Positions 1-64,000 of a stretch of 64,000 nt of DNA are shown here, piece by piece. Under the pieces are notes generated by a model, which worked only from the letters and a program-made list of their open reading frames with translations, did not search any database and was not told the origin of the DNA. Source of the DNA: Rhodopseudomonas sp. GTDB lineage: Bacteria > Pseudomonadota > Alphaproteobacteria > Rhizobiales > Xanthobacteraceae. A program made the translations under genes and the position numbers. The stretch spans positions 62,001-126,000 of the forward strand of contig WGNB01000010.1 in assembly GCA_016124795.1 (NCBI GenBank), read 5' to 3'. The first letter of the stretch is position 1; each line of letters opens with the position of its first letter.

Positions 1-1
1 G

Positions 2-259
2 CAACAGCGGGTCGCGATCGCCCGAGCGCTGGCGTGCGATCCACAACTTGTCATCTGCGACGAACCGACGAGTAGTCTTGACCATGAAAGCGGACATAGC
101 GTCATGGAAATATTAAAGCTTCAGGCCAAGAGCCCTGAGCGCGCGGTGATCGTCGTCACACACGATCAGCGGAATTTCCCCTACGCCGATCGGCTTGCAC
201 GCATGGATGACGGACGCGTCGTGTCGATTCATGCCGGAGACGCCCGCAATGCCCCGTAA
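2..259 (+). CDS. ABC transporter ATP-binding protein, C-terminal part
   Basis: Only the last 85 codons are inside the window; the gene starts to the left. The visible part begins at the end of the ABC signature (QQRVAIARAL), continues through Walker B and the catalytic glutamate (LVICDEPTSSLD) and ends with the switch histidine (VIVVTHDQR). This is the nucleotide-binding subunit that powers the exporter formed with the next two genes, a periplasmic adaptor and an FtsX-like permease (MacB/DevCA-type layout). Its stop lies inside the first codons of the adaptor gene, so the two are probably translationally coupled. The exported substrate cannot be told from the sequence. Confidence 0.93.
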   Translation, partial: QQRVAIARALACDPQLVICDEPTSSLDHESGHSVMEILKLQAKSPERAVIVVTHDQRNFPYADRLARMDDGRVVSIHAGDARNAP

Positions 260-1172
260 GCTGCTATTGCCGTTGCTGGCGCTCGCCGGCTTCGCGTTCG
301 CCGTCTTCACGGTTATCAAGGATAACGACGCCACGACTATGGTCGCCGCCTCCAGCCCGACCGCCGTAGCGCCATATCCTTCCTACGTGGCAGGTACCGG
401 CATCACCGAAGCGAGTACCGGCAACATCGCCGTCGGCACATCTGTCGCCGGCATCGTCAAATCGATCGCAGTAACCTGGGGCGAAAAAGCCGCCGCCGGC
501 GCGCCACTTTTCACGATTGATGATCGCGCTGTGCAGGCGCTGTTGCTGCCCGCGGATGCAAAGGTCAAGCAAGCCGAGGCCGACCTCGCCAAGGCCAAAA
601 ATCTGCTCGCTGTCGCTGGTGGCTTGGCGATCGGAAGCTCGATCAGTCGGGTCGATTTGGATAATCGCCGTTACGACGTCGCCATCAAGGACGCGGCCGT
701 TTTAGCCGCCAAGGCCGAAGTCGAGCGGCTCAATATTGAGATCGCCCGGCACATCGTGCGCGCGCCGGTCGCCGGGCGTGTGCTGCAGATCAACACCCGC
801 GTTGGAGAGTTCGCACCGAGCGGAGCCCTCAATCCGCCCTTGATATTATTCGGCGATGACAGCCGGCTCTATCTGCGCGTCAGCATTGATGAAGACGACG
901 CATGGCGTGTCCGCGCCGAAGCGCCCGCGGTTGCCTTTGTGCGTGGTAATCCCGAATTGAAGACGCCACTCAAGTTCGTTCGTTTTGAGCCATATGTCAT
1001 CCCAAAGCCGGTACTGACTGGCAGCAGCACCGAACGCAGCGACATGCGCGTACTGCAGGTCATTTACAGCTTCGACCACGCCGCACTGCCCGTTTATGCG
1101 GGCCAGGAAATGGATGCCTTTATCAAGGCACCACCGGCCGCCGATCCGGACGCGAAGGTGCGCCCCGATTAA
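249..1172 (+). CDS. HlyD-family periplasmic adaptor of ABC exporter
   Basis: A 307-residue membrane-fusion protein. It has an N-terminal signal-anchor (LLLPLLALAGFAFAVFTVI), a first lipoyl-like half (residues about 65-100, 'GTSVAGIVKSIAVTWGEKA'), a short helical hairpin, and a second lipoyl half ('IVRAPVAGRVLQINTRVGE'). It should link the inner-membrane ABC permease to the periplasm or an outer-membrane channel. The ATG at 249 is preferred because GGAGA lies 10 nt upstream and the signal-anchor follows at once; an in-frame ATG at 231 and others further upstream are open. It overlaps the ATPase gene upstream and is 26 nt from the permease gene, so the three form one operon. Confidence 0.88.
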   Translation: MPRKLLLPLLALAGFAFAVFTVIKDNDATTMVAASSPTAVAPYPSYVAGTGITEASTGNIAVGTSVAGIVKSIAVTWGEKAAAGAPLFTIDDRAVQALLLPADAKVKQAEADLAKAKNLLAVAGGLAIGSSISRVDLDNRRYDVAIKDAAVLAAKAEVERLNIEIARHIVRAPVAGRVLQINTRVGEFAPSGALNPPLILFGDDSRLYLRVSIDEDDAWRVRAEAPAVAFVRGNPELKTPLKFVRFEPYVIPKPVLTGSSTERSDMRVLQVIYSFDHAALPVYAGQEMDAFIKAPPAADPDAKVRPD

Positions 1173-1198
1173 CCTTACTGACGTGGATCAAAGCATCA

Positions 1199-2392
1199 AT
1201 GCTACGTATCGCCCTGAAGATGCTGACCGGCAACCGCGCCAAATACGGCGGGTTGCTGCTCGGCATCACCTTTACATCGTTTCTCGTGACCTTTGCACTG
1301 TCCTACTTTGCCGGCTTTATGACCCGCGGCTTTGCCTTGATTTCCGAAAATCCGCAGGCCGACGTCTGGGTCATGGACGCGGCCGTGAATTCAACTGAAC
1401 ACACGACCAATCTGCCCGACTCGGCGTTGAACCGCGTGCGCAGCATCGAGGGCGTCCGATCAGCGACTCCGCTCGCGCTCGGCACAACCGACGTGCATTT
1501 TCCCAATGGTCAATTCCAGGCATTCCAGGTCATCGGCGTCGACGGACCCACGCTGTCGGGCCTGCCGCCGTTGCGCGGCGGCGTTCCTCTGAGCGTGCTA
1601 CGTACCCCCGATGCGGCGACGGTCAGCGCTGGCGGTACCGCCGGAAAACTGCAAACACCCCTCTTGAAGGCCGACCAATGGCCGCGCAGCCCGCATGTCG
1701 ACGTTCCGACACGCCGCTTGCGGACCGGCGATGTCGTGCTGGTCAACGATCACCGGGTCCGTATCGTTGGAGAAGCACGCGCGCTGCCGCGTTACCCTCC
1801 GCGTCCATTGCTTTACACCACTTACCCGAATGCCGGTCGCATCCTGCCGCCGGAACGGCATCGCATGACATTCGTGCTGGTGCATGCCGCTCCCGACCTG
1901 CCGCCGGCCGCCCTAGCGGCGCGGATCGCGGCACGGACGGGCTTGCGCGCGCGGACCTCGGCTGAATTCAAAGCGGACACTGTCCGCTGGTTTTTCATTA
2001 ACTCGGAAGACGTCGGCGACATCATGTCGATGATCTCGATCGCCATGCTGGTCGGCTTCGGTGTAACCGGCGTCATGCTTTATATGTTCACCGAAGAAAG
2101 CCTGACCCAATACGCGGTGCTCAAGGCAATGGGCGCCACACCGCGTCTGCTATTGGTCATGATCCTCGGACAAGCAGGCCTGTGCGCTGTTCTCGGTACC
2201 GGGATAGGACTCGGACTCTGCGCCATTGCCGGCCAGATTGCCGCCAGTGAGGCAAACTATCCATTCCGCATGATGTGGTTCACGCCGTTGTTTGGCGGTT
2301 TGGCGGTCGTGCTGGTCGCACTCGTTGCGGCAGCCATCAGCGCGCGCCCAGTGTTAAAATTGCAACCCGGCATGGTCTTTGCGGGACGCTGA
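1199..2392 (+). CDS. FtsX-like ABC transporter permease
   Basis: A 397-residue permease with the FtsX/MacB plan: one N-terminal membrane segment (about residues 18-40), a large periplasmic domain (about 45-265), then three C-terminal membrane segments with the conserved 'YAVLKAMGATPRLL' coupling loop between the first and second. It follows the adaptor gene by 26 nt, completing an ATPase-adaptor-permease export system similar to DevBCA/MacAB. Only one permease gene is present, so it probably dimerises. Substrate unknown. Confidence 0.9.
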   Translation: MLRIALKMLTGNRAKYGGLLLGITFTSFLVTFALSYFAGFMTRGFALISENPQADVWVMDAAVNSTEHTTNLPDSALNRVRSIEGVRSATPLALGTTDVHFPNGQFQAFQVIGVDGPTLSGLPPLRGGVPLSVLRTPDAATVSAGGTAGKLQTPLLKADQWPRSPHVDVPTRRLRTGDVVLVNDHRVRIVGEARALPRYPPRPLLYTTYPNAGRILPPERHRMTFVLVHAAPDLPPAALAARIAARTGLRARTSAEFKADTVRWFFINSEDVGDIMSMISIAMLVGFGVTGVMLYMFTEESLTQYAVLKAMGATPRLLLVMILGQAGLCAVLGTGIGLGLCAIAGQIAASEANYPFRMMWFTPLFGGLAVVLVALVAAAISARPVLKLQPGMVFAGR

Positions 2393-2498
2393 TAGGCCAG
2401 AGGCCGGCTTCCGAAATCAAGTGGAATGAACAGTGCCCGAAGACTTGCCTCGATGAGGTCAAGGGATCGAAGATAGCAATCGAATATGGGGTTCAGGT

Positions 2499-2996
2499 GT
2501 GACGATCGGACAGATTATAGACGAAGCGAAAATTCATTTTATCTTCGAAGTCAGCCTTTTTCTAAAAGGCACCTTCGCGCTGCTGGAAATCATTGGTGGT
2601 TTTCTGGCGTATTTCGTACCGAAACAATTCGTACTTGGCGTTGTTACCATGCTGACCCAAATGGAACTCACAGAGGACCCGCGCGATCTCGTGGCGAACT
2701 ATTTATTGCACGCCGCGCAACATCTATCGGTTGGGACAAAACACTTTGCAGCGATCTATCTGGTGAGCCATGGCGTGATCAAATTCTGGCTCATCGTCGG
2801 CCTCTTGCGCGAGCGTCTTTGGTACTATCCGACTGCACTGATCGTGTTTGGGCTATTTATTGGCTACCAGCTTTACCGTTTCAGCTTCACGCATTCTGCT
2901 TTTCTGCTGTTCATAACGGCGGTCGACCTGATCGTTGTTGTCATGACGTTGCATGAATACAGATACATGCGACGCCACGCATCCTCGTGCTCTTAA
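2499..2996 (+). CDS. DUF2127 family membrane protein
   Basis: A 165-residue protein with about four membrane helices. The pattern 'AIYLVSHGVIKFWLIVGLL' followed by a short charged turn, 'WYYPTALIVFGLFIGYQLY' and a C-terminal 'HEYRYMRR' is typical of the DUF2127 family of small bacterial membrane proteins of unknown function. The gene lies 106 nt after the permease gene on the same strand and may be co-transcribed with it. Nothing in the sequence indicates a catalytic role. Confidence 0.8.
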   Translation: MTIGQIIDEAKIHFIFEVSLFLKGTFALLEIIGGFLAYFVPKQFVLGVVTMLTQMELTEDPRDLVANYLLHAAQHLSVGTKHFAAIYLVSHGVIKFWLIVGLLRERLWYYPTALIVFGLFIGYQLYRFSFTHSAFLLFITAVDLIVVVMTLHEYRYMRRHASSCS

Positions 2997-3110
2997 CATG
3001 CCGGACAATTCGGTAGGAATGCGGCTCAGCCACGAGCGGAGGCTTCGCTTATGCCTCAAGCGATATTGCGATTTTGGCTGATACGAAGGAGGTCACCAAC
3101 TGATAAGGTC

Positions 3111-3350
3111 TTAAATGAATTCCACGCCAATGCGCTTGGCCGACCGCCAGATCACCCGGCAATTTCGTTTTATAAACTCCGGTTTGATCAGTAGCGTGAA
3201 CTCATCGGGTATGCCGACAGGGCTTTCAATGTCGAGAGCCGCACCGGCTTTCGACAAATTTCTAATAGTGCAGTCGATGGCGACCGCTGTCCCAAATATG
3301 ATGGAGCCACCCTTGAAGGTTCGCTGCCGTGATATGCGTCGTTTTTCCAT
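3111..3350 (-). CDS. PilZ domain protein
   Basis: A short (79-residue) single-domain protein. It opens with a basic RRxxR-type stretch (EKRRISRQR), has the 'CTIRNLSKAGAALDI' core that corresponds to the PilZ D/NxSxxG motif, and ends in 'RVIWRSAKRIGVEFI'. These are the elements that bind cyclic di-GMP in PilZ proteins, so a c-di-GMP effector role is likely but unproven here. The start at 3350 places the basic motif at the N-terminus, as usual in short PilZ proteins; an in-frame ATG at 3383 adds 11 residues. No strong ribosome-binding site is visible for either start. No neighbours suggest a specific pathway. Confidence 0.82.
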   Translation of the reverse strand: MEKRRISRQRTFKGGSIIFGTAVAIDCTIRNLSKAGAALDIESPVGIPDEFTLLIKPEFIKRNCRVIWRSAKRIGVEFI

Positions 3351-3383
3351 TGCGGTGGACAGTCTAGCCACGCCAAATTGCAT

Positions 3384-4308
3384 GTCCGTAAAGGTGATTG
3401 AATCTAAAAAGTAAAATTCGATTCAGTTTACCTCGCAATTATCGTGAAAATTGCGAAAAAGAGCCAATTTTTTCTCACCATGGGCCGCTAGCCTTGAGGA
3501 AATCAAAGCAGGTCTCCGCAAGGCCGCGAATAGGGAAGAAGCCCCGGCCAATTTTGGCCGGGGCCCCCTGCCCCCCGAGGCTCAGACGTAATCCCGGGAG
3601 TGGATCCATATGAGTGGAAGGCAATTAGGAACTGCTAAACTGCAGACCGGAAGTTTGGACGACCGATTCACCAATCAGTAAGCGGGCCATATCCAAAAAG
3701 CGCCACCAACTAACTGACTATCAAAAGGGACCATCAGCGGTTTCGGTTAATGGATCAACCTAACATTCTAAAACGGCCGATAACCTGACCGCCGAAGGGG
3801 CCTATTCCGACCTGGTCATCCGTTCTGGGTCATTGGCTTACATCCCGGCACGCCCGAACGCTGTCCGCCCTACTCCAGAAAGCAGACACGCCAAACCCGG
3901 TCGGTCCAATCATCAATTCTGATTTTTCCGCGATAGCATTTTTTTCACTATATGCACCCTACCGAGGGTAGACGTCTTTTGAATCGTCACCCGGCCACAG
4001 GAATAGAAATGGGTCGCCCGCTACGCTAGCCAACCAGAGGCAACTGGCCAAGGATGGGTCAATGACATTCATGAGCATTGCGTCGCGGAGTTTATCTACC
4101 GAACCCGCGCGCGACCGCTCGCACGTCAGATCGCCAGGCACGCCGCTTGAAATATTTACCGACGGCGACCGTGGCTTCTCATCCATTATGTCGATCGATT
4201 CGCCAAAGATCCGGCAAAATCCGTGAACAGATGATCCGACACTTCACCAAAAACCATCTAGTTCTTACTGGTCTGGTCGAGCTGGGATGTCGACGACATT
4301 CACGCGTG
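3384..4308. other. Long stretch without a convincing gene
   Basis: About 925 bp hold only short open frames on both strands with no recognisable domain. The one clear structure is a perfect hairpin at 3541-3564. The stretch separates the PilZ gene from the MAPEG gene and may be decayed DNA, but I could not recognise a parent gene. Confidence 0.5.
3541..3564. repeat. Perfect 9-bp inverted repeat, GC-rich hairpin
   Basis: Arms gccccggcc and ggccggggc are separated by aatttt. The stem is strong enough for a terminator, but it is followed by GC-rich sequence rather than a T run, so classic intrinsic termination is doubtful. It sits between the leftward PilZ gene and empty sequence. Confidence 0.6.
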
Positions 4309-4716
4309 TCAGCGACCCATCGAAAACGAGGCAAAGCCCCAGATACAGGCCACCGCCGCGGCAAAAAGCGACGCGAACGTTAACGCCATCCCGACCACTC
4401 TTGCCATCGACCCGCGGCCTTCGCCGGAGAGCGCAAAAGCGTGCGCAAGGCGCCCTATAAGAAGCAAAATGCCAATTGTGTGAAGAATGGCGGCGTCGGT
4501 CCGGACGCTTTCTGCCAATGCCATCAAGATGATGCCAAAGGGCGCATATTCTGCGCAGTTTCCATGGGCCCTAATTCGGCGCTCCAAAATATTTCGATTT
4601 CCGTGCCCCAAGCTGATCCGGAGCGCCCGGCGGGTTCGGATAACATTGACCGAAAGCGCAACGAAAAGAAGAGCGATCAAGCCGGCATAAAACGCTGTTA
4701 TTACCGGTAACCCCAT
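4309..4716 (-). CDS. MAPEG family membrane protein
   Basis: A 135-residue protein with about four membrane helices. The segment 'RRIRAHGNCAEYAPFGIIL' with the preceding 'ALRISLGHGN' is the signature of the bacterial MAPEG family (relatives of microsomal glutathione transferase, E. coli YecN type). The start at 4716 has an AGAAGG-like ribosome-binding site. MAPEG proteins sit in the cytoplasmic membrane and may bind glutathione; the substrate here is unknown. It is a single gene with no obvious operon partners; the next item upstream is a decayed oxidoreductase gene. Confidence 0.88.
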   Translation of the reverse strand: MGLPVITAFYAGLIALLFVALSVNVIRTRRALRISLGHGNRNILERRIRAHGNCAEYAPFGIILMALAESVRTDAAILHTIGILLLIGRLAHAFALSGEGRGSMARVVGMALTFASLFAAAVACIWGFASFSMGR

Positions 4717-4904
4717 GACTACACCTTCTACTTATTAGAAATACTTCTCATCGGCTGCGATACTGCATGCGTCGATAGATTTTGTCGCTTTTCGCGATCA
4801 ATACGAGTTCTTCTAAGCCTCGGATCACTGGAAAGAGCTCGGACGTCATGAAGAATTAAGGCCTTTGAGGCAGACCGCCGATGATCATGTAGTTTCAAAG
4901 AAAG

Positions 4905-5484
4905 TCAGTAGAGGGATTGACGGTCCCTCGAAATAGAGAACCCCCAGTCGCGTCCAAGTCCACGGGCGAACGCCTGGTTAATCCAGACCATGGCGAAGGG
5001 CTCAAGCAGCCGCGATTGCTTCAGTGGGCCGGCGTCGAGGGGTTCAAAGCCGATTTCTGTATAAGCTTCATGACCGTCGCTTTTGCATTGGCATCATCAC
5101 GGGCTATGTACATGACTGGTCGACCGTGAAGCGACTTCGCCTTGTCCAACGTTTCTTAACCGTTTGGGTTCATGGCTTTCACGATCTTGTTGTCCGGCAA
5201 CCAGCGTGCAACCGTCTCAACTACCGACCTATCGTATCCCCGATCAAGCTGAAGAGCGCCGTCCTTGGCACGATAGGTTTCATCGCGTCCAAGACGATCT
5301 TGCCGCTCATACCGCCCAAGCTCCAGACTACATCTTCCGCTGCGCGCCACGGAAGCGAAAGGACGACCAAATCGGCATTTTGCGCGGCCGGCAAAGGCGC
5401 CAAAGCCTGGCCGCCGACCTCCTCGCAAAGCGCGCGGAGCTTCGGCTTCAGGGTATCACGCGCCGAATCACCCGAATCGATATG
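4905..5484 (-). pseudogene. Decayed NADPH-dependent F420 reductase-like oxidoreductase
   Basis: Reading the minus strand through three frames recovers one protein. The order is 'RDTLKPKLRALCEEVGG' then 'ADLVVLSLPWRAAEDVV' and 'GKIVLDAMKPI'; then, in another frame, 'ETVARWLPDNKIVKAMN'; then 'PVMYIARDDANAKATVM'; and finally 'LKQSRLLEPFAMVWINQAF' ending at the stop at 4905-4907. This is the order of landmarks in NAD(P)-binding F420-dependent-reductase-like proteins. The N-terminal nucleotide-binding loop is missing because the multicopper-oxidase gene ends at the point where it should lie (5485). At least two frameshifts and an internal stop make it non-functional. Confidence 0.72.
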
Positions 5485-6597
5485 TCACGGCTGCACGTCA
5501 TATCGCGCGGTCATGCCCCCGACGATATGGTCGTTGACGTGGCAATGGAACATCCAAATTCCGGGGTCGTCAGGGACCATGTCAGCAACAACCGTTGTCG
5601 CGGGCAGAAGGCTGACCGTATCCTCGCGGTGCCCGCCGACAAGCACCGTGTTGCCGTGCCAATGCGGCGTGTGAAGATCGGCTTCGGTGCCGAGGCCGAT
5701 CAGATACCAGCGCACATGTTTGCCGACCTTCGTCTCCGGCATCGGCATGTTGCCGAATAAATAGCCGTTGATTGCGTGCATGTGATTGGACTCAATAAAG
5801 TCAGTGTTTTTGCGGTCGAAGGAAGCGGGATCGGCCGGGAGTTCCGCGGTGTTATCATCCAGATACCAGGACTGGTTTTCATCGAAGATGTTGAACAGGG
5901 TGACAAATTCGCGGTCGACATCGGCGGGCGAGCCGTCTACGCGAGCTTTCCCCACGCGCGTCACGATTATCGCGCCGACCAGCCCGGAATTGGTGTCACG
6001 CACCGAATTGACGTGGCTGTGATAGGGCCAGACTACGGAGCTCGGGTCGCTCGGTCCAGGGCCAGCGCGCGGCGGGACACGCCATTCATAGGTATAGGTC
6101 GCACCGGCTGCTACTGCATCGTCCGCCCGATCGGCACCCGAGGTGCCGTCGTTGGTGGGCGCGCCTTCATTGGCCTTCGTATAAAAGACGCCATGCGGAT
6201 GGATTGAGTAAGGGCGCGACGCATTGTTGCGAAACACGACGCGAATGGTATCGCCGACTTCGGCGTGAATGACTGGCCCCAAAAGGCCGAGATATTGTGA
6301 AGCGGCCGGCCGCACTTTGCGTTTCGTAAAGGTGCCGTCGGTGTATTCGGCGTAGATGGCTTTTTTGTATTTCGAGCCGATACGGTCGGGCCCACGGGCG
6401 ACGAAGACCTTGGCGGCATCGTTAAAGCCCATGCCCATCATGAGATCACGGCCAGCCGGCGCGTAGTCCCAGGTGACTTCCTCGGCAGCGATGTAGTAAG
6501 TACGCGTCTTGCCTGCGGCGCATGCCGTGTGACTCGTGACGATGATACCTAAGAACAGCGCGGCGCCGACCGCGACGATCATCAATCGCTTCGTCAA
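5485..6597 (-). CDS. Two-domain multicopper oxidase, ceruloplasmin-like
   Basis: A 370-residue exported protein (signal peptide ending about 'TSHTACAA') that starts its mature part with 'YYIAAEEVTWDYAPAGRD', a sequence typical of ceruloplasmin-type domains. Copper ligands are present in two cupredoxin domains: HPHG and 'WPYHSHV' in the first, 'HTPHWHG' and 'FHCHVNDHIVGGM' in the second. It is therefore a short, two-domain oxidase rather than the usual three-domain laccase, and probably a trimer. The start is TTG at 6597 with AGGAG 6 nt upstream. Likely role: periplasmic oxidation of Cu(I) or another metal, or of organic substrates. It has no close co-directional partner. Confidence 0.9.
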   Translation of the reverse strand: MTKRLMIVAVGAALFLGIIVTSHTACAAGKTRTYYIAAEEVTWDYAPAGRDLMMGMGFNDAAKVFVARGPDRIGSKYKKAIYAEYTDGTFTKRKVRPAASQYLGLLGPVIHAEVGDTIRVVFRNNASRPYSIHPHGVFYTKANEGAPTNDGTSGADRADDAVAAGATYTYEWRVPPRAGPGPSDPSSVVWPYHSHVNSVRDTNSGLVGAIIVTRVGKARVDGSPADVDREFVTLFNIFDENQSWYLDDNTAELPADPASFDRKNTDFIESNHMHAINGYLFGNMPMPETKVGKHVRWYLIGLGTEADLHTPHWHGNTVLVGGHREDTVSLLPATTVVADMVPDDPGIWMFHCHVNDHIVGGMTARYDVQP

Positions 6598-6947
6598 ATT
6601 TAACTCCTATCAAAAAGATGCCGCACACTTCCACGTCTCTAGGCCAACGCGATGGCGTGTCAACGCGAGCGATCATGCGTTTACAAAACAACGGCATATT
6701 GGAGTCAATGGATCGGCAAAACATTAAAACCATTCTAATTAAAAACTCTTTTGTCGTGGGTCGCATGCAAGCTGTCTTGTCTTGCGCGCCAGACGCCTGA
6801 CAGGACCGAAACGGTCCGCAATGCGCCTGCATGAGCGACGGCACTTCCCTCAGGCCGATCTTTTTCACTGCGAGTGACAAATAGATACTGTACAGGTTTT
6901 GGCCATGAATGATCCGATCCGCCGCGTCGCGCCGAAAGGCTGACGCG
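6598..6947. promoter_or_regulatory. Divergent intergenic region between oxidase and zinc-ribbon genes
   Basis: About 350 bp between genes transcribed away from each other must hold both promoters. I see the AGGAG ribosome-binding site for the leftward oxidase (complement of 6604-6608) but no clear metal-regulator operator. Confidence 0.4.
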
Positions 6948-7178
6948 ATGGAACTCGAGTCAGTCATCACTTGCCCGCAGTGCGGCGCGGCAAGAACCGA
7001 AGCCATGCCTCTTGATGCCTGCCGTTTCTTTTATACATGCACAAACTGCGGCGCGCGGCTGCGGCCGAAGGAAGGCGCTTGCTGCGTGTTCTGTTCGTAC
7101 GGCTCCATCGCATGCCCGCCCAAACAGTCGGACCTCCTCGACCTTGCAGCTTCCTCCGGCTACTGCCAAATGCCGTAG
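6948..7178 (+). CDS. Small zinc-ribbon protein (xxCCVFCSYG type)
   Basis: A 76-residue protein with two CxxC pairs, 'CPQCG' and 'CTNCG', followed by 'GACCVFCSYGSIACPP'. This resembles a family of small proteins annotated as GDCCVxC-domain proteins that often lie near metal-resistance genes; here the motif reads GACC rather than GDCC. The start at 6948 is preferred over an in-frame ATG at 6909 because AAAGG lies 8 nt upstream and the conserved part begins at once. It probably binds zinc or another thiophilic metal; the exact role is unknown. Confidence 0.75.
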   Translation: MELESVITCPQCGAARTEAMPLDACRFFYTCTNCGARLRPKEGACCVFCSYGSIACPPKQSDLLDLAASSGYCQMP

Positions 7179-7337
7179 CTTACAATCCCCCGCGATAGCG
7201 CCGCCTGGCCTGTTGGGCGTGGCCGCCTGCTCGTCTGGCACGGCGAAATTTGTGCGCGTAAACAAAGCGCCGTTCATCTGCCATAAATAATCGGATACAT
7301 AAGGTTTCAAAAGCTGGGGCGGCACGAGGATTCGGTC

Positions 7338-7646
7338 ATGAAAAAGCTCATGGAACTGGCGTTAGCGGCAGCGTTGGTCGTCACCCCTACTGTGATCGGC
7401 GCGTCACCCGCGCATGCGGAAGACGGACAAATCGCCGCCGGCGTCGCGGGCGGCCTTCTTGGCGGCATGCTTCTTGGCGGGGCGCTTGCGCAACGGCCAC
7501 ATTATTATGGGGCTCCGCCCCCGCCGCCTGTCTATTACGAGGAGGAGCCGGTCTATGTCCGGCATTGCTACTGGACACGCGGCGAGCCCTATTGGGACGA
7601 TTGGAGCGGACGGTGGCGTCGGCCGCGCGTGCGCGTGTGTGAATAA
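7338..7646 (+). CDS. Small exported glycine-zipper protein
   Basis: A 102-residue protein with a signal peptide (cleavage near ASPAHA-ED), a glycine-zipper segment (AAGVAGGLLGGMLLGGAL), a proline run and an aromatic/arginine-rich tail 'WDDWSGRWRRPRVRVCE'. Such proteins are common in Hyphomicrobiales and have no known function; a role in the envelope is inferred from the export signal. It is followed by sequence disrupted near the IS3 insertion. Confidence 0.78.
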   Translation: MKKLMELALAAALVVTPTVIGASPAHAEDGQIAAGVAGGLLGGMLLGGALAQRPHYYGAPPPPPVYYEEEPVYVRHCYWTRGEPYWDDWSGRWRRPRVRVCE

Positions 7647-8049
7647 GGCTTTAAGAGACCGCATTAACGAGTGGCCTTTTCTTGACATAGGTCTGATCAC
7701 GCGGCGATCCGCGCCCACGAGGCCACCGCGCTCGGGAAATCTATCTCGCTGACTGCCGCGAGGACGACGCGGACCCAAGCATCTGGCACGCGCTTTCGCC
7801 TGAGAAACGTTTTTGCCGCCGTGCCTCGACCGAGCCAAGCGTCATCCAATCGCGAAAGATCGTCGCGAGCTTGATCACGATGCTCAAAATGACCTCAGCC
7901 ACAAACGGATTTACATGAAGCCCGGATTGCGCGGCAAGTATTGCGTCCAGTTGCCATAACCGGGCGAGGCCATCAGTAGCATCGGAAACGTGATGCGCAT
8001 GCCGTGCTTGACCGCAAGGCTGAGCGCGCTGTCGCATGTACCTGGCAGG
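7647..8049. other. Gene-poor flank left of the IS element
   Basis: About 400 bp without a convincing gene. On the minus strand a frame entering from the IS boundary reads 'AVKHGMRITFPMLLMASPGY' and then 'NWTQYLPRNPGFM' before a stop. This has the look of a real C-terminus cut by the insertion, but I could not assign it to a family. Confidence 0.35.
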
Positions 8050-8077
8050 TGTCCGTCGTCAGATAATTTGAGACAGG
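8050..8077 (+). repeat. IS3 left terminal inverted repeat
   Basis: Begins TGTCCG and contains TGAGACAG; it pairs with 10937-10964 with 19 of 28 positions matching. It lies 45 bp beyond the end of orfB, as expected for the 3' end of an IS3 element. Confidence 0.75.
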
Positions 8078-8121
8078 TGGTGGCGTGAACTACAGGATGG
8101 ATCGGCTCATCTGGTTTTCGA

Positions 8122-9099
8122 TTATGCGGCTTTCTTTTGGTGCTGCAAGCGTCGATTTCGGATTGTGTTGCGTTTGATCCTTTCTCTTTCCAGCAGGATT
8201 GTTTGACCGCGGCCGAAGTACACGTCGGCCGGCGTGAGATTGTTCAAGCTCTCGTGGTAGCGTCGGTGGTTGTAGTGATCGACGAACCTGTCGATGCTGG
8301 CCTCAAGATCGCCGGGCAAGTAATAGTTCTCCAGTAGGATGCGGTTCTTGAGTGTCTGATGCCAGCGTTCGATCTTGCCCTGTGTCTGAGGATGATAGGG
8401 CGCGCCGCGAACGTGGCCCATGTCCTGTGCAGTCAACCAATCTGCCAACTCAGCCGAGACGTAGCTGGAACCATTATCGCTGAGCAGGCGCGGTTTATGG
8501 ACAACCCGGGCCTGGTCGCAGCCTGAGGCCGCGAGAGCGAGATCCAGCGTATAGGTCACGTCCTGCGCCTTCATCGTGCACAGCTTCCAGGCGATGATAT
8601 AGCGTGAGAAGTCATCCAGGACCGTGCTGAGATAGAACCAGCCCCAGCCGGTCACCTTCAGATAGGTGAAGTCCGTCTGCCAGAGCTGGTTGATTGCCGT
8701 CGTCTTGTCCTTGAACTCGTTGGCCGCCTTCATGACGATGTAGGCAGGGCTGGTGATCAGGTCGTGCGCCTTAAGTAGCCGATAGACCGAAGCCTCTGAC
8801 ACAAAATAGGCCGCCGTATCGGTAAAGCGTGTGGCCAGTTCCCGTGGCGATAGCTCAGGCTCATCCAGGGCCAGTTGAACGATCCGTTCACGTATGGCGT
8901 CGGGTATGCGGTTCCAGACGCGGTTGGGCCGTGGCGATTTGTCTTCTAATGCTTCGGGGCCACCGGTCTGCAGCCGGTCGTACCAACGGTAGAACGTCGC
9001 AGACCGAATGCCGAGCATTTCCAGCGTCCGGCGCGCGGGCAGATGGGATTGCTCGACCAGGCGAATGATCTCCAGCTTTTTGGACGCGGGATATCTCAT
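8122..9099 (-). CDS. IS3-family transposase OrfB (DDE integrase domain)
   Basis: From the ATG at 9099 this is 325 residues. An N-terminal helix-turn-helix region (ARRTLEMLGIRSATFYRWYD) is followed by the rve integrase core. The DDE residues lie in 'LWQTDFTYL' (D), 'RLLSDNGSSY' (D) and 'HPQTQGKIERWHQTLKN' (E with the typical K/R 7 residues on). The frame stays open upstream to 9315, overlapping orfA. The ATG overlaps a TGA at 9096-9098 in a second frame (ATGA), a coupling arrangement. It catalyses cut and strand transfer of the IS together with OrfA. Confidence 0.93.
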   Translation of the reverse strand: MRYPASKKLEIIRLVEQSHLPARRTLEMLGIRSATFYRWYDRLQTGGPEALEDKSPRPNRVWNRIPDAIRERIVQLALDEPELSPRELATRFTDTAAYFVSEASVYRLLKAHDLITSPAYIVMKAANEFKDKTTAINQLWQTDFTYLKVTGWGWFYLSTVLDDFSRYIIAWKLCTMKAQDVTYTLDLALAASGCDQARVVHKPRLLSDNGSSYVSAELADWLTAQDMGHVRGAPYHPQTQGKIERWHQTLKNRILLENYYLPGDLEASIDRFVDHYNHRRYHESLNNLTPADVYFGRGQTILLERERIKRNTIRNRRLQHQKKAA

Positions 9100-9121
9100 T
9101 CCTCGTCTCCCCCATCCGCGA

Positions 9122-9475
9122 TCATGCTTTTTTAAGCAGACGCAATTCGAGCGCCTGCTCGGCCACGACCGACTTGAGCTGCTGGGCCTCACGCCGCAGG
9201 TCCTTGACCTCGCTACTTGTCGCGGCCCGCGCCGTATCGCCGACCAGGCGCCGTTTGCCTGCTTCCAGGAACTCCTTGGACCACGAGTAATAAAGGCTCT
9301 CGGCAATACCTTCACGGCGGCACAGCTCGGCTATGCTGGTCTCGCCGCGCAGGCCGTCCAGAACGATCCGGATCTTCTCCTCCGGCGAATGCCGCTTGCG
9401 GGTTGCACGGCGGATATCCTTCACGATCCGCTCGGACGGGGATTCTGAATGCTCGGATTCCTGTCTCATCTCCAC
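9122..9475 (-). CDS. IS3-family transposase OrfA (helix-turn-helix)
   Basis: A 117-residue protein with the transposase_8 helix-turn-helix (SPEEKIRIVLDGLRGETSIA, then 'ELCRREGIAESLYYSWSKEF') and a C-terminal leucine-zipper-like helix (LRREAQQLKSVVAEQALEL). It binds the IS ends. The gene ends 'LLKKA' at an A6 run. One extra A would extend it to 'KKSMIADGGDEE' with a stop overlapping the orfB ATG, so this copy may be frameshifted or use slippage at the run. Confidence 0.9.
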   Translation of the reverse strand: MEMRQESEHSESPSERIVKDIRRATRKRHSPEEKIRIVLDGLRGETSIAELCRREGIAESLYYSWSKEFLEAGKRRLVGDTARAATSSEVKDLRREAQQLKSVVAEQALELRLLKKA

Positions 9476-9567
9476 TCCTTGATGGTTACGAATGGGATGG
9501 ACCGGCCGCGCTCTCGCCCCTAACGGCTCTCAGAGTGCGTTGGGGTATCAGGAGAAGGAGCATTGCC

Positions 9568-10623
9568 ATGCCTCGTAGGTCCACCACTCACGCCGTGACC
9601 ACCATCGGAATTGATATGGGTAAGAATACACTTCACATGGTCGGCCTCGATTCGCGTGGCGCCATTGTGTTGCGAGAAAAGGTCTCGCGCGGGAGGATTT
9701 CATCGAGACTTGCGAACGTACCGCCTTGCCTCATTGGTATCGAGGCGGGAATGGCGACGCACTATGTTGCTCGCGAGCTTGCCGCGCTTGGCCACGATGT
9801 GAAGCAGGTGCCGCCAACATATGCGAAACCGTTTCGGCAGGGGCACAAGAATGACTTCCGGGATGCTCACGCCGTGGCTGAGGCTGTACAGCGCCCGACG
9901 ACTCGCTTTGTGCCAGTCAAAACGGACGAACAACTGGATTTGCAAGCGCTGCACCGGGTACGGTCCCGCCTTGTCAGCGAGCGGACCGCAGTGATCAATC
10001 AGATTCGTGGCTTTCTGCTGGAACGCGGCATCATCGTCAGGCAGGGACTGCGCTTCCTTCGCCAGCAGTTGCCCGACATCTTGGCCAAACGGACGGACGT
10101 TCTATCACCGCGCATGGTTCACATCGTCACCGATCTTGTCGGTGAATGGAGGCAGCTCGACGAGCGCATTGAAGTCGTGACGGATGAGATCGAGACGCTA
10201 GCAAAGAGCGATGACAATTGTCGAAGAGTGATGACTGTCCCGGGTATCGGCCCGATCATCTCAAGCGCCATGGTTGCGGCGATCGGCAATGGAGCGGCAT
10301 TCGCGAGAGGGCGCGATTACTCAGCTCGGCTCGGCCTCGTGCCGAAACAGATGTCGACGGGAGATCGAACTATCCTTGGGCGCATCTCCAAGCGAGGCAA
10401 TGGCTATTTGCGCATGCTCTTCATGCAAGCAGCCCGGGTTATATTATTGCGGCCGGCGAACTGGCCGAAGCATGGCTTTGGAGCCTGGCTCATTCGTGCC
10501 GCCCAGCGCCTGCACCCCAACGTGTTGGCAGCGGCCCTTGCTAACAAACTGGCGCGTATCGCCTGGACCGTGCTGGCGCAACAGCGCAACTATGAAGCGC
10601 GTGCCATCCAGGCGGCAGCCTGA
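9568..10623 (+). CDS. IS110-family transposase (DEDD recombinase)
   Basis: A 351-residue recombinase. The N-terminal RuvC-like DEDD domain is visible in 'TIGIDMGKNTLHMVGL' (D), 'LIGIEAGMATHY' (E) and 'KNDFRDAHAVAEA' (D, D). The C-terminal transposase_20 domain shows 'RVMTVPGIGPIISSAMVAAI' and 'YSARLGLVPKQMSTGD' with 'ISKRGNGYLRMLFMQAA'. The ATG at 9568 has AGGAGAAGGAG upstream. Family members move by RNA-guided recombination. The gene is full length with no visible defect. Confidence 0.94.
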   Translation: MPRRSTTHAVTTIGIDMGKNTLHMVGLDSRGAIVLREKVSRGRISSRLANVPPCLIGIEAGMATHYVARELAALGHDVKQVPPTYAKPFRQGHKNDFRDAHAVAEAVQRPTTRFVPVKTDEQLDLQALHRVRSRLVSERTAVINQIRGFLLERGIIVRQGLRFLRQQLPDILAKRTDVLSPRMVHIVTDLVGEWRQLDERIEVVTDEIETLAKSDDNCRRVMTVPGIGPIISSAMVAAIGNGAAFARGRDYSARLGLVPKQMSTGDRTILGRISKRGNGYLRMLFMQAARVILLRPANWPKHGFGAWLIRAAQRLHPNVLAAALANKLARIAWTVLAQQRNYEARAIQAAA

Positions 10624-10936
10624 AGTGTGCGTGAGCAAATTACAGAGGATTCCGTAGTCGGCTTTCCCGCCGAGGTCTGCGAGCAGGAATGAAGAGATGG
10701 AGAAAATGGTCTCGCCAGCGCGTTCGTGATCAGGTGGCTCGTCTGGCCTTCGGGGCCGAGTTACGAATGAGATCGAGCGCGCGCGGATATCCATGATGGC
10801 TAGGAACAAACGTTCCACTTACGGGCCGGATACAGATGCGCAAGACCTATCAGCTCCAGATCGTCACTTTCGGCTTGCAATGCGCGGCCGGTCCATACAG
10901 ATGAGCCAGAAATCCTCCCTTCCTCAAGCCGCTAAA
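10624..10936 (+). other. IS110 3' non-coding region, candidate guide-RNA locus
   Basis: About 300 bp between the recombinase stop and the IS3 right repeat hold no convincing gene. Established knowledge: IS110-family elements encode a structured bridge RNA in a non-coding end, in the IS1111 subgroup on the side downstream of the recombinase. The length and position fit, but I could not fold the RNA. Confidence 0.35.
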
Positions 10937-10964
10937 TCTGTCTCACAAGCGCTGGTGCCGGACA
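10937..10964 (-). repeat. IS3 right terminal inverted repeat
   Basis: Reads inward on the minus strand as TGTCCG, then CAG, then TGAGACAG, matching 8050-8077. It is displaced from orfA by the IS110 insertion. Confidence 0.75.
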
Positions 10965-11186
10965 TTCGCGGAGCCTCTTTCATTCTTCTTCAGACGTCTG
11001 CAGAGACTTATCAGACAGGTGTGGGGCCGCCCGAAAGGAGCTCTTCGCTCTGGCTAGAGGAAATCTCTGTGCCCGAGAACTTGCGTGGTGGCGGAGAATT
11101 CGATCGGTTGAATGAACATCTTGCCCTCCTCGGAGGTCCCGGAATGGGTCCGGATCGGTCGCACCCTCGGAATAGTAAGAACGCGG

Positions 11187-11642
11187 TCAGCGTGACTTAG
11201 CCCTCGCCATTATTCCGTCGATCTCGGCGTGGTGGTCGTCGTGAGTTGCGATAACCTCGGTAATGAGCGTTTTTGCTTTGTCGCGGCACCAGGCCGAAAT
11301 AAGCTTCGGTACGTTGCCATCGCGCTTACCCCTGATATCCGATAGCACGGCGATCATTTCGTCTTTGGCGGTGCCCGCCGCCGCCAACATGACCTCCAGT
11401 GCGTCCGCTTGGCGTAGGTCGGAGGTTACCTCCCGTTTAATGTGTTCGGCATATTGCCTCATATTTCCTAGCCGCCCCCGGGCATTGTCGGTGAACGAAG
11501 GGTCGGCCAGAATGCAATAGGTGTTCGCTTGATCGGCGAGGTCTGCGGCATAGAGTATTCTTGTCAGCACCTTGAGGTCTTCGGCCTTTGCAGGCACGCC
11601 GATTGTCAAGGACACCAAGACTACAACGGGCAGAATTCGCAT
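11187..11642 (-). CDS. Exported helical protein of unknown function
   Basis: A 151-residue protein with a signal peptide (ILPVVVLVSLTIGVPAKA) and a mostly helical mature part rich in charged residues, with two cysteines (YCILADPS and AWCRDKA). The start at 11642 has GGGGAGA 7 nt upstream; a frame open further upstream is not used. It lies at the end of the leftward copper block, after the cytochrome c gene, which suggests a periplasmic role in metal stress. I do not recognise the family. Confidence 0.65.
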   Translation of the reverse strand: MRILPVVVLVSLTIGVPAKAEDLKVLTRILYAADLADQANTYCILADPSFTDNARGRLGNMRQYAEHIKREVTSDLRQADALEVMLAAAGTAKDEMIAVLSDIRGKRDGNVPKLISAWCRDKAKTLITEVIATHDDHHAEIDGIMARAKSR

Positions 11643-11803
11643 TTTTGTTCTCCCCATCGCCGCTTTGAGGCGTTCGACCATCTGAAGGCCTTTCCCAATA
11701 TTTATCGCCTTCGAATCAAGCTCTCTCCTGCAGCCACCGACTTTAAGCATGCGGTCGAACCCTGTGGCGCCGCATACCGGGCGGGAATTGGCCGTGAAGC
11801 GCC

Positions 11804-12367
11804 TCAATCGTGGTGCGAGTGTCCGTGCCCCGCCTCGCTGTCCATGTCTTCGTCCGGCGGCGCCTTCGCGACGATTTCTTTGTAATCCGCCGCGGTCATG
11901 TCCGGAAGCTTCCGCAGAAACGCGACCATGCTCCATATCGTCGGATCGTCGTGGCTCCCGCCCCAAGCGGGCATCGCACTCATCTTAATGCCGTGCTTGA
12001 TGACCCAGAATGCCGCTTTCGGGTTCACACGAACCTTCGAAAGGTTTGGCGGCTGCGGATACATTCCTACTCTCAGCTCCGAGTTTTCCTTTTCCGGAGA
12101 CAGATGACACTGAACGCACATGGCCGCATATTGTCCGGCGCCCTTGAGAACAAGATTGTCATCTTTGAGGCTAGGCACCTGAAGTTCCGACGAACGTATG
12201 GCGATGGAACGATCACGCAAAGTTTGTATCGTGGCGAAAACCACGCTCGAATGGTGATCGTCGGCGCCTATGTTGTACACACCAGAGTAGACGAAAGCGG
12301 CGAGCCCGACGACGATTAGCGACGCCAAACTGATCGCACTGGTTGCGTGATTTTTCAATTTTTTCAT
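11804..12367 (-). CDS. Membrane-anchored class I cytochrome c
   Basis: A 187-residue protein with one N-terminal membrane anchor (residues about 12-32), a CVQCH haem-binding motif, and 'GIKMSAMPAWGG' supplying the axial methionine. The C-terminus ends in a His-rich tail (GHGHSHHD), which may bind metal. It acts as a periplasmic electron carrier. It lies in the leftward copper block and could accept electrons from the oxidases or cupredoxin nearby, an inference from position. Confidence 0.88.
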   Translation of the reverse strand: MKKLKNHATSAISLASLIVVGLAAFVYSGVYNIGADDHHSSVVFATIQTLRDRSIAIRSSELQVPSLKDDNLVLKGAGQYAAMCVQCHLSPEKENSELRVGMYPQPPNLSKVRVNPKAAFWVIKHGIKMSAMPAWGGSHDDPTIWSMVAFLRKLPDMTAADYKEIVAKAPPDEDMDSEAGHGHSHHD

Positions 12368-12564
12368 TCTACGGCCTTTTGTCCCCGATCACTGACCGGA
12401 CATGAGAAGAATGCACGGGCGGCCTACCGCTGCCGGCGATACCCTTCACGAGCGCGTTCATCGCCGGCTGAGCCTCAGTGGATTACGCGATTTGCGTATC
12501 GTCGCCGGCCGCGGCCTTTTTCGCGCCAGGGCCGCAGCGGCCCCGGCGCGAATTGGCCAGTTGC

Positions 12565-12855
12565 TTACTTCGCCTTTTCGATCTTTGTGACGGTGAAAAC
12601 GCCGTCCAGCCGATCGGCGTCGAAGTTGATCTTCTCGCCTACTTTGACCGACTTCAACATCGCGGGATCTTTGACGCGGTAGACCATCGCCATAGGAGCG
12701 TCCATATCGAACTTCTTCATCGGCCCGTGCTTGATGGTTATTTTTCCGGCAGCTTCGTCGATCTTTCTCACTTCGCCGGTTGTCATCTGCATCTGGCTCC
12801 ACGCAGCTGTGGCGCTTATCAGCAATGCGACTGCAGTCAATGTCAGCTTACGCAT
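12565..12855 (-). CDS. cusF: CusF-like periplasmic copper-binding protein
   Basis: A 96-residue exported protein: signal peptide ending 'ATAAWS', then a CusF-type OB fold with 'GEVRKIDEAAGKITIKHGPM' and 'DMDAPMAMVYRV'. The histidine of KHGP and the methionines of PMAM correspond to the CusF copper ligands. It should chaperone Cu(I)/Ag(I) in the periplasm. It sits between the cupredoxin and cytochrome c genes in a leftward copper block. No CusA/CusB pump is in the window, so its efflux partner is either elsewhere or replaced by the TolC-type protein upstream. Confidence 0.88.
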   Translation of the reverse strand: MRKLTLTAVALLISATAAWSQMQMTTGEVRKIDEAAGKITIKHGPMKKFDMDAPMAMVYRVKDPAMLKSVKVGEKINFDADRLDGVFTVTKIEKAK

Positions 12856-12879
12856 CTCGAAGTCTCCTTTTCTGCTGGT

Positions 12880-13359
12880 TTATTTTACGATCACCACACC
12901 ATGCATCCCGGCTTCGTAGTGACCCGGAATGAGGCAGGCGAATTCGAACTCGCCGCGTTTTGTGAACCTCCACAACAACTCGGTTTCCGAAAACGGTGAC
13001 AGGCGCTTACCATTCGGATCGTCGTGCTCCATTTGCGGATTTTTCTTCATCACCAGCCCGTGCTTTTTGTTTTCCTTTACCGAGGCGAGAACGAACTCAT
13101 GATTTTCGGTGCCATCGTTTTGTAAGACGAAGCGGATTTGCTCTCCGCGTTTGACCTCGATACGAGCAGGTTTAAAAAGCATCTTTTTTCCATCCTCCAG
13201 CATGGTCATTTTTATGGTTCGCGCAGGCTTCTCCGCATCGCCCGGTTCACCTGCTGAAAAGGTCTCGTGGTGATGACCGGGCGGGCCAGCGCCGGCCCAA
13301 GCCGCAGGTAGATTGATCAGCGTCGCGATCAGCAGTACCGACTTAAGGTACGTTCCCAT
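12880..13359 (-). CDS. Exported cupredoxin (plastocyanin/azurin-like)
   Basis: A 159-residue protein with a signal peptide (ending AAWAGA), a His-rich linker (GHHHETF), and one cupredoxin domain. Type 1 copper ligands are His in 'TENHEFVLAS' and the Cys-His-Met trio in 'ACLIPGHYEAGMHG'. The gene lies 43 nt from the multicopper-oxidase gene and 24 nt from cusF, all leftward, so one operon is likely. It should carry electrons or copper in the periplasm. Confidence 0.9.
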   Translation of the reverse strand: MGTYLKSVLLIATLINLPAAWAGAGPPGHHHETFSAGEPGDAEKPARTIKMTMLEDGKKMLFKPARIEVKRGEQIRFVLQNDGTENHEFVLASVKENKKHGLVMKKNPQMEHDDPNGKRLSPFSETELLWRFTKRGEFEFACLIPGHYEAGMHGVVIVK

Positions 13360-13402
13360 CGGTCGTTATCCTCGGCGTTGGTTGGACGGAAGCGTTGGAG
13401 GG

Positions 13403-14776
13403 TCACATTTTCATGCCCTTCATCCCTTTCATGTCGTGCGTCTTGCCAGCCGGCTCTGAACCCGTCGCAGGACTTTGACGCGGGATTTCAGACCCCGGCG
13501 CATCGACTTCTGCGGCTACCGATCCTGCGGGGTACTTGTACGGGCCGGGGTCGCGGTAATCGTCGCGCGCCAGATCCTCCCGGATCTTCATGACCGTGAA
13601 CATGCCGCCCATTTCGATCGGACCGAACTGTCCGGAGCCGGTCATCATAGGCAGGGTATTGTCCGGCATCGGCATTTCCATTTCCGGCATCGCCATGCCC
13701 GTGGAGCCCATGACCATCGCGTCTGGGGCCAAGAGTCCCACGGCTTTGGCCAAGTCTTTCTTCGAAACTCCGATCAGCGTCCGCATGTCGTGTCCCATCG
13801 CATTCATGGTGTGATGCGACTTGTGACAATGGAATGCCCAATCTCCTGGATTGTCAGCCAACACGTCGAAGGCGCGGGTCGCGCCTACGGGCACGTCGAT
13901 GGTCGTTTCGGGCCACTGCGCGCTTTCCGGGACCCAGCCTCCGTCCGTGCAGCTGACGGCGAAACTATGTCCGTGAAGATGGATCGGGTGGTTGGTCATG
14001 GAAAGATTGCCCATACGCACGCGGACGCGGTCTCCGAGACGCACAGGCAACGGATCGATTCCCGGAAACACGCGGCTATTCCAGGTCCACATGCTGAAGT
14101 TCGTCATTTCCGAAACCTTCGGGACATATGTTCCGGGGTCGATGTCGTACGCATTCATGATGAAGACGAAGTCACGGTCCACGGGTCTGAATGCGGGGTC
14201 GCGGGGATGAACGATGAACATTCCCATCATTCCCATCGCCATTTGAACCATTTCGTCCGAGTGCGGGTGATACATGAACGTACCGCTGTGCTTCAGCTCG
14301 AATTCGTAGACGAATGTTTTTCCGGGAGGGATATGCGGCTGATTGAGACCGCCGACGCCGTCCATTCCGTTGGGCAATATCATCCCGTGCCAATGAACCG
14401 TCGTATGCTCCGGAAGCCTGTTGGTGACGAATATTCGGACTTTGTCTCCTTCCACGCCTTCGATGGTGGGACCGGGACTTTGACCATTGTATCCCCACAG
14501 ATGTGCCTTCATGCCCGGCGAGAACTCACGCTCGACCGGTTCGGCTACCAAATGAAACTCCTTCCAGTCGCCGTTCGCACGCCACGGAAGCGTCCACCCG
14601 TTGAGCGTTACGGTCGGCCTGTACTCGGGACCGCTCGATGGAAACAGGGGAGGCTGCATGACCGCCTTTTCCATGGACGGCGCCTCGGGAATGGCCGCGG
14701 CCTGAGCACGACCGCTGACTCCGGCAACCCCGGCCAGAACGGCCGCGCTTCCGATAAATCCTCTTCGCGATAGCAT
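13403..14776 (-). CDS. CopA-like multicopper oxidase
   Basis: A 457-residue oxidase with a Tat-type signal (SRRGFIGSAAVLAG). Copper-binding motifs are 'TVHWHGMILPNGMDG', 'MYHPHSDEM', 'HPIHLHGHSF' and 'FHCHKSHHTMNAMG'. The C-terminal third is rich in methionine ('GMAMPEMEMPMP' and 'HDMKGMKGMKM'), as in copper-tolerance oxidases. It should oxidise Cu(I) to Cu(II) in the periplasm. It lies 14 nt downstream of the TolC-type gene, in the same operon as the cupredoxin and CusF genes. A long open frame on the opposite strand is a shadow. Confidence 0.92.
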   Translation of the reverse strand: MLSRRGFIGSAAVLAGVAGVSGRAQAAAIPEAPSMEKAVMQPPLFPSSGPEYRPTVTLNGWTLPWRANGDWKEFHLVAEPVEREFSPGMKAHLWGYNGQSPGPTIEGVEGDKVRIFVTNRLPEHTTVHWHGMILPNGMDGVGGLNQPHIPPGKTFVYEFELKHSGTFMYHPHSDEMVQMAMGMMGMFIVHPRDPAFRPVDRDFVFIMNAYDIDPGTYVPKVSEMTNFSMWTWNSRVFPGIDPLPVRLGDRVRVRMGNLSMTNHPIHLHGHSFAVSCTDGGWVPESAQWPETTIDVPVGATRAFDVLADNPGDWAFHCHKSHHTMNAMGHDMRTLIGVSKKDLAKAVGLLAPDAMVMGSTGMAMPEMEMPMPDNTLPMMTGSGQFGPIEMGGMFTVMKIREDLARDDYRDPGPYKYPAGSVAAEVDAPGSEIPRQSPATGSEPAGKTHDMKGMKGMKM

Positions 14777-14790
14777 CGAGTTGTTTCCTC

Positions 14791-16254
14791 TTATTTGGAA
14801 GTTGCTGCGGATGCGTCGGCGACGATGCGCGACTCCCCGGATCCTATTGCACCTCCGCCCATCGTCGCCGCCGTCAGGTCATTTGCCGCCTGCCAAAAAG
14901 CGCGTTTTGAATCAATCGCCGCCTTCAAAGCCGCGATGCGTTGGCGTGCCTCCTGCAATAGAGCGAAAACGTCGATCTGCATGGCGCTGAAGCGGAGTTG
15001 ATTTTCTTCGGTGATGATCTCCCTGAGTGGCAAGACGTCACGTTGGTAGTGGGACGCAATGTCGTAGGTTGCACGATATGTCCGATAAGCCTCGCGCGCC
15101 TCCGAACGGACATCGACAGCCTTTTGAACGAGACGGTTGACCGCCTGCAAGTAACGCGCTTCGGCGGTACGTGCCCGGACCTGACCGAAGTCGAATATCG
15201 GTATTTCGATTTGAGCCGAAAGGCCGCGCGTCGATTCCGTCGACCCGTCGTTCGCCGTCGTCTTTTTGGAGATACCGGCAACCTCCAGCATGTTCACAAA
15301 CCGTGTTGCTTGAGCGAGTCCGTACTGCTTGGCGAGCGCATCCAGCTCAATACGTTCGATTTGCAGATCGACGCGGCGCGACACCGCCTCGGCCTCGACG
15401 GCCGGCAATCGTTTGGGACGGGAGGGAAGCTGTGGCAGTCTGTCCGGAATGACGTAGGCGAGATTTTGTCCCCAGAGGCCGAGAAGACGGGTCAACTGCT
15501 CGCGCGCGCTGCCGGCTTCCAGACGAGCTGTGGCAAGTTCGGCGGAAGTTTCGGCATAGAACGACTGTTCCCGAGCTTGATCAAGCTTGTTAAGAGAACC
15601 TGATTCGCCCAATTTGATCGCGAGTATTGCCGTACTTTTGGCGGTCGTTTCCGCTCGGGACAGCAGCTTTGTCAGTTCGTTCGCGGCCACCGCTTTGAAA
15701 TAGGCTCTACGTGTTTCTGCCGCGACTCTCAGCGTCTCCATAATTGCGCGCAGCTGCGCCTGCCGGAATCTCTTTTCGGCGATCTCAGACCTGGCGGGGA
15801 GCGTTGCTATCGCCAAAATGTCAAATGCGATCTGCCGTTCGAGTTCGGCGGTGCCAGCACCTGCTATGCGAGAGATCGAAAATGTCGGATTTGGCGGTAG
15901 ACTCTCGCCCACCATCGCAGCTTCGGCGATGGCTAGCTCGTTGTAGGCGGCCTGGAGGCCGCGGTTGCTCAGCAAAGCCACCTGCACAGCCGAATCTGAC
16001 GTCAAGCTTCGTTTAAGAAGCTTTTTTACGGCGACGCGGGCGGCTTCGGCGTCCTCTCGCGACTTTATGACCGCGACATCCTTGCCCATCTCCCGGTTGG
16101 AGAATGACGCGACCGGCGACATGCCGCCGTCCGGTGAAAACGTCTGACAACCAGCCAGCACGACCGCAGCGCAGCTGAGAACTATTGCTCGTAGCATTGA
16201 GCGTTTGGGATTCGGCGTTGTTTCACTTTCGCCGTGATGGAATGTCTTCAGCAT
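14791..16254 (-). CDS. TolC-family outer-membrane efflux lipoprotein
   Basis: A 487-residue protein with a lipobox (VVLAGC) and two outer-membrane-efflux repeats; regions such as 'LLSNRGLQAAYNELAIAEA' and 'RRVDLQIERIELDALAKQYG' are typical of CusC/TolC-type channels. The start at 16254 has GAGGAA upstream and gives a rather long region ahead of the lipobox; an ATG at 16197 gives a standard lipoprotein signal but lacks a clear ribosome-binding site. It probably forms the outer-membrane exit duct of a metal export system. No matching RND pump is seen in this window. Confidence 0.87.
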   Translation of the reverse strand: MLKTFHHGESETTPNPKRSMLRAIVLSCAAVVLAGCQTFSPDGGMSPVASFSNREMGKDVAVIKSREDAEAARVAVKKLLKRSLTSDSAVQVALLSNRGLQAAYNELAIAEAAMVGESLPPNPTFSISRIAGAGTAELERQIAFDILAIATLPARSEIAEKRFRQAQLRAIMETLRVAAETRRAYFKAVAANELTKLLSRAETTAKSTAILAIKLGESGSLNKLDQAREQSFYAETSAELATARLEAGSAREQLTRLLGLWGQNLAYVIPDRLPQLPSRPKRLPAVEAEAVSRRVDLQIERIELDALAKQYGLAQATRFVNMLEVAGISKKTTANDGSTESTRGLSAQIEIPIFDFGQVRARTAEARYLQAVNRLVQKAVDVRSEAREAYRTYRATYDIASHYQRDVLPLREIITEENQLRFSAMQIDVFALLQEARQRIAALKAAIDSKRAFWQAANDLTAATMGGGAIGSGESRIVADASAATSK

Positions 16255-16264
16255 TGATTCCTCG

Positions 16265-16519
16265 CTATTGACGGCCGGGCGCAGCGCGGTCGTTTTGGTC
16301 GCGCCAACGTGCTGGCGCGACCGGCCGCTGGCTCAAATAACCGTTAAGGACGGGGCGATAAGCCGTTGCCGGCGCGCGAACCGCGGCATCCGCAGGATCT
16401 GCGCCGGCCGTCAGCTGTTCCGGCAGAGCCGCGCAGCCGAGCGTCAGCAAGCCGAGGAAGGTAACGCCCACGACCGTACCGGTCCGCCCGGCGCGGAAGT
16501 GCATGCAAAGGGATTTCAT
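16265..16519 (-). CDS. Small lipoprotein next to the TolC-type gene
   Basis: An 84-residue protein with a signal peptide and lipobox (LLTLGC), followed by a short disordered region 'APATAYRPVLNGYLSQRPV' and 'ARWRDQNDRAAP'. It ends 10 nt before the TolC-type gene and is surely co-transcribed with it. Small lipoproteins of this composition often accompany copper-linked outer-membrane channels; their function is not known to me. Confidence 0.75.
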   Translation of the reverse strand: MKSLCMHFRAGRTGTVVGVTFLGLLTLGCAALPEQLTAGADPADAAVRAPATAYRPVLNGYLSQRPVAPARWRDQNDRAAPGRQ

Positions 16520-16609
16520 TGATCGTCTCCGAATCGGGATGCATTGCGCTCAAGGCCTCAACAAGGCCGCGAGCACCGCTATCTGCGCCGCAGTTGCGGT
16601 GCAGCCGAA

Positions 16610-16996
16610 TCAGACGACGTGTTTGGGTATTCCGGGTTCTAAAGCAACGATGTTCCCGGTCATTCCACGCTGGACGAACCGGTACACGGTCGGAAGACGT
16701 GAAAACTCAACCGAGCGCACCAGCAAATCGGGCGCGGGGCTAAAAACCGGCGCCGTGCTGCAGCACTTAACGAGACCATGACTATGCGGGACCGGCCCTT
16801 GATCGGGGTTCGAAGTACCTGCTACGTCGCCTTCATGATGCCCGTTACCATGACTTTCCGCGCCGGAATGGTGATGGGACGACGATGCGGAGGCCGAGCT
16901 AACGGGCAAATCGATGCATGCCGCCCACGCCGCCCCGGAGGCGACAAAAGCAACGATGAAAAACGACACCAAAACTCGTCGGACGAATTCACGCAT
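16610..16996 (-). CDS. Exported His/Cys-rich protein at head of copper operon
   Basis: A 128-residue protein with a signal peptide (ending GAAWAA), a His-rich stretch (SSHHHSGAESHGNGHHEG), 'HSHGLVKCCS' and a C-terminal 'LEPGIPKHVV'. The His cluster and CC pair suggest metal binding in the periplasm. The protein at 24626-24994 shares the H..KCC element and a C-terminal 'LDPHIPKSSV', so the two look like distant paralogues. It is the first gene of the leftward operon and faces the rightward operon across a 273-bp gap. Confidence 0.72.
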   Translation of the reverse strand: MREFVRRVLVSFFIVAFVASGAAWAACIDLPVSSASASSSHHHSGAESHGNGHHEGDVAGTSNPDQGPVPHSHGLVKCCSTAPVFSPAPDLLVRSVEFSRLPTVYRFVQRGMTGNIVALEPGIPKHVV

Positions 16997-17269
16997 GGTT
17001 TGAAGCTAGCCGACAAAATTCGTTCTGACTAGACGGATTCTTTGCCTTCCTAGAGATGTTCTGGCATCCCTTACGTCGTTCGACAGATTCCGTAATACTG
17101 ATCGACAGGTAAACATCCGGCGGTGTCTCGCAGATCTCAAACTCGGAGGGATCTTTTTTCCGCTACTCCGGTACCCGCCTCAATTATGCCACGAATAATT
17201 CGAACGGTTATCGTGGGTCGAAACAACTCCGCGCTGGAATGGCCGGCAACCAAATGCTAGTTTGATGCT
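16997..17269. promoter_or_regulatory. Divergent promoter region of the two copper operons
   Basis: A 273-bp gap between a leftward and a rightward copper operon must hold both promoters and probably a shared metal-responsive operator. I could not find a clear dyad of MerR or CsoR type by eye, so no operator is claimed. Confidence 0.45.
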
Positions 17270-17644
17270 ATGTGGCACGAAAATGCTCGCCGGATTTTAG
17301 TGATTGTTATCGTTGTGGCGATCGCTGCAGCGTTTCAAGTGCGCTCGGTGCAGGGTTTTGGCGCGAACGATCAGGTGCAGGGTTTTGGCGCGAACGATCA
17401 GATGACCGTCACAAGTCTCAACATGCCGATGCAGGGCCAATGCGATGGCTGCGCAGGTAACGAGAAGTCGATGGCGCCATCCGCATGTTCTCCCTTCTGC
17501 TCCACGCTCGCGGCATTTATTCACCTCGGAGTCACTTACGATCCTGTTTTTTCTGAAATTGTTTCGGCAACCGCCGACACGACCGTAGCGGGACGTACGA
17601 CGCCGCCCGATCCCTACCCTCCTAGACCGACCCGCATGAGCTGA
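17270..17644 (+). CDS. Exported Cys/Met-containing small protein with duplicated segment
   Basis: A 124-residue protein with an N-terminal membrane/signal helix, a perfect nine-residue duplication (VQGFGANDQ twice), and a Cys-rich core 'MPMQGQCDGCAGNEKSMAPS' continuing 'ACSPFCSTL'. It ends in a Pro-rich tail (PPDPYPPRP). The four cysteines and nearby methionines suggest a soft-metal site. It is the first gene of the rightward copper block, ahead of a multicopper oxidase, mirroring the His/Cys-rich protein at the head of the leftward block. Confidence 0.72.
   Translation: MWHENARRILVIVIVVAIAAAFQVRSVQGFGANDQVQGFGANDQMTVTSLNMPMQGQCDGCAGNEKSMAPSACSPFCSTLAAFIHLGVTYDPVFSEIVSATADTTVAGRTTPPDPYPPRPTRMS
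17347..17400 (+). repeat. Perfect 27-bp tandem duplication inside a coding region
   Basis: Two identical 27-bp units, 17347-17373 and 17374-17400, each beginning ggtgcaggg and ending acgatca. The length is a multiple of three, so the frame is kept and the protein gains a repeated VQGFGANDQ. Perfect identity points to a recent duplication. Confidence 0.95.
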
Positions 17645-17773
17645 GATCCGCCGCCTCCGAGCGGTCGATTTCTTGGCGTGCCCGACACAAGCGTCGGGCG
17701 CGTGATCCGCGATGGTTGCATGCAGACCTAGACATGCACTCTCCCGCATTTTCCACTCATAGGGTTGTGATCG

Positions 17774-19180
17774 ATGGCTATGGATTCTGGTACGGCGATT
17801 CATCGCCGGCTCTTCCTGATGGGCGCGAGCAGTTTTGCTGCGGCGACGGCGTGGCCGGGCGGCGCGGGCGCGGCTCCCTCGCCCCAGCAGTTCCAAATAG
17901 TTGCCGGGGCCGGACGCTGGCCGCTGGTCGACACAGCACATAAGCCGACAGGTGTCTGGTGCTACGGCGGGCAAATTCCCGGCCCTGAGATCAGGGTTCG
18001 GCAGAACGAGCCCGTTCGGATCGTCGTTGAGAACAGGCTCGACGAGGACACGACCGTTCATTGGCACGGGGTGCGCCTTCCCAACACCATGGACGGCGTT
18101 CCGGGCCTGACGCAGCCGCCGATCAAGCCCGGAGATACGTTCACCTACGAGTTCACGCCGCCGGATGCGGGCACCTTCTGGTACCACCCGCACGCCGACA
18201 CTCTGCGGCAGTTGGGCCGTGGTCTTGCTGGTGTTCTCGTCGTCGAAGAGGCGAAGCCGTTTCCGGTCGACCGGGAAGTCACGTGGGTGTTGGCGGATTG
18301 GCGTCTTGCCCCTGACGCGCAGATCGTCCCCGGTTTCGGCAACGCCATGGAAGCCGCGATGGCCGGTCGGGTCGGCAACATCGTTTCGCTTAACGGCGCG
18401 CAGCGCGAAGAGGTGCCGGTGAGAGCCGGCGAGCGCATCCGCTTACGTCTGGTCAACACATCGCTCGCACGCATTATGGCGCTGCGTTTTGAGAATCATC
18501 ATCCAGTCGTCATCGCGGTCGATGGACAACCTTGCGATCCACACGAGCCCGATGGTGGCCGTTTGTTGCTCGGTCCAGCGATGCGAATCGACGTCGTCTT
18601 GGACATGCAGGGCAAACCGGGAGAGCGCTATCGGGTCGTCGACGATTTTTATCCGGATATTTCATACTGGCTCACCCATCTCGCTTATGACGATAGGGCG
18701 GCTGTCGAACCCGGTACGCCCAAACACCCGCTCGCACTTCCACGCAATCCGTTGCCTGAGCCGAACCTCGATCAGGCCGAACGCCACGTTCTCACACTGC
18801 AAGGCGGAATGATGGGTGGCGGCATGATGGGAATGGGCGGGAAAGCTGCGTGGGCCATCAACGGAAAGTCCATGACCGGCGACGGCCATGCCGGAATGCC
18901 GCCGCTTCTCACCTTGAACCTTGGACGGAGCTACGTGCTGACCATGCGGAATGAAACCGCCTGGTGGCATCCGATGCATCTGCACGGGCTCAGTTTCCGG
19001 ATATTGAGCCGCAACGGCAGGCCCGTTCCCTATCGGCAGTGGGCCGATACCGTACTCGTTGCCCCCAGGGAGACGGTGGATGTGGCGTTTGTGGCGGACA
19101 ATCCGGGCGACTGGATGCTGCATTGTCACGTCATCGATCACCAGATGTCCGGCCTTATGACGGTGCTGCGTATCGCCTGA
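17774..19180 (+). CDS. Multicopper oxidase (CueO/CopA-like)
   Basis: A 468-residue three-domain oxidase with a Tat-like signal (HRRLFLMGASSFAAATAW). The four ligand blocks are 'TVHWHGVRLPNTMDG', 'FWYHPHADT', 'HPMHLHGLSF' and 'LHCHVIDHQMSGLM'. A Met/Gly insert 'GGMMGGGMMGMGG' sits before the last domain, as in copper-tolerance oxidases. It should oxidise Cu(I) in the periplasm and is the second full-length oxidase in the region. It is followed after 31 nt by the DUF411 gene in what appears to be a single rightward operon. Confidence 0.92.
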   Translation: MAMDSGTAIHRRLFLMGASSFAAATAWPGGAGAAPSPQQFQIVAGAGRWPLVDTAHKPTGVWCYGGQIPGPEIRVRQNEPVRIVVENRLDEDTTVHWHGVRLPNTMDGVPGLTQPPIKPGDTFTYEFTPPDAGTFWYHPHADTLRQLGRGLAGVLVVEEAKPFPVDREVTWVLADWRLAPDAQIVPGFGNAMEAAMAGRVGNIVSLNGAQREEVPVRAGERIRLRLVNTSLARIMALRFENHHPVVIAVDGQPCDPHEPDGGRLLLGPAMRIDVVLDMQGKPGERYRVVDDFYPDISYWLTHLAYDDRAAVEPGTPKHPLALPRNPLPEPNLDQAERHVLTLQGGMMGGGMMGMGGKAAWAINGKSMTGDGHAGMPPLLTLNLGRSYVLTMRNETAWWHPMHLHGLSFRILSRNGRPVPYRQWADTVLVAPRETVDVAFVADNPGDWMLHCHVIDHQMSGLMTVLRIA

Positions 19181-19211
19181 AGCCCCTTTTCAAAACCAGA
19201 GGAGACCAAAA

Positions 19212-19655
19212 ATGCTGCGTCGAACTTTCTGCCTTTATGCCGCGCTTACCGTCGTCGCCTTTCCATTGCCGGCGGCGGCCGAGCCGATTCATGCGACCTT
19301 GTTCAAGAACCCGCAGTGCTCCTGTTGCGAGGGTTACTCCTCCTATCTGCGTGAAAATGGATTTGTAGTGGACGTCAAGCCGACCAACGACCTTACCGAA
19401 ATCAGCCGGAAGGCCGGCGTGCCGGAGGACGTCCAAGGCTGCCATACGATGTTCGTAGATGGGTACGTCGTCGATGGTCACGTACCGGTCAACGTGATCC
19501 GCAGACTTTTGACCGAGCGTCCGCCTGTCGCAGGCATCACGCTTCCGGGCATGCCCATGGGCTCGCCGGGCATGGGAGGCACCAAAAGTTCCGCGTTCAC
19601 GATCTACTCCGTGACGAAGGACGGTGCCGTGCCCAAAGTGTATGCCACGGAGTGA
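19212..19655 (+). CDS. DUF411 metal-binding protein
   Basis: A 147-residue exported protein with a signal peptide (ending PAAAEP) and the DUF411 pattern: 'FKNPQCSCCEGYSSYL', then 'GVPEDVQGCHTMFVDGYVVD' and 'GHVPVNVIRRLLTERP', ending with a Met/Gly-rich 'LPGMPMGSPGMGG'. DUF411 proteins recur in copper and silver resistance loci and probably bind metal through the CSCC cysteines. The gene is followed after 7 nt by a thioredoxin-fold gene, suggesting that the cysteines are kept reduced by that partner. Confidence 0.9.
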   Translation: MLRRTFCLYAALTVVAFPLPAAAEPIHATLFKNPQCSCCEGYSSYLRENGFVVDVKPTNDLTEISRKAGVPEDVQGCHTMFVDGYVVDGHVPVNVIRRLLTERPPVAGITLPGMPMGSPGMGGTKSSAFTIYSVTKDGAVPKVYATE

Positions 19656-19662
19656 CGGCGTG

Positions 19663-20232
19663 ATGACGACCGTCGATTCCACGGCAACCGCATCGCGCCG
19701 AAGCCGGCTGCGTTATCTGGCGCCGCTCGTGGTGTTCGCCGGTTTGGCGATCGTGCTTGGCTGGGAGCTGACCCACGATCCGCGCAATATTCCGTCGACT
19801 TTGGTCGGGAAGCCGGTGCCCTCCTTCAGCTTGCCGCCGGTCAGGGGGCGAATTCTCGGATTGTCGGACGCCGACCTCAAGGGCGAGGTCTCGCTTGTTA
19901 ACGTCTTTGCGTCCTGGTGCGTGGCGTGTCGCGAAGAACATCCACTCCTGCTGAAGATGAAGTCCGACGGCGTCGTGCCGATCCACGGATTGAATTACAA
20001 GGACACGCCGGACAACGCCGCGCGATGGCTTAACTCCTTTGGCGACCCTTACACGCGCACCGGCGCCGATCTCAATGGTCGTGTCGCGATTGACTGGGGA
20101 GTCTATGGCGTCCCGGAAACCTTCGTCATCGGTAAAGACGGTCGCATTGTCTACAAACACATCGGGCCACTGAGCCAAGAGGCTCTAGATCGCATCATCC
20201 TTCCACTGATCAGGGACCTTACGAAGCCATGA
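19663..20232 (+). CDS. CcmG/DsbE-type thiol-disulfide oxidoreductase
   Basis: A 189-residue membrane-anchored thioredoxin-fold protein: anchor at residues about 17-36, then 'VGKPVPSFSLPPV', active site 'FASWCVACREEHP', and 'YGVPETFVIGKDGRIVYKH'. The cis-proline (GVPET) is in place. Its layout matches DsbE/CcmG, which reduce apocytochrome or metallochaperone cysteines. The start at 19663 is chosen because earlier in-frame codons overlap the DUF411 gene. Its end overlaps the next gene by 4 nt (ATGA), so they are coupled. Confidence 0.9.
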   Translation: MTTVDSTATASRRSRLRYLAPLVVFAGLAIVLGWELTHDPRNIPSTLVGKPVPSFSLPPVRGRILGLSDADLKGEVSLVNVFASWCVACREEHPLLLKMKSDGVVPIHGLNYKDTPDNAARWLNSFGDPYTRTGADLNGRVAIDWGVYGVPETFVIGKDGRIVYKHIGPLSQEALDRIILPLIRDLTKP

Positions 20233-20894
20233 ATCCCTTCTTTTCCCTCAGCCTTAACTACTCGCGCTTCGTGGCAGCGCTCGTGGTCGTCGTCTCCGTT
20301 GCGGCGACCGGATCGTTTTCTGTCGCGCAAGACGCAATGAGAAACCTTGTTCTTCATGCGTCGCCGAAGCCCGTTGCGCAATTGAGCTTCGGGGACGCGC
20401 AAGGCCTGCCGCAACACCTTACCGACTATAGGGGCAAGGTCGCCCTGCTCAATGTCTGGGCGACGTGGTGCGTGCCGTGCCGTCACGAAATGCCGGCGCT
20501 CGACCGTTTGCAGGCAGCTTTGGGCGGCGCAGAATTCGCAGTGTTGCCGATCTCGATCGACCGGGGCGGGAAAGATGTAGTGAGTAAATTCTACACAGAG
20601 GTGGGCATTCATAATCTCGGCATGTACCTCGACAGTGCCGGCAAGGCAACGCGCGAATTGGGCGTTTTCGGACTCCCGACGACGCTCCTGCTCGACCGAG
20701 AAGGACGCGAAATCGCGCGCCTGATCGGGCCCGCCGAATGGGACGCGCCTGGGACTGTTGCGTTCATCAAATGCGTTATTTCGAGAGACAAGACGGCGCG
20801 ATCGTCAAAAGAACCGGAATCGGCGGAGACGTCTTCTTGCGGCAAGCACGGCGACGTTCCGACAAGCGGCCCACCCGGCATCAACAAAACATGA
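20229..20894 (+). CDS. TlpA-like thioredoxin-fold protein
   Basis: A 221-residue exported thioredoxin-fold protein: signal peptide, then 'LTDYRGKVALLNVWATWCVP' with active site WCVPC, and 'GVFGLPTTLLLDREGREIAR'. TlpA proteins act as periplasmic thiol reductants, for example for Sco1/CuA assembly. The C-terminal 45 residues extend beyond the usual end and look disordered (SSKEPESAETSSCGKHGD), with one extra cysteine. The gene overlaps the preceding DsbE-like gene by 4 nt. Confidence 0.9.
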   Translation: MNPFFSLSLNYSRFVAALVVVVSVAATGSFSVAQDAMRNLVLHASPKPVAQLSFGDAQGLPQHLTDYRGKVALLNVWATWCVPCRHEMPALDRLQAALGGAEFAVLPISIDRGGKDVVSKFYTEVGIHNLGMYLDSAGKATRELGVFGLPTTLLLDREGREIARLIGPAEWDAPGTVAFIKCVISRDKTARSSKEPESAETSSCGKHGDVPTSGPPGINKT

Positions 20895-20907
20895 TGGAGA
20901 ACCACAT

Positions 20908-21294
20908 ATGACCACGCCTCACGCCTCCGCGACGGCCGAGCCTTCGCTCGGGCACGAAATGCTTTATGCAGCCCGATACTATCTTGGAAGTCCATTGGGG
21001 CTTCTCGCGCTCGGTGGCTTGGCGATCGCAGTAGGTCTTTACTTCGGTGGCTGGGGCTGGCTGGTCGCCGCCGGCCTGGCGCCCATCGTTCTCAGCACAT
21101 TGCCCTGCCTCGTCATGTGCGTGTTCGGCGTGTGCACGATGTGCAAATCCCGTAAAACCCAGTCCGAAGAATCGGACGCCGTAGCGGACCCGATGACGTT
21201 ACCGATCACTCTCGTCGACACGAAGGCGGGCCAATTGACGGTGAATCGGTCAAGCTACTGTGACAGCACGATTCGGCCAAAGGCGTCGCCATGA
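20908..21294 (+). CDS. Small membrane protein with cytosol-edge cysteines
   Basis: A 128-residue protein with two hydrophobic segments (SPLGLLALGGLAIAVGLYFG and 'WLVAAGLAPIVLSTLPCLVM') followed by 'CVFGVCTMCKSRK'. Four cysteines cluster at the end of the second helix, so metal or thiol chemistry is likely. The start at 20908 has GGAG upstream, and 13 nt separate it from the TlpA-like gene, so it is in the same operon. I do not recognise a named family. Confidence 0.7.
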   Translation: MTTPHASATAEPSLGHEMLYAARYYLGSPLGLLALGGLAIAVGLYFGGWGWLVAAGLAPIVLSTLPCLVMCVFGVCTMCKSRKTQSEESDAVADPMTLPITLVDTKAGQLTVNRSSYCDSTIRPKASP

Positions 21295-21424
21295 AACGAC
21301 ACGCCGACGGCGCAATGTCACTATTGCGAAAGGTCGTTCTCGGACTGCTGCTAACGCCGACAACTTCCATTGGCGTCCGCGTATTCACTCAAGGAGCTCG
21401 AAGAGTCTCCCGAAGCGGGTGCAA

Positions 21425-22219
21425 ATGATGAAACCGAAAAGGATCGCGGACCTGCTTTTAGAACGGTACCGGCAGGACGGAGCGGTTGGCATTTTCAGGC
21501 AGATCATTTCTCGGGCGCTGTATTTTGCGCATTGGAGACTGCACGACGTTCGAAGGGACCGACGTGAGACGCACCAGACGTCTCCGTTTTATGTCGTGAA
21601 CGAGGAGGAGTTATTGGGTTCGGTGCCGGCCGAAAGGGAGCGGGTCTATAGGCCGTTTCCGAGGCTGACGTTCCGGTGGTCCGTCGATTCTCTGGGCATA
21701 GAGCCCGCCGAATTCACCTTTGTCGATGTGGGGTCTGGCCGCGGCCGCATACTTTTAGCCGCGGCAGAACTCGGATTTCGGAAAGTTTTAGGTCTAGAGT
21801 ATGCACGAACCCTCCACGAGGAGGCTTGCCGGAATATCGCCGATTACCCTCAGGAGAGACTGTCGACCGACGAGATAGCGTCGCTCCATGTCGATGCGAA
21901 GGAGTACGAATTTCCGCCCGGAAATCTGGTCGCATTCTTCTTCAATCCGTTTAAGGGACACGCGCTCGACAAGGTCGTGCGCGAGCTGATTGAATCAAGT
22001 CGCCGGTCCGATCGTATGGCCTACATAATTTATGCCGCCGACGGCGGAAAGCCTCCCTTCAGGAACGAAGCAGAGCTAGAGCATTTTAAGTTGGGATTTT
22101 CGGACAGGCTCAAGCTCCGCACTTTATCGCCTTTTCCCGTCGACATTTACAGGATCGACATCTCCGCCGAACCGGAGAATTCTGCTGCAGGCTCTATCAT
22201 CTGCCGAAGCGGTCTTTGA
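21425..22219 (+). CDS. Class I SAM-dependent methyltransferase
   Basis: A 264-residue protein. A Rossmann-like methyltransferase core starts at about residue 98 with motif I 'FTFVDVGSGRGRILLAAAEL', followed by 'KVLGLEYARTLHEEACRNI' and a post-core 'AFFFNPFKG', the acidic/NP-type catalytic loop region. The substrate is unknown. The start is uncertain: ATG at 21425 or 21428, or GTG at 21419; none has a strong ribosome-binding site close by. The link to the copper genes is only positional. Confidence 0.75.
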   Translation: MMKPKRIADLLLERYRQDGAVGIFRQIISRALYFAHWRLHDVRRDRRETHQTSPFYVVNEEELLGSVPAERERVYRPFPRLTFRWSVDSLGIEPAEFTFVDVGSGRGRILLAAAELGFRKVLGLEYARTLHEEACRNIADYPQERLSTDEIASLHVDAKEYEFPPGNLVAFFFNPFKGHALDKVVRELIESSRRSDRMAYIIYAADGGKPPFRNEAELEHFKLGFSDRLKLRTLSPFPVDIYRIDISAEPENSAAGSIICRSGL

Positions 22220-22280
22220 GGTTTCCATCGGCGCGGTCTAACGACGGATAGAATCCGCGCCTGGAGGCCAAAAATGAAGT

Positions 22281-23029
22281 TCAGTATAGCACTTTTCCCA
22301 AAGTCCAAAGTGCGATGGCGACCATCATGATGTTTTCTGTAAGAGAGACGAACCCGAGAGGCACCTTGCTGCTCCCGCCCACGCATGCGCACTTGATCTC
22401 TCGGTGCTGAACGTAGACCGCATAGAATACTGATACCGCGCCTACGCTACCGATGAAGAAGGCGATCGGCACTGACAACCACTTTAGGACGCCGGCAATC
22501 ATGAGAACCCCCGCCAGTCCTTCCGCGAACGGATATATGTACGAATACGGGATCCACCTTTTGGCCAGAAGATCGTAGTTCAGAAACATGGTCGAAAACG
22601 ATTCTACATCCTGCAGTTTCAGCATCGCGAGGGCGCACATGCTGAACGCGACGAACCATTCAATCGTACGGACGGAAAATGGCGTCCCGTAGATGGCCAC
22701 GCTGGCCGCCGCCGACATCAGAGCAGTGATCGCGAACAGCATGATAACAGGCATGTAGCTGAGACCACCTTCTGATTTAGACCGCCCGAAATATCTCTTG
22801 AGATCGTCGTACCCGCCGATCCTGTTCCCTCCGAGAAATGTTTGCGGAGTTGTGTCCACATTTTGATCGGCGAGGAACGCATCCGTCTCGGGGCGGGTCT
22901 GGAGCCACCGATCGTCGACTTGGAAACCTTCTCTCTCCAGAAGATATTTTGACTTAGCCCATAGGGGCAAACGTGCTTGTCCATCACCATTCTGTAGAGA
23001 ACAGCCGATTTTGAAACTGTATTTTCCAC
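22281..23029 (-). pseudogene. Glutaredoxin-MauE/DoxX fusion membrane protein, frameshifted
   Basis: Two adjoining minus-strand frames make one protein. The first gives the start GTG at 23029 (AGGAGAGG upstream) and the glutaredoxin opening 'AVLYRMVMDKHVCPYGL'. After a one-base loss near 22954-22958 the second continues 'KSKYLLEREGFQVDD', 'ETDAFLADQNVDTTPQTFLG' and 'GGYDDLKRYF', then four membrane helices of MauE/DoxX type with 'IKCACVGG'. The intact protein would be a membrane thiol-redox protein. The break removes the active-site Cys segment from the rest. It may be a real mutation or a sequencing error. Confidence 0.75.
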
Positions 23030-23179
23030 GTGCCTCTCCTGCATGATCGGGCGTCGGGATGCGTAGTGGAAACGCTTGGGGCTCTTGGCGGATCCAATAC
23101 AGACAGCTGCGAAGGGAACTTTTTCACCTACAGGGAATTGTTCGAGCGACATCCTCAATTGGAACCGGCTTGAGGTCAG

Positions 23180-23614
23180 ATGATCTACCGAATTTCTGAC
23201 GAGGCGCGAAATTTCATCTCGTTGATCATAGCTGTATCCTATTTGCTTTATGCGCATGCGGCATTTGCTGCACCTTTTCATTCTATTACACACTGCCGCG
23301 GCGAGGAAATCATACACGTCCACATGAAGCTGGCGACGAACGGCGGCGCCGCCCATCGCTTCTTTAAGAGTCAGGCCGACGGTCAGCATCTAGAAGGCCC
23401 AGGGGCAATGAACACGGTCGTTTCGACTGACTTCAGCGATGCACTTCGAGGAGCCGATGGCAACCGTTGCTGTGCGGCCAACGTCGGCGTCTTGCCGACC
23501 CAAATTCAATTCTACCCCACGACGGCAACTCAGGAGGCTCTTCTGAGCCACTACGGTGGTTCAACGCTGAAGGGCCACGTGCTCGGTGGGCCATTTGAGC
23601 CTCCAAGACGCTGA
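23180..23614 (+). CDS. Exported small protein with His and Cys groups
   Basis: A 144-residue protein with a signal peptide (LIIAVSYLLYAHAAFAAP), an early 'FHSITHCRGEEIIHVHMK', a 'GNRCCAANVGVLP' segment and a basic tail. His and Cys groups separated by a flexible middle recall the other small exported proteins of this region (16610, 24626), and a metal-binding periplasmic role is inferred. The ATG at 23180 has GAGG 5 nt upstream. It diverges from the frameshifted glutaredoxin gene. Confidence 0.65.
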   Translation: MIYRISDEARNFISLIIAVSYLLYAHAAFAAPFHSITHCRGEEIIHVHMKLATNGGAAHRFFKSQADGQHLEGPGAMNTVVSTDFSDALRGADGNRCCAANVGVLPTQIQFYPTTATQEALLSHYGGSTLKGHVLGGPFEPPRR

Positions 23615-23746
23615 CCGGTTGAATATTGGGTTGCATGAGCGGCCGCGGCCGCCTGGAACGAAAATCCAACACGGACTGTCCGCGCACACCCATATGGGTC
23701 GTCTCGACGGCGCTTCCGCGACAGTCATCTGAATCGGAGAAGAAAA

Positions 23747-24241
23747 ATGTCTTATATGCGCTTTTTTGCGATGATCACGGTTTCGACTTTCGTGATGTTT
23801 GGACTGATGTACCTCAACACCTTCGCATTCGATCACGTCACCTTCAGTCAAACCCGGTCTTGGATGGCGCTCGTCATGGGTGCGGTCATGGCGATGATTA
23901 TGCTCGGTTTCATGTGGCCGATGTACAAGAGCAATCGGACCAACGTGGCCGTGATTGCCGCCAGCGTCGCGGTATTCGTCGTATCGTTGTGGCTGGTTCG
24001 TAGCCAAGAAACCGTAGGGGACGTGAGTTACATGAAGGCTATGATTCCTCATCACTCCATTGCCATCATGACGAGTGCGCGCGCTCATATCCGCGATCCC
24101 CGGGTCCGGAAACTTGCGGACGGCATTATCGAAGCCCAGGTTCGCGAAATCAAAGAAATGAAAGCACTGATAGCCGATCTGGAGACCCGGCCTGTGCCGG
24201 CAGACGCACGAGACCTGCCGCCGGGCGTCAGCACACAATAG
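23747..24241 (+). CDS. DUF305 family membrane-anchored protein
   Basis: A 164-residue protein with three predicted membrane segments and a C-terminal half carrying the DUF305 signature 'YMKAMIPHHSIAIMTS' followed by 'RVRKLADGIIEAQVREIKEM'. The HH pair and Met residues make a likely metal site (ferritin-like fold in the family). DUF305 proteins are frequent in copper loci. GGAG lies upstream of the start. A hairpin (24291-24320) lies 50 nt beyond the stop. Confidence 0.88.
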   Translation: MSYMRFFAMITVSTFVMFGLMYLNTFAFDHVTFSQTRSWMALVMGAVMAMIMLGFMWPMYKSNRTNVAVIAASVAVFVVSLWLVRSQETVGDVSYMKAMIPHHSIAIMTSARAHIRDPRVRKLADGIIEAQVREIKEMKALIADLETRPVPADARDLPPGVSTQ

Positions 24242-24625
24242 CCGATAACGATAATACAGAAACGCGCTAGACGAAAAAATCGAAACAGAGACACCTTGCC
24301 TAATATTACGGGCAAGGTGTTCATCTCGGCAGTATTGTTGCGCTTTAGTCTGGACCTGGGATTAAGCAGGCATTGATTCTATAGTTTGACCGGCGCAGAG
24401 CCACATTAGCTTATCTCAATAGATGAGTGTTAAATTAATAATTTCCGTCACATGCCGCTGCAACGCAGAAATCGAAAATCCTTGGGAATTCAGCCGGCTG
24501 GCGGCAAAAGATTGTTCCGAATTTTACGATATGGGAGAGACGCTTTTGACTTAGCTCAATATGGCCGTGGCCGAAATAAGAGAACAATTTGACTGTTCGG
24601 AATTGTTCGTCGGGACATCATTTGC
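24242..24625. other. Intergenic region, AT-richer, with one hairpin
   Basis: About 380 bp hold no convincing gene. The left part contains the perfect hairpin at 24291-24320; the remainder is AT-richer than its surroundings and precedes the exported His/Cys protein gene, whose promoter it should hold. Confidence 0.5.
24291..24320. terminator. Perfect 10-bp hairpin after the DUF305 gene
   Basis: Arms acaccttgcc and ggcaaggtgt around a 10-base loop (taatattacg). It ends the DUF305 transcription unit by position. There is no strong T run after it (ttcatctc), so termination may be weak or Rho-assisted. Confidence 0.6.
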
Positions 24626-24994
24626 ATGTATCGCTTGGGCATATGGCTGATCGCGTTTGCCCTCGTATTCAACGGGGTAGCGGCCTATTGCATGGACGAT
24701 CATCCGGGCCCGACGGCGAACGTTCAGGGCCATCACGATAAGCTAGCCGGTGACGATTGCGATATTCAGCGCGGCGACACGACGCCTAGGATCTCGGACT
24801 GCGGCGCAAGCGACCATCGCACACACAATCATCTCAAGTGCTGCGGCATCTGCAATGTCGCCAGCCTGATTTCCGGCGTCCGCGGTGTCTTGGTCCCTTA
24901 TTCATATGCGGCCGTCTCCTTTCGGACGGTGCCCCACAAACTTGTCGGCCATTTAGTGCGGCTCGATCCACACATCCCCAAGTCTTCGGTCTGA
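24626..24994 (+). CDS. Exported His/Cys protein, relative of the 16610-16996 product
   Basis: A 122-residue protein with a signal peptide (LIAFALVFNGVAAYC), a flexible middle with His (GHHDK) and Asp residues, then 'HRTHNHLKCCGICN' and a C-terminal 'VRLDPHIPKSSV'. The H..KCC element and the xDPxIPKxxV end recur in the 16610-16996 protein. Three cysteines with neighbouring histidines suggest periplasmic soft-metal binding. The two genes head separate transcription units in the copper region. Confidence 0.7.
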   Translation: MYRLGIWLIAFALVFNGVAAYCMDDHPGPTANVQGHHDKLAGDDCDIQRGDTTPRISDCGASDHRTHNHLKCCGICNVASLISGVRGVLVPYSYAAVSFRTVPHKLVGHLVRLDPHIPKSSV

Positions 24995-25139
24995 ATTGTC
25001 CGCATCGTCCATTCGATGCGGCTGACGGCGCTTGCCCGCGCATTGCGAAAGGGCAGCCCTCGGTCTTTGGAATTCGAAACGAAGTTCCATTCAGTGCGCG
25101 TGGCCGACAATGGCAGCGCGAAACATGAGGACATTCACA

Positions 25140-25454
25140 ATGCACAAGACTTTCTTGATCGCGATTGCCGCGTTGACGCTTGGCAATAGCGTTTCATCGC
25201 AAGCTCAAACTTACTACGGCCCCGGCATGGGTGGCTATGGCGGTGGCTACATGATGGGTCCGGGCTATGGCGGCGGTTACATGATGGGCCCTGGCTACGG
25301 CGACGGATATGGGCACGGACCCGGCATGATGTACGGCTACGGTCCTGACGGTCGCAGCTATCGCGGCGGCCAAGCCTATCGCGGCAAGCGCCTGTGCTGG
25401 CATGAGACCGATGCCGACAAAAACACCGGCTACTACGAACCCTGCCGTAACTGA
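25140..25454 (+). CDS. Exported Gly/Tyr/Met-rich repeat protein
   Basis: A 104-residue protein with a signal peptide (ending SSQAQT) and repeated units of the type GGGYMMGPGY, then 'KRLCWHETDADKNTGYYEPC', a two-Cys tail. GAGGA lies 8 nt upstream of the ATG at 25140. The repeats are low-complexity and rich in Met and Tyr, compatible with weak copper binding in the periplasm. It is followed by a longer protein of the same kind (25533-26120). Confidence 0.75.
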   Translation: MHKTFLIAIAALTLGNSVSSQAQTYYGPGMGGYGGGYMMGPGYGGGYMMGPGYGDGYGHGPGMMYGYGPDGRSYRGGQAYRGKRLCWHETDADKNTGYYEPCRN

Positions 25455-25532
25455 CCGGCAGGACGTTGAACCGACCACGCGCCACTTCGGCGCTAACACA
25501 ACATAGACAGATTGAAATCAAGGAGACGCGCT

Positions 25533-26120
25533 ATGCGTAAAGTTCGTTATGGTATTCTTGCAGCCGGCCTCGCCCTCATCGCCGCCACTGCCATTCATGC
25601 GCAGCCCTATTATGGCCCCGGCATGATGGGCGGCTACGGCCCGGGTTATGGCATGATGGGTGGCTACGGCCCAGGTCCCATGATGGGTGGCGGCTACGGT
25701 CCCGGTTGGGGCATGGGTCCCGGCATGATGGGCGGTTACGGTCCAGGCTGGATGATGGGCCCGGGTATGATGGGTGGCTACGGCGGCGGCTACGGACCGG
25801 GCGGCATGATGCAAGGCAATGGCTACGGCGGCTATGGCCCGGGCATGATGGGCCCCGGTTATGGCGGCTATGGCCCCGGCATGATGGGTCCCGGTTATCG
25901 CGGCGCCTACTCCGGCAACCAGGGCAATCTCAACCTCACCACGGATCAGGTGAAAAGCTACCTGGTACAAATGATCCGTAACCCGAACCTGAAAGTCGGC
26001 GCCGTGAAAGAGAAGGATGCCGACACCATCGTCGCCGAGATCGTGACGAAAGAGAAAGATGCGCTGGTGCAGCGCCTCGAATTCAACCGCCACAATGGCT
26101 TCGTGCAGCCGGAGGAATGA
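25533..26120 (+). CDS. Exported GYGPGMMGG-repeat protein with C-terminal helical domain
   Basis: A 195-residue protein with a signal peptide (ending IHAQPY), about 100 residues of repeats such as GYGPGMMGPGYGG, and a C-terminal helical domain with 'LTTDQVKSYLVQMI' and 'LVQRLEFNRHNGF'. AAGGAG precedes the ATG at 25533. The Met content suggests Cu(I) binding in the periplasm. The gene is followed by a SHOCT membrane protein whose start is 2 nt beyond the stop. Confidence 0.78.
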   Translation: MRKVRYGILAAGLALIAATAIHAQPYYGPGMMGGYGPGYGMMGGYGPGPMMGGGYGPGWGMGPGMMGGYGPGWMMGPGMMGGYGGGYGPGGMMQGNGYGGYGPGMMGPGYGGYGPGMMGPGYRGAYSGNQGNLNLTTDQVKSYLVQMIRNPNLKVGAVKEKDADTIVAEIVTKEKDALVQRLEFNRHNGFVQPEE

Positions 26121-26122
26121 AC

Positions 26123-26371
26123 ATGGGATATGGCTATGGCCCGCAGTGGGGCATGATGGATGGATATGGAGGCTTCGGCATGATCTTCTGGGTCATCGTC
26201 TTAATCGCCATCGTCGCGCTGATCGTGTGGTTGGTGCGCTCACCGGCTCCGTCCGGCATGCACCACCTCCCGCCCCGCTCTTCCGGCCTCGACGTGCTGG
26301 AAGAACGCTACGCACGCGGTGAAATCAACCGTGAGGAATACCTGCAGAAGAAGAAGGACATCGGCGGCTGA
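26123..26371 (+). CDS. SHOCT-domain small membrane protein
   Basis: An 82-residue protein: a short Gly/Tyr/Met N-terminus (GYGYGPQWGMMDGYGG), one membrane helix (MIFWVIVLIAIVALIVWLV) and a C-terminal SHOCT motif 'LDVLEERYARGEINREEYLQ'. The ATG at 26123 is chosen because GGAGGA sits 6 nt upstream; an ATG at 26117 directly abuts that site. SHOCT domains are short oligomerisation modules. Coupled to the preceding repeat-protein gene. Confidence 0.85.
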   Translation: MGYGYGPQWGMMDGYGGFGMIFWVIVLIAIVALIVWLVRSPAPSGMHHLPPRSSGLDVLEERYARGEINREEYLQKKKDIGG

Positions 26372-26428
26372 CGCCATTTGCAATCAGCCAGCCAACTGGA
26401 CAGCCCATCACAGCTTAGCGAGCAACCC

Positions 26429-26792
26429 ATGGCCTACTACTTCAGCAAGACAGTGCCATTCGGCTTCGATGAAGCTGTTCAAAAGGCGACCGAAGCCCTC
26501 AAGCGCGAGGGCTTCGGCATCATCACCGAAATCGACGTGAAGCAGACGTTGAAGACGAAGATCGGCGTCGATTTCCGCAATTCCGAAGCGCGCCCACGAA
26601 GCCCTGCAGATCGAAGACAAAGTTGCGACCATGTTGCCGTGTAACGTCGTCGTGCAGGAGGTTGGCGATCGCAAGACCGAAATCGCTGCGATCGATCCGG
26701 TCGCCTCGATGCAAGCCATCGACAATCCGCGACTTCGTGAAGCGGCAACGCGCGTGCAGGGAATGCTAAAGCAAGTGATCGAGCGAATCTGA
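26429..26792 (+). pseudogene. DUF302 protein gene with out-of-frame internal deletion
   Basis: The first frame gives 'YFSKTVPFGFDEAVQKATEA' and 'IITEIDVKQTLKTKIGVDFR', then a different frame gives 'AHEALQIEDKVATMLPCNVV' and 'EIAAIDPVASMQ' up to the TGA at 26790-26792. The intact paralogue at 31939-32325 has a stretch 'YRILGACNPPL' exactly where this copy has a gap, so about 27-29 bases were lost near 26580. The downstream gene's ATG overlaps this TGA. The function of DUF302 proteins is not settled. Confidence 0.85.
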
Positions 26793-27274
26793 TGTCTCAT
26801 TCATCAATGAATCACCACCATCATATGCTCGCGTTGAACCCGCGCGCGATTCCCTCTGCCGTCGGCATCGGCTTGTTGGCCACGGCGGTCCTGCTGGGAC
26901 TTTATTTCGGCGCACTCACGCTGGTGTCCGGCTGGGAATTCACGCGCGATCAGTTCAACTCTTATTGGCCGTTCATCATTGCTTTGGCCATCGGCTTCGG
27001 CATCCAAGTCGGGCTTTTCGTGTATTTGCGCAATGCCGTACATGCTGTTGCGTCCGGCCGCGTGGTGGCCGCGACCGGAACGACATCGGGCGCAGCGATG
27101 ATCTCCTGTTGCACCCATTATCTGGTCAATATCCTGCCGGCCCTGGGGGCGACCGGCGTGGTCAGCTTCGTCGGCCAATACCAGACCGAACTGTTCTGGT
27201 TCGGCATCGCTGCCAATTTGGCGGGGATTGCCTACATCGGAAGCCGGGTCGTCTCATTTACAAGGGCAATGTGA
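26792..27274 (+). CDS. Four-helix membrane protein with Cys-Cys motif
   Basis: A 160-residue protein with a His-rich start (MNHHHHM) and four membrane segments. The third contains 'GAAMISCCTHYLVNILPALG', with adjacent cysteines and a histidine inside or at the edge of the membrane. This suggests metal handling, in keeping with its copper-region position, but I cannot name the family. Its ATG overlaps the stop of the DUF302 remnant, so translation may depend on it. Confidence 0.72.
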   Translation: MSHSSMNHHHHMLALNPRAIPSAVGIGLLATAVLLGLYFGALTLVSGWEFTRDQFNSYWPFIIALAIGFGIQVGLFVYLRNAVHAVASGRVVAATGTTSGAAMISCCTHYLVNILPALGATGVVSFVGQYQTELFWFGIAANLAGIAYIGSRVVSFTRAM

Positions 27275-27277
27275 ACG

Positions 27278-27700
27278 ATGAAAAATAGCAACATGCTGCA
27301 TCTCCCAGTCGTCCTCTTGGCTTCCGGTATCATTCCGGCGTTCACGGCATTCGCTCAAACGACGTCATGGCCCAGCCGGCAAGACACCAGCGGTCAAGTG
27401 ACGGTGTCAGTAACGCCGACCGATCTCTCCGACAACAACGCCTGGAGATTTTCAGTGCAATTGAACACGCATGTTGCACCGATCTCCCAGGACCTTGTTG
27501 CCGTGTCTGTACTCAGCGACGGCAAAGGCCACGACGAAAAACCGACAGCATGGCAAGGTGATCCGCCCGGCGGCCACCATCGGAAAGGGGTTCTGTTGTT
27601 TAAACCTATGACTCCGCGCCCCGAGTCCCTAACGCTCACAATACGGCAAGTGGGGTCAGCATCCGAGCGCACATTTACGTGGAAGCTGGGCAATCCATAG
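27278..27700 (+). CDS. Exported beta-rich protein of unknown family
   Basis: A 140-residue protein with a signal peptide (ending PAFTAFAQ) and a domain with 'AWRFSVQLNTHVAPIS', '[19 protein letters not shown]' and 'RTFTWKLGNP'. The pattern suggests an all-beta fold, possibly cupredoxin-like or immunoglobulin-like, with a conserved PGGHHRKGV loop that may bind metal. The same domain, without its N-terminal part, occurs in the next gene (27746-28075). It starts 3 nt after the preceding membrane-protein gene. Confidence 0.7.
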   Translation: MKNSNMLHLPVVLLASGIIPAFTAFAQTTSWPSRQDTSGQVTVSVTPTDLSDNNAWRFSVQLNTHVAPISQDLVAVSVLSDGKGHDEKPTAWQGDPPGGHHRKGVLLFKPMTPRPESLTLTIRQVGSASERTFTWKLGNP

Positions 27701-27745
27701 GTTGGCATGGCCCCAAAGATGTGACCGGATGAGCGGAGACATTGA

Positions 27746-28075
27746 ATGCTGAGCCGCGTGATGCTGATGTGGCCTTTGTTGACAGCGGCGTCCGTGCTGT
27801 TCGTCGCGATCGACATCTATAAAACTCCGGAATCCGCAATTCTGAAATGGGGTTTCGTCCTCCTGAACGGCCACCTGACCAAAACAGCGGTCTTGGTGGT
27901 CGACAGCGGACAAAAATACACGCCGCTGGCCTGGCAAGGCGACAAGCCCGGCGGACACCATCGCAAGGGCGTTCTGCGTTTCCCGGTGCCGGACGAACAA
28001 GCCAAATCGTTTGAGTTGCAAATTCAGGACTCAGGCGCAGATACCAAAAGGGTATTTAAATGGACCATAAAGTAG
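27746..28075 (+). CDS. Chimeric protein: DUF4396 N-terminus fused to beta-domain
   Basis: A 109-residue protein. Residues 1-41 (for example '[19 protein letters not shown]') match the start of the DUF4396 protein at 30757, which reads 'FVAIDIKSTPESPVLKWGF'. Residues 42-109 ('[19 protein letters not shown]', ending 'RVFKWTIK') match the C-terminal half of the protein just upstream (27278-27700). It has therefore arisen by joining two unrelated local families, probably by deletion. It has one membrane helix and no signal peptide. It overlaps the P-type ATPase gene by 16 nt and may matter only for coupling. Confidence 0.75.
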
Positions 28076-30420
28076 CCTCGGCCTCCTCCGGACCGTCGGC
28101 GCACACGCACGATCACGCCGCACCCGCCAAAGGTGGTGTGCTCGATCCGGTCTGCGGCATGACGGTCGACCCGCACACTGCCAAGCACCGCGCCGACTAC
28201 CAAGGCCACCCTTATTATTTCTGCTCGGCTGGCTGCAAGACAAAGTTCACCGCCGATCCGCAGAAATATCTATCGAAGAAGGAAAAAGCCGCTGAGCCGG
28301 TCGCGGAAGGCGCCATCTATACCTGCCCAATGCATCCGCAGATCCGCCAAGTCGGACCTGGCGCCTGCCCGATCTGCGGCATGGCGCTGGAGCCTGAACT
28401 CGCCAGCGCCGACTCAGGGCCCAATGACGAACTCGCCGACATGACGCGCCGGTTCTGGATCGGAGGCGTGCTGTCTTTGCCGGTCTTCGTCTTGGAAATG
28501 GGTGGGCATCTGACCAACCTACACATGCTGCTCGGCAAGGTCCCATCGAACTGGATACAGTTCGCGCTAGCAACGCCCGTGGTGCTTTGGGCCGGCTGGC
28601 CGTTCTTTGTGCGCGGCTATCAATCGCTGCTAACGCGCAACCTCAACATGTTCACGCTGATCGCAATGGGGGTCGGCGTCGCCTATGGCTATAGCGTGGT
28701 CGCGGTACTGTTGCCGGACCTTTTCCCGGCAGCGTTCCGCGACGCCGAAGGCGCGGTCGCGGTCTATTTCGAGGCCGCAGCCGTCATTACCGTTCTCGTG
28801 CTACTTGGTCAGGTGCTGGAATTGCGCGCGCGCGAGTCGACCTCCGGCGCGATCAAGGCACTGCTCGGTCTAGCACCCAAGACGGCGCGCCGCGTCACGG
28901 ACGACAACAGCGACGAAGAGGTTTCGCTAGACGCAATCAATGTTGGCGATCGCTTGCGCGTTCGGCCCGGCGATAAAGTGCCGGTAGACGGCACCGTGCT
29001 TGAGGGACGTTCCGCACTCGATGAATCCATGGTCACCGGCGAATCCATGCCGGTGACAAAGGAAAAGGATTCTCGCGTGATTGGTGCCACGCTCAACACG
29101 TCCGGGAGTTTCGTGATGCGCGCCAACAAGGTCGGCCGCGACACACTGCTGTCCCAAATTGTGCAGATGGTGGCCAAGGCCCAGCGCAGCCGCGCGCCCA
29201 TCCAAAGGCTCGCCGACCAAGTCGCCGGCTGGTTCGTGCCGGCAGTGATCGCGGTGGCCCTCATTGCATTTGGCGCCTGGGCGACGTTCGGACCGGAGCC
29301 GCGTTTCGCCTTTGGTTTGGTCGCCGCGGTTAGCGTTCTGATCATCGCCTGCCCCTGCGCGCTTGGCTTGGCAACGCCAATGTCGATCATGGTCGGCGTC
29401 GGGCGCGGCGCGCAGGCCGGCGTGCTGATCAAGAATGCCGAATCCTTGGAGCGCATGGAGAAGATTGACACGCTGGTGGTGGATAAGACCGGCACGCTGA
29501 CCGAAGGCAAACCGAAGGTAGTAGCGGTGTCACCCGCGCCTGGCTTCGACGAGGCGCAGGTCGTGCGCTTTGCAGCCAGCGTCGAGCGCGGCAGCGAACA
29601 TCCGCTGGCGGCGGCGATTGTCAAAGCGGCCGCCGAGCGCAACATCGAACTTACAAAGGTCGACGGCTTCGATGCGCCGGCTGGCAAAGGCGTTACCGGC
29701 ACGGTTGAGGGTAAACGCGTTGCACTTGGTACTTCTAAACTCCTAGCCGAACTCAATATAGACGTGTCGGCGCTCGCCGACGAAGCCGAGAGTCTGCGTT
29801 GCGACGGCGCCACCGCAATTTTCTTGGGCGTTGCCGGCAAACTCGCCGGCGTGATCGCCGTCGCCGACCCAGTCAAAGCCACGACGCCGGACGCGCTCAG
29901 GGCACTCGCTGCCGATGGCATTCGCGTCGTCATGCTTACCGGTGATAATAAAACCACCGCGCAAGCGGTGGCCAAACGCCTCGGCATCAAAGAAGTCGAA
30001 GCAGAGGTTTTGCCCGACCAGAAAAGCGCCGTCATTGAAAAGCTTACACGCGAAGGCCGTGTCGTCGCCATGGCCGGCGATGGAGTCAACGATGCCCCGG
30101 CGCTGGCTGCGGCGCAAGTTGGGATCGCCATGGGAACTGGTTCCGACGTGGCGATCGAAAGCGCCGGCATCACACTGCTCGGAGGCGATCTCAGTGGCAT
30201 TGTCAAGGCACGCGCACTGTCGGCGGCCGTGATGAGCAATATCCGTCAGAATTTGTTCTTTGCCTTCATCTACAATTCCGCCGGCGTGCCGATCGCGGCC
30301 GGCGTGCTCTATCCCACTTTCGGGCTATTGCTGTCCCCGATCATCGCTGCCGCGGCGATGGCGCTTTCCTCGGCCAGCGTCGTCGGAAATGCTTTGCGGC
30401 TGCGCGGCGTGAAACTTTAA
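28060..30420 (+). CDS. copA: Cu(I)-translocating P-type ATPase with YHS domain
   Basis: A 786-residue P1B ATPase. N-terminal YHS domain (about residues 26-66, '[12 protein letters not shown]', '[12 protein letters not shown]'), then a heavy-metal-binding domain ('YTCPMHPQI', '[12 protein letters not shown]', about 87-112), eight membrane helices, the CPC site '[13 protein letters not shown]' (about 427-439), phosphorylation site 'DKTGTLTEG' (about 475) and '[20 protein letters not shown]'. TM7 '[13 protein letters not shown]' and TM8 '[15 protein letters not shown]' carry the residues typical of Cu(I) pumps. There is no HMA domain; the YHS form is common in such operons. It exports Cu(I) from the cytoplasm. 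AAGGG precedes the start. Confidence 0.95.
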
Positions 30421-30756
30421 CGCACGACCAAAAAATGGAGGAAACCTATCGTATCCGAAAGTCATATCCGCGCATACCGGAGATGCAAACAGGATACGAT
30501 GGGTAAGATGACGAAGACGCGAGTCCGCTGAACTGGGGGGCGCCGCTTTCAGCTTGGAATTTGGCTTCAGCGATACGCTTTTTCTTGAAGAGCATTCCAA
30601 CTGCGTCGGAAAGCAATCCGTCACTGCAACCAGGGCGCTGGAAAACTGCCTCACAGCAGCGCGATCCTAAACAGGGTCCGTTTCCAATCGTTTTGCCAAT
30701 ACTTTTCTTGGCTTAAATAGTGTCTGCACGCACAGTTCGGATAGAATGGAATTCCA
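30421..30756. other. Intergenic region between ATPase and DUF4396 genes
   Basis: About 336 bp with only short, overlapping open frames that have no recognisable domain. It probably holds the promoter of the DUF4396 gene; no clear operator or terminator was found. Confidence 0.45.
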
Positions 30757-31596
30757 ATGTTAAACGGAATCATGCTGCTTTGGTTTGTCCTGACGGCGAT
30801 GGCCACCGCTTTCGTGGCAATCGATATAAAGTCGACGCCGGAATCACCGGTATTGAAGTGGGGCTTCATTCTTCTCACTGCCTATACCGGCCCCATCGGT
30901 GCCTTCCTTTATGTCCTGGGCTGCCGAGAGCCTCTGCCGGGACTTCACGAGCAATACATTGCCGTGCGCTGGCGGCAGGTACTCGGCTCGACCATGCACT
31001 GCGTTGCCGGCGATGGGGTCGGAATTCTGGCCGGCGCCGTGATCGCCTCATATCTGACTCTATCGCGGCCGGCCGGTATCACACTCGAATACGCCCTCGG
31101 CTTCGGGTTCGGCTGGAGCATTTTTCAGGCGCTGTTCATGCGCGACATGGCGGGCGGCTCGTATACCCGCTCACTCGCATCCACCTTCATGCCCGAGTTC
31201 CTGTCGATGAACTTCCTGATGGCCGGGATGATGCCGGTCGCCACGCTCGGCCGGATCGCAGTGGGTGGAGACCTTGAGCCGCTCAGACCGGCATTCTGGT
31301 TCGTCATGAGCATGGCGCTGCTATTTGGATTTATCGTCGCCTATCCGATCAACTGGTGGCTGGTCACCAGAGGATTAAAACATGGGATGATGACAGTGCG
31401 CCGGCCGGATGCTGCGCCGGTCGCGGCCGCGCCTGCCCATGCCGCGCACGCATCCCCAGCCGCCGCGGCCATCGAAGGGCATGCAGGCCGCGCAACACCA
31501 TCACGCAGCGAGATCATTTGGGTGACGAGCTCTTCGATTGCAGCGTTTGCGCTCGGGATCGGCGCGATGGTGCTAATTGGCCAATACATGCACTGA
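30757..31596 (+). CDS. DUF4396 membrane protein
   Basis: A 279-residue membrane protein with about seven helices. It opens with 'FVAIDIKSTPESPVLKWGF' and 'PIGAFLYVLGCREPLPGLHE' and includes 'GSTMHCVAGDGVGILAG' and a conserved 'PEFLSMNFLMAGMMPV'. These fit the DUF4396 family, common in copper loci. The Cys/His/Met residues within helices suggest metal transport or sensing, but the role is not established. The His/Ala-rich linker near residues 215-250 is unusual. Confidence 0.85.
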   Translation: MLNGIMLLWFVLTAMATAFVAIDIKSTPESPVLKWGFILLTAYTGPIGAFLYVLGCREPLPGLHEQYIAVRWRQVLGSTMHCVAGDGVGILAGAVIASYLTLSRPAGITLEYALGFGFGWSIFQALFMRDMAGGSYTRSLASTFMPEFLSMNFLMAGMMPVATLGRIAVGGDLEPLRPAFWFVMSMALLFGFIVAYPINWWLVTRGLKHGMMTVRRPDAAPVAAAPAHAAHASPAAAAIEGHAGRATPSRSEIIWVTSSSIAAFALGIGAMVLIGQYMH

Positions 31597-31699
31597 GACG
31601 AAATCCCCGGCATACCTTCGCATTTGGTCTTGCATTGCCGCGCTACATAGCCATATCAATTTATGAATGTGAAACCGTTTCAACATTTGGAGATCGATC

Positions 31700-31876
31700 A
31701 TGTCCAGTTCATGCTGTGGCGGCTCTTCCAAATCCGAGCCGAATAAAATTGCGGCGACCGTGGCGTCTGCGCCTACCCAAGCGGCCGGCGAACAGCAGGC
31801 TCCGAATTCGCAAAAGAGCGAATGCTGCAACGACAAACCTGAAAAGAATGAGAAAAGAGGTTGTTGCTGTAGCTGA
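31700..31876 (+). CDS. Small Cys-cluster protein (metallothionein-like)
   Basis: A 58-residue protein starting 'MSSSCCGGSSKSEPN', with a middle 'KSECCNDKPEKNEK' and ending 'RGCCCS': seven cysteines in three clusters and no hydrophobic segment, so it is cytoplasmic. GGAG lies 7 nt before the ATG. The composition suggests a soft-metal scavenger like a metallothionein, though it matches no classic family I know. It is followed by a terminator-like hairpin at 31899-31920 and lies after DUF4396 on the same strand. Confidence 0.7.
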   Translation: MSSSCCGGSSKSEPNKIAATVASAPTQAAGEQQAPNSQKSECCNDKPEKNEKRGCCCS

Positions 31877-31898
31877 ACACCGCCGAATTATTAAAAAA

Positions 31899-31920
31899 GG
31901 CCACCCTCATCGGCGGCCTA
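31899..31920. terminator. Hairpin between convergent genes
   Basis: A short GC stem (aggcc pairing with ggcct) preceded by an A run and followed by atttcttt lies between the rightward Cys-cluster gene and the leftward DUF302 gene. A and T runs on both sides fit a bidirectional terminator. Confidence 0.5.
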
Positions 31921-31938
31921 TTTCTTTGTTACCTATTG

Positions 31939-32325
31939 TCAGATCGCGTCGATAACGCGCGTAAGCTTGCTGGAGACGGAATCGGCGATTGTTTGAAGCG
32001 TTGCGTTGCCGACCTGGGCCATCGATATGGCCGGGTCAATGGCGGCAACTTCGACCTGACCACTGCCAAGATCCTGCACGATGACATTGCACGGCAACAT
32101 GGTCCCGATCTTGTCGTCGGCAGTCAGCGCCTGATGCGCCAGGGGCGGATTGCAGGCTCCGAGAATTCTATAGTCCCGAAAGTCCAGGTCGAGCTTTTTT
32201 TTCATCGTTGTTTTGACATCGATATCTGTCAGCACACCGAAGCCCTCGGCCTTAAGCGCCTCGATCGCGCGATCGACGACAACGGCGAACTTACCTTTTA
32301 CAGTCTTTGCAATGTAATATTTCAT
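31939..32325 (-). CDS. DUF302 family protein, intact
   Basis: A 128-residue single-domain protein with the DUF302 landmarks 'ALKAEGFGVLTDIDVKTTMK', 'YRILGACNPPLAHQAL' and 'TMLPCNVIVQD'. It is cytoplasmic by sequence (no signal). It is the intact paralogue of the deleted copy at 26429-26792, and may have taken over its function. DUF302 proteins recur next to metal-resistance genes; the cysteines in GACNPP and LPCNV may bind metal. Confidence 0.9.
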   Translation of the reverse strand: MKYYIAKTVKGKFAVVVDRAIEALKAEGFGVLTDIDVKTTMKKKLDLDFRDYRILGACNPPLAHQALTADDKIGTMLPCNVIVQDLGSGQVEVAAIDPAISMAQVGNATLQTIADSVSSKLTRVIDAI

Positions 32326-32363
32326 GGGACCTCATTGAAGTTGGCGACCGCGTAAAGATCGCG

Positions 32364-32621
32364 CTACGGGCGGCGGCGCCGAAATGCCATAACGGCAACA
32401 CCCAGAATAACTAGGGCCAGCGCAAGCACGCCGATCCCGCCGAATCCACCCATTCCGTAACCTCCGCCCCATCCCCAGGCACCACTCATCATTCCGCCGC
32501 CGCCTTGACCCTGACCCGACTCCTGACCGTACATTTGCGCGTTCGCAGTGGTCGCGAGACTCACTGTCGCGATCGCGGATATAGCAAACAAACGCGCCGC
32601 AATGCATTGCATTCTAGACAT
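32364..32621 (-). CDS. Small exported Gly/Met-rich membrane protein
   Basis: An 85-residue protein with a signal peptide (ATVSLATTANAQ), a Gly/Met/Gln-rich middle (GQGGGGMMSGAWGWGGGYGM) and a C-terminal membrane helix with a basic end (VMAFRRRRP). An AGGA lies 9 nt upstream of the start. Its composition resembles the repeat proteins at 25140-26371 and it is probably another envelope copper-region protein. Confidence 0.72.
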   Translation of the reverse strand: MSRMQCIAARLFAISAIATVSLATTANAQMYGQESGQGQGGGGMMSGAWGWGGGYGMGGFGGIGVLALALVILGVAVMAFRRRRP

Positions 32622-32944
32622 GACAAATATCCTGGAGACATAGGATTAAACTATAATTTTCCGAATGCCCACGCTCACGTTGAGGCAGATCAATCGCGTA
32701 AAAAGTTTTCCAGTCTCGCAAACGCAACGCCCTACTTGGGAACTAGTTCCGATTCGTCATCGTGGAATGCACTGAATTGTTGCAGTTGGGCTTTATTATC
32801 CCCGCTTGGCTCGCTTAAACCAGCGAACACTCAGCCGCTGGATTTGTGTATGCTCCAATGCTGGTTCGTCATGAGTTTGGCGGCCATTGGCGACACCCTG
32901 AAGGCCGCCAAAGGTAGCTTTCCGCTCTGACAAATCCTTAGCGG
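32622..32944. other. Intergenic region between Gly/Met-rich protein and cytochrome c genes
   Basis: About 320 bp without a convincing gene. A short rightward frame ends in 'LCMLQCWFVMSLAAIGDTLK' but lacks a supported start and family. Confidence 0.4.
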
Positions 32945-33412
32945 TTATTTGGTTCGGTTATTCATCATACCTCCGCCCATACCCGACCCCACCCCTCCGC
33001 AGCCGCCCTTCGCGTCACCGCCTTCCATATGTTTTTTGATGGCGGCAGGAATATCGGCCTCGGTGAAGGTCTTCTGGACTTGCTGATTATGCACGAAAGC
33101 AACGATGTCCGCGAGATCCTGGCCGTTAAATTCGATCTGCTGACCGAGCTCGGTCTGCTGCATGGCAATCATCGGGGCAGCGCCGCGCCACATCTTCGCA
33201 AAGAACTCGAATGGATTCATCGCCGGCGCAATCGTCGATGCGTCCAGCTTCGCAGCATCGGTGCCGCCGACCCCGTTGATCGAATGGCACACGACGCAGC
33301 CTTTGCTCGCAAAGAGCTGCTTGCCTCGCACAGGATCCATCGCCGGCACGATGAGACCGGGCGCTATCTGATTTGCTGCCGATTGGTTCCCGGCTGCATT
33401 GGCGCCGGTCAT
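32945..33412 (-). CDS. c-type cytochrome lacking a visible signal peptide
   Basis: A 155-residue protein with the haem-binding 'KGCVVCHSINGVGG' and later methionines (APAMNPFEFFAKMW) suitable as axial ligand. 'LADIVAFVHNQQ' is a typical C-terminal helix of cytochrome c. The C-terminus is Gly/Met-rich with a cysteine. No hydrophobic signal precedes residue 25, and the frame is closed by a stop 14 codons upstream, so the export signal seems lost. The gene may be a truncated copy. Confidence 0.75.
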   Translation of the reverse strand: MTGANAAGNQSAANQIAPGLIVPAMDPVRGKQLFASKGCVVCHSINGVGGTDAAKLDASTIAPAMNPFEFFAKMWRGAAPMIAMQQTELGQQIEFNGQDLADIVAFVHNQQVQKTFTEADIPAAIKKHMEGGDAKGGCGGVGSGMGGGMMNNRTK

Positions 33413-33439
33413 TGCACTTTCGGAGACCTTCTTATCGTC

Positions 33440-33742
33440 TTGAGTGCACTAATAGTCGCGCTAATTATCACCAGCGGACGCAGCTGGCCGAGAGATCGAT
33501 ATTGGCGCGTCGCGAGTGTGGCCATAGGCTTAGGCCTTATTTACAAGGCTTACAGCGAGTGGCTTAACGTCACCGTTCATGCGACCTGGGCCTATTCTGA
33601 ATGGATGCCGATTGTTTCGTTATTCGGCTTGAATATAGAGCTCTCGCCTATCCTGCAATGGATCATTGTTCCGGGTTTTTCGTTCCTCGTAACAAGGAAA
33701 GCAATCGGTATAAATCAATCCACTGCCGCGGGCCGCAACTAA
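33440..33742 (+). CDS. Small membrane protein of unknown family
   Basis: A 100-residue protein with about three membrane segments (ALIVALIITSG, 'RVASVAIGLGLIYKAYSEWL', 'LSPILQWIIVPGFSFLVTRK'). The TTG at 33440 is a guess: the frame is open far upstream over the cytochrome gene but has no better start, and GGAG lies 14 nt ahead. Real coding is supported by the regular hydrophobic pattern. It diverges from the cytochrome c gene with only 27 bp between the assigned starts, which may mean that one or both N-termini were damaged. Confidence 0.55.
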   Translation: MSALIVALIITSGRSWPRDRYWRVASVAIGLGLIYKAYSEWLNVTVHATWAYSEWMPIVSLFGLNIELSPILQWIIVPGFSFLVTRKAIGINQSTAAGRN

Positions 33743-33817
33743 GCCGTCCAGCTTTGAACGAATGCCGCACACGATAACTCGATCGCGTGCGGCTTTTTAT
33801 TGGCCTTGACCTCGCTG

Positions 33818-34588
33818 CTATTGTTCGGCCATGGCGCCGTGCATGCCACGACCCATCATGACACCTGCCATCATGCCCCGTCCCATCATGCCGCCGTTCT
33901 TCATCATGGCCTCTTGCTCGGCAATCATGCCGCGTTGGGCAAGATCGGTCACTTCGGCGGCGTGATCCTGAAGGGCTTTGACGGCGCCCGCATCAGCCGA
34001 CGTCTGGGTGACGACGACTCCCTTGTCGGTCGTCTCATAAGTGGTCTTGATCTTGTCGTTGTCGCGAAAGATCGAATGCAGAGCCGGGCTTTCGATCGGC
34101 AGACCCGGATCGCGTCCTTCATCGACCCGCTTGCCCATGTCGGCAACGTGCTTCTTGATCGTCGCCGCGACCTGGGGATCTTCCGATTCCGTGACCGTGC
34201 GAATGCCGTCCGGGAGATTCGTCACGCTGCGTTTGATGCTGGCATGATTGAACAGCAGGCCGTGAATGTCGCTGCGCTCATCCATGGTGGCGTTGCCGCC
34301 CATCATCGCCATCATGCCGCCGCCCATTCGACCGCGCATGCCGTCCATCTGGCTCTGCATTTGTCCTTGCATTGCCGGACCCATTTGGCCGCGCATTCCA
34401 CTCATTCCGCCCGGACCCATGTGGCCGGAACCCATGCCGCCCTGACCTATGCCACCGAAACCACGGCCATGCATGTATCCGGGTCGGAAGCCGGCCGGGC
34501 CGTGGCCGCCCGACTGCGCGAAAGCCCAGCCGCCGATGAACAAGGTGGCGGCGGCGATGCCGCCGATGACCAATGTTTTCTTTTTCAT
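33818..34588 (-). CDS. Exported Gly/Met-rich protein
   Basis: A 256-residue protein with a signal peptide (IGGIAAATLFIGGWAFAQ), a Met/Gly-rich stretch with repeats like GMGSGHMGPGGMSGMRGQMG, a folded centre 'LLFNHASIKRSVTNLPDGIR' and a Met-rich tail (GGMMGRGMMAGVMMGRGM). GGAGA precedes the start at 34588. The high methionine content suggests periplasmic Cu(I) binding. It diverges from the two-component-system genes, sharing a promoter region, so it may be their target. Confidence 0.8.
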   Translation of the reverse strand: MKKKTLVIGGIAAATLFIGGWAFAQSGGHGPAGFRPGYMHGRGFGGIGQGGMGSGHMGPGGMSGMRGQMGPAMQGQMQSQMDGMRGRMGGGMMAMMGGNATMDERSDIHGLLFNHASIKRSVTNLPDGIRTVTESEDPQVAATIKKHVADMGKRVDEGRDPGLPIESPALHSIFRDNDKIKTTYETTDKGVVVTQTSADAGAVKALQDHAAEVTDLAQRGMIAEQEAMMKNGGMMGRGMMAGVMMGRGMHGAMAEQ

Positions 34589-34769
34589 CTGAATCTCCAA
34601 TGGCTGGGCAACAGAAATCCCGTTGCTTGGGAGCATTGGAGCGGCCCGGTTTCACCCAAGTTTTTCAGGATCAGGGCTTTTTGTGACAAAGTTTGTCAGG
34701 CGCGGCGGCAGCCACAATTCGACACATATTTCGCAAAACCGGCCGCGGGCCTTGGTCTATATTGCCGCC

Positions 34770-35486
34770 ATGCAAGACGGACCGCATATCCTGATCGTCG
34801 ATGATCACCGCGAGATTCGCGATCTGGTGTGCCGCGCGCTGACCAAGGATGGCTTCCGGGTCAGCACGGCGGCGGACGGACGCGCCATGCACAAAGTCCT
34901 GGCCGACGGCCGGATCGACCTCATCCTGCTCGATCTCATGCTGCCGGGCGAGGACGGCCTAACGCTCTGTCGGACGCTGCGCGCCGAATCGAACATCCCG
35001 ATCATCATGCTGACCGCCAAGGGCGACGAGATCGACCGCGTCATCGGCCTGTCGATGGGCGCTGACGATTATCTGTCAAAGCCGTTCGGCAGCCGAGAAC
35101 TGATCGCGCGCATCAAAGCCGTACTGCGCCGCAGCCCGGACAAGGCCGGCGACGCTGAGCCGCACGCAAAGAGTTTCCATTTCGACCGCTGGAGTCTGAA
35201 CACCGGCGCCCGCGCGCTGCTGCGCGATGACGGCGTCAACGTGCCGCTGAGCACCGGCGAATACGATCTGCTGATGGCCTTGGTTGAGCGCCCGCAACGC
35301 GTGCTCAATCGCGATCAACTGCTCGATCTGGCGCGCGGCCGTGCGGCGACGGGCCTTGACCGCAGCATCGACACCCAAGTCAGCCGCCTGCGCAAGAAAC
35401 TTGAGCGCGATCCCGGCGACCCGCAACTCATCAAAACGGTATGGGGCGGCGGCTACGTGTTCACGCCTGCCGTGGCCCGCAAATGA
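34770..35486 (+). CDS. OmpR-family response regulator
   Basis: A 238-residue regulator. The receiver domain (1-120) shows the acidic pair 'ILIVDDHRE', phospho-acceptor Asp in 'LILLDLMLPGEDG' and Lys in 'DDYLSKPFG'. The C-terminal winged helix follows ('LSTGEYDLLMALVERPQRVL', ending 'LIKTVWGGGYVF'). It should bind DNA and act on promoters once phosphorylated by the kinase encoded next, with which it overlaps by 4 nt. By position it probably controls the Gly/Met-rich protein gene upstream and perhaps copper genes. Confidence 0.93.
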   Translation: MQDGPHILIVDDHREIRDLVCRALTKDGFRVSTAADGRAMHKVLADGRIDLILLDLMLPGEDGLTLCRTLRAESNIPIIMLTAKGDEIDRVIGLSMGADDYLSKPFGSRELIARIKAVLRRSPDKAGDAEPHAKSFHFDRWSLNTGARALLRDDGVNVPLSTGEYDLLMALVERPQRVLNRDQLLDLARGRAATGLDRSIDTQVSRLRKKLERDPGDPQLIKTVWGGGYVFTPAVARK

Positions 35487-36871
35487 CAAGGCTTCTGCCC
35501 AAAGGCCTGTTCGGCCAGACGCTGCTGGTCTTGGTCGCTGGTCTGGTGGTGTCGCTGATCGCGGGCTCGTGGATCTACTCACTCGACCGCGAGCAGGCGG
35601 TTCGCGCCGTCGGCGGACTTTCCGCCGCGCAGCGCATCACCAACCTCACCAAGCTGGTGCAGGACACCCCACCCGAATGGCGCGACCGGATTGTGGCCGG
35701 CTTGAGCGATCAGAACTTTCGCGTCTCAATTTCGGCCCGGCCGCCCGCGATCGTTTCGAACGCCGAAGACGCGGCGGTGGCCCGGGCGATCAAGGATTTT
35801 CTGGTCGATCAACTGTCGCTCGGGCCACAACGGCTACCGCGCGTGTCGGCATCGCCGCTGGGCGGCCCGATGTTCGGCGGCATGGGTCCGATGACGGGAC
35901 CCGGCCCGATGATGCACGGTTTCGGCGGATACGGCGGCTTCCGCGATTTGCAGGTCGCGGTCCCTCTCGCCGACGGCCAATGGCTCTCGTTCGCGACCGC
36001 TTTGCCGGAGATCGGCGCGACATTCTCGCCGCAGTTTCTTCTGTCGATGGTCATCATGGCGATCGTGATTTTCGCCGTCTCATTCTTGGCGGTGCGCCGT
36101 GTGACGGCGCCGCTCGCCGCAGTGTCGGTCGCGGCCGAACGGCTCGGCAACGACCTGAATGCGCCACCGATGCCGGAGACCGGCACGGTCGAAACGCGTC
36201 AGGCGGCGCGCGCGTTCAACACCATGCAGGCCCGCTTGCGCGGCCTGATCGAAAACCGGACACGAATGCTCGCGGCAATCTCGCACGACCTGCGCACGCC
36301 ATTGACGCTGTTGCGCCTACGCGCCGAAAACGTTGAAGACGCACAAGAGCGTGAGAAAATGCTGGCCAGCATCGCGGAGATGGACTCGATGATCGGCGAA
36401 ACCCTGCAGTTCGCCCGTGACGAGGCGGCGACCGAAGTACGGCGGCCCACAGACATCGCGGCGCTTGTCCAGAGCACAGTCGATGACATGTCCGACGCCG
36501 GCATGCCAGTCGATATGCAGCCGATTGACTCGATTGTGTATGGCTGTCGGCCCAATGCCTTGAAGCGTGCGATTCGCAACCTGATCGACAATGCGGTCAA
36601 ATATGGTCAGACGGCGCGCGTGACGATTGAAACGACGCCGAAAACCGTCGAAATTACCGTTGACGACCGCGGCCCGGGAATTCCTGAACAAGAGCTCGCC
36701 CGCGTGTTCGATCCCTTCTACAGACTTGAACAATCACGAAGCCGCGAGACCGGCGGCGTCGGCCTCGGTCTGGCCATCGCCCAGTCTATCGTTCAGGCAC
36801 AACGTGGCGAACTTGTACTCAGCAATAGGTCGGCCGGCGGCCTTCGCGCCCGGATCGTATTGCCTCGGTGA
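35483..36871 (+). CDS. Sensor histidine kinase with Met/Gly-rich periplasmic region
   Basis: A 462-residue kinase: first membrane helix (about 10-30), periplasmic region of about 160 residues containing 'GGPMFGGMGPMTGPGPMMHG', second helix (about 180-205), HAMP domain, phosphorylated His in 'AAISHDLRTPLTLL', N box 'NLIDNAVKYG', G1 'DRGPGIPEQ' and G2 'GGVGLGLAIAQS'. The Met/His/Gly stretch resembles the copper-region exported repeat proteins and is a candidate metal-sensing element. Coupled to the response regulator by an ATGA overlap. Confidence 0.92.
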   Translation: MTRLLPKGLFGQTLLVLVAGLVVSLIAGSWIYSLDREQAVRAVGGLSAAQRITNLTKLVQDTPPEWRDRIVAGLSDQNFRVSISARPPAIVSNAEDAAVARAIKDFLVDQLSLGPQRLPRVSASPLGGPMFGGMGPMTGPGPMMHGFGGYGGFRDLQVAVPLADGQWLSFATALPEIGATFSPQFLLSMVIMAIVIFAVSFLAVRRVTAPLAAVSVAAERLGNDLNAPPMPETGTVETRQAARAFNTMQARLRGLIENRTRMLAAISHDLRTPLTLLRLRAENVEDAQEREKMLASIAEMDSMIGETLQFARDEAATEVRRPTDIAALVQSTVDDMSDAGMPVDMQPIDSIVYGCRPNALKRAIRNLIDNAVKYGQTARVTIETTPKTVEITVDDRGPGIPEQELARVFDPFYRLEQSRSRETGGVGLGLAIAQSIVQAQRGELVLSNRSAGGLRARIVLPR

Positions 36872-37081
36872 AAGATTGTTCACAGGCTGGATCGAAAGGT
36901 ATCCACCTAGGTCATCGCAATGCTCACGTGCCACCGCACGGTGTATTCAAGTCGAGCCTTAGCCGACCAACTGCCGGCGGCAGTGGAGGCCAATTCGGCC
37001 TGCACCGACATACACTCATAATTCTGAGTTATGTTCGGTCGTCCTCAAATTCAGCAGAGCATCCATAGATAGGATGCTCAT

Positions 37082-37351
37082 TTACTTTTTTCGAAATCGC
37101 ACGCCCTCACCCGAATGCTCTGACGCGGCGAAGAACTCGACGCCGTAAACATCCTCCAACACACGCTGCAGATCTCGAAGCACCTTCAGCCGGCGCGGAT
37201 CCATTTCCTCACTGTCGTCCGCTTCAATCTTAGTAATTGTTTTCTGGGTCACGCCCGCCTTCTCAGCCAACGCTGCTTGACTAATTCCAATCAAACCGCG
37301 CGCCGCCCGAATAAGGCGGGGCGAGGGCCAGATTTTCGACGTCTTTACCAT
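37082..37351 (-). CDS. XRE-family transcriptional regulator
   Basis: An 89-residue protein made of one Cro/CI-type helix-turn-helix: 'IRAARGLIGISQAALAEKAG' and 'VTQKTITKIEADDSEE', then a short C-terminal extension. It diverges from the 37458 gene, with the palindrome 37426-37442 between them, and probably represses both. Such regulators usually control mobile-element or defence operons, which fits the neighbouring genes. Confidence 0.9.
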   Translation of the reverse strand: MVKTSKIWPSPRLIRAARGLIGISQAALAEKAGVTQKTITKIEADDSEEMDPRRLKVLRDLQRVLEDVYGVEFFAASEHSGEGVRFRKK

Positions 37352-37425
37352 TTGTTAAGCATGCCCGCCACTTCGTACGGTTTTTAGTACCGAAGTTCTT
37401 GTAAATCAAATCCGCGGACCTTATT

Positions 37426-37442
37426 GGTTATATATTATAACC
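37426..37442. promoter_or_regulatory. Palindrome, candidate operator of the XRE regulator
   Basis: GGTTATA and TATAACC arms around TAT, in an AT-rich gap between the divergent regulator and HNH-like genes. It ends 15 nt before the rightward start codon, where a repressor would block initiation. A second weaker dyad (cggt/accg) lies at about 37378-37392. Confidence 0.55.
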
Positions 37443-37457
37443 GAAAATGAGCCGCTC

Positions 37458-37784
37458 GTGGACTATCTCAACTACATCTCAAGCCATCGTTGGCGACAGC
37501 ACCCTGCCCGGCTCGCAGAGCTTGAGGCCGCCGACTTCCGCTGCCGGGTTTGCAATGACGACGGCGCCGGCAGCGCACTCGAAGTCCATCACCGCACCTA
37601 CGCAAACCTCTTCAACGAACAAGTGGGCGATCTCACCGCGCTGTGCAGGACCTGCCATCGCGTCGTGACCGACCATTTGCGCCGTGTCCGTTTTGGCCAG
37701 CGTCAACCGAGTCACGCGAACATCCGCACTGCGCTGGACAACCCATCCTCACTTTTTGACCCAACCGCCAAGGAGGCAATCTGA
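37458..37784 (+). CDS. HNH endonuclease-like protein
   Basis: A 108-residue protein with a zinc-bound HNH-like core: 'RCRVCNDDG' (CxxC), 'LEVHHRTYANLFNE' (the HH pair and Asn) and 'LTALCRTCHRVVTDH' (CxxCH). This order fits small HNH nucleases. The start is GTG at 37458, 15 nt after the palindrome. Its stop overlaps the next ATG by 1 nt. It may act on invading DNA, but it could equally be a DNA-binding protein. Confidence 0.75.
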   Translation: MDYLNYISSHRWRQHPARLAELEAADFRCRVCNDDGAGSALEVHHRTYANLFNEQVGDLTALCRTCHRVVTDHLRRVRFGQRQPSHANIRTALDNPSSLFDPTAKEAI

Positions 37785-38356
37785 TGTCTACTAAAACTCT
37801 CCGCGTTCGTCTGAGCGGCGAACGTCCGCTCCTGATGCACAGCGCTCGGCTTGCCGATCCGCTCGATCCGATCACGGTCGAACTCGACCGCCTGACGCGC
37901 AAGCGCGACAAGACCACCGCCGACCACGAGCAAATCTCCAAGGTCGAGTGGCATGGCGGCCTCTGGCTGAGCGATGGCAAGCCGTGCATTCCCGCGGAAG
38001 CGATCGAGTCCGCCTTCGTCACCGCCGCCAGGACCCGCCGCAAGGGCCCGCAGGCCAAGGCCGGCTTCTTGTGCAAAGTGTCGCCGCTCCTGGAATACGA
38101 AGGGCCGACGGACTTGGTGTCGTTGTGGAACGACAAGCACTTCCAGTTCCGCTTCCCGGTCTCGGTCAATAGCTCGAAGGTGATGCGCACGCGGGCGCGC
38201 TTCCCGACCTGGCACGTCACCGCCGAGGTCGAGTTCCTCCCGAGCCTGCTCAATCGCAACGATGTCCTGGAGATCTTCGAGATCGCCGGCTTCCGCGAAG
38301 GCCTGGGCGACTGGCGTCCGAAGTTCGGCAAGTTCTCGGTGACGCCGATCCACTAA
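37784..38356 (+). CDS. Unrecognised 190-residue protein, mobile-element type
   Basis: A 190-residue protein without signal or membrane helices. It begins 'LRVRLSGERPLLMHSARLAD', continues 'GKPCIPAEAIESAFVTAART', and ends 'GFREGLGDWRPKFGKFSV'. The pattern (a beta strand, then a Gly-rich loop, a conserved IPAEAI helix start and a C-terminal GDWRPxxGxF) recalls RAMP-like or phage proteins whose function is not known; I do not claim a family. It is coupled by a 1-nt overlap to the HNH-like gene. The pentamer array follows directly. Confidence 0.6.
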   Translation: MSTKTLRVRLSGERPLLMHSARLADPLDPITVELDRLTRKRDKTTADHEQISKVEWHGGLWLSDGKPCIPAEAIESAFVTAARTRRKGPQAKAGFLCKVSPLLEYEGPTDLVSLWNDKHFQFRFPVSVNSSKVMRTRARFPTWHVTAEVEFLPSLLNRNDVLEIFEIAGFREGLGDWRPKFGKFSVTPIH

Positions 38357-38357
38357 T

Positions 38358-38427
38358 CACGGCACCGCGTGGCGGGGCGTGGCCCGGCGAGGCATCGCAC
38401 GGCCCGGCGTGGCGAGGCAGGGCGAGA
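38358..38427. repeat. Pentanucleotide-period GC array (about 14 units)
   Basis: From the stop of the 37784 gene the sequence reads in five-base steps: cacgg, caccg, cgtgg, cgggg, cgtgg, cccgg, cgagg, catcg, cacgg, cccgg, cgtgg, cgagg, caggg, cgaga. Almost every unit starts with C and ends GG or CG. It is followed directly by the GAAA hairpin. Period and composition are too regular for chance. Confidence 0.85.
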
Positions 38428-38444
38428 GCCCCTGAAAAGGGGCT
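38427..38444 (+). repeat. Hairpin with GAAA tetraloop
   Basis: Arms agcccct and aggggct enclose gaaa, a GNRA tetraloop, so a very stable RNA hairpin is possible. It sits between the pentamer array and the 38507 gene and could work as a transcription attenuator or mRNA-stability element in the operon. Confidence 0.65.
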
Positions 38445-38506
38445 GCTCCACAATCTTCAAGTCGGAAGAGACGCCCCGCAAGGGGTCCAACGGCGAGAGC
38501 TTTGTA

Positions 38507-39106
38507 ATGCGTAAGCAAATAGTCGAAACCATTGGTGCGGGACGGGCTGCGCCGAATCCCGAAGACCGGTCGGCGGATCGCCGTCGGCCGGCCGGCAAAC
38601 CGGCGAAAGCAAGCAAACGGGTACAGTCGCCATGGCCGTTCAATGTGGACGACGTCACGACCCTGGAATGGTGGCGCACGATGCCGGCCGATCATCTCAG
38701 CGACGTCGAGCGCCGTCATCTCGGCGCCACCTTGGAAAAGATCTGCATACTGAAAGATCACCGATGGCTGTCTGCTTTGGGGGGAGACGCTGCAGCGAGC
38801 ATCGCCATCGCGATCGGAGCCATGCCCACCGATCAGGTGACTCTCGAAGTGGACCTGGCCATGTCGGCCTTGGCGCTCTGCGCGCTGGACGGCAGCGCCG
38901 GCGCCGCCCTGGTCTTGGCGCATGTCCTGCGGCGCACCCCGCTCGATCACCCTTTTGGTACTGATCTTTCAGCGTCGTGGCTGGCGCTCAACCTTTGCCG
39001 CGCCTTGACGGCGAAACGGCACTCCGCCCTGCCGCGCCGCGGTTCAGGAAAATCGAACGCGCCCAACAACGGGCAGACCTTTCCTGGCCTGCCGGTGTCG
39101 GCATGA
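38507..39106 (+). CDS. Unknown protein opening the phosphoesterase-protease-nuclease operon
   Basis: A 199-residue protein with a basic, flexible N-terminus, then a helical domain from about residue 45 ('VTTLEWWRTMPADHLSDVER', 'ALALCALDGSAGAALVLAHV'). No known family is recognised. A frame open upstream over the pentamer array is not used; the ATG at 38507 has GAGAG nearby. Its stop overlaps the next ATG (ATGA), so it is translationally coupled to the metallophosphoesterase. Confidence 0.65.
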   Translation: MRKQIVETIGAGRAAPNPEDRSADRRRPAGKPAKASKRVQSPWPFNVDDVTTLEWWRTMPADHLSDVERRHLGATLEKICILKDHRWLSALGGDAAASIAIAIGAMPTDQVTLEVDLAMSALALCALDGSAGAALVLAHVLRRTPLDHPFGTDLSASWLALNLCRALTAKRHSALPRRGSGKSNAPNNGQTFPGLPVSA

Positions 39107-39873
39107 AGGTTCAGATCTTTTCCGATCTTCATGCCGACGTCGCCCGACCGCAGCCGATCGCGGTGGCGCCGGACGTCGACGCGGTCATCGTCGCCGGCGA
39201 CACATGTGAAGGCGCGGAAAGCGGCTTTGCTCGCCTCCGCAAAAACCTACCGATGCAAATCCCCATTATCGCCGTGCTTGGCAATCATGAGTTCTACCGG
39301 CGCTGCTGGTCGGATGAACTTGCGCTGGCGCGTGCTGCTGCCCCGCTCTACGGCATCCATCTTCTGGAAAACGACACCGTCGTCATGGGCAACGTGCGGT
39401 TCGTCGGCGCCAGTCTGTGGACCGACTACGCTTTGTTCGGCGAACACAATTTGCCGCGCGCCATGCTCGTCGCTGGGGGCGGTCTCAACGACCATAAGAG
39501 GATCAAGTGGTCGAAACAGCCATGGCGTCGGTTCCGGCCACAGGAGGCGTTGCTTTTGCACAAGCGCTCGCGCACCTTTATCGAGACGACGCTGGCGGCG
39601 CCCTTCGACGGCGCCACGGTCGTGGTGACGCACCACGCCCCTCACCCGGGCTCTATCCATTCTCGTTACAAGTCTGACCTCCTGACCGCCGCCTACGTCT
39701 CGGACCTGGCGGCTCTGATCGAGGCGGGCCGGCCCCATCTCTGGGTCCATGGGCATGTGCACGAGAGCTTCGACTACATGGTCGGCGCTACTAGGGTGGT
39801 CTGCAATCCCCATGGTTATGGCACTGAAAACTCTCGGTTCGACCCGGCGCTGGTGGTGGAGATCGGGTCATGA
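39103..39873 (+). CDS. Calcineurin-like metallophosphoesterase
   Basis: A 256-residue protein with all metal-binding motifs of the family: 'FSDLHAD' (D-x-H), 'IVAGDTCEG' (GD), 'LGNHEFYR' (GNHE), 'VVTHHAPHP' (H) and 'VHGHVHES' (GHxH). It should hydrolyse a phosphate ester or phosphodiester using two metal ions. The substrate is unknown; the exonuclease and ATPase-protease in the same operon point towards nucleic acid or a nucleotide signal. It overlaps both neighbours by 4 nt. Confidence 0.9.
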   Translation: MKVQIFSDLHADVARPQPIAVAPDVDAVIVAGDTCEGAESGFARLRKNLPMQIPIIAVLGNHEFYRRCWSDELALARAAAPLYGIHLLENDTVVMGNVRFVGASLWTDYALFGEHNLPRAMLVAGGGLNDHKRIKWSKQPWRRFRPQEALLLHKRSRTFIETTLAAPFDGATVVVTHHAPHPGSIHSRYKSDLLTAAYVSDLAALIEAGRPHLWVHGHVHESFDYMVGATRVVCNPHGYGTENSRFDPALVVEIGS

Positions 39874-42074
39874 CGCGGGTGCAAATGCTGGCATCATCAC
39901 CCAGGCCGCTTGCCGAGGTACTGGTCGACGCCATGCGTGCTAGCGGAAATTCCCCGTTCGAGCTTCGAACATTAGCATCCGACGATGACGACGACCAGCC
40001 TCAGTATCAGCTGCGCCTTGAGGATAACGACGAAGGCGGCGTCGACAGCGGGTCGGCCCGCATCTTGCGGCCGGACGAGGTCGCCGTCGCCGTTCTGCTG
40101 GGTCAGGCACTCGACCGGAACCGCGATGTGCTGGCCAAGATCCGGGACCGTGACATGGTGGCGATTATCGAGGTCCCGAGTGACGACTATATCGACATCG
40201 TCGAGCGAATATTTAAACGTTTCGTCCTCGGAGTTGACGCGCCGGTGCTTGACGGCGACGGCTTATCGCTGCTGCACAGCGGCGTCGCAGCGCGATGGAC
40301 GGCCGCCATTTTTAGGCGCCGCGACGAAGGTAAGTCGAAAAAGAGGGAGTTCAGCGGCAACGCCGAGCTGGCGGCAGCGATTCAACAGCGCTGTGCAATC
40401 ATCGGTATTGCCACCGAACCCGATCGCCTGCTTCCGCAGAATTTGGTTCGGATGTCAGAACATCGCTTTGTTTTGGGAACGATCGACGGTTCGACGATCG
40501 CCGCAGTGATTGAGGCGATTACGGGCCGCGCTCCTGACGCAGGCGAAGCCGCGCTTATCCGCGGCGCGACCCTGGAGATCTTAAACATCGCGGTCCGGGC
40601 CGACTTCGGCGCCGATCGCTCTGTAGCCCGGCTCCAACATCTTGTTGGTCGCATTGACCGCGATGTGGACACTGGCCCCCTGCTGTCCGACATGCACGGG
40701 CTGGGCGCCGCCAAGTCGTGGGGCATGGCCCTGATCCAGGATCTGCGTGACTACGCCGGCGGCCGGCTGGCATGGGGCGATGTCGACAAGGGTTGCCTGC
40801 TCACCGGCGCGCCCGGCACCGGCAAGACCTCCTTCGCGCGGGCCCTCGCGAGAGAGGCGAATGTCCATTTCATCGCCACCAGCTACGCCCAATGGCAAGC
40901 TCATCGCGAGGGTCACTTGGGCCACGTGACGCAAGCCATCCGCAAGGCCTTTTCCGAGGCCTTGCTTCAGAGCCCTTCGATTCTGTTCATCGATGAAATC
41001 GATACGATTCCCGCACGTGGCACAGGCAAGTGGAACGACGACTGGTGGACTTCGATCACCAACACGTTGCTGGAGTGCCTCGACGGGTTCGAGCGACGTG
41101 AAGGCGTCGTCGTTATCGCTGCGTGTAACGATCCGGCGCGGCTCGACCCCGCGTTGGTGCGTCCGGGACGTCTCGACCGCCATATTGAGATTCCGCTGCC
41201 CGATGTTCCTTCGCTAATCGGCATTTTCCGCACCCATCTTGCCACCGATCTGGCCGACGTCGACCTGCGCGAAGTGGCGCTGGCCGCTCGCGGCGGCACC
41301 GGCGCCGACGTCGAACGCTTTGTGCGCGAAGCACGGCGGCGCGCTCGCCTCGCCAACCGCCCGATCAACCGGGCTGACCTCCTCGTCGCCGTACGCAATG
41401 GTCAGCCAGAATGGCCTGCTGATCTGCGCCGCCGGATCGCCTACCATGAATCCGGACACGCCATTGCCTTCCTGGCCCTCGGCATCGCCGACCCCCAAGC
41501 GTTGTCTATCGGTGGCAGCGGCGGCCTTGCCGAAAGCGACCTCGGAGAAATGCGCGCGATTACTCGTTCCCACCTGGAGAATTTCATTGTCGCGCTTCTC
41601 GCGGGGCGCGCCGCCGAAGAACTCATCTTCGGCGAGGTAACCGCAGGCGCCGGCGGCAGCGAGGGGAGCGATCTGGCACGCGCCACGGCGCTGGCGACAC
41701 GTCTGGAGACAGCTTACGGCCTTGGAGCGCTCGGGCTGGTCTGCATGGCCGGTGGCGTGAACGAACGGGACCTGCTTCTGCTCGACACGCTGCGTTCGGC
41801 AGTCGGAGGCACCATCGATCGCGCCTATGCGGCGGCGCTCGACCTTCTCCGCCAGAACCGGCACGCGCTGGAGGCCCTTGCCACTGCCTTATTCGCCGGC
41901 GGTTATCTCGATCGGATGGATATTCAGGCGATCCTGGTTCATTCGCCGCTTGCGGCCCAAACCTTGGTGGCATCGCCGACAATCCTGCCCACTGAAACTC
42001 TCACGACGCCGGGCGAAGATACGCCTATCGCCGACGTCCCGCCCTCCAGCTCAACCTTCAAGAATCAGGCATAG
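39870..42074 (+). CDS. Soluble FtsH-like AAA+ ATPase with M41 zinc-protease domain
   Basis: A 734-residue protein. Residues 1-290 are an unknown N-terminal domain rich in acidic residues. The AAA+ module has Walker A 'GAPGTGKTSF' (about 312), Walker B 'ILFIDEIDTIPARG' and the FtsH second-region-of-homology pattern 'LVRPGRLDRHIEIPLP'. The protease domain has 'AYHESGHAIAF' (HExxH, about 525) and the third zinc ligand in 'SEGSDLARATALA'. FtsH proteins are membrane-anchored, but no membrane helix is visible here, so this is a cytosolic relative. All catalytic residues are present. It likely unfolds and degrades a specific target. Confidence 0.88.
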   Translation: MTRVQMLASSPRPLAEVLVDAMRASGNSPFELRTLASDDDDDQPQYQLRLEDNDEGGVDSGSARILRPDEVAVAVLLGQALDRNRDVLAKIRDRDMVAIIEVPSDDYIDIVERIFKRFVLGVDAPVLDGDGLSLLHSGVAARWTAAIFRRRDEGKSKKREFSGNAELAAAIQQRCAIIGIATEPDRLLPQNLVRMSEHRFVLGTIDGSTIAAVIEAITGRAPDAGEAALIRGATLEILNIAVRADFGADRSVARLQHLVGRIDRDVDTGPLLSDMHGLGAAKSWGMALIQDLRDYAGGRLAWGDVDKGCLLTGAPGTGKTSFARALAREANVHFIATSYAQWQAHREGHLGHVTQAIRKAFSEALLQSPSILFIDEIDTIPARGTGKWNDDWWTSITNTLLECLDGFERREGVVVIAACNDPARLDPALVRPGRLDRHIEIPLPDVPSLIGIFRTHLATDLADVDLREVALAARGGTGADVERFVREARRRARLANRPINRADLLVAVRNGQPEWPADLRRRIAYHESGHAIAFLALGIADPQALSIGGSGGLAESDLGEMRAITRSHLENFIVALLAGRAAEELIFGEVTAGAGGSEGSDLARATALATRLETAYGLGALGLVCMAGGVNERDLLLLDTLRSAVGGTIDRAYAAALDLLRQNRHALEALATALFAGGYLDRMDIQAILVHSPLAAQTLVASPTILPTETLTTPGEDTPIADVPPSSSTFKNQA

Positions 42075-42082
42075 ATGTCGCT

Positions 42083-43012
42083 ATGAATATTCATGCTCCG
42101 TCCGTGATATCTCAAACGCCAACCAATGCTGACGACGCCGAACGGCTGGCGCGCCAGCTTGAGGCAACCGGCAACTACAAAATCCTCCGTCGCCTGGTCC
42201 CGAGAAGTCCGACGCCGACGCCCGCCGGCTATACCGGCAAGATCGGTATCATCCTCGATTTTGAGACGACAGGACTCGACCCGACGAAGGATGAGGTCAT
42301 CGAGGTCGCCATGGTCAAATTCTGGTATTCGGAAGCTGACGAGATCACCGGCGTCAGCGATGTTTTCCAATCCTACAGTGAACCGTCAGTCCCCATCCCG
42401 GCCTTGGTCACAGACCTAACCGGCATCACCAACGAAATGGTCGCCGGCCACCGGCTCGATATCGCCGCGCTGGAGGCATTTGTTTTCGACGTCAACATTG
42501 TCATCGCCCATAACGCCGGGTTCGACAGGAAATTCGCCGAGCGGCTATCACCAACCTTCAAGCATAAGCACTGGGCCTGCACCCAGACCGAGATCGACTG
42601 GCGTAAGCTCGGCTTCGGTGGCGCAAAGCTCGGTTATCTCCTGGCCGATATCGGATATTTCCACAATGCGCATCGCGCCATCGACGATTGCCATGCCCTC
42701 GTCGAGCTCCTGTCTTATCCACTGCCGGCGGCAGCCCGGTCGGTATTTACCGAACTGCTCGACTGCGCACGTCGAACGACGGTCCGCGTCTGGGCGCAAG
42801 GCTCACCTTTCGACTTGAAAGACACGCTGAAGGCCCGCGGCTATCATTGGAACGACGGATCGGACGGACGTCCAAAGTCCTGGTTCATCGACGTCGCCGA
42901 AGACAAGCGCGACGCCGAGCTTAACTACCTGAAGAAAGTAATCTACCAGCGCGAAGCCGATATCGAATGCCGGGCAATGACCGCGCTCGAACGATTTTCC
43001 GATCGCGGATAA
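42083..43012 (+). CDS. DEDDh 3'-5' exonuclease (DnaQ-like)
   Basis: A 309-residue protein. The exonuclease domain (about 50-215) has ExoI 'ILDFETTGLDP', ExoII 'VIAHNAGFDRKF' and ExoIII 'HRAIDDCHALVELL', so the DEDDh set is complete. The C-terminal 80 residues ('VRVWAQGSPFDLKDTLKARG', 'KSWFIDVAEDKRDAEL') form a small domain seen in some DnaQ-like proteins of alphaproteobacterial mobile DNA. It should remove 3' nucleotides from DNA or RNA. It follows the protease gene by 8 nt and ends the operon. Confidence 0.88.
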   Translation: MNIHAPSVISQTPTNADDAERLARQLEATGNYKILRRLVPRSPTPTPAGYTGKIGIILDFETTGLDPTKDEVIEVAMVKFWYSEADEITGVSDVFQSYSEPSVPIPALVTDLTGITNEMVAGHRLDIAALEAFVFDVNIVIAHNAGFDRKFAERLSPTFKHKHWACTQTEIDWRKLGFGGAKLGYLLADIGYFHNAHRAIDDCHALVELLSYPLPAAARSVFTELLDCARRTTVRVWAQGSPFDLKDTLKARGYHWNDGSDGRPKSWFIDVAEDKRDAELNYLKKVIYQREADIECRAMTALERFSDRG

Positions 43013-43247
43013 GGTCCATTATGGAATATTTTCTGCTTTTGCGACTATTCTTCCGCAGTCTGCTCTCATATGCAACACGACCGAATCCACTCATATTTGC
43101 GGTCTGCCAATACCCGCTTCAACTAAGGAATGTTCGTAGCGCCAACTTGCACAACCACCTGACTAACGGGCTATCCAATGGCTGCAACATAACGGATCTG
43201 CCGAACTCGCTCTGCCCTGAGACGGCTCTCGCAACCGCAGCGATGTC

Positions 43248-45543
43248 TTACTGACAGAGTGATTTCATCCGCGCAAAATGATGAGCGTCCAATTTCTCCA
43301 TAAGAGCAAACATCGACCACGCCGCGTCCCGAATCTCTTCGATCGTCATCGAAGAAAACGCAATGATGTCGTCTAGGTTGTCACCGTGCGACTCCAATTC
43401 GGCCAACCTAAGAAGAGCATTGATGCGCGCTTGGTCGAGACCGCAATCCTGCACCATTCGGTGCCTAAGTTTGTTACCCACGCCATCAGGCCCTGGGTTT
43501 TTAAAGTGCAGAAAAAGCTCCAGAATCTTGCGTAGAACGTTTGGTAGCGTATAGCCTAAGTATGGGTTGTCAGGTTCCATTTCGACAAACTTGAACACCA
43601 ACGAACATAGGTAGCGGTACTCAGAATCGTAGTCCCTTAACAACTTCGGTAGAGCTTTGATCGCCGCGCTTCTGACTGATGGCGACACTGGGGTCGTTTT
43701 CAGAAAAAACAGTGCAGCAGTCGGTACTTTGTCGGGCTTGTTGGCGTCCGCGAGCTTAGACCTAAGCCATTTCTTCGTTTCGTTCATAAATTGCAGGTTA
43801 TGGGTGAGAATGATGACCTGTGCGGCGTCTTCTAACGCCAGACGAAGCAGATTGAATGCGTAGTTGAGGGCTTTGCTATCAAGGCTAGAAATCGGGCCGT
43901 CTATGATGGCAATGAGGTCCTTTTTCTTTCGACCGTCTTCCTCCAGCTTGGACAGGAAATAGCAAATTGCGAGTGCCGTCTTTTCACCCTCGCTCAACGG
44001 GCCTAAGATAGGTGTCCCGTTACGTTGTATTTTATAGCCTTCCTCGACCGCAGCTAGGCTGAGCTCTGAGTGACCGAGATAGATCGCCAGCAGCTTATTG
44101 ATTGGCTCGATCGCCAAGTTATGCGCGCGAAGTCGCTGGCGCGCTCCGTCCAACTTCATCTGAAGCGTTCGCACCAGCGCCGTGCGAACCTTAAATTCGT
44201 TCGTTGCTCTGCCCAGTTCGGCCGTTAGTTCATCATAGCGCGCTTTGCCTTCCAGTAGGTGGTGAATTTTGAGTGCACCCGCGGCCTCGGCTTTTCTGCT
44301 CAAATCGCGACGCCTTTTCATTGTGCGCCTCAATATGAGTGTTTGCCTGCTCGATAAGATCGTGCAACAGGGTTTCTTGGCGTCGCGCTTCCACTAAGTC
44401 GATTAGCGAGACGTCGATCGCAATGTTGGGGGCACGTAGCTTTGCATCCAGAGGTCCGCGGACCTGTGTCAGAATCATGTGCAAGGCGGATGTGCAGGCG
44501 ATCAATTGCTCGCGCGCCGCGCCATACTTATCAGCCACGCTCGCGTCCAGAGCGACGGCGGCCGGCAACCGCAGCTGAAATTTGTCTATTTCGTCAAAGT
44601 ATTCCGCCCTAGCTTCGTGCAGTGACTGCACCATTTCGATGGTTTTCTCAAAGCGAGCATCAATACTGGCTCGCAGGGCGTCGGCACGTTCGCCAGTAAA
44701 ATTGTTTCCGCAAAAAAGGCAGTTCTCCATAGAGTGGGACGTATGGTAATCGAGGCCTTCCTTCACCCACTTGAGCATCTCCGCATGCTGCTTCAATTCA
44801 TCAAGCGCAGCCGCCGCGAAACACTCCATGCAAACAGCTTTGATCTGACCAAAATAGGCTGACAATTCGACGGGCAGGCCTTCGATTGGTGCGACTGTGC
44901 TCGCGGCAGAGGTTCGGTTTATCAACTCCTTCTTGGCTTTTATCTGTGCATCCCCGAGCGGTTGTTGAGCCGCTAGGTTGATGGAGCTGTAGTCGTGCTC
45001 AAGCTGCGTCGCGACATACCGTCTTCCGAGGTTCAATTCATTTGCTATGAGGCGCGCCAGGTCTCTCTTAAATTCAGTGAGCTCACTAGTAAGAGAAGCT
45101 TGTTGGGTTTCCGCCGTTTGCTGCGCACGCTTTCTGCGGTCAAGTCTCTCGGTGGCCCGATCGACATACTCTGATAAGCGCGCCTGTTCCTGACCGATAA
45201 AGTATACAGGGCTCGCCTGTCCCTCACGCCATCTCAGGTTTTCTTCTATGAAGTCCTCATTGAACACAACAATGGTGGGATTTTTTACACCGTTACACGA
45301 TGCATCCGTGAAATCAGGCCCTTCCGTGCAGCAAATTGAAAACTCACAATCTTCCGGCAACAGGGCCGATTTAGCGCCTTGCTCAATAGAGCGAAGGATG
45401 CGGGACAACGTAGTTTTTCCGCAGCCGTTGAACCCGTAGATCAGGTTAAACCGACGAAAGTCGGGGACATCCGCTGTATGGGTATATTCTGCAAATACAC
45501 CCGCGCGGTGGAGCGATTGAAAATTTTTGACCAGCGCCGCCAT
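43248..45543 (-). pseudogene. AAA_13-type ATPase gene, frameshifted
   Basis: Two minus-strand frames form one protein. The first (from ATG 45543) has Walker A 'GFNGCGKTTLS' (about 37-46), a coiled coil, and a CxxC hook 'CLFCGNN' (about 275). After an A4 run at 44292-44295 the second frame begins 'KAEAAGALKIHHL' and goes on to the signature 'LSEGEKTALAICYFL', Walker B 'IAIIDGPISSLD' and H-loop 'VIILTHNLQFM'. Removing one A restores the frame. The usual acidic residue after the Walker B Asp is Gly, a further defect. Relatives include RloC/PrrC-type anticodon nucleases and other defence ATPases; no nuclease domain is confirmed here. Confidence 0.75.
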
Positions 45544-45623
45544 AAAGCAATCCAAACATCTGCGCTATTGGCTAAAATTTTCAACCAGTGGTAACTATAG
45601 CTAGTGTGTTTAGGCGAGGCAAC

Positions 45624-48600
45624 ATGGACGAATCCAAAAGCCATATGGCGCCCGATGACGCTGGAGAAAACGCCGAGAAAAGACCGTCCGTCTCCATTGC
45701 GGCGGAGATAGCCCCCAGTTTCACCTATGCCTCGTTCCAAAACGCAATTCCGGTCTTAAAGTCGATCCGCGTCGAAAATCCCACGCCCGACAACTTTGAG
45801 GGCTGTGTCGTTGAATTGTCGGCAAGCCCGACATTCTTGCGGCCGAAGACGTGGACAATCGATCGCCTGATAGCTGGCGATCTATTGAGCCTTACGGATC
45901 GCAAGGTAGACCTCGACGCCGGATACCTTGCCGGTCTGAATGAAGCAGAACGCGGCAGTGTGGCGTTACAACTTAAATGTCGTGGCAAAGTTCTTGCTGA
46001 ACTTTATGTACCCGTCCGTTTACTAGCCCGCGACGAGTGGGGTGGAACGGAAGATATGGCGCAATTGTTGCCGGCCTTCGTCATGCCCAACGATCCGGCA
46101 ATCAGTAAAATATTGCGCACAGCGGCCGACAGTCTAGCGAACCACGGCTATCCCTCCGGCATGGACGGCTACCAGAGCGGTGACCCTCGGCGCGCCTATA
46201 TGATTCTAGGCGGAATCTACGCCACCGTCGCAGGTCAATCACTGCATTACGCCGAACCGCCGGCTAGCTTCGAAAGCCGGGGGCAGAAGATCAGGCGGCC
46301 CGACGCGATAGCCCGCGATGGTCTCGCCACCTGCCTCGATACAAGCCTGCTGTTTGCCGGCGCGCTGGAAGCCGCAGGACTGAACTCAATCGTGATCATG
46401 TTCAAAGGCCACTCGACCGCCGGCGTTTGGTTGACCAAGCGAACTCTGCCGAGATCAATAGAGACTGACGCCACCGAGATCAGGAAGTCAATCGCGGCCC
46501 ACGAACTGATCGTCTTTGAGACAACCGGAGTAACGCATAGACCGCCGATGACACTGGACAATGCTCGTCGGCTGGCCGAACAGCGGCTTGAAGAATCCGA
46601 CGCATCTTCGTTCTTGGCCGCCATTGACATTAATCGTTGTCGCAGCAGCGGAATCACGCCGCTGGCTTCGCATCAGGCCGCATCGGATACAGCGCCCAAA
46701 AGTGACGCGGCGTCGACAAAAATATCTTTACCGTTACCACCCGAACTCGGTGCAATGCCGGCCGAAACTGTCGAAGAGAAGCCAACCACTGCAACCGGCC
46801 GGATCGACCGCTGGCAGCGTAAGCTATTGGATTTAACTTTACGCAACCGCCTTTTAAACTTCACAGAATCTAAGAAGGCAGTGCCGTTTCTCTGCCCCGA
46901 TATAGCCGATCTTGAAGACCGCCTTGCCAACCGGGCCGCCATTCGCCTGATTTCGCTACCGGAACAAAACCCTTTGGGTGAACGCGACGCTGCCTTGTTT
47001 CGCGAGACACGCGGGCACGATCTCAACCGGACCTTTGCTGCCGAAGCGCTCCAGCGCGACGAGCTTCCCTCGCCTCTTGAGCAGCGCGAATTGGAAGCTC
47101 GGCTTATTGCGCTGCACCGGCAGGTCAAGAACGATCTCGCCGAGGGCGGTACCAATACTCTCTACATGGCCATTGGCTTTCTGCGCTGGAAAAAGAAACC
47201 TGACGACGAACGCGGTTACCGCGCCCCGCTTCTATTATTGCCTGTCAAACTCGATCGCCGCAGTGCTTCATCGAGATTCAGTCTCCTCTATCATGAGGAT
47301 GAACCCCGATTTAATGCGACGCTCCTTCAGTTTCTCGAGCGCGATTTCAACATATCGCTTTCCCAGTTCCAAGGCCCTCTACCGCTCGATAACGATGGTA
47401 TAGATGTCCCCCTACTGCTCGACAGAATGCGACGGGCGGTCCGGGATGTTCCCGGCTTCGAGGTCGTGGACGAAACGGCGTTGTCGACATTTTCCTTCGC
47501 AAAATACCTGATGTGGAAGGATTTGACCGAGCGGACCGACGTGCTACGCCAGAATCGCGTCGTCAAACACCTAATCGATACCCCCGACCGGGTCTTCGAC
47601 ACGCAAGGCAGTTCCTTCCCGAACGAATGCGAAATCGATCGCAACTATGCGCCCGTCGATATCGTGACGCCATTGCCGGCCGATTCCTCGCAGATCGCTG
47701 CAAGCCTCGCGGCCGCAGAAGGCAAGGATTTCGTCGTCGTCGGGCCGCCTGGCACCGGAAAAAGTCAAACCATCGCCAACATGATCGCGAACTGCCTTGC
47801 AGCCGGGAAGACAGTATTGTTCGTTGCGGAAAAAACCGCCGCACTCGATGTCGTCTATCGCCGGCTTCGCGAACATGGCCTCGGCGACCACTGTCTAGAA
47901 CTTCATTCGAACAAAGCCGACCGTCGGCATTTTCTTGGTCAGCTTAAGAATGCCTGGGACAACGGCGGCCAAACTACTGCGTCCGAGTGGGTCACAATCA
48001 ATGGCAAACTCAAAATTCGCCGCGACGAACTGAATGCTTACGTCGACGCTCTTCATCGCAAGGCCGCCAATGGCCTCACTGCCTTCAAGGCCATGGGAAT
48101 AGCGCTGTTTGGCAAAGACCGGTACGCGCCGGCCATCTCTTGGCCATCTCAAAACAGTCATGACCGCGACCGCTACGCCAAGTTGGAAGACCTCGCCAAA
48201 AGACTTGGTCTGACCTTCGCTGCCGTTGAAAGGACTCCCGCCCTCGAAGCCATTAACGTCAAAGAATGGTCTTTCGCCTGGCAAGAGCGGCTGATGGCTA
48301 CCGCGCGATCCTTGCAGGCGGCGACTGAGAATCTTCGCGCAGTTCTCGAAAGCTTTCGTATCGAACTTGGGCTTCCCCCGCTCGACGACACAAACCTCGA
48401 CGGGCTGAAGCGTTTTTCCGCCTTTGCCCAATCCATACTATCGAGTGCGGGAAAGGAATTTACGATCATTTTCGACCGTGAATTCGATCGACTGCACGAT
48501 TCACTGGCCGCCCTCGACGGCGCGATCTCAACATTCCGGACCAATGAAGCCGCACTTTCGGCGCCTTACCGCCGGGATGAATTGGTTCGCGTACCGGTTG

Positions 48601-50876
48601 ATGATCTTGAACAGCAATGGCGGCTGGCCAACGCAGCATTCTGGCCAAAGTCATGGTTTGGTATCCGCAAGACTCGCAAGCTTTTGAAGTCATATGCCTC
48701 AGGCGGCAAGCCAGATCCGGCTGTAGATTTGCCAATTATCCGAAAACTGCAGGTGTCCCACGCTTCTGTGTCCGAAAACATGCTGGCTAGCCGCTCGGCC
48801 CGCTTCGCTGGGCTAGACACGGACACCTCAAACTTTTCTGCGTTCCTGGCCACTGCGACAGAACTTCGAACATCACTTTTGCAGCTAGCCCGCCTCACCG
48901 GCGAAGTGCAAAGCATCGCGGCTCGCGTCGCCGCCGTCTTGGCTGAACCGGGAAAAACATCGCTACACGAACTATCAGATCGTTACCTCGCCGCGCTGAA
49001 GGATTTCGTCGTTGCGATCAAAGCCTTTGGCGATTCAGCGGGACGCCCGCCGATCAATCCAGAAAGCCCGACGCTTCTCAACGACGCCTCTGAAGTTGCG
49101 CATGGTATCGAGCAGGCGCGCCACCTACTTCGCAATTGGTCTTCTTGGTGCGAAGTCCGCGACCTAGCGCAGGCACAAGGGTTGGCGCCGCTGGTCGCCG
49201 ATCTCGTCTGCGGCGCCGTCGTACCCGAACAATCACTCGAAGCGTTCCATCTGGCATATGCGAGATGGTGGTTGCCGCTCGCCATCGACGCCGAGCCGGT
49301 CCTTCGCAATTTTCGGCGCTTTCATCATGAAAACGCAATCGAGGAGTTCCGCGCGCTCGACGATATGGCGAGACAACATGCGACGGCGCGGGTTACCAGC
49401 GCCATCGCCCACGATCTGCCGCCAAGCACCGAGGTGCCTCGCAGGTCCGAACTTGGTCTGTTACGCCATCAGATGGAATTGCAAAGGCCTAGCCGCGCAA
49501 TCCGGGAAATGATAGCTGGGATGCCGCAGAGTTTTACTAAACTCGCGCCTTGCTTGCTAATGTCGCCATTGTCGATCGCCCAATATCTTCCGCCGGATCA
49601 AGCACTTTTCGATGTCGTCATATTCGACGAGGCATCTCAGATCACGACTTGGGATGCAGTTGGAGCCATCGCGCGCGGCCGCCAAACAATTATTGTCGGA
49701 GATCCGAAGCAACTTCCGCCGACTAATTTTTTTGGTCGCAACGATACCGATGACGACGATACTGAAGTCTACGAACAGGATCTCGAAAGCATTCTAGACG
49801 AGGTCAAAGCCTCCGGCCTGCCGATCCACGATTTACGCTGGCATTACAGAAGCAGACACGAATCGCTAATCGCCTTCTCCAATTGGCATTATTACAAAAA
49901 TAAGCTGGTCACCTTTCCGTCGCCCGTGACCGACGACAAAGCAGTCTCCCTAAGACATGTAAAGGAAGGGGTTTATGACCGTGGCAAAAGCCGGACGAAT
50001 CGGCCGGAAGCTCAAGCGGTTGCCCGCGACGTTGCGGGCCGCCTGCAGCAATGGCTGAAGCTACCTGAAGAGAAGCGCCCGACGATCGGAGTCATCACCT
50101 TTAACAGCCAACAGCAAGGCCTCATCCAGGATTTACTTGACGACGAGCAACGCGCCAATCCGGAACTTGAATGGTTCTTTTCAGAAGACCGTATCGAACC
50201 CGTCATCGTCAAGAATCTCGAAAATGTGCAGGGCGACGAACGTGATGTTATTTGCTTTTCCATTACATTCTGCAAAGACGCAACCGAAAAGCTAACGATG
50301 GATTTTGGTGCAATCAATCGACCCGGCGGAGAAAGGCGCCTGAACGTTGCAGTTACCCGCGCCCGCGAGGAGTTGGTGGTATTTTCCGGCATTACGGCCG
50401 ACCAGATTGACCAAGGGCGGACGAAGGCCACAGGCGCACACCATCTCAAAGCCTTCCTCGACTACGCCGAACGCGGGCCGATCGCCTTGCCGGCGCAGGA
50501 CGCCGGTTCGCAAGGATCGCTTGAATCTCCGTTCGAAGAAGCCGTCGCCACCGAGCTAGAACGAAAGGGTTGGCAGGTCATCCCTCAAGTTGGCGTCTCG
50601 GGATTTCGTATCGACATAGGTATCAAACATCCGGATCGCGCGGGCGCCTATTTGGCTGGTATCGAATGCGATGGAGCAACCTACCACAGTGCTCCGATTG
50701 CCCGCGATCGCGACAAAGTCCGGGAACAGGTTCTGCGCGGATTGGGCTGGGAAATCCTGCGGGTTTGGTCGACCGAATGGTGGTTTGACCAGACGGGTTC
50801 AATGGACCGTCTCCATAACGCGCTTCAGGGATTGCTAGAGGCGAGCAGGCCTAAAACATCTGGTCATATCGACTAA
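45624..50876 (+). CDS. DUF4011 / SF1 helicase / Vsr-like endonuclease giant protein
   Basis: A 1750-residue protein. In order: an N-terminal beta-rich region; a transglutaminase-like segment with Cys in 'GLATCLDTSLLFAGALEAAG' (about 236) and His in 'KGHSTAGVWL' (about 260); DUF4011 ('WQRKLLDLTLRNRLLNF', about 392); SF1 helicase with Walker A 'GPPGTGKSQT' (about 706), Walker B 'IFDEASQI' (about 1332), 'GDPKQLPPT' and 'NVAVTRAREELVVFS'; and a C-terminal Vsr/DUF559-like nuclease (about 1640-1750) with 'GFRIDIGI', 'IECDGATYHS' and 'RGLGWEILRVWSTEWW'. The start at 45624 has GAGG upstream. It fits the DUF4011-helicase-Vsr anti-phage architecture (Hhe). No defect seen. Confidence 0.88.
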   Translation: MDESKSHMAPDDAGENAEKRPSVSIAAEIAPSFTYASFQNAIPVLKSIRVENPTPDNFEGCVVELSASPTFLRPKTWTIDRLIAGDLLSLTDRKVDLDAGYLAGLNEAERGSVALQLKCRGKVLAELYVPVRLLARDEWGGTEDMAQLLPAFVMPNDPAISKILRTAADSLANHGYPSGMDGYQSGDPRRAYMILGGIYATVAGQSLHYAEPPASFESRGQKIRRPDAIARDGLATCLDTSLLFAGALEAAGLNSIVIMFKGHSTAGVWLTKRTLPRSIETDATEIRKSIAAHELIVFETTGVTHRPPMTLDNARRLAEQRLEESDASSFLAAIDINRCRSSGITPLASHQAASDTAPKSDAASTKISLPLPPELGAMPAETVEEKPTTATGRIDRWQRKLLDLTLRNRLLNFTESKKAVPFLCPDIADLEDRLANRAAIRLISLPEQNPLGERDAALFRETRGHDLNRTFAAEALQRDELPSPLEQRELEARLIALHRQVKNDLAEGGTNTLYMAIGFLRWKKKPDDERGYRAPLLLLPVKLDRRSASSRFSLLYHEDEPRFNATLLQFLERDFNISLSQFQGPLPLDNDGIDVPLLLDRMRRAVRDVPGFEVVDETALSTFSFAKYLMWKDLTERTDVLRQNRVVKHLIDTPDRVFDTQGSSFPNECEIDRNYAPVDIVTPLPADSSQIAASLAAAEGKDFVVVGPPGTGKSQTIANMIANCLAAGKTVLFVAEKTAALDVVYRRLREHGLGDHCLELHSNKADRRHFLGQLKNAWDNGGQTTASEWVTINGKLKIRRDELNAYVDALHRKAANGLTAFKAMGIALFGKDRYAPAISWPSQNSHDRDRYAKLEDLAKRLGLTFAAVERTPALEAINVKEWSFAWQERLMATARSLQAATENLRAVLESFRIELGLPPLDDTNLDGLKRFSAFAQSILSSAGKEFTIIFDREFDRLHDSLAALDGAISTFRTNEAALSAPYRRDELVRVPVDDLEQQWRLANAAFWPKSWFGIRKTRKLLKSYASGGKPDPAVDLPIIRKLQVSHASVSENMLASRSARFAGLDTDTSNFSAFLATATELRTSLLQLARLTGEVQSIAARVAAVLAEPGKTSLHELSDRYLAALKDFVVAIKAFGDSAGRPPINPESPTLLNDASEVAHGIEQARHLLRNWSSWCEVRDLAQAQGLAPLVADLVCGAVVPEQSLEAFHLAYARWWLPLAIDAEPVLRNFRRFHHENAIEEFRALDDMARQHATARVTSAIAHDLPPSTEVPRRSELGLLRHQMELQRPSRAIREMIAGMPQSFTKLAPCLLMSPLSIAQYLPPDQALFDVVIFDEASQITTWDAVGAIARGRQTIIVGDPKQLPPTNFFGRNDTDDDDTEVYEQDLESILDEVKASGLPIHDLRWHYRSRHESLIAFSNWHYYKNKLVTFPSPVTDDKAVSLRHVKEGVYDRGKSRTNRPEAQAVARDVAGRLQQWLKLPEEKRPTIGVITFNSQQQGLIQDLLDDEQRANPELEWFFSEDRIEPVIVKNLENVQGDERDVICFSITFCKDATEKLTMDFGAINRPGGERRLNVAVTRAREELVVFSGITADQIDQGRTKATGAHHLKAFLDYAERGPIALPAQDAGSQGSLESPFEEAVATELERKGWQVIPQVGVSGFRIDIGIKHPDRAGAYLAGIECDGATYHSAPIARDRDKVREQVLRGLGWEILRVWSTEWWFDQTGSMDRLHNALQGLLEASRPKTSGHID

Positions 50877-51142
50877 GAAACTTACCCTCCACTTTGAGAT
50901 TTCGGTCGAGCGAAACGAATTTCAACTTGACGCGAGACACCTTTAATAAGCGGCTGCTTCTAGCCGGATTTCAAAGCCGTAACTCGGGGCGAGGGTACAG
51001 AGCCGCCGAGATAGTAGCCTCTTAGAGGCAGCATTAGGTGGCCGACCACGTGCGACAGTACAGAGGCGAGCCTGAGATCACCTAAAATCTGCGCGGTCTT
51101 TTGCCGTCAAAATCAGATCTGTCGGGCTTTCGCTACAGGCAA

Positions 51143-51166
51143 TGGCGGGGCGAGTGGGTTTCGAAC
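51143..51166 (-). repeat. 3'-tRNA fragment (att scar), positions 53-76
   Basis: On the minus strand: G, a canonical seven-base T-loop (TTCGAAA), T-stem 3' half (CCCAC), acceptor 3' half (TCGCCCC), discriminator G and CCA. The T-stem 5' half expected before it (GTGGG) is absent, so tRNA similarity starts exactly at position 53. This is what site-specific integration into a tRNA 3' end leaves at the far border. Confidence 0.65.
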
Positions 51167-51292
51167 TTAAAACACGGTTTGCCATTTTCTGCCGTATCGA
51201 CGCTTGTAGCCCCATGTAGCTCCCGAGGCGGTTTTGCCAATAAAAATCGAAATGCGCTCGGGCTACAAACTGGAAATTCTCATTTAGTTTCA

Positions 51293-51342
51293 TGGCGATC
51301 CCGAGAGGAGTTGAACCGCCGACCTTCGGTTTAGGAAACCAC
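51293..51342 (-). repeat. 3' half of tRNA-Arg(CCT), degraded (att scar)
   Basis: On the minus strand: anticodon arm GGTTTCCTAAACC with anticodon CCT, variable loop, T-loop TTCAACT, acceptor 3' half CGGGATC, discriminator G and CCA. One T-stem pair is lost and the D-arm and 5' acceptor are missing. It looks like the 3' remnant of a tRNA-Arg(CCU) gene, a common island target, left by an earlier insertion. Confidence 0.6.
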
Positions 51343-51613
51343 TGCACTGTACATCGTACCTAGTCGCTTCAACGCCGCTCCGCTCACTGGGTTAACCGAT
51401 CTCGAGCGATGCCGAACCCTGTCGCCCCGACCCGACTCGACCCGGACACGCCCCCCGGTATGGCCAGCGCCGAGCCCACCCATCGCCGCAGGACGACGAG
51501 TGGTGTGGCGCTGTGCTGCCCGTTATCGGCTGCAACACTGCCGAGACACGGTTGAGGGCGGTTCGATCAGCCGACAGGCGGGCCAAAGGCCGGCTTGGAC
51601 GAAGCGGTCGCCG

Positions 51614-52552
51614 CTAGGCGGCGGGTACGGAGGCAGGCGTCGGTTCGAGCGCTGCCAGCCGTTCGCGCAGAGCTTCGCACTCCGCCTCGGCCGCCCGGCG
51701 CCGCTCCACTTCGGCGCCGTAGCGTTGCGCGAGAATGGCGGCGTCCCGCTGCAGGGCTCGGTACGGCTCGGCGTAGCGCTCCCAGCCACGTCGGCGGGCG
51801 TCGTCCTCAATGAAAATGCGCTTATACTCGATTTCATCGAGCATGCGCTCCTCCTTCGCTGCCATGGCTCGCTCCATCTGATGCTGCCGGCGGCTCACTC
51901 GCTGGCGCCTGGGTCCGAAGCGGTCGTGCCGGAAAAATTCGCCGACGTCGCGATGGAAGACGTTTTGCCATTCCCGCATTCCCTGGCGATAGGCCCGCTC
52001 CCTCTGCTTCAGCCCAGCGCCCGCCGCCGCGGCCGCGACCTTGGCGCGGCGGCCGGGATGGATCGCGTTGATGTCGAGCCGTCCGTCGTCCCCTAACTCA
52101 GGGACCACGTAGAAATGTATATGCGGAAAACGCTCGTCGCGATGTTCGACTGCCGACTTGAGATGGTCGCCGAACTGCTCCCGCAGCCACTCAAGCGTCA
52201 TCTGCTGCCACAAGGAGTGCACGTCGCACTCCACCGGGTCCTCGCGCAGCGACTGGCGGTCCCACGGATAGCTCACGACACCTGCCAACAGACAGATGCC
52301 GTCCTTGCGCAACCGACGGAATTTTTTGCCTCCGTCGCGGGCTCGGTTGGCGCGCTCGGTCGCAAGTCGTCCCGCTTCGATCGGCGACACTCCATGGACG
52401 ACCTTCGGCTGCGCCGGATAGGCGACATGATTGGCCGCGCCTGGTGACCGGGCCCCTTCCTCGGTGATCCCCTCAACGCAGGACCATCGTGGTTGACCGG
52501 CGCGCGGCGAGCGGCCGTAAGTCCCCAGGTGCAAAAACTGACAGCTTGGCAT
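51614..52552 (-). CDS. MobV-family relaxase (Mob/Pre)
   Basis: A 312-residue protein with the MobV landmarks: an N-terminal relaxase fold and 'HRDERFPHIHFYVVPE' (HxDExxPHxH, the metal-binding motif). A long C-terminal coiled coil (about 200-300) follows. The start at 52552 has AGGAGG 5 nt upstream. It should nick DNA at an origin of transfer, probably upstream (52553-53064), to mobilise the element. No conjugation genes are nearby, so the element would rely on a helper. Confidence 0.85.
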   Translation of the reverse strand: MPSCQFLHLGTYGRSPRAGQPRWSCVEGITEEGARSPGAANHVAYPAQPKVVHGVSPIEAGRLATERANRARDGGKKFRRLRKDGICLLAGVVSYPWDRQSLREDPVECDVHSLWQQMTLEWLREQFGDHLKSAVEHRDERFPHIHFYVVPELGDDGRLDINAIHPGRRAKVAAAAAGAGLKQRERAYRQGMREWQNVFHRDVGEFFRHDRFGPRRQRVSRRQHQMERAMAAKEERMLDEIEYKRIFIEDDARRRGWERYAEPYRALQRDAAILAQRYGAEVERRRAAEAECEALRERLAALEPTPASVPAA

Positions 52553-53064
52553 ATTGACCTCCTGTTTCGCTGTTGGGCAGCCAACAGCTTTGAAATTCAT
52601 TTAACAGCCGAACCCTGAAAGCCGGAAATGTTTTTACAAAATATTTTAGACGAAAATTTTTTGGTTCCCATATGCTACTGACCGACTAGTTTATGAGTGA
52701 ATTTGTTTGAAAACTAACTTTGAGTCACTTGCGGCTTACAGATGCTGCCACTACGAAAATTCACGGCGCACCTATTGAACGCGTCAGATTCGTTACCGTC
52801 CGTGCGGCCTCAGCTGTCAACAGGGGGCCGATGCCGTGCGCCTTGTATTGTGATGGCCCCTGTTGACACGAGCGACCAGGACCATGCGCACTTCGCATTC
52901 GCAGACGGTTTCCGAGTGGAGGCCGCCCTTGAGCCAAGGAAATCCGATGCAACGACACAAATGCGGCACCAGCGATCACTGCTCGCCTAGTAGCCTGGTC
53001 TGCAGTAGATGGTCGGAAACGCGCTCCGAACAAACACCTGCCGCAGGGAGCGACCATCCGGAGG
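52553..53064. other. Region upstream of MobV gene: candidate transfer origin
   Basis: About 510 bp with no convincing gene. Bases 52610-52740 are strikingly AT-rich, with aaaatatttt and short dyads; 52815-52868 is a long inverted repeat. Both features are usual in oriT or replication regions placed next to relaxase genes. Confidence 0.45.
52815..52868. repeat. Long inverted repeat, 14-bp arms
   Basis: Left arm TGTCAACAGGGGGCC (52815-52829) and right arm GGCCCCTGTTGACA (52855-52868) are complementary apart from one extra G; the loop is 25 bases. It lies between the MobV and DUF3987 genes. Confidence 0.85.
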
Positions 53065-54903
53065 CTACTGGCGTGGCCGCCGCGGGTCGCTCACCAAGTC
53101 CGGCAGGGATGCCAGGAACACGGCATCATTCACCTGGAACGCCTGGCCACCGCCCGCATCCGAATCCGACTGCGTCAACAGGCCATCGTCGACGAGGCGG
53201 CGGATCGCCCGGTCGATCGCCGAGACCGTCAGCGTTCTCTGGAAGATTCGAACGACGTCTCGTCGCGCCAGCTTGGGGTGCTGCTGGCTGGTATACTGCT
53301 GAATAAAGCTCAAGATCCGCCGTGCATCGCGAACCTCGGGCGCGACGCTCGACGGCGCGAGCGTATTGCGCGCCGCCGGCATGATGGCTCGCTCTACGAG
53401 AGCAACCGCTCGCAGAATGACGCCTCGATCCACCTCCGCCGGCAGGCGATCAGCTTGAGCGGCAGCATGATCCAGCAGGTGCAAGACATAAGCAATTCGC
53501 CGCACGAGATCAGCGGCGACGCCATAATAATGCTTCAGAGGCGGCAGGACTTCAGTTGCCGATCGTGAGAACTTCGCCTTCGCCTGCTCCTCGGCTTTGC
53601 GCGCGGCGCGCGAGAGCTTCAACGGCACCCCGAGCTTCTGGGCGGAATCGACGAGCTTTCGAACCCGGGCGAGGCTTTGGGTCAAGACGGCCGCCGCATC
53701 GACGGTCGGACTGTCCGCGGCGCGCCCGTCGGTCGGCACGAACACCGTGCCCGTCAACATCGCGACCTCCGCCTTGTGCAGGCTGAGCGCGTCAATGTCG
53801 GTGATCGTCCCGATCACGGAGACCACGATGCAGCGCAAATCGACGGCGCCGGCCAGCCGAGAATCCGAGAGCGCGAGCGGACATCCGGCGGCGGAGGAAT
53901 TGACGATATCCGCGGTGATGTCGTCGTAATTGATACCGAAGCCCGACACCGTCGGAAGCCGCCGGCCGTCGATCAGCAGAAGGCCTCCTCGCGCCACGTC
54001 AAGCGCTCGCTTGACGTGGCCTTGAACGGGGTCCCGCAACACGAATTGGGGCCTCGGCAGGGCGGCCATGGCATCTTTCACGGGAACGGGCGCGCCGGCC
54101 ATTTCAGCGATTCCGAGGAGCACGGCACTCGATACCAATTGCTGGTATGTCCGTTGGCGCGCGGCATCGATGCCGACCATCACTGCGGCCTTTTCCTTTT
54201 CCGCGGCCCACCGCTCGATATCCAACCGCTCTAACGCGTAGGCCGCCTCCATGGCCGGCATCAGGCTCTGCGGGAGATAGCGGTCTTTGCCGACGACCGC
54301 TACGCGAAGCGCGGGCGATCCATTTCCGTCACTTTCGGTGCGGTCGAAGTACAGGCCATGACCGGCGGCAGCGGCGGTCGTCGCGAGGACGGCAGCGACC
54401 GACAGCAGGTCCGGGAACAGTGGTGCGAGTTGAGGCGGCAACGTCCTCACCGGCGGCAGCGGGGCGGGGTCAACCTTGCACCCCTGCAAGTACACCTGCA
54501 TGGGCCCGTCAGCGTTCCCCGACGAGGCGCTTCCGGCGTCCTCGGTACCACCCTGCTCTTTCGCAGCTCCTTCATCAGCGCTCTTGGCGTTGGCACGTTT
54601 CTGCGGCGGCTTGCTCCTCCCCTTGTTCGCTTTTTTATTCTTAGTCCCGGCCTCGGCTCCAGCCTTCGCCTTGTTGGAGGTTTTGGGCTTTCCGTCTGCA
54701 TCCGACGCCTGTGACGGCGGGGCGTCGGGGCTCGCTTCGGCACTGGATTCAGGATGCTCCCACGTTTCGGTGGAAGGATGCTGCGCGGCCGAGCCGACGT
54801 CTGCGGCCGGCATACCGGGAGCGCGGGAATTCTCCTCGACCTTCAGGTTTTCCGACGAGGGTCGCTCAGGTTGGTTGTCAGGCGTCTTGCTATCTTCGTC
54901 CAT
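53065..54903 (-). CDS. DUF3987-like replication/helicase-associated protein
   Basis: A 612-residue protein. The first 130 residues are low-complexity and charged (such as 'KAKAGAEAGTKNKKANKGRS'). The rest looks like a DUF3987 protein: 'LFPDLLSVAAVLATTAAAAG', a region 'ALRVAVVGKDRYLPQSLMPA' and a C-terminal winged helix 'RRDVVRIFQRTLTVSAIDRA'. No clear Walker A is visible, so ATPase activity is unproven. AGGAGA precedes the start at 54903. It is probably a replication or maintenance protein of the mobile element, coupled with the integrase upstream and MobV downstream. Confidence 0.65.
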   Translation of the reverse strand: MDEDSKTPDNQPERPSSENLKVEENSRAPGMPAADVGSAAQHPSTETWEHPESSAEASPDAPPSQASDADGKPKTSNKAKAGAEAGTKNKKANKGRSKPPQKRANAKSADEGAAKEQGGTEDAGSASSGNADGPMQVYLQGCKVDPAPLPPVRTLPPQLAPLFPDLLSVAAVLATTAAAAGHGLYFDRTESDGNGSPALRVAVVGKDRYLPQSLMPAMEAAYALERLDIERWAAEKEKAAVMVGIDAARQRTYQQLVSSAVLLGIAEMAGAPVPVKDAMAALPRPQFVLRDPVQGHVKRALDVARGGLLLIDGRRLPTVSGFGINYDDITADIVNSSAAGCPLALSDSRLAGAVDLRCIVVSVIGTITDIDALSLHKAEVAMLTGTVFVPTDGRAADSPTVDAAAVLTQSLARVRKLVDSAQKLGVPLKLSRAARKAEEQAKAKFSRSATEVLPPLKHYYGVAADLVRRIAYVLHLLDHAAAQADRLPAEVDRGVILRAVALVERAIMPAARNTLAPSSVAPEVRDARRILSFIQQYTSQQHPKLARRDVVRIFQRTLTVSAIDRAIRRLVDDGLLTQSDSDAGGGQAFQVNDAVFLASLPDLVSDPRRPRQ

Positions 54904-54973
54904 GGCAGCTTCTCCTAGACAGGGTTTTGTTACTTTCGGCCGTTGCAAGCGATGCAGCGGCTTCACCGATTAT

Positions 54974-56269
54974 TCATTCAATAGATTGCCTCGCCGCACG
55001 TCGGCTCTCCTGTACACGCTTTGAAATCGCTGGAGCCTTGCGCTTGTAGACACGCCGCGTTGTGGCCTTGCTGCCGTGACCGGCGGAACTTGCGAGGTCA
55101 TCGTCATTAGCGCCGCCGGCCGTGGCTTCGGTAATGCCAGATGCCCTGGTGTCCATATTCCAAACGGCTGGAGGAATGCCGGCCTCCTTCGCGTATCGGC
55201 GCCAAGCCTTTCCGAACGCGCGATGGTCGTGCCAGGGCGTCCCGCGCGAACTTTGAGCTACAGGTGCATTCGGAACGCTCCGGTCAATGAAGGGCAGACA
55301 GCGCATAATCAGTTGACACTCATCGATCAGATGCACCACCGGTTGGCTCGTCTTCGACGTCCGGACCACGAGCGTCTTGCCCGGAGCGATCATGTCGAGA
55401 GTCAAACCTGACCACACGAGCCCACCCTTCCTGATTTCGCCGGGCTTGAGTACGTAGTCATCGGTTTCAGAGCGCCACTGGCCGATGACGTCTTTCTGCC
55501 GCAACATGGTGTCCCAATGTGTTGCTTGGGACAGTGCCATTGCCACGTTTTTCTTGCTCAGGCAGAAATCCACAATTGCTTTCGCTTGATCGTAGGACAT
55601 GGTCTCCTCGCGCGGAGCGTTCTTACCAAAGCGAATTTTTTCCATTCCCACACGCAGCCGCTGGCAGTGCGGAAGATCTGACTGAACGCCAAGGTCGAGA
55701 ACCACCTTCACCATCTGGATGCAGCCGTACGCCCGCCGCACGCGCTCGGGTCCGCCCTTTTGAGCGGGCTCACGCCAGCGGCGGTAGCAGGTCCTAAACC
55801 ATTTAGGTGAAATGCAATCGACACGGCGAGAACCGATGGTCTCTTCGACGATGCGGAGCCAATCTTCGTAATTTTCTTGGGTGTTCCCTTTTAGATCCTG
55901 GAAGCCGCTTTCCGGGTCCGATCGATAGAGCTCAATCACGCTGCGCAAAGTCCCATCGAACCTCGCCGCCAAGCGCTTGCGATCGTGAAGATTTCCGTCC
56001 GCCCATGAGAGCAGTGCCTGCTGCTCCCGCGCACAAATCTCTTCAATGGTGCTGGCCGTTGCGTGGACGCCTTCGGGTGTCCTGGCGTTAAGGTCGACGT
56101 GAATCCGCACAGTGCGCGGCTTGTACCCTTTGAACTCCTCCGCTTCGTCGACCGCCCAGTAAACGTTCCTCTCCAGCTTGCGCCGGATGACCTTGAGACC
56201 CGGCGCGTCGAGTTCGACACGCTGGTCGCCGATCTCCAAGATGGACTTCCGCGGCCGCAGCGTGCTCAT
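54974..56269 (-). CDS. Tyrosine recombinase (integrase)
   Basis: A 431-residue phage-type integrase. The catalytic residues are recognisable: Arg in 'DTMLRQKDVI', Lys in 'VRTSKTSQPVV', second Arg in 'MDTRASGITEA', His in 'SAGHGSKATT' and Tyr in 'RRVYKRK'. The N-terminal half is a core-binding helical domain. It overlaps the small gene upstream by 4 nt. It is the integrase nearest to the intact tRNA-Arg(ACG), which is therefore the likely target, although no second copy of the tRNA end was found in the window. Confidence 0.87.
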   Translation of the reverse strand: MSTLRPRKSILEIGDQRVELDAPGLKVIRRKLERNVYWAVDEAEEFKGYKPRTVRIHVDLNARTPEGVHATASTIEEICAREQQALLSWADGNLHDRKRLAARFDGTLRSVIELYRSDPESGFQDLKGNTQENYEDWLRIVEETIGSRRVDCISPKWFRTCYRRWREPAQKGGPERVRRAYGCIQMVKVVLDLGVQSDLPHCQRLRVGMEKIRFGKNAPREETMSYDQAKAIVDFCLSKKNVAMALSQATHWDTMLRQKDVIGQWRSETDDYVLKPGEIRKGGLVWSGLTLDMIAPGKTLVVRTSKTSQPVVHLIDECQLIMRCLPFIDRSVPNAPVAQSSRGTPWHDHRAFGKAWRRYAKEAGIPPAVWNMDTRASGITEATAGGANDDDLASSAGHGSKATTRRVYKRKAPAISKRVQESRRAARQSIE

Positions 56270-56547
56270 GGACCGAAGCTCGCCGGGGCGTCCTCGGCAA
56301 AGCCGCCGTAGTCGAGCGGAGCCAGACCCTCCCGCGCGTCCAGGAAGCGGAGTTGGGCGGGAAGGTAATAAAGGCTCCCCATCGCGCGCCGTGGCTCCGG
56401 CATGCCTTCACGCCGCAGCATCGCCTTGATGGCCGGCCACTGCTTGACCTTCTCGCCCATGACGATCTGGGAAAGAAGTCCGTCATCGACATACAGCGGG
56501 GCGACCAAAAGCCGCCTACCGACAAGAAGAGCCTGAATTTCGGACAC
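56266..56547 (-). CDS. Small protein coupled to the integrase
   Basis: A 93-residue protein coupled by a 4-nt ATGA overlap to the integrase gene. It has 'ALLVGRRLLVAPLYVDDGLL' and 'KQWPAIKAMLRREGMPEPRR', the latter resembling a recognition-helix region. A role as recombination directionality factor is suggested by position only; I do not recognise a family. Confidence 0.6.
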   Translation of the reverse strand: MSEIQALLVGRRLLVAPLYVDDGLLSQIVMGEKVKQWPAIKAMLRREGMPEPRRAMGSLYYLPAQLRFLDAREGLAPLDYGGFAEDAPASFGP

Positions 56548-56655
56548 GGAAACACCTCCAGAGACGTTTTATATCTCTGGAACTCCAGCGACGCAATACG
56601 TCGCTGGTTGGGATTTCGTGTATGGTTACCGGAAGACTGATTCTCGGGGGACTGC

Positions 56656-57285
56656 ATGGCGACGTCGGGCGAACTAACTGATATCATGGCGAAGGCGCTG
56701 GGCGTGCCGTTCGAGACGGTGCGCGAGCATCTTCGGAACATCCGCCGAAAGCCGAACACCATCACATTTTCCGGTTACGGGCGGTCAGCAGCGGCGATGC
56801 AGCCCCGCGACGCTGTGCGGTTGATGCTTGCGGTGGCCGGAAGTCAGTTGGTGAAAGACTCCAGAGCCACGCTCGACGCCTTTGCCAAGCTGCAACCCCT
56901 CCGGCATTCGAGACGTTCCCAGCCGGATCCGACTGATACGCCTCGGTTTAATTTGGAGCAGCACCTTGCGTGGATGATGCAACGCGTGATCGATCGCCGT
57001 TCAGATCTGCCTGCCGACTATATCAGGAAAAGCAAAGAAGTTACGGCTCCCCTCGCGCTCACGCTTATTTCCGCGGCCAGTACGGGCTCGCAAGAATTGC
57101 CGCGTGTAGCCATCGCTCGCAACTGGCTCGGCGGTGGTCGAGGCACGATTAGCTTCGCCACTCTCGGATGGACCGAACCGGTACTAGGCTCGGCAGAATA
57201 CGCAGCGACCGTACGCGACAGCGGGTTGATCCAGGAGCGGCATGTGACGACTTGGGCAATCGCCGAAATCGCGCTTGCCCTGTGA
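56656..57285 (+). CDS. Hypothetical protein next to the tRNA
   Basis: A 209-residue protein without membrane segments. The N-terminus ('IMAKALGVPFETVREHLRNI') looks like a helix-turn-helix, followed by 'AAAMQPRDAVRLMLAVAGSQ'. It diverges from the integrase-linked gene, and the 10-bp tandem repeat begins 37 nt after its stop. It may be a DNA-binding regulator of the element, but the family is unknown. Confidence 0.6.
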   Translation: MATSGELTDIMAKALGVPFETVREHLRNIRRKPNTITFSGYGRSAAAMQPRDAVRLMLAVAGSQLVKDSRATLDAFAKLQPLRHSRRSQPDPTDTPRFNLEQHLAWMMQRVIDRRSDLPADYIRKSKEVTAPLALTLISAASTGSQELPRVAIARNWLGGGRGTISFATLGWTEPVLGSAEYAATVRDSGLIQERHVTTWAIAEIALAL

Positions 57286-57321
57286 GGCGTCTATTCGTGC
57301 AAATTCCTCTCGGTAACAAAA

Positions 57322-57361
57322 CCGGTAACATCCGGTAACATCCGGTAACATCCGGTAACGG
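57322..57361. repeat. 10-bp tandem repeat next to tRNA-Arg
   Basis: Unit CCGGTAACAT is repeated three times (57322-57351) followed by a partial copy CCGGTAACGG. A looser copy (ggtaacaaaa) precedes it, and an inverted relative (GGTTACCGG) occurs near 56625. Position between the integrase-linked genes and the tRNA suggests recombinase-arm sites. Confidence 0.9.
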
Positions 57362-57395
57362 CGACCAAGAGAGGGGTGCTAAGTCATTGAAATAA

Positions 57396-57472
57396 TGGCG
57401 CGCCCGAAAGGATTCGAACCTCTGACCCCCAGATTCGTAGTCTGGTGCTCTATCCAGCTGAGCTACGGGCGC
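57396..57472 (-). tRNA. tRNA-Arg (ACG)
   Basis: A full cloverleaf on the minus strand: acceptor GCGCCCG pairing with CGGGCGC, D-arm (GCTCAGCTGGATAGAGC), anticodon arm with loop CTACGAA (anticodon ACG), five-base variable loop, T-arm (AGAGGTTCGAATCCTTT) and encoded CCA. It decodes CGU and, after deamination of the first anticodon base, CGC and CGA. It marks the border between mobile DNA on the left and core genes on the right. Confidence 0.97.
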
Positions 57473-57552
57473 ACTGGCCGTTGCCGGGCAAACCGGCGGC
57501 GACGGGCGCATAGCTATCGCCTTGGCCGGCCATTGGCAAGCGTTGAAGCGGA

Positions 57553-58083
57553 TTATGGTGACAATGCCGGTTTCTGGCCCACAGCCCAGGCCAGAGCCTC
57601 GTTTTCAACCCGAATTCGGTGAATCAGCATCGCCGCATTCGCCAGCGAGAAGCCCAAAGCGAGCCCGGGCAGTCCAAGCGCCAGCGGCACAATCGCAATT
57701 TCCAGTACGACGACCACATAATTCGGGTGTTTCAGCCAGCGAAACGGGCCGTCGGTAACCGGCTCCACCCCGGGCAGGACGACGACCCGGGTGGTCCAGC
57801 GCGCACCGAGACTGACGACAACCCACAATCGGGCGAGTTGCAGAACCACCAGCACACTCAGCCAATACGGATTGACCGGATTCGCATGGCCGGCGAGCAG
57901 CAACGCCAATAGCCAGAAACTGTGCAACGCGATCATGACGGGGTAGTGCCCGGCGCCAAATTCGACGCCGCCGGCCGCACGCAGCCGTGCGGTCGTGCCT
58001 TTGGCGTAAACCACTTCGGCCAGCCGCTGCGCCACCAGAAAGGCAATCAACCAGGCGCCCGGTCCGAACCAGCCGTCAGGCAT
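57553..58083 (-). CDS. Isoprenylcysteine carboxyl methyltransferase-like membrane protein
   Basis: A 176-residue protein with about four membrane helices and the ICMT signature near the C-terminus: 'GPFRWLKHPNYVVVVLEI' (RxxxHPxY) and a final 'IRVENEALAW'. Related bacterial proteins methylate hydroxyl or carboxyl groups of lipids. Its ATG overlaps the end of the type III polyketide synthase gene by 8 nt, so it very likely modifies the polyketide product. An upstream frame is not used. Confidence 0.88.
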   Translation of the reverse strand: MPDGWFGPGAWLIAFLVAQRLAEVVYAKGTTARLRAAGGVEFGAGHYPVMIALHSFWLLALLLAGHANPVNPYWLSVLVVLQLARLWVVVSLGARWTTRVVVLPGVEPVTDGPFRWLKHPNYVVVVLEIAIVPLALGLPGLALGFSLANAAMLIHRIRVENEALAWAVGQKPALSP

Positions 58084-59146
58084 TGGCCCCCTCGAGCGCG
58101 ACGAAGGTGGCGGTGAACCCGGGCCCGAGAGCGGCCAGCACCGTCGGTCCCCGCAAACCGCGCTTGAGCGCACGCTCCAGCACAAACAAGACAGTCGGCG
58201 CCGACATATTGCCGTGATGCTTCAACACCTCGCGCTCGTCGCGCAGCGTGCCGTTTTGCAGTTCGAGCGCGGTCTCGATGGAATCGAGCACCCGGGCGCC
58301 GCCCGGATGGCACACGAATTGCGGCGCCACCATCTTGGCAGCCTTGACGAAACGCCGCGCCGGCGCGGCCAGCCGCTCCTCGACGAATTTCGGCAAAGAG
58401 CGTTTCAGCAGCACGCCGAAACCGGCCGGGTCGACCGTCCAGCCCATGATGTCGAGCGTGCCGGGCCAGGTGTGTTCGGCGGCCAGGCCAATTTGCGCAC
58501 CTTCGGTCTTGTCGTCAGCTTCCGCGCGCAGCACCACCGCCGCGGCGCCGTCGCCGAACAGCGCCGTCGAAATCACGTCAGCCTTGGCGTTGGTCATATC
58601 GTTGCGGTCGCCGCGGAAGGCGAGCGTGCACAGTTCGACCACGACGACGAGCACATTCTTGCCCGGTTCAGCACGCGCCAGGCGGGCGCCGAGCGACAGG
58701 CCGGTGACGCCACCGGCGCAGCCGAGACCGAAAACCGGCACTCGCGCCGCCGACGGCTTAAACCCGATCTCGTGGCTGGCGCGTGCCTCCAGACTCGGCG
58801 TCGCGATGCCGGTCGACGACACGGTCACGATCGTATCGACATCGCGCGCGGTAATCCCGGCGCTGTCGAGCGCCTTGCGCGCCGCCGCAACAAACAGGGC
58901 GCCGGCGCCGTCGAGAAAGGCTTCGGTGCGCTCGCTCCAGTCATGCGGCGCATCGAACCATTCGATCGGGCGCACCGACCGGCGCTCCTCGATGCCGGCA
59001 TTGACAAAAACATCGGCGAGATTGGGAAAGCGCTCGAACGGCTTGGCATAAATGCGGCGAGCAAAATCGGCGACTTCCGCTTGATCTAATATGTAAGGCG
59101 GCACCGCGGTTGCGAGCGATAGCATCGTTACCGGCGGCGGCATCAT
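58076..59146 (-). CDS. Type III polyketide synthase (chalcone synthase family)
   Basis: A 356-residue thiolase-fold enzyme with the catalytic Cys in 'VFGLGCAGGVTGL', His in 'FVCHPGGARVLD' and Asn in 'HHGNMSAPTVLF', the complete Cys-His-Asn triad. Bacterial homologues make alkylresorcinols or alkylpyrones from fatty acyl-CoA and malonyl-CoA. The coupled ICMT-like methyltransferase gene supports production of a methylated phenolic or pyrone lipid. It lies in the core-like part of the window. Confidence 0.92.
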   Translation of the reverse strand: MMPPPVTMLSLATAVPPYILDQAEVADFARRIYAKPFERFPNLADVFVNAGIEERRSVRPIEWFDAPHDWSERTEAFLDGAGALFVAAARKALDSAGITARDVDTIVTVSSTGIATPSLEARASHEIGFKPSAARVPVFGLGCAGGVTGLSLGARLARAEPGKNVLVVVVELCTLAFRGDRNDMTNAKADVISTALFGDGAAAVVLRAEADDKTEGAQIGLAAEHTWPGTLDIMGWTVDPAGFGVLLKRSLPKFVEERLAAPARRFVKAAKMVAPQFVCHPGGARVLDSIETALELQNGTLRDEREVLKHHGNMSAPTVLFVLERALKRGLRGPTVLAALGPGFTATFVALEGANA

Positions 59147-59220
59147 GGCGTCATCCTTCTTTGTGACAAGTAATCATGTGTAAACGAACACCGCGTCAGG
59201 CGCCATAGTTCCCTGGCATT

Positions 59221-60717
59221 TCAAGCTCGGGCACGCTGTTCGCGCAGTGAGGAAAAGTCGACCGTACTATCGGGGATCGCGATACTGAAGGTTGCGCCAA
59301 TCGTTCCGGGCACCAGCTTGATGTCGCCGCCATGGGCCCGGACCAGCTCGGCGGCAATCGCCAGCCCGAGGCCGGTGCCCCCCGAACGGGTCGAGCCTTG
59401 AAACGCCTGATAGAGATGGGCCCGCGCTTTTTCCGAAACCCCCGGCCCGGTATCGGAAACCTCGATCACCACAACGCCGCCATCGCGCCGGCCAGTGGTG
59501 CGAATCTGGTCGCGCGCCGGGTCGCGTTGTCCCCGCGCCTCCAGCGCCTGCATGGCATTGCGGGCCAGGTTGACGATAACGCGAAACATCTGGTCATGAT
59601 CGGCCTGCATCGTCAGGCCGCGCTCAACCGAGACGATCCAGCGGATCGGCACGTCAAGACCGAGCCCCAATGCCTCGTGCACTTCGTCGATCAATTCTTC
59701 GACCTTGACCGGTTTCCGCTCGGGCGGCGCTTCCTGAACCGCGCCATATGACAAGGTCGATTGGCAGAAGGCGATGGCGCGTTCGAGCGCCAGCATCAAT
59801 TTCGGTGCAAAGCGCTGCACCTTCGGATCGGGCAAGTTCGATAGCTGATCGGAAAAAAGCTGGGCCGAGGCCAGCAGATTGCGCAGATCGTGATTGATCT
59901 TCGACACCGCCAGACCGAGCGCGGCCAGCCGGCTTTTCTGATGCAGCATCGACGACAATTCGCGCTGCATGGCGCCGAGCTCTTCCTCGGCGGTGCCGAT
60001 TTCGTCGCGACGGCCCGAACGCTCGATAACGCGCGCCGGATTTTCCGGGTCGGCGCGAAACGCAACCATGTTGTCGGTGATCCGCGCCATCGGCCGCACC
60101 AGCAGATAATGCAGGGCGAAGAAAACCAGCGTTGCGGTGACGCCGGAGATCACCAGCGATAACAGAAGAATGTTGACCGAGAAGCCGAGCATCGCATGGC
60201 GCAGCGGCGCTTCGTCGAGGATGATTTCAATAAACTGCCCTTCCGCCATCGGCGCCGGTCCGACCACGCGGATCACGTCATCGGGCTGATCGAAGAACAA
60301 GACTTCGAAGGCATCGAGGATCGACTTCGACCAGGTGAGGTGCCGCATATCGATGTCGTTCTCGATATGCGACGGCAGGTTGGACGCCGCCAGCAGCCGG
60401 CGCTGGTCGCCCATCTTCATCGCGACGGCGCGCGCGCCGATGCTGTCGAGGATCATCTTGGCCAGGCTCTCCGGCACCATGCCGCTTGGCGCGGCGTCCA
60501 GCACCAGTGCCGCGGTATGGGCGGCGGCCAACCTGTCGTTGAGCCAATTGAGCCTGAAATTGGCGATCGACGGAACGTAGATCAGGACTTCCGCCAGCAT
60601 CACGAACAGGATCGTCAGAAACAGCAATTTCCCCGACAAACCGACGCGAATCGGAGGAACCGCATGTGGCGCGGGCGCCGGATCGGCTTTACGGGTGGTC
60701 TCGACTTCCGGTTCCAA
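59221..60717 (-). CDS. Membrane sensor histidine kinase
   Basis: A 498-residue kinase with two membrane segments (about 26-50 and 185-210) around a periplasmic sensor of about 130 residues, a HAMP domain, phosphorylated His in 'VSKINHDLRNLLASAQ', N box 'VNLARNAMQALE', G1 'VSDTGPGVSE' and G2 'GGTGLGLAIAAE'. No response regulator gene is adjacent, so it is an orphan or pairs elsewhere. It lies 12 nt upstream in position from the flavoprotein gene (60730), on the same strand, probably in one operon. Confidence 0.9.
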   Translation of the reverse strand: MEPEVETTRKADPAPAPHAVPPIRVGLSGKLLFLTILFVMLAEVLIYVPSIANFRLNWLNDRLAAAHTAALVLDAAPSGMVPESLAKMILDSIGARAVAMKMGDQRRLLAASNLPSHIENDIDMRHLTWSKSILDAFEVLFFDQPDDVIRVVGPAPMAEGQFIEIILDEAPLRHAMLGFSVNILLLSLVISGVTATLVFFALHYLLVRPMARITDNMVAFRADPENPARVIERSGRRDEIGTAEEELGAMQRELSSMLHQKSRLAALGLAVSKINHDLRNLLASAQLFSDQLSNLPDPKVQRFAPKLMLALERAIAFCQSTLSYGAVQEAPPERKPVKVEELIDEVHEALGLGLDVPIRWIVSVERGLTMQADHDQMFRVIVNLARNAMQALEARGQRDPARDQIRTTGRRDGGVVVIEVSDTGPGVSEKARAHLYQAFQGSTRSGGTGLGLAIAAELVRAHGGDIKLVPGTIGATFSIAIPDSTVDFSSLREQRARA

Positions 60718-60729
60718 ACGCTTATTGCC

Positions 60730-62163
60730 TCAACCGAAGACTCGCAGCCAGCGGATGATGCGCCGCACCCATGGACTCGTCAAACTGGCCGCGAACGAGT
60801 CGATGGCCGCCCGTTTGCCGATTTCGGACAAGGTCGGATAGGGCAAGACGATGCCGGCCATGGTCCGGATATTGAGCTTTTGCGCAACCGCCAGAGTCCA
60901 GGTCGCAATCAATTCGCCAGCCTGAGCGCCGGCAATGGTCGCGCCTAATATGGTACCGGATTGACTCACGATTACCTTGATATGGCCGTGGGTGGCGCCC
61001 TCGGCCTGAGCCCGGTCGTTGTCGTGATAAGGCCAACGCAAAATGCGGAATTTCAGGCCGCGGCGGCGCGCGGTTGCTTCGCTGACGCCGGTCTGGGCAA
61101 GTTCGGGTTCGGTATAGGTCACCCACGGCACGACATCGTTATTCACGCGCACCGGCAACCGGAATAACGCGCTGCGCAGCACCAGACCGGCGTGATAATT
61201 GGCGGCATGGGTGAACTGGAGCTGGCCGGCGGCGCAGTCGCCGATGGCATAGACCCGACGGTTCGAGGTCTTGAGTTTTCTGTTCACCGCGATACCGGCG
61301 CGATCGTATTTGATCCGCGCCGCGTCCAGGCCGAGACCGTCGACGGTCGGTTTGCGGCCGGCCGCGACCAGCAGATGCGTGCCATCGATCTTGTCCTGGC
61401 GTGTTTGATCGCCATTGGTCGTTTCGACCGTCAAGCTGACCGTGTCTTGCCCGTAAACCACCGACACTGCCTTGGCCGGGCTGCGGATAACGATGCCCTC
61501 ACGCGCGAATTGATCGAGCACAATGGCGGCGGCCTCCGGATCGTCCTTGGCCAACGGCTGCATCGCCTCGATGACGGTGACCTCACTTCCGAGACGGCGG
61601 AAGGCTTGCGCCATTTCCAGACCGATCGGGCCGCCGCCGATCACGATCAGATGACGCGGCAATATATCGAGGTCGAATATAGTTTCATTGGTCAGGTAAG
61701 GACCGCCATCGAGACCGGGAATCGGTGGCAGCGCCGGTGTCGAACCGCTGGCGATGACAAAGCGGCGGGCGCGGATCTCGACATCGCCGACGGTGACGGC
61801 GCGCTTGTTCTTGAACGTCGCCTCGCCCTTGATGACGCGGACGCCGAGGCCGGTGAAGCGCTCGGCGGAGTCGACCGGCGCGATCGCGGCGATCACGCCG
61901 CGGACGTGATCGCGCACCTTGAGAAAGTCGACGTCCGACTCGGCGGTCACGCCAAAGTCTTTGCCGCTGCGCGCGGCCTGCGCCTTTTGGGCCGCCGCCA
62001 GCAAGGCCTTCGACGGCACGCAACCGATATTCAGGCAATCGCCGCCCATTTTGTGCTTTTCGATCAGCACGACGGGGACGCCGAATGCCGCCGCCGCCGC
62101 CGCCACCGACAGGCCACCGGAGCCGGCGCCAATCACACAAATGTCAGGCTTGAGAATATCCAC
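60730..62163 (-). CDS. Mercuric-reductase-like FAD disulfide oxidoreductase
   Basis: A 477-residue class I pyridine nucleotide-disulfide oxidoreductase: FAD-binding 'CVIGAGSGGLSVAAAAA', redox-active disulfide 'GGDCLNIGCVPSKALL', NAD(P)-binding 'LIVIGGGPIGLEMAQA', and 'YAIGDCAAG'. It lacks the C-terminal cysteine pair of true mercuric reductases, so the substrate is unknown. The start is a GTG at 62163, preceded by GAGGG. It sits beside a TVP38-family gene (62207), a frequent arrangement in proteobacteria. Confidence 0.88.
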   Translation of the reverse strand: MDILKPDICVIGAGSGGLSVAAAAAAFGVPVVLIEKHKMGGDCLNIGCVPSKALLAAAQKAQAARSGKDFGVTAESDVDFLKVRDHVRGVIAAIAPVDSAERFTGLGVRVIKGEATFKNKRAVTVGDVEIRARRFVIASGSTPALPPIPGLDGGPYLTNETIFDLDILPRHLIVIGGGPIGLEMAQAFRRLGSEVTVIEAMQPLAKDDPEAAAIVLDQFAREGIVIRSPAKAVSVVYGQDTVSLTVETTNGDQTRQDKIDGTHLLVAAGRKPTVDGLGLDAARIKYDRAGIAVNRKLKTSNRRVYAIGDCAAGQLQFTHAANYHAGLVLRSALFRLPVRVNNDVVPWVTYTEPELAQTGVSEATARRRGLKFRILRWPYHDNDRAQAEGATHGHIKVIVSQSGTILGATIAGAQAGELIATWTLAVAQKLNIRTMAGIVLPYPTLSEIGKRAAIDSFAASLTSPWVRRIIRWLRVFG

Positions 62164-62206
62164 CGCGCCCTCATGACTGTTGCCGCGACCATAGCGGAAA
62201 AACCGC

Positions 62207-62950
62207 TCAGCCGTGCGCCGGCCGGCGCATCCGCCGCACCGCGACCGGCACCAGGGCGAGCAGGCCCAGTCCGACCAGCGCACCGATCAGCTGCGGCGTC
62301 AGGACGTCTTTGGCGTCGAAGGTCAGATGGCAGTTGCCGGTGCCAGTGGCCAGGCAGGCCGCATAGGCCGCTTTTTGCGCGGCAATGACGCTGTCGAGGC
62401 CCGTGCCGGCGAGCGAAAACACCACCGAAGCCGGGATGACGCCGAGTGCGGTCGCGATGACGAAGGGCATCAGCCTGACGCCGGCAAAGGCCGGCACCAG
62501 ATTAACCAGAAAGAATGGAAACGCCGGGACCAACCGCAGGAACAGCAGGTAGGAAAACGCTTCGTCGCGGAAGTTCGCGGCTAGCCGAGCCGCGCGCGGC
62601 CCGGCTCGTTTCAACAAGGGCTCGCCCAGTGCCGTCCGCGCCACGAGGAAGATGGCGGTCGCGCCAATCGTGGCACCGGTCACCGCCGCGGCCGCGCCCG
62701 GGACCAGACCGAACAGAAAACCGCCGCTGATCGTTAAGAAAGTCGCACCGGGGACCGACAGTGCGACCGTCACGATATAAATGCCGACGAAAGCTAGGAT
62801 GGCCAGCAGATCATGCGCCCTGATGAAAGCGTCGATCGCCTCGCGGTGCCGGACCAGGTCTTCCAGCGACAGCCCGCCACGGCCGTAAAAGTAAAATGAT
62901 ACCGCCATCAGGCCCGCCAGCAACGCGAGTAGCAAGAGCCGGCGGTTCAT
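62207..62950 (-). CDS. TVP38/TMEM64 family (DedA-like) membrane protein
   Basis: A 247-residue membrane protein with six or so helices and the SNARE-associated-Golgi (VTT/DedA-like) pattern 'VPGATFLTISGGFLFGLVPG', 'GATIGATAIFLVARTALGEP', 'LLFLRLVPAFPFFLVNLVPA'. These proteins move lipids across the membrane or affect the proton gradient. Start at 62950 (GGAAAC upstream) or 62989. It is probably co-transcribed with the flavoprotein gene, 43 nt away. Confidence 0.9.
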   Translation of the reverse strand: MNRRLLLLALLAGLMAVSFYFYGRGGLSLEDLVRHREAIDAFIRAHDLLAILAFVGIYIVTVALSVPGATFLTISGGFLFGLVPGAAAAVTGATIGATAIFLVARTALGEPLLKRAGPRAARLAANFRDEAFSYLLFLRLVPAFPFFLVNLVPAFAGVRLMPFVIATALGVIPASVVFSLAGTGLDSVIAAQKAAYAACLATGTGNCHLTFDAKDVLTPQLIGALVGLGLLALVPVAVRRMRRPAHG

Positions 62951-63263
62951 GTTTCCGGATCGATCGGTCGGGACGGGCGGTACTTCCATTCGCCGTTATA
63001 TACAGCAGCCAGCCCACAAGACCGGGGCTTTCCGGCCTTTCTCACTCGCTTGTGACGGATTGTGACACGGCCGGGCCGGACGGACGAAAATGCGTCGAAT
63101 CGACCGGTCCCTGGCCGCCTATCGCATTGACGGACAAGGGTCGCTCCCTTATAAGCCGCGCAAATCTAGTGCCGATCCGGGCTGAAAATCCGGTTTTCAC
63201 GTGGATTTCGGAGGCGCTTGTTCGCCTTCGCCACAAGCGGCACGACCAGCGGAGAATTTTATC

Positions 63264-63398
63264 GTGAAGCGGACCTATCAACCGAGCAAGCTTGTACGCA
63301 AGCGCCGTCACGGGTACCGCGCGCGCATGGCGACAGTCGGCGGGCGTAAGGTGATCGCGGCGCGGCGCGCCCGTGGGCGCAAGCGGCTGAGCGCCTAG
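63264..63398 (+). CDS. rpmH: 50S ribosomal protein L34
   Basis: A 44-residue, very basic protein with the L34 pattern '[20 protein letters not shown]' and '[10 protein letters not shown]'. The start is GTG at 63264 with GGAGA 8 nt upstream. It is followed by rnpA, the almost universal bacterial order. It is part of the large ribosomal subunit. Confidence 0.97.
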
Positions 63399-63488
63399 TG
63401 CATGAGTCCGAAAATCGCCCGGCGGTTTTTGGACATTCTGTCGCACTAGCGCCAAAAGCGGCCTATCCACGCCGCAACGTCTGCTTAA

Positions 63489-63851
63489 ATGGAACGATTG
63501 AAGCAACGGGCGGATTTTATCGCAGCGGCGGGCGGGACCAAGGTGCCGGCCGCCGCTTTTGTACTACAGGCGCGCAAACGGGCCGATCAGGGGCCTGTCC
63601 GTTTCGGCTTTACCGTCTCTAAAAAGGTCGGCAATGCCGTCGAGCGCAACCGGGTCCGCCGCCGATTGAAGGAAATCGTGCGGCTTTCCGACCCAATCCG
63701 AATGCACACAGGACATGATTATGTGCTAGTCGGGCGGCGGGCGGCGCTCAAGCTGCCTTTTGACAAGATGACGAGCGAATTCGAGGGCGCATTGCGGCGT
63801 GCCCATGGGACGTCCATTGCGGGGCGCAGCGGCAACACGAGATCCCGATGA
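63489..63851 (+). CDS. rnpA: Ribonuclease P protein component
   Basis: A 120-residue basic protein with the RnpA signature 'RFGFTVSKKVGNAVERNRVR' and 'RRRLKEIVRL'. It binds RNase P RNA and helps mature tRNA 5' ends. It lies 90 nt after rpmH and overlaps the start of yidC by 4 nt. Confidence 0.96.
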   Translation: MERLKQRADFIAAAGGTKVPAAAFVLQARKRADQGPVRFGFTVSKKVGNAVERNRVRRRLKEIVRLSDPIRMHTGHDYVLVGRRAALKLPFDKMTSEFEGALRRAHGTSIAGRSGNTRSR

Positions 63852-64000
63852 CCGACAATAAAAATACAATTCTCGCCATTGTTCTTTCCGCGGTCGTGCT
63901 GATCGCGTGGCAATATTTTTACGCCATGCCGAATGCCGAGAAGCAGAAGCTGGCGCAGCAGCAGCAACAGGCGCAACAGCAGGCCCAGAAGCCCGCCGCC
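63848..64000 (+). CDS. yidC: Membrane protein insertase YidC, N-terminal part
   Basis: The window ends after 51 codons. They encode 'MTDNKNTILAIVLSAVVLI' with the first membrane helix and a Gln/Ala-rich start of the periplasmic domain, as in alphaproteobacterial YidC. The position directly after rnpA supports the call. It inserts proteins into the inner membrane. Confidence 0.9.
   Translation, partial: MTDNKNTILAIVLSAVVLIAWQYFYAMPNAEKQKLAQQQQQAQQQAQKPAA

Follow-up and report, generated by a model that had tools for sequence, protein, structure and literature searches.

What does an operon do that joins a protein without a match in protein family libraries (g1) to a metallophosphoesterase (MPE), a soluble FtsH-like protease and a 3'-5' exonuclease? 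We asked this of a locus in a 64,000-nucleotide stretch of DNA, which we call the window. An initial annotation had described four tightly spaced genes there, coding for g1, a calcineurin-like phosphoesterase, an AAA+/M41 protease with its catalytic set and without a membrane helix, and a DEDDh exonuclease, and had placed an XRE regulator ahead of them. In the ORF coordinates of the window, we found the four genes at the positions given, with two 4-nt overlaps and one 8-nt gap, and the domain matches bear out all three enzyme assignments (Table 1). The XRE gene is present as described; however, it is divergent and some 1.1 kb distant, and the interval holds two further genes in the orientation of the operon, left out by the annotation, for a small HNH nuclease and a phrog_4652-like protein (P4652). 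The unit is therefore larger than four genes and comprises the divergent XRE gene, a palindrome, HNH, P4652, a (GGCNN)n array, g1, MPE, protease and exonuclease.

Table 1. Features of the operon, with positions in the window.
Feature	Position	Strand	Evidence
XRE/Cro-type regulator, divergent	37082..37351	-	HTH_3 PF01381, E 2.5e-8
Operator-like palindrome TTGGTTA-N7-TAACCGA in the XRE-operon interval	37424..37444		21 nt; ends 13 nt before the HNH start
Small HNH nuclease	37458..37784	+	PF01844, E 7.9e-5, 23.2 bits (cut-off 21.4)
phrog_4652-like protein (P4652)	37784..38356	+	phrog_4652, E 2.2e-42
(GGCNN)n period-5 array, 13 units, coding-strand reading	38361..38425	+	9/10 units GGC in the best stretch, against <=3 in five shuffles
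Hairpin AGCCCC-loop-GGGGCT, 3' of the array	38427..38444	+	Kept in L191 despite loop and frame changes
g1, 199 aa, ATG start; conserved helical-looking core of ~100 residues	38507..39106	+	Family alignment A1 of 16
Calcineurin-like metallophosphoesterase (MPE)	39103..39873	+	PF00149, E 6.6e-13; phrog_1649, E 6.7e-53
Soluble AAA+/M41 zinc protease	39870..42074	+	AAA PF00004, E 2.2e-33; Peptidase_M41 PF01434, E 8.4e-20
DEDDh 3'-5' exonuclease, PRK09182 subfamily	42083..43012	+	RNase_T PF00929, E 2.9e-20; NCBIfam PRK09182/NF006615, 400.7 bits (cut-off 207)

The arrangement had been called unlike any named system, and nothing in Pfam, PADLOC, PHROGs or NCBIfam matches it as such. No single PADLOC system covers all of the genes: g1 and P4652 have no match there, and the rest match different models. 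The operon and the link between array and P4652 described below were not found in the literature searched, which for the array link is a weak test. Singly, the enzymes are ordinary; what is unusual is their assembly and the array link.

To compare the operon across the genus, the order and plasmids, we collected 70 protease loci (numbered L): the window, 12 from the genus, 39 from the order, 9 from plasmids and 9 from viral contigs. The viral loci are the soluble-type proteases among 50 viral contigs returned by the protease search, and at least one of the 70 (L084) resembles membrane FtsH. At E <= 1e-55, 13 of the 43 genus genomes have the protease, with distant types in G329 and G338 and a fragment in G299, so the operon is accessory. 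Within 5 kb of the protease, g1 and MPE are present at 9 and 10 of the 12 genus loci, at 8 and 4 of the 39 order loci, at 2 and 3 of the 9 plasmid loci and at 0 and 4 of the 9 viral loci, and a DUF6634 gene (PF20339) is present at 1/12, 14/39 (plus one on the other strand), 3/9 and 2/9, respectively. Since the partner models were built from the sampled loci, detection is favoured there, and the viral contigs, fetched by the protease alone, are more independent. Near 20 housekeeping FtsH loci, g1, MPE, DUF6634, the exonucleases, the alternative front gene f8, HNH and P4652 were all absent (0/20). The four genes of the initial annotation thus form one conserved unit, as it had proposed.

Ten of the 70 loci contain all four of these components (g1, MPE, protease and a 3'-5' exonuclease). 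The exonuclease is of the PRK09182 type in the window, L001, L003, L190, L191 and L194, of the PF10108 type (DNA_pol_B_exo2) in L009, L049 and L070, and of the SbcB/ExoI type (Exonuc_X-T_C, PF08411) in L005, where a 20-residue PRK09182-like remnant is retained downstream. Partial sets are seen in L192, at a contig end (MPE, protease and exonuclease), and in L083 (MPE, protease, DUF6634 and a PF10108 exonuclease, without g1). The exonuclease is absent from L193, where a DUF2130 gene follows instead, and from L195, L012 and L069; in L002, the 1.6 kb that follow the protease show none. In the order, 3 of 39 loci have an exonuclease, and most of the distant proteases lack the full set. The exonuclease slot is filled by three families, which argues that the activity is wanted in this place.

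Whether the genes instead lie scattered singly in related genomes has a divided answer. The set is not simply scattered, g1 being mostly beside an AAA+ gene; members of the exonuclease and MPE families also occur away from the cluster. In the order sample, the exonuclease family has 23 places in 23 genomes, and none of the 20 fetched from the 22 places outside the cluster has g1, MPE or the protease beside it. The MPE family has 33 places, and 6 of the 23 examined adjoin g1 or the protease; a further five MPE places fall in L094, L096 and L102, three loci that match another AAA+ family, though less strongly. PDB sequence searches with MPE, f8 and DUF6634 gave nothing useful.

We compared protein identities along the operon. 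Between the window and L191, protein identities are 73% for XRE, 86% for HNH, 94% for P4652, 71% for g1, 72% for MPE, 73% for the protease and 80% for the exonuclease. Between the window and L001, which carries f8, they are 36% for XRE and 32% for g1, and 79%, 77% and 81% for MPE, protease and exonuclease; between L191 and L001, they are 28%, 29%, 84%, 79% and 83% in the same order. These identities indicate that the front half, from XRE through g1, differs in history from the rear half, from MPE through the exonuclease. The operon consists of two exchangeable halves, XRE with either HNH-P4652-array or f8 followed by g1, and MPE-protease-exonuclease. In L191 the palindrome has the window's ends with a different centre (TTGGTTACACGGTGTAACCGA), and in the f8-type loci L003, L005 and L197 a different palindrome, ACCG[TC]ACA[TG]GTGCGGT, stands at the corresponding place; this second palindrome was not found in the f8-type loci L001 and L190. 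A divergent XRE gene is present at 5 of 12 genus, 8 of 39 order, 1 of 9 plasmid and 2 of 9 viral loci, and at 1 of 20 housekeeping controls. HNH partners a P4652-like gene in L011, L069, L176, L177, L191, L221 and L222. As for f8, assignment as a PD-(D/E)XK nuclease was rejected: a D...xK-like motif was seen by eye only, and no family matched.

The phrog_4652 profile covers residues 1-187 of the 190 of P4652, which has no Pfam, NCBIfam or PADLOC match and carries a conserved, glycine-rich motif in its C-terminal part, G-[LI]-G-D-x-x-P-x-[FY]-G-[RK]-F. The 150-nt interval between P4652 and g1, which holds the period-5 array, is 90% identical in L191 and is probably non-coding, given the frame-breaking indels there. 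A 28-base array pattern found seven viral contigs, all seven with a P4652 homologue on the same strand (six are distinct, L228 and L231 being the same in sequence). The wider scans of viral loci were scored with a P4652 model whose members came from the window, plasmids and phages alone. Among the matches listed, 85 of 120 (GGCNN)8 loci have a P4652 homologue, 83 of them on the same strand and all 85 within 1 kb, at a median distance of 61 nt; for (GTTNN)8 the count among the matches listed is 28 of 120 (27 same strand, 26 within 1 kb). In contrast, the period-6 control (GGCNNN)8 gave 2 of 120 among the matches listed, none within 1 kb, and the 50 viral contigs fetched by the protease gave no P4652 homologue. 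The pattern (GCGNN)8, tried as a negative control, was positive on the opposite strand, where it reads as CGCNN on the coding strand, and so is not a control (80/120 among the matches listed, 72 opposite strand, 79 within 1 kb). Period-5 arrays thus predict P4652 homologues, and their strand bias points to the reading of RNA or of a single DNA strand.

The relation was also seen starting from the protein. When we took 12 P4652 genes found otherwise or by P4652 itself, 9 had at least 6 of 10 period-5 units with one triplet within 1 kb and the other three (L177, L221 and L223) only 5 of 10, against a lenient control of five shuffles per locus scored on the best triplet only. Nearest P4652 relatives at <=50% identity have a common array triplet in 115 of 156 cases among the matches listed (shuffled mean 56.7, maximum 78); these shuffles ignore phage relatedness and base composition, and common ancestry or G+C content may account for part of the excess. 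We considered, and rejected, a structured RNA in which a terminal hairpin is a general feature. The 3' flank is lower than the 5' flank in folding for 46/111 GGC, 40/110 CGC and 74/113 GTT arrays among the matches listed, that is, not more folded for GGC and CGC; the hairpin of the window is kept in L191 and has similar counterparts in some loci, and it is not general for arrays elsewhere. The array region has no Rfam match and a fold z-score of only -2.05.

At somewhat short of even odds, we propose that the P4652 family and the pentanucleotide-periodic arrays make up one previously unnamed system of phages and mobile elements, in which the protein would bind RNA (or a single strand of DNA), possibly by forming a filament whose subunits each cover 5 nt, and would read it as one fixed triplet and two free bases, each protein lineage having its own triplet. 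In the window, paired with HNH, it would be the exchangeable recognition part of the AAA+ protease-exonuclease operon. The glycine-rich motif and the adjoining periodic array presumably recall RAMP/Cas7-type repeat-binding proteins and TIGR-Tas arrays; it differs from those in that the array has a period of 5 nt and no spacers, and P4652 has no sequence match to them. Whatever the mechanism, the array gives a handle on this phage family, as a simple DNA pattern often found its genes, on the expected strand and with a triplet that tracks protein relatedness.

The architecture of the operon is well supported, and from it we infer a function. Our main reading, to which we give a probability of about 0.4, is a modular mobile-DNA operon, silenced by its divergent XRE repressor and most likely directed against other mobile elements or phages. 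The XRE repressor would keep the operon silent, and the exchangeable front half, HNH with P4652 and the array, or f8, then g1, would be the nuclease and recognition part that recognises or cuts invading nucleic acid. The constant rear half would supply MPE, a 3'-5' exonuclease and an AAA+ machine that in most cases includes an M41 protease. MPE and the exonuclease might then degrade the ends, while the AAA+ machine, with g1 as adaptor or substrate, could remodel or remove bound proteins and limit the reaction. If the operon is directed against invaders, a soluble FtsH-like machine, a phosphoesterase and a replaceable 3'-5' exonuclease would serve interchangeable front modules. The conserved set, the exonuclease replacement, the module exchange, the accessory distribution and the neighbouring defence genes speak for this reading; the neighbour scan, in which no defence enrichment was seen, the incomplete sets around most of the distant proteases and the sometimes missing exonuclease speak against it.

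The initial annotation had noted defence-type genes next to the operon and had named enrichment near such genes as a check. The neighbouring genes are confirmed: the operon adjoins a ProA gene (NF058533, 2057.6 bits, cut-off 1500) and a PDC-S06/AAA_13 protein, which in the window is split over two ORFs, and short Argonaute systems adjoin L005, L085 and L177. Enrichment was not seen against an accessory-island control. With PADLOC at E <= 1e-25, 120 neighbour proteins of 19 cluster loci (the window left out) matched 31 families (Argonaute at three loci, AbiEii, GajB, IetS and others), and 119 neighbour proteins of the accessory control loci matched 48 (SIR2-HerA, Gabija, PDC-S06, SAVED and others). 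Cluster and control neighbourhoods are both defence-rich. Elsewhere in the window, positions 54974-56269 were considered as an integrase and dropped, with no Pfam support.

Phages often encode members of the MPE and P4652 families (150 phage records for MPE and, by tblastn, 153 for P4652), which makes a phage-type or transfer role possible. The operon could be a helper of the mobile element itself, with phage-derived enzymes for DNA processing, establishment or counter-defence during transfer, and we consider this rather unlikely. It would suit the P4652-HNH pairs that occur without g1 in L011 and L222, and the several copies carried by conjugative plasmids, two of these copies adjoining T4SS genes. 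There is also a precedent, as PMC12287305 describes a phage-encoded, MPE-like protein with two effects, damage to host DNA and silencing of anti-phage genes. However, relatives of the protease are also chromosomal, lie near Tn7-like genes and are not always in transfer regions, and a transfer role leaves the exchange of the XRE-controlled front half unexplained.

The protease itself bears on another alternative. In the family alignment, the HExxH residues are kept in 63/63, 62/63 and 61/63 proteins and the third zinc ligand, Asp601, in 64/64 (non-gap rows of 66 aligned proteins, a few near-duplicates included, after 10 of 76 had been removed for a hydrophobic stretch). The highest 19-residue hydropathy in the N-region is 1.46, compared to 2.33-2.73 in 20 housekeeping FtsH proteins, and the protease lacks a membrane segment. 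A weak match links residues 50-265 to the sensor/lid half of the AAA domain in the same protein (hhalign probability 36, E 3.7e-4, one comparison); these residues may be a degenerate AAA-like domain. The AAA domain also matches IetA models (PADLOC, E 1.5e-20; NCBIfam IteA NF042959, 74 bits), and we asked whether the operon is an addiction or stability module like IetAS, in which an AAA+ ATPase and a protease form a toxin-antitoxin-like pair that keeps the element. According to PMC5006074, IetA/IetS of pTiC58 and S026/S025 of SGI1 are such pairs of AAA-ATPase antitoxin and subtilisin-like toxin. We regard this as unlikely here: the likeness is confined to the AAA domain, and the 74 bits fall well short of the cut-off of 510; the four proteins contain no serine protease and no S8 domain; and a two-gene addiction module needs neither MPE nor an exonuclease.

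To place g1, we searched for it in libraries and genomes. At the thresholds applied, it matches nothing in Pfam, PADLOC, PHROGs or NCBIfam; it has no match in a PDB sequence search (best E 2.6), and was not found in the phage collection or the viral contig scan. The g1 model A1 has 13 places in 11 of 297 order genomes; nine are beside the protease, all of them loci from which the model was built. Of the four independent places, L088 is beside an M41 protease, L085 and L086 are beside another AAA+ gene with cluster partners, and L087 is without any. Searched against plasmids, the window g1 gave five places in four records, and the best place per record was beside the other AAA+ protein in three of four. 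In L085, L086, L175, L176 and L177, g1 is followed by an AAA+ protein of 520-590 residues, with MPE also present in L085 and L176. Pfam finds an AAA domain and no protease domain in the proteins of L085 and L086, and the alternative family matches the AAA domain of the protease (probability 98), not its M41 domain. L049, L141 and L194 carry both kinds, the M41 protease and the protease-less protein. The reverse searches thus tie g1 to AAA+ machines, as whose adaptor or substrate it may partner the protease, and the five loci with an AAA+ protein suggest, from the two examined by Pfam, that proteolysis is not obligatory in every variant. The model of the initial annotation, in which infection leads the AAA+ protease to release or activate a nuclease or phosphoesterase, agrees with an intact-looking catalytic site in a protease translationally coupled to MPE and near the exonuclease, but is improbable given these protease-less variants and an exonuclease swapped between unrelated families, which is hard to fit to one specific cleavage site.

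The operon of our main reading shares parts with several known systems. With FtsH (TIGR01241), the protease has in common the order of AAA and M41 domains in one chain, HExxH and the zinc Asp; FtsH has a membrane-anchored N-terminus, whereas the window protease has no anchor and a different N-domain, and its 215.7 bits fall below the equivalog cut-off of 600. The exonuclease is a member of the PRK09182 3'-5' exonucleases (Table 1), whose other members in the order sample (20 of 22 fetched) are not beside this cluster. MPE and P4652 match the phage proteins of phrog_1649 and phrog_4652, whereas the window carries both in a bacterial accessory operon that also encodes an AAA+ protease. IetAS, which acts in stability and against phages, likewise combines an AAA+ ATPase and a protease on mobile elements and has a similar AAA domain; its ATPase and subtilisin-like protease are separate proteins, whereas here the ATPase and an unrelated zinc protease form one chain, accompanied by nucleases, MPE and g1.

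At several loci related to that of the window's AAA+/M41 protease, we found that the HNH-P4652 pair (P4652 being a phrog_4652-like protein) is substituted by f8, a conserved gene encoding about 290–340 aa (in L001, L003, L005, L051, L054, L068, L085, L190 and L197). The f8 protein had no family match; it contains a K-R-G motif and a D that is invariant. At two Rhizobiaceae plasmid loci (L014 and L015), the AAA part and the zinc-protease part are encoded separately by two adjacent genes.

Features of the window and of the compared loci
Locus	Coordinates	Strand	Feature	Remark
Window	43248-45555	(-)	AAA_13/PDC-S06-like gene	two overlapping ORFs, 440 + 361 aa
Window	51614-52600	(-)	Mob_Pre-like gene	25.4 bits vs cut-off 25.5
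Window	57396-57472	(-)	tRNA-Arg gene	
L005	15407-18372		short prokaryotic Argonaute gene	with TIR partner
L085	2168-5682		short prokaryotic Argonaute gene	with TIR partner
L177	12634-14040		short prokaryotic Argonaute gene	
L091	6302-7989		five DUF6634-like ORFs in tandem, then metallophosphoesterase gene	
L220 (Enterobacter hormaechei plasmid)	2995-3099		(GGCGT)n run	almost pure, adjoining antirestriction gene

In the window, the two ORFs resembling AAA_13 and the PADLOC defence family PDC-S06 lie in different frames, and together they are probably a broken copy. The Mob_Pre-like and tRNA-Arg genes are possible marks of an integrated element. Related proteases are also neighboured by Tn7-like transposition genes, namely Mu-type transposase, TniB and TniQ (L010, L049, L055, L058-L060, L062-L064, L066, L067, L071, L073 and others), with the transposase family detected in 14 of 57 loci.
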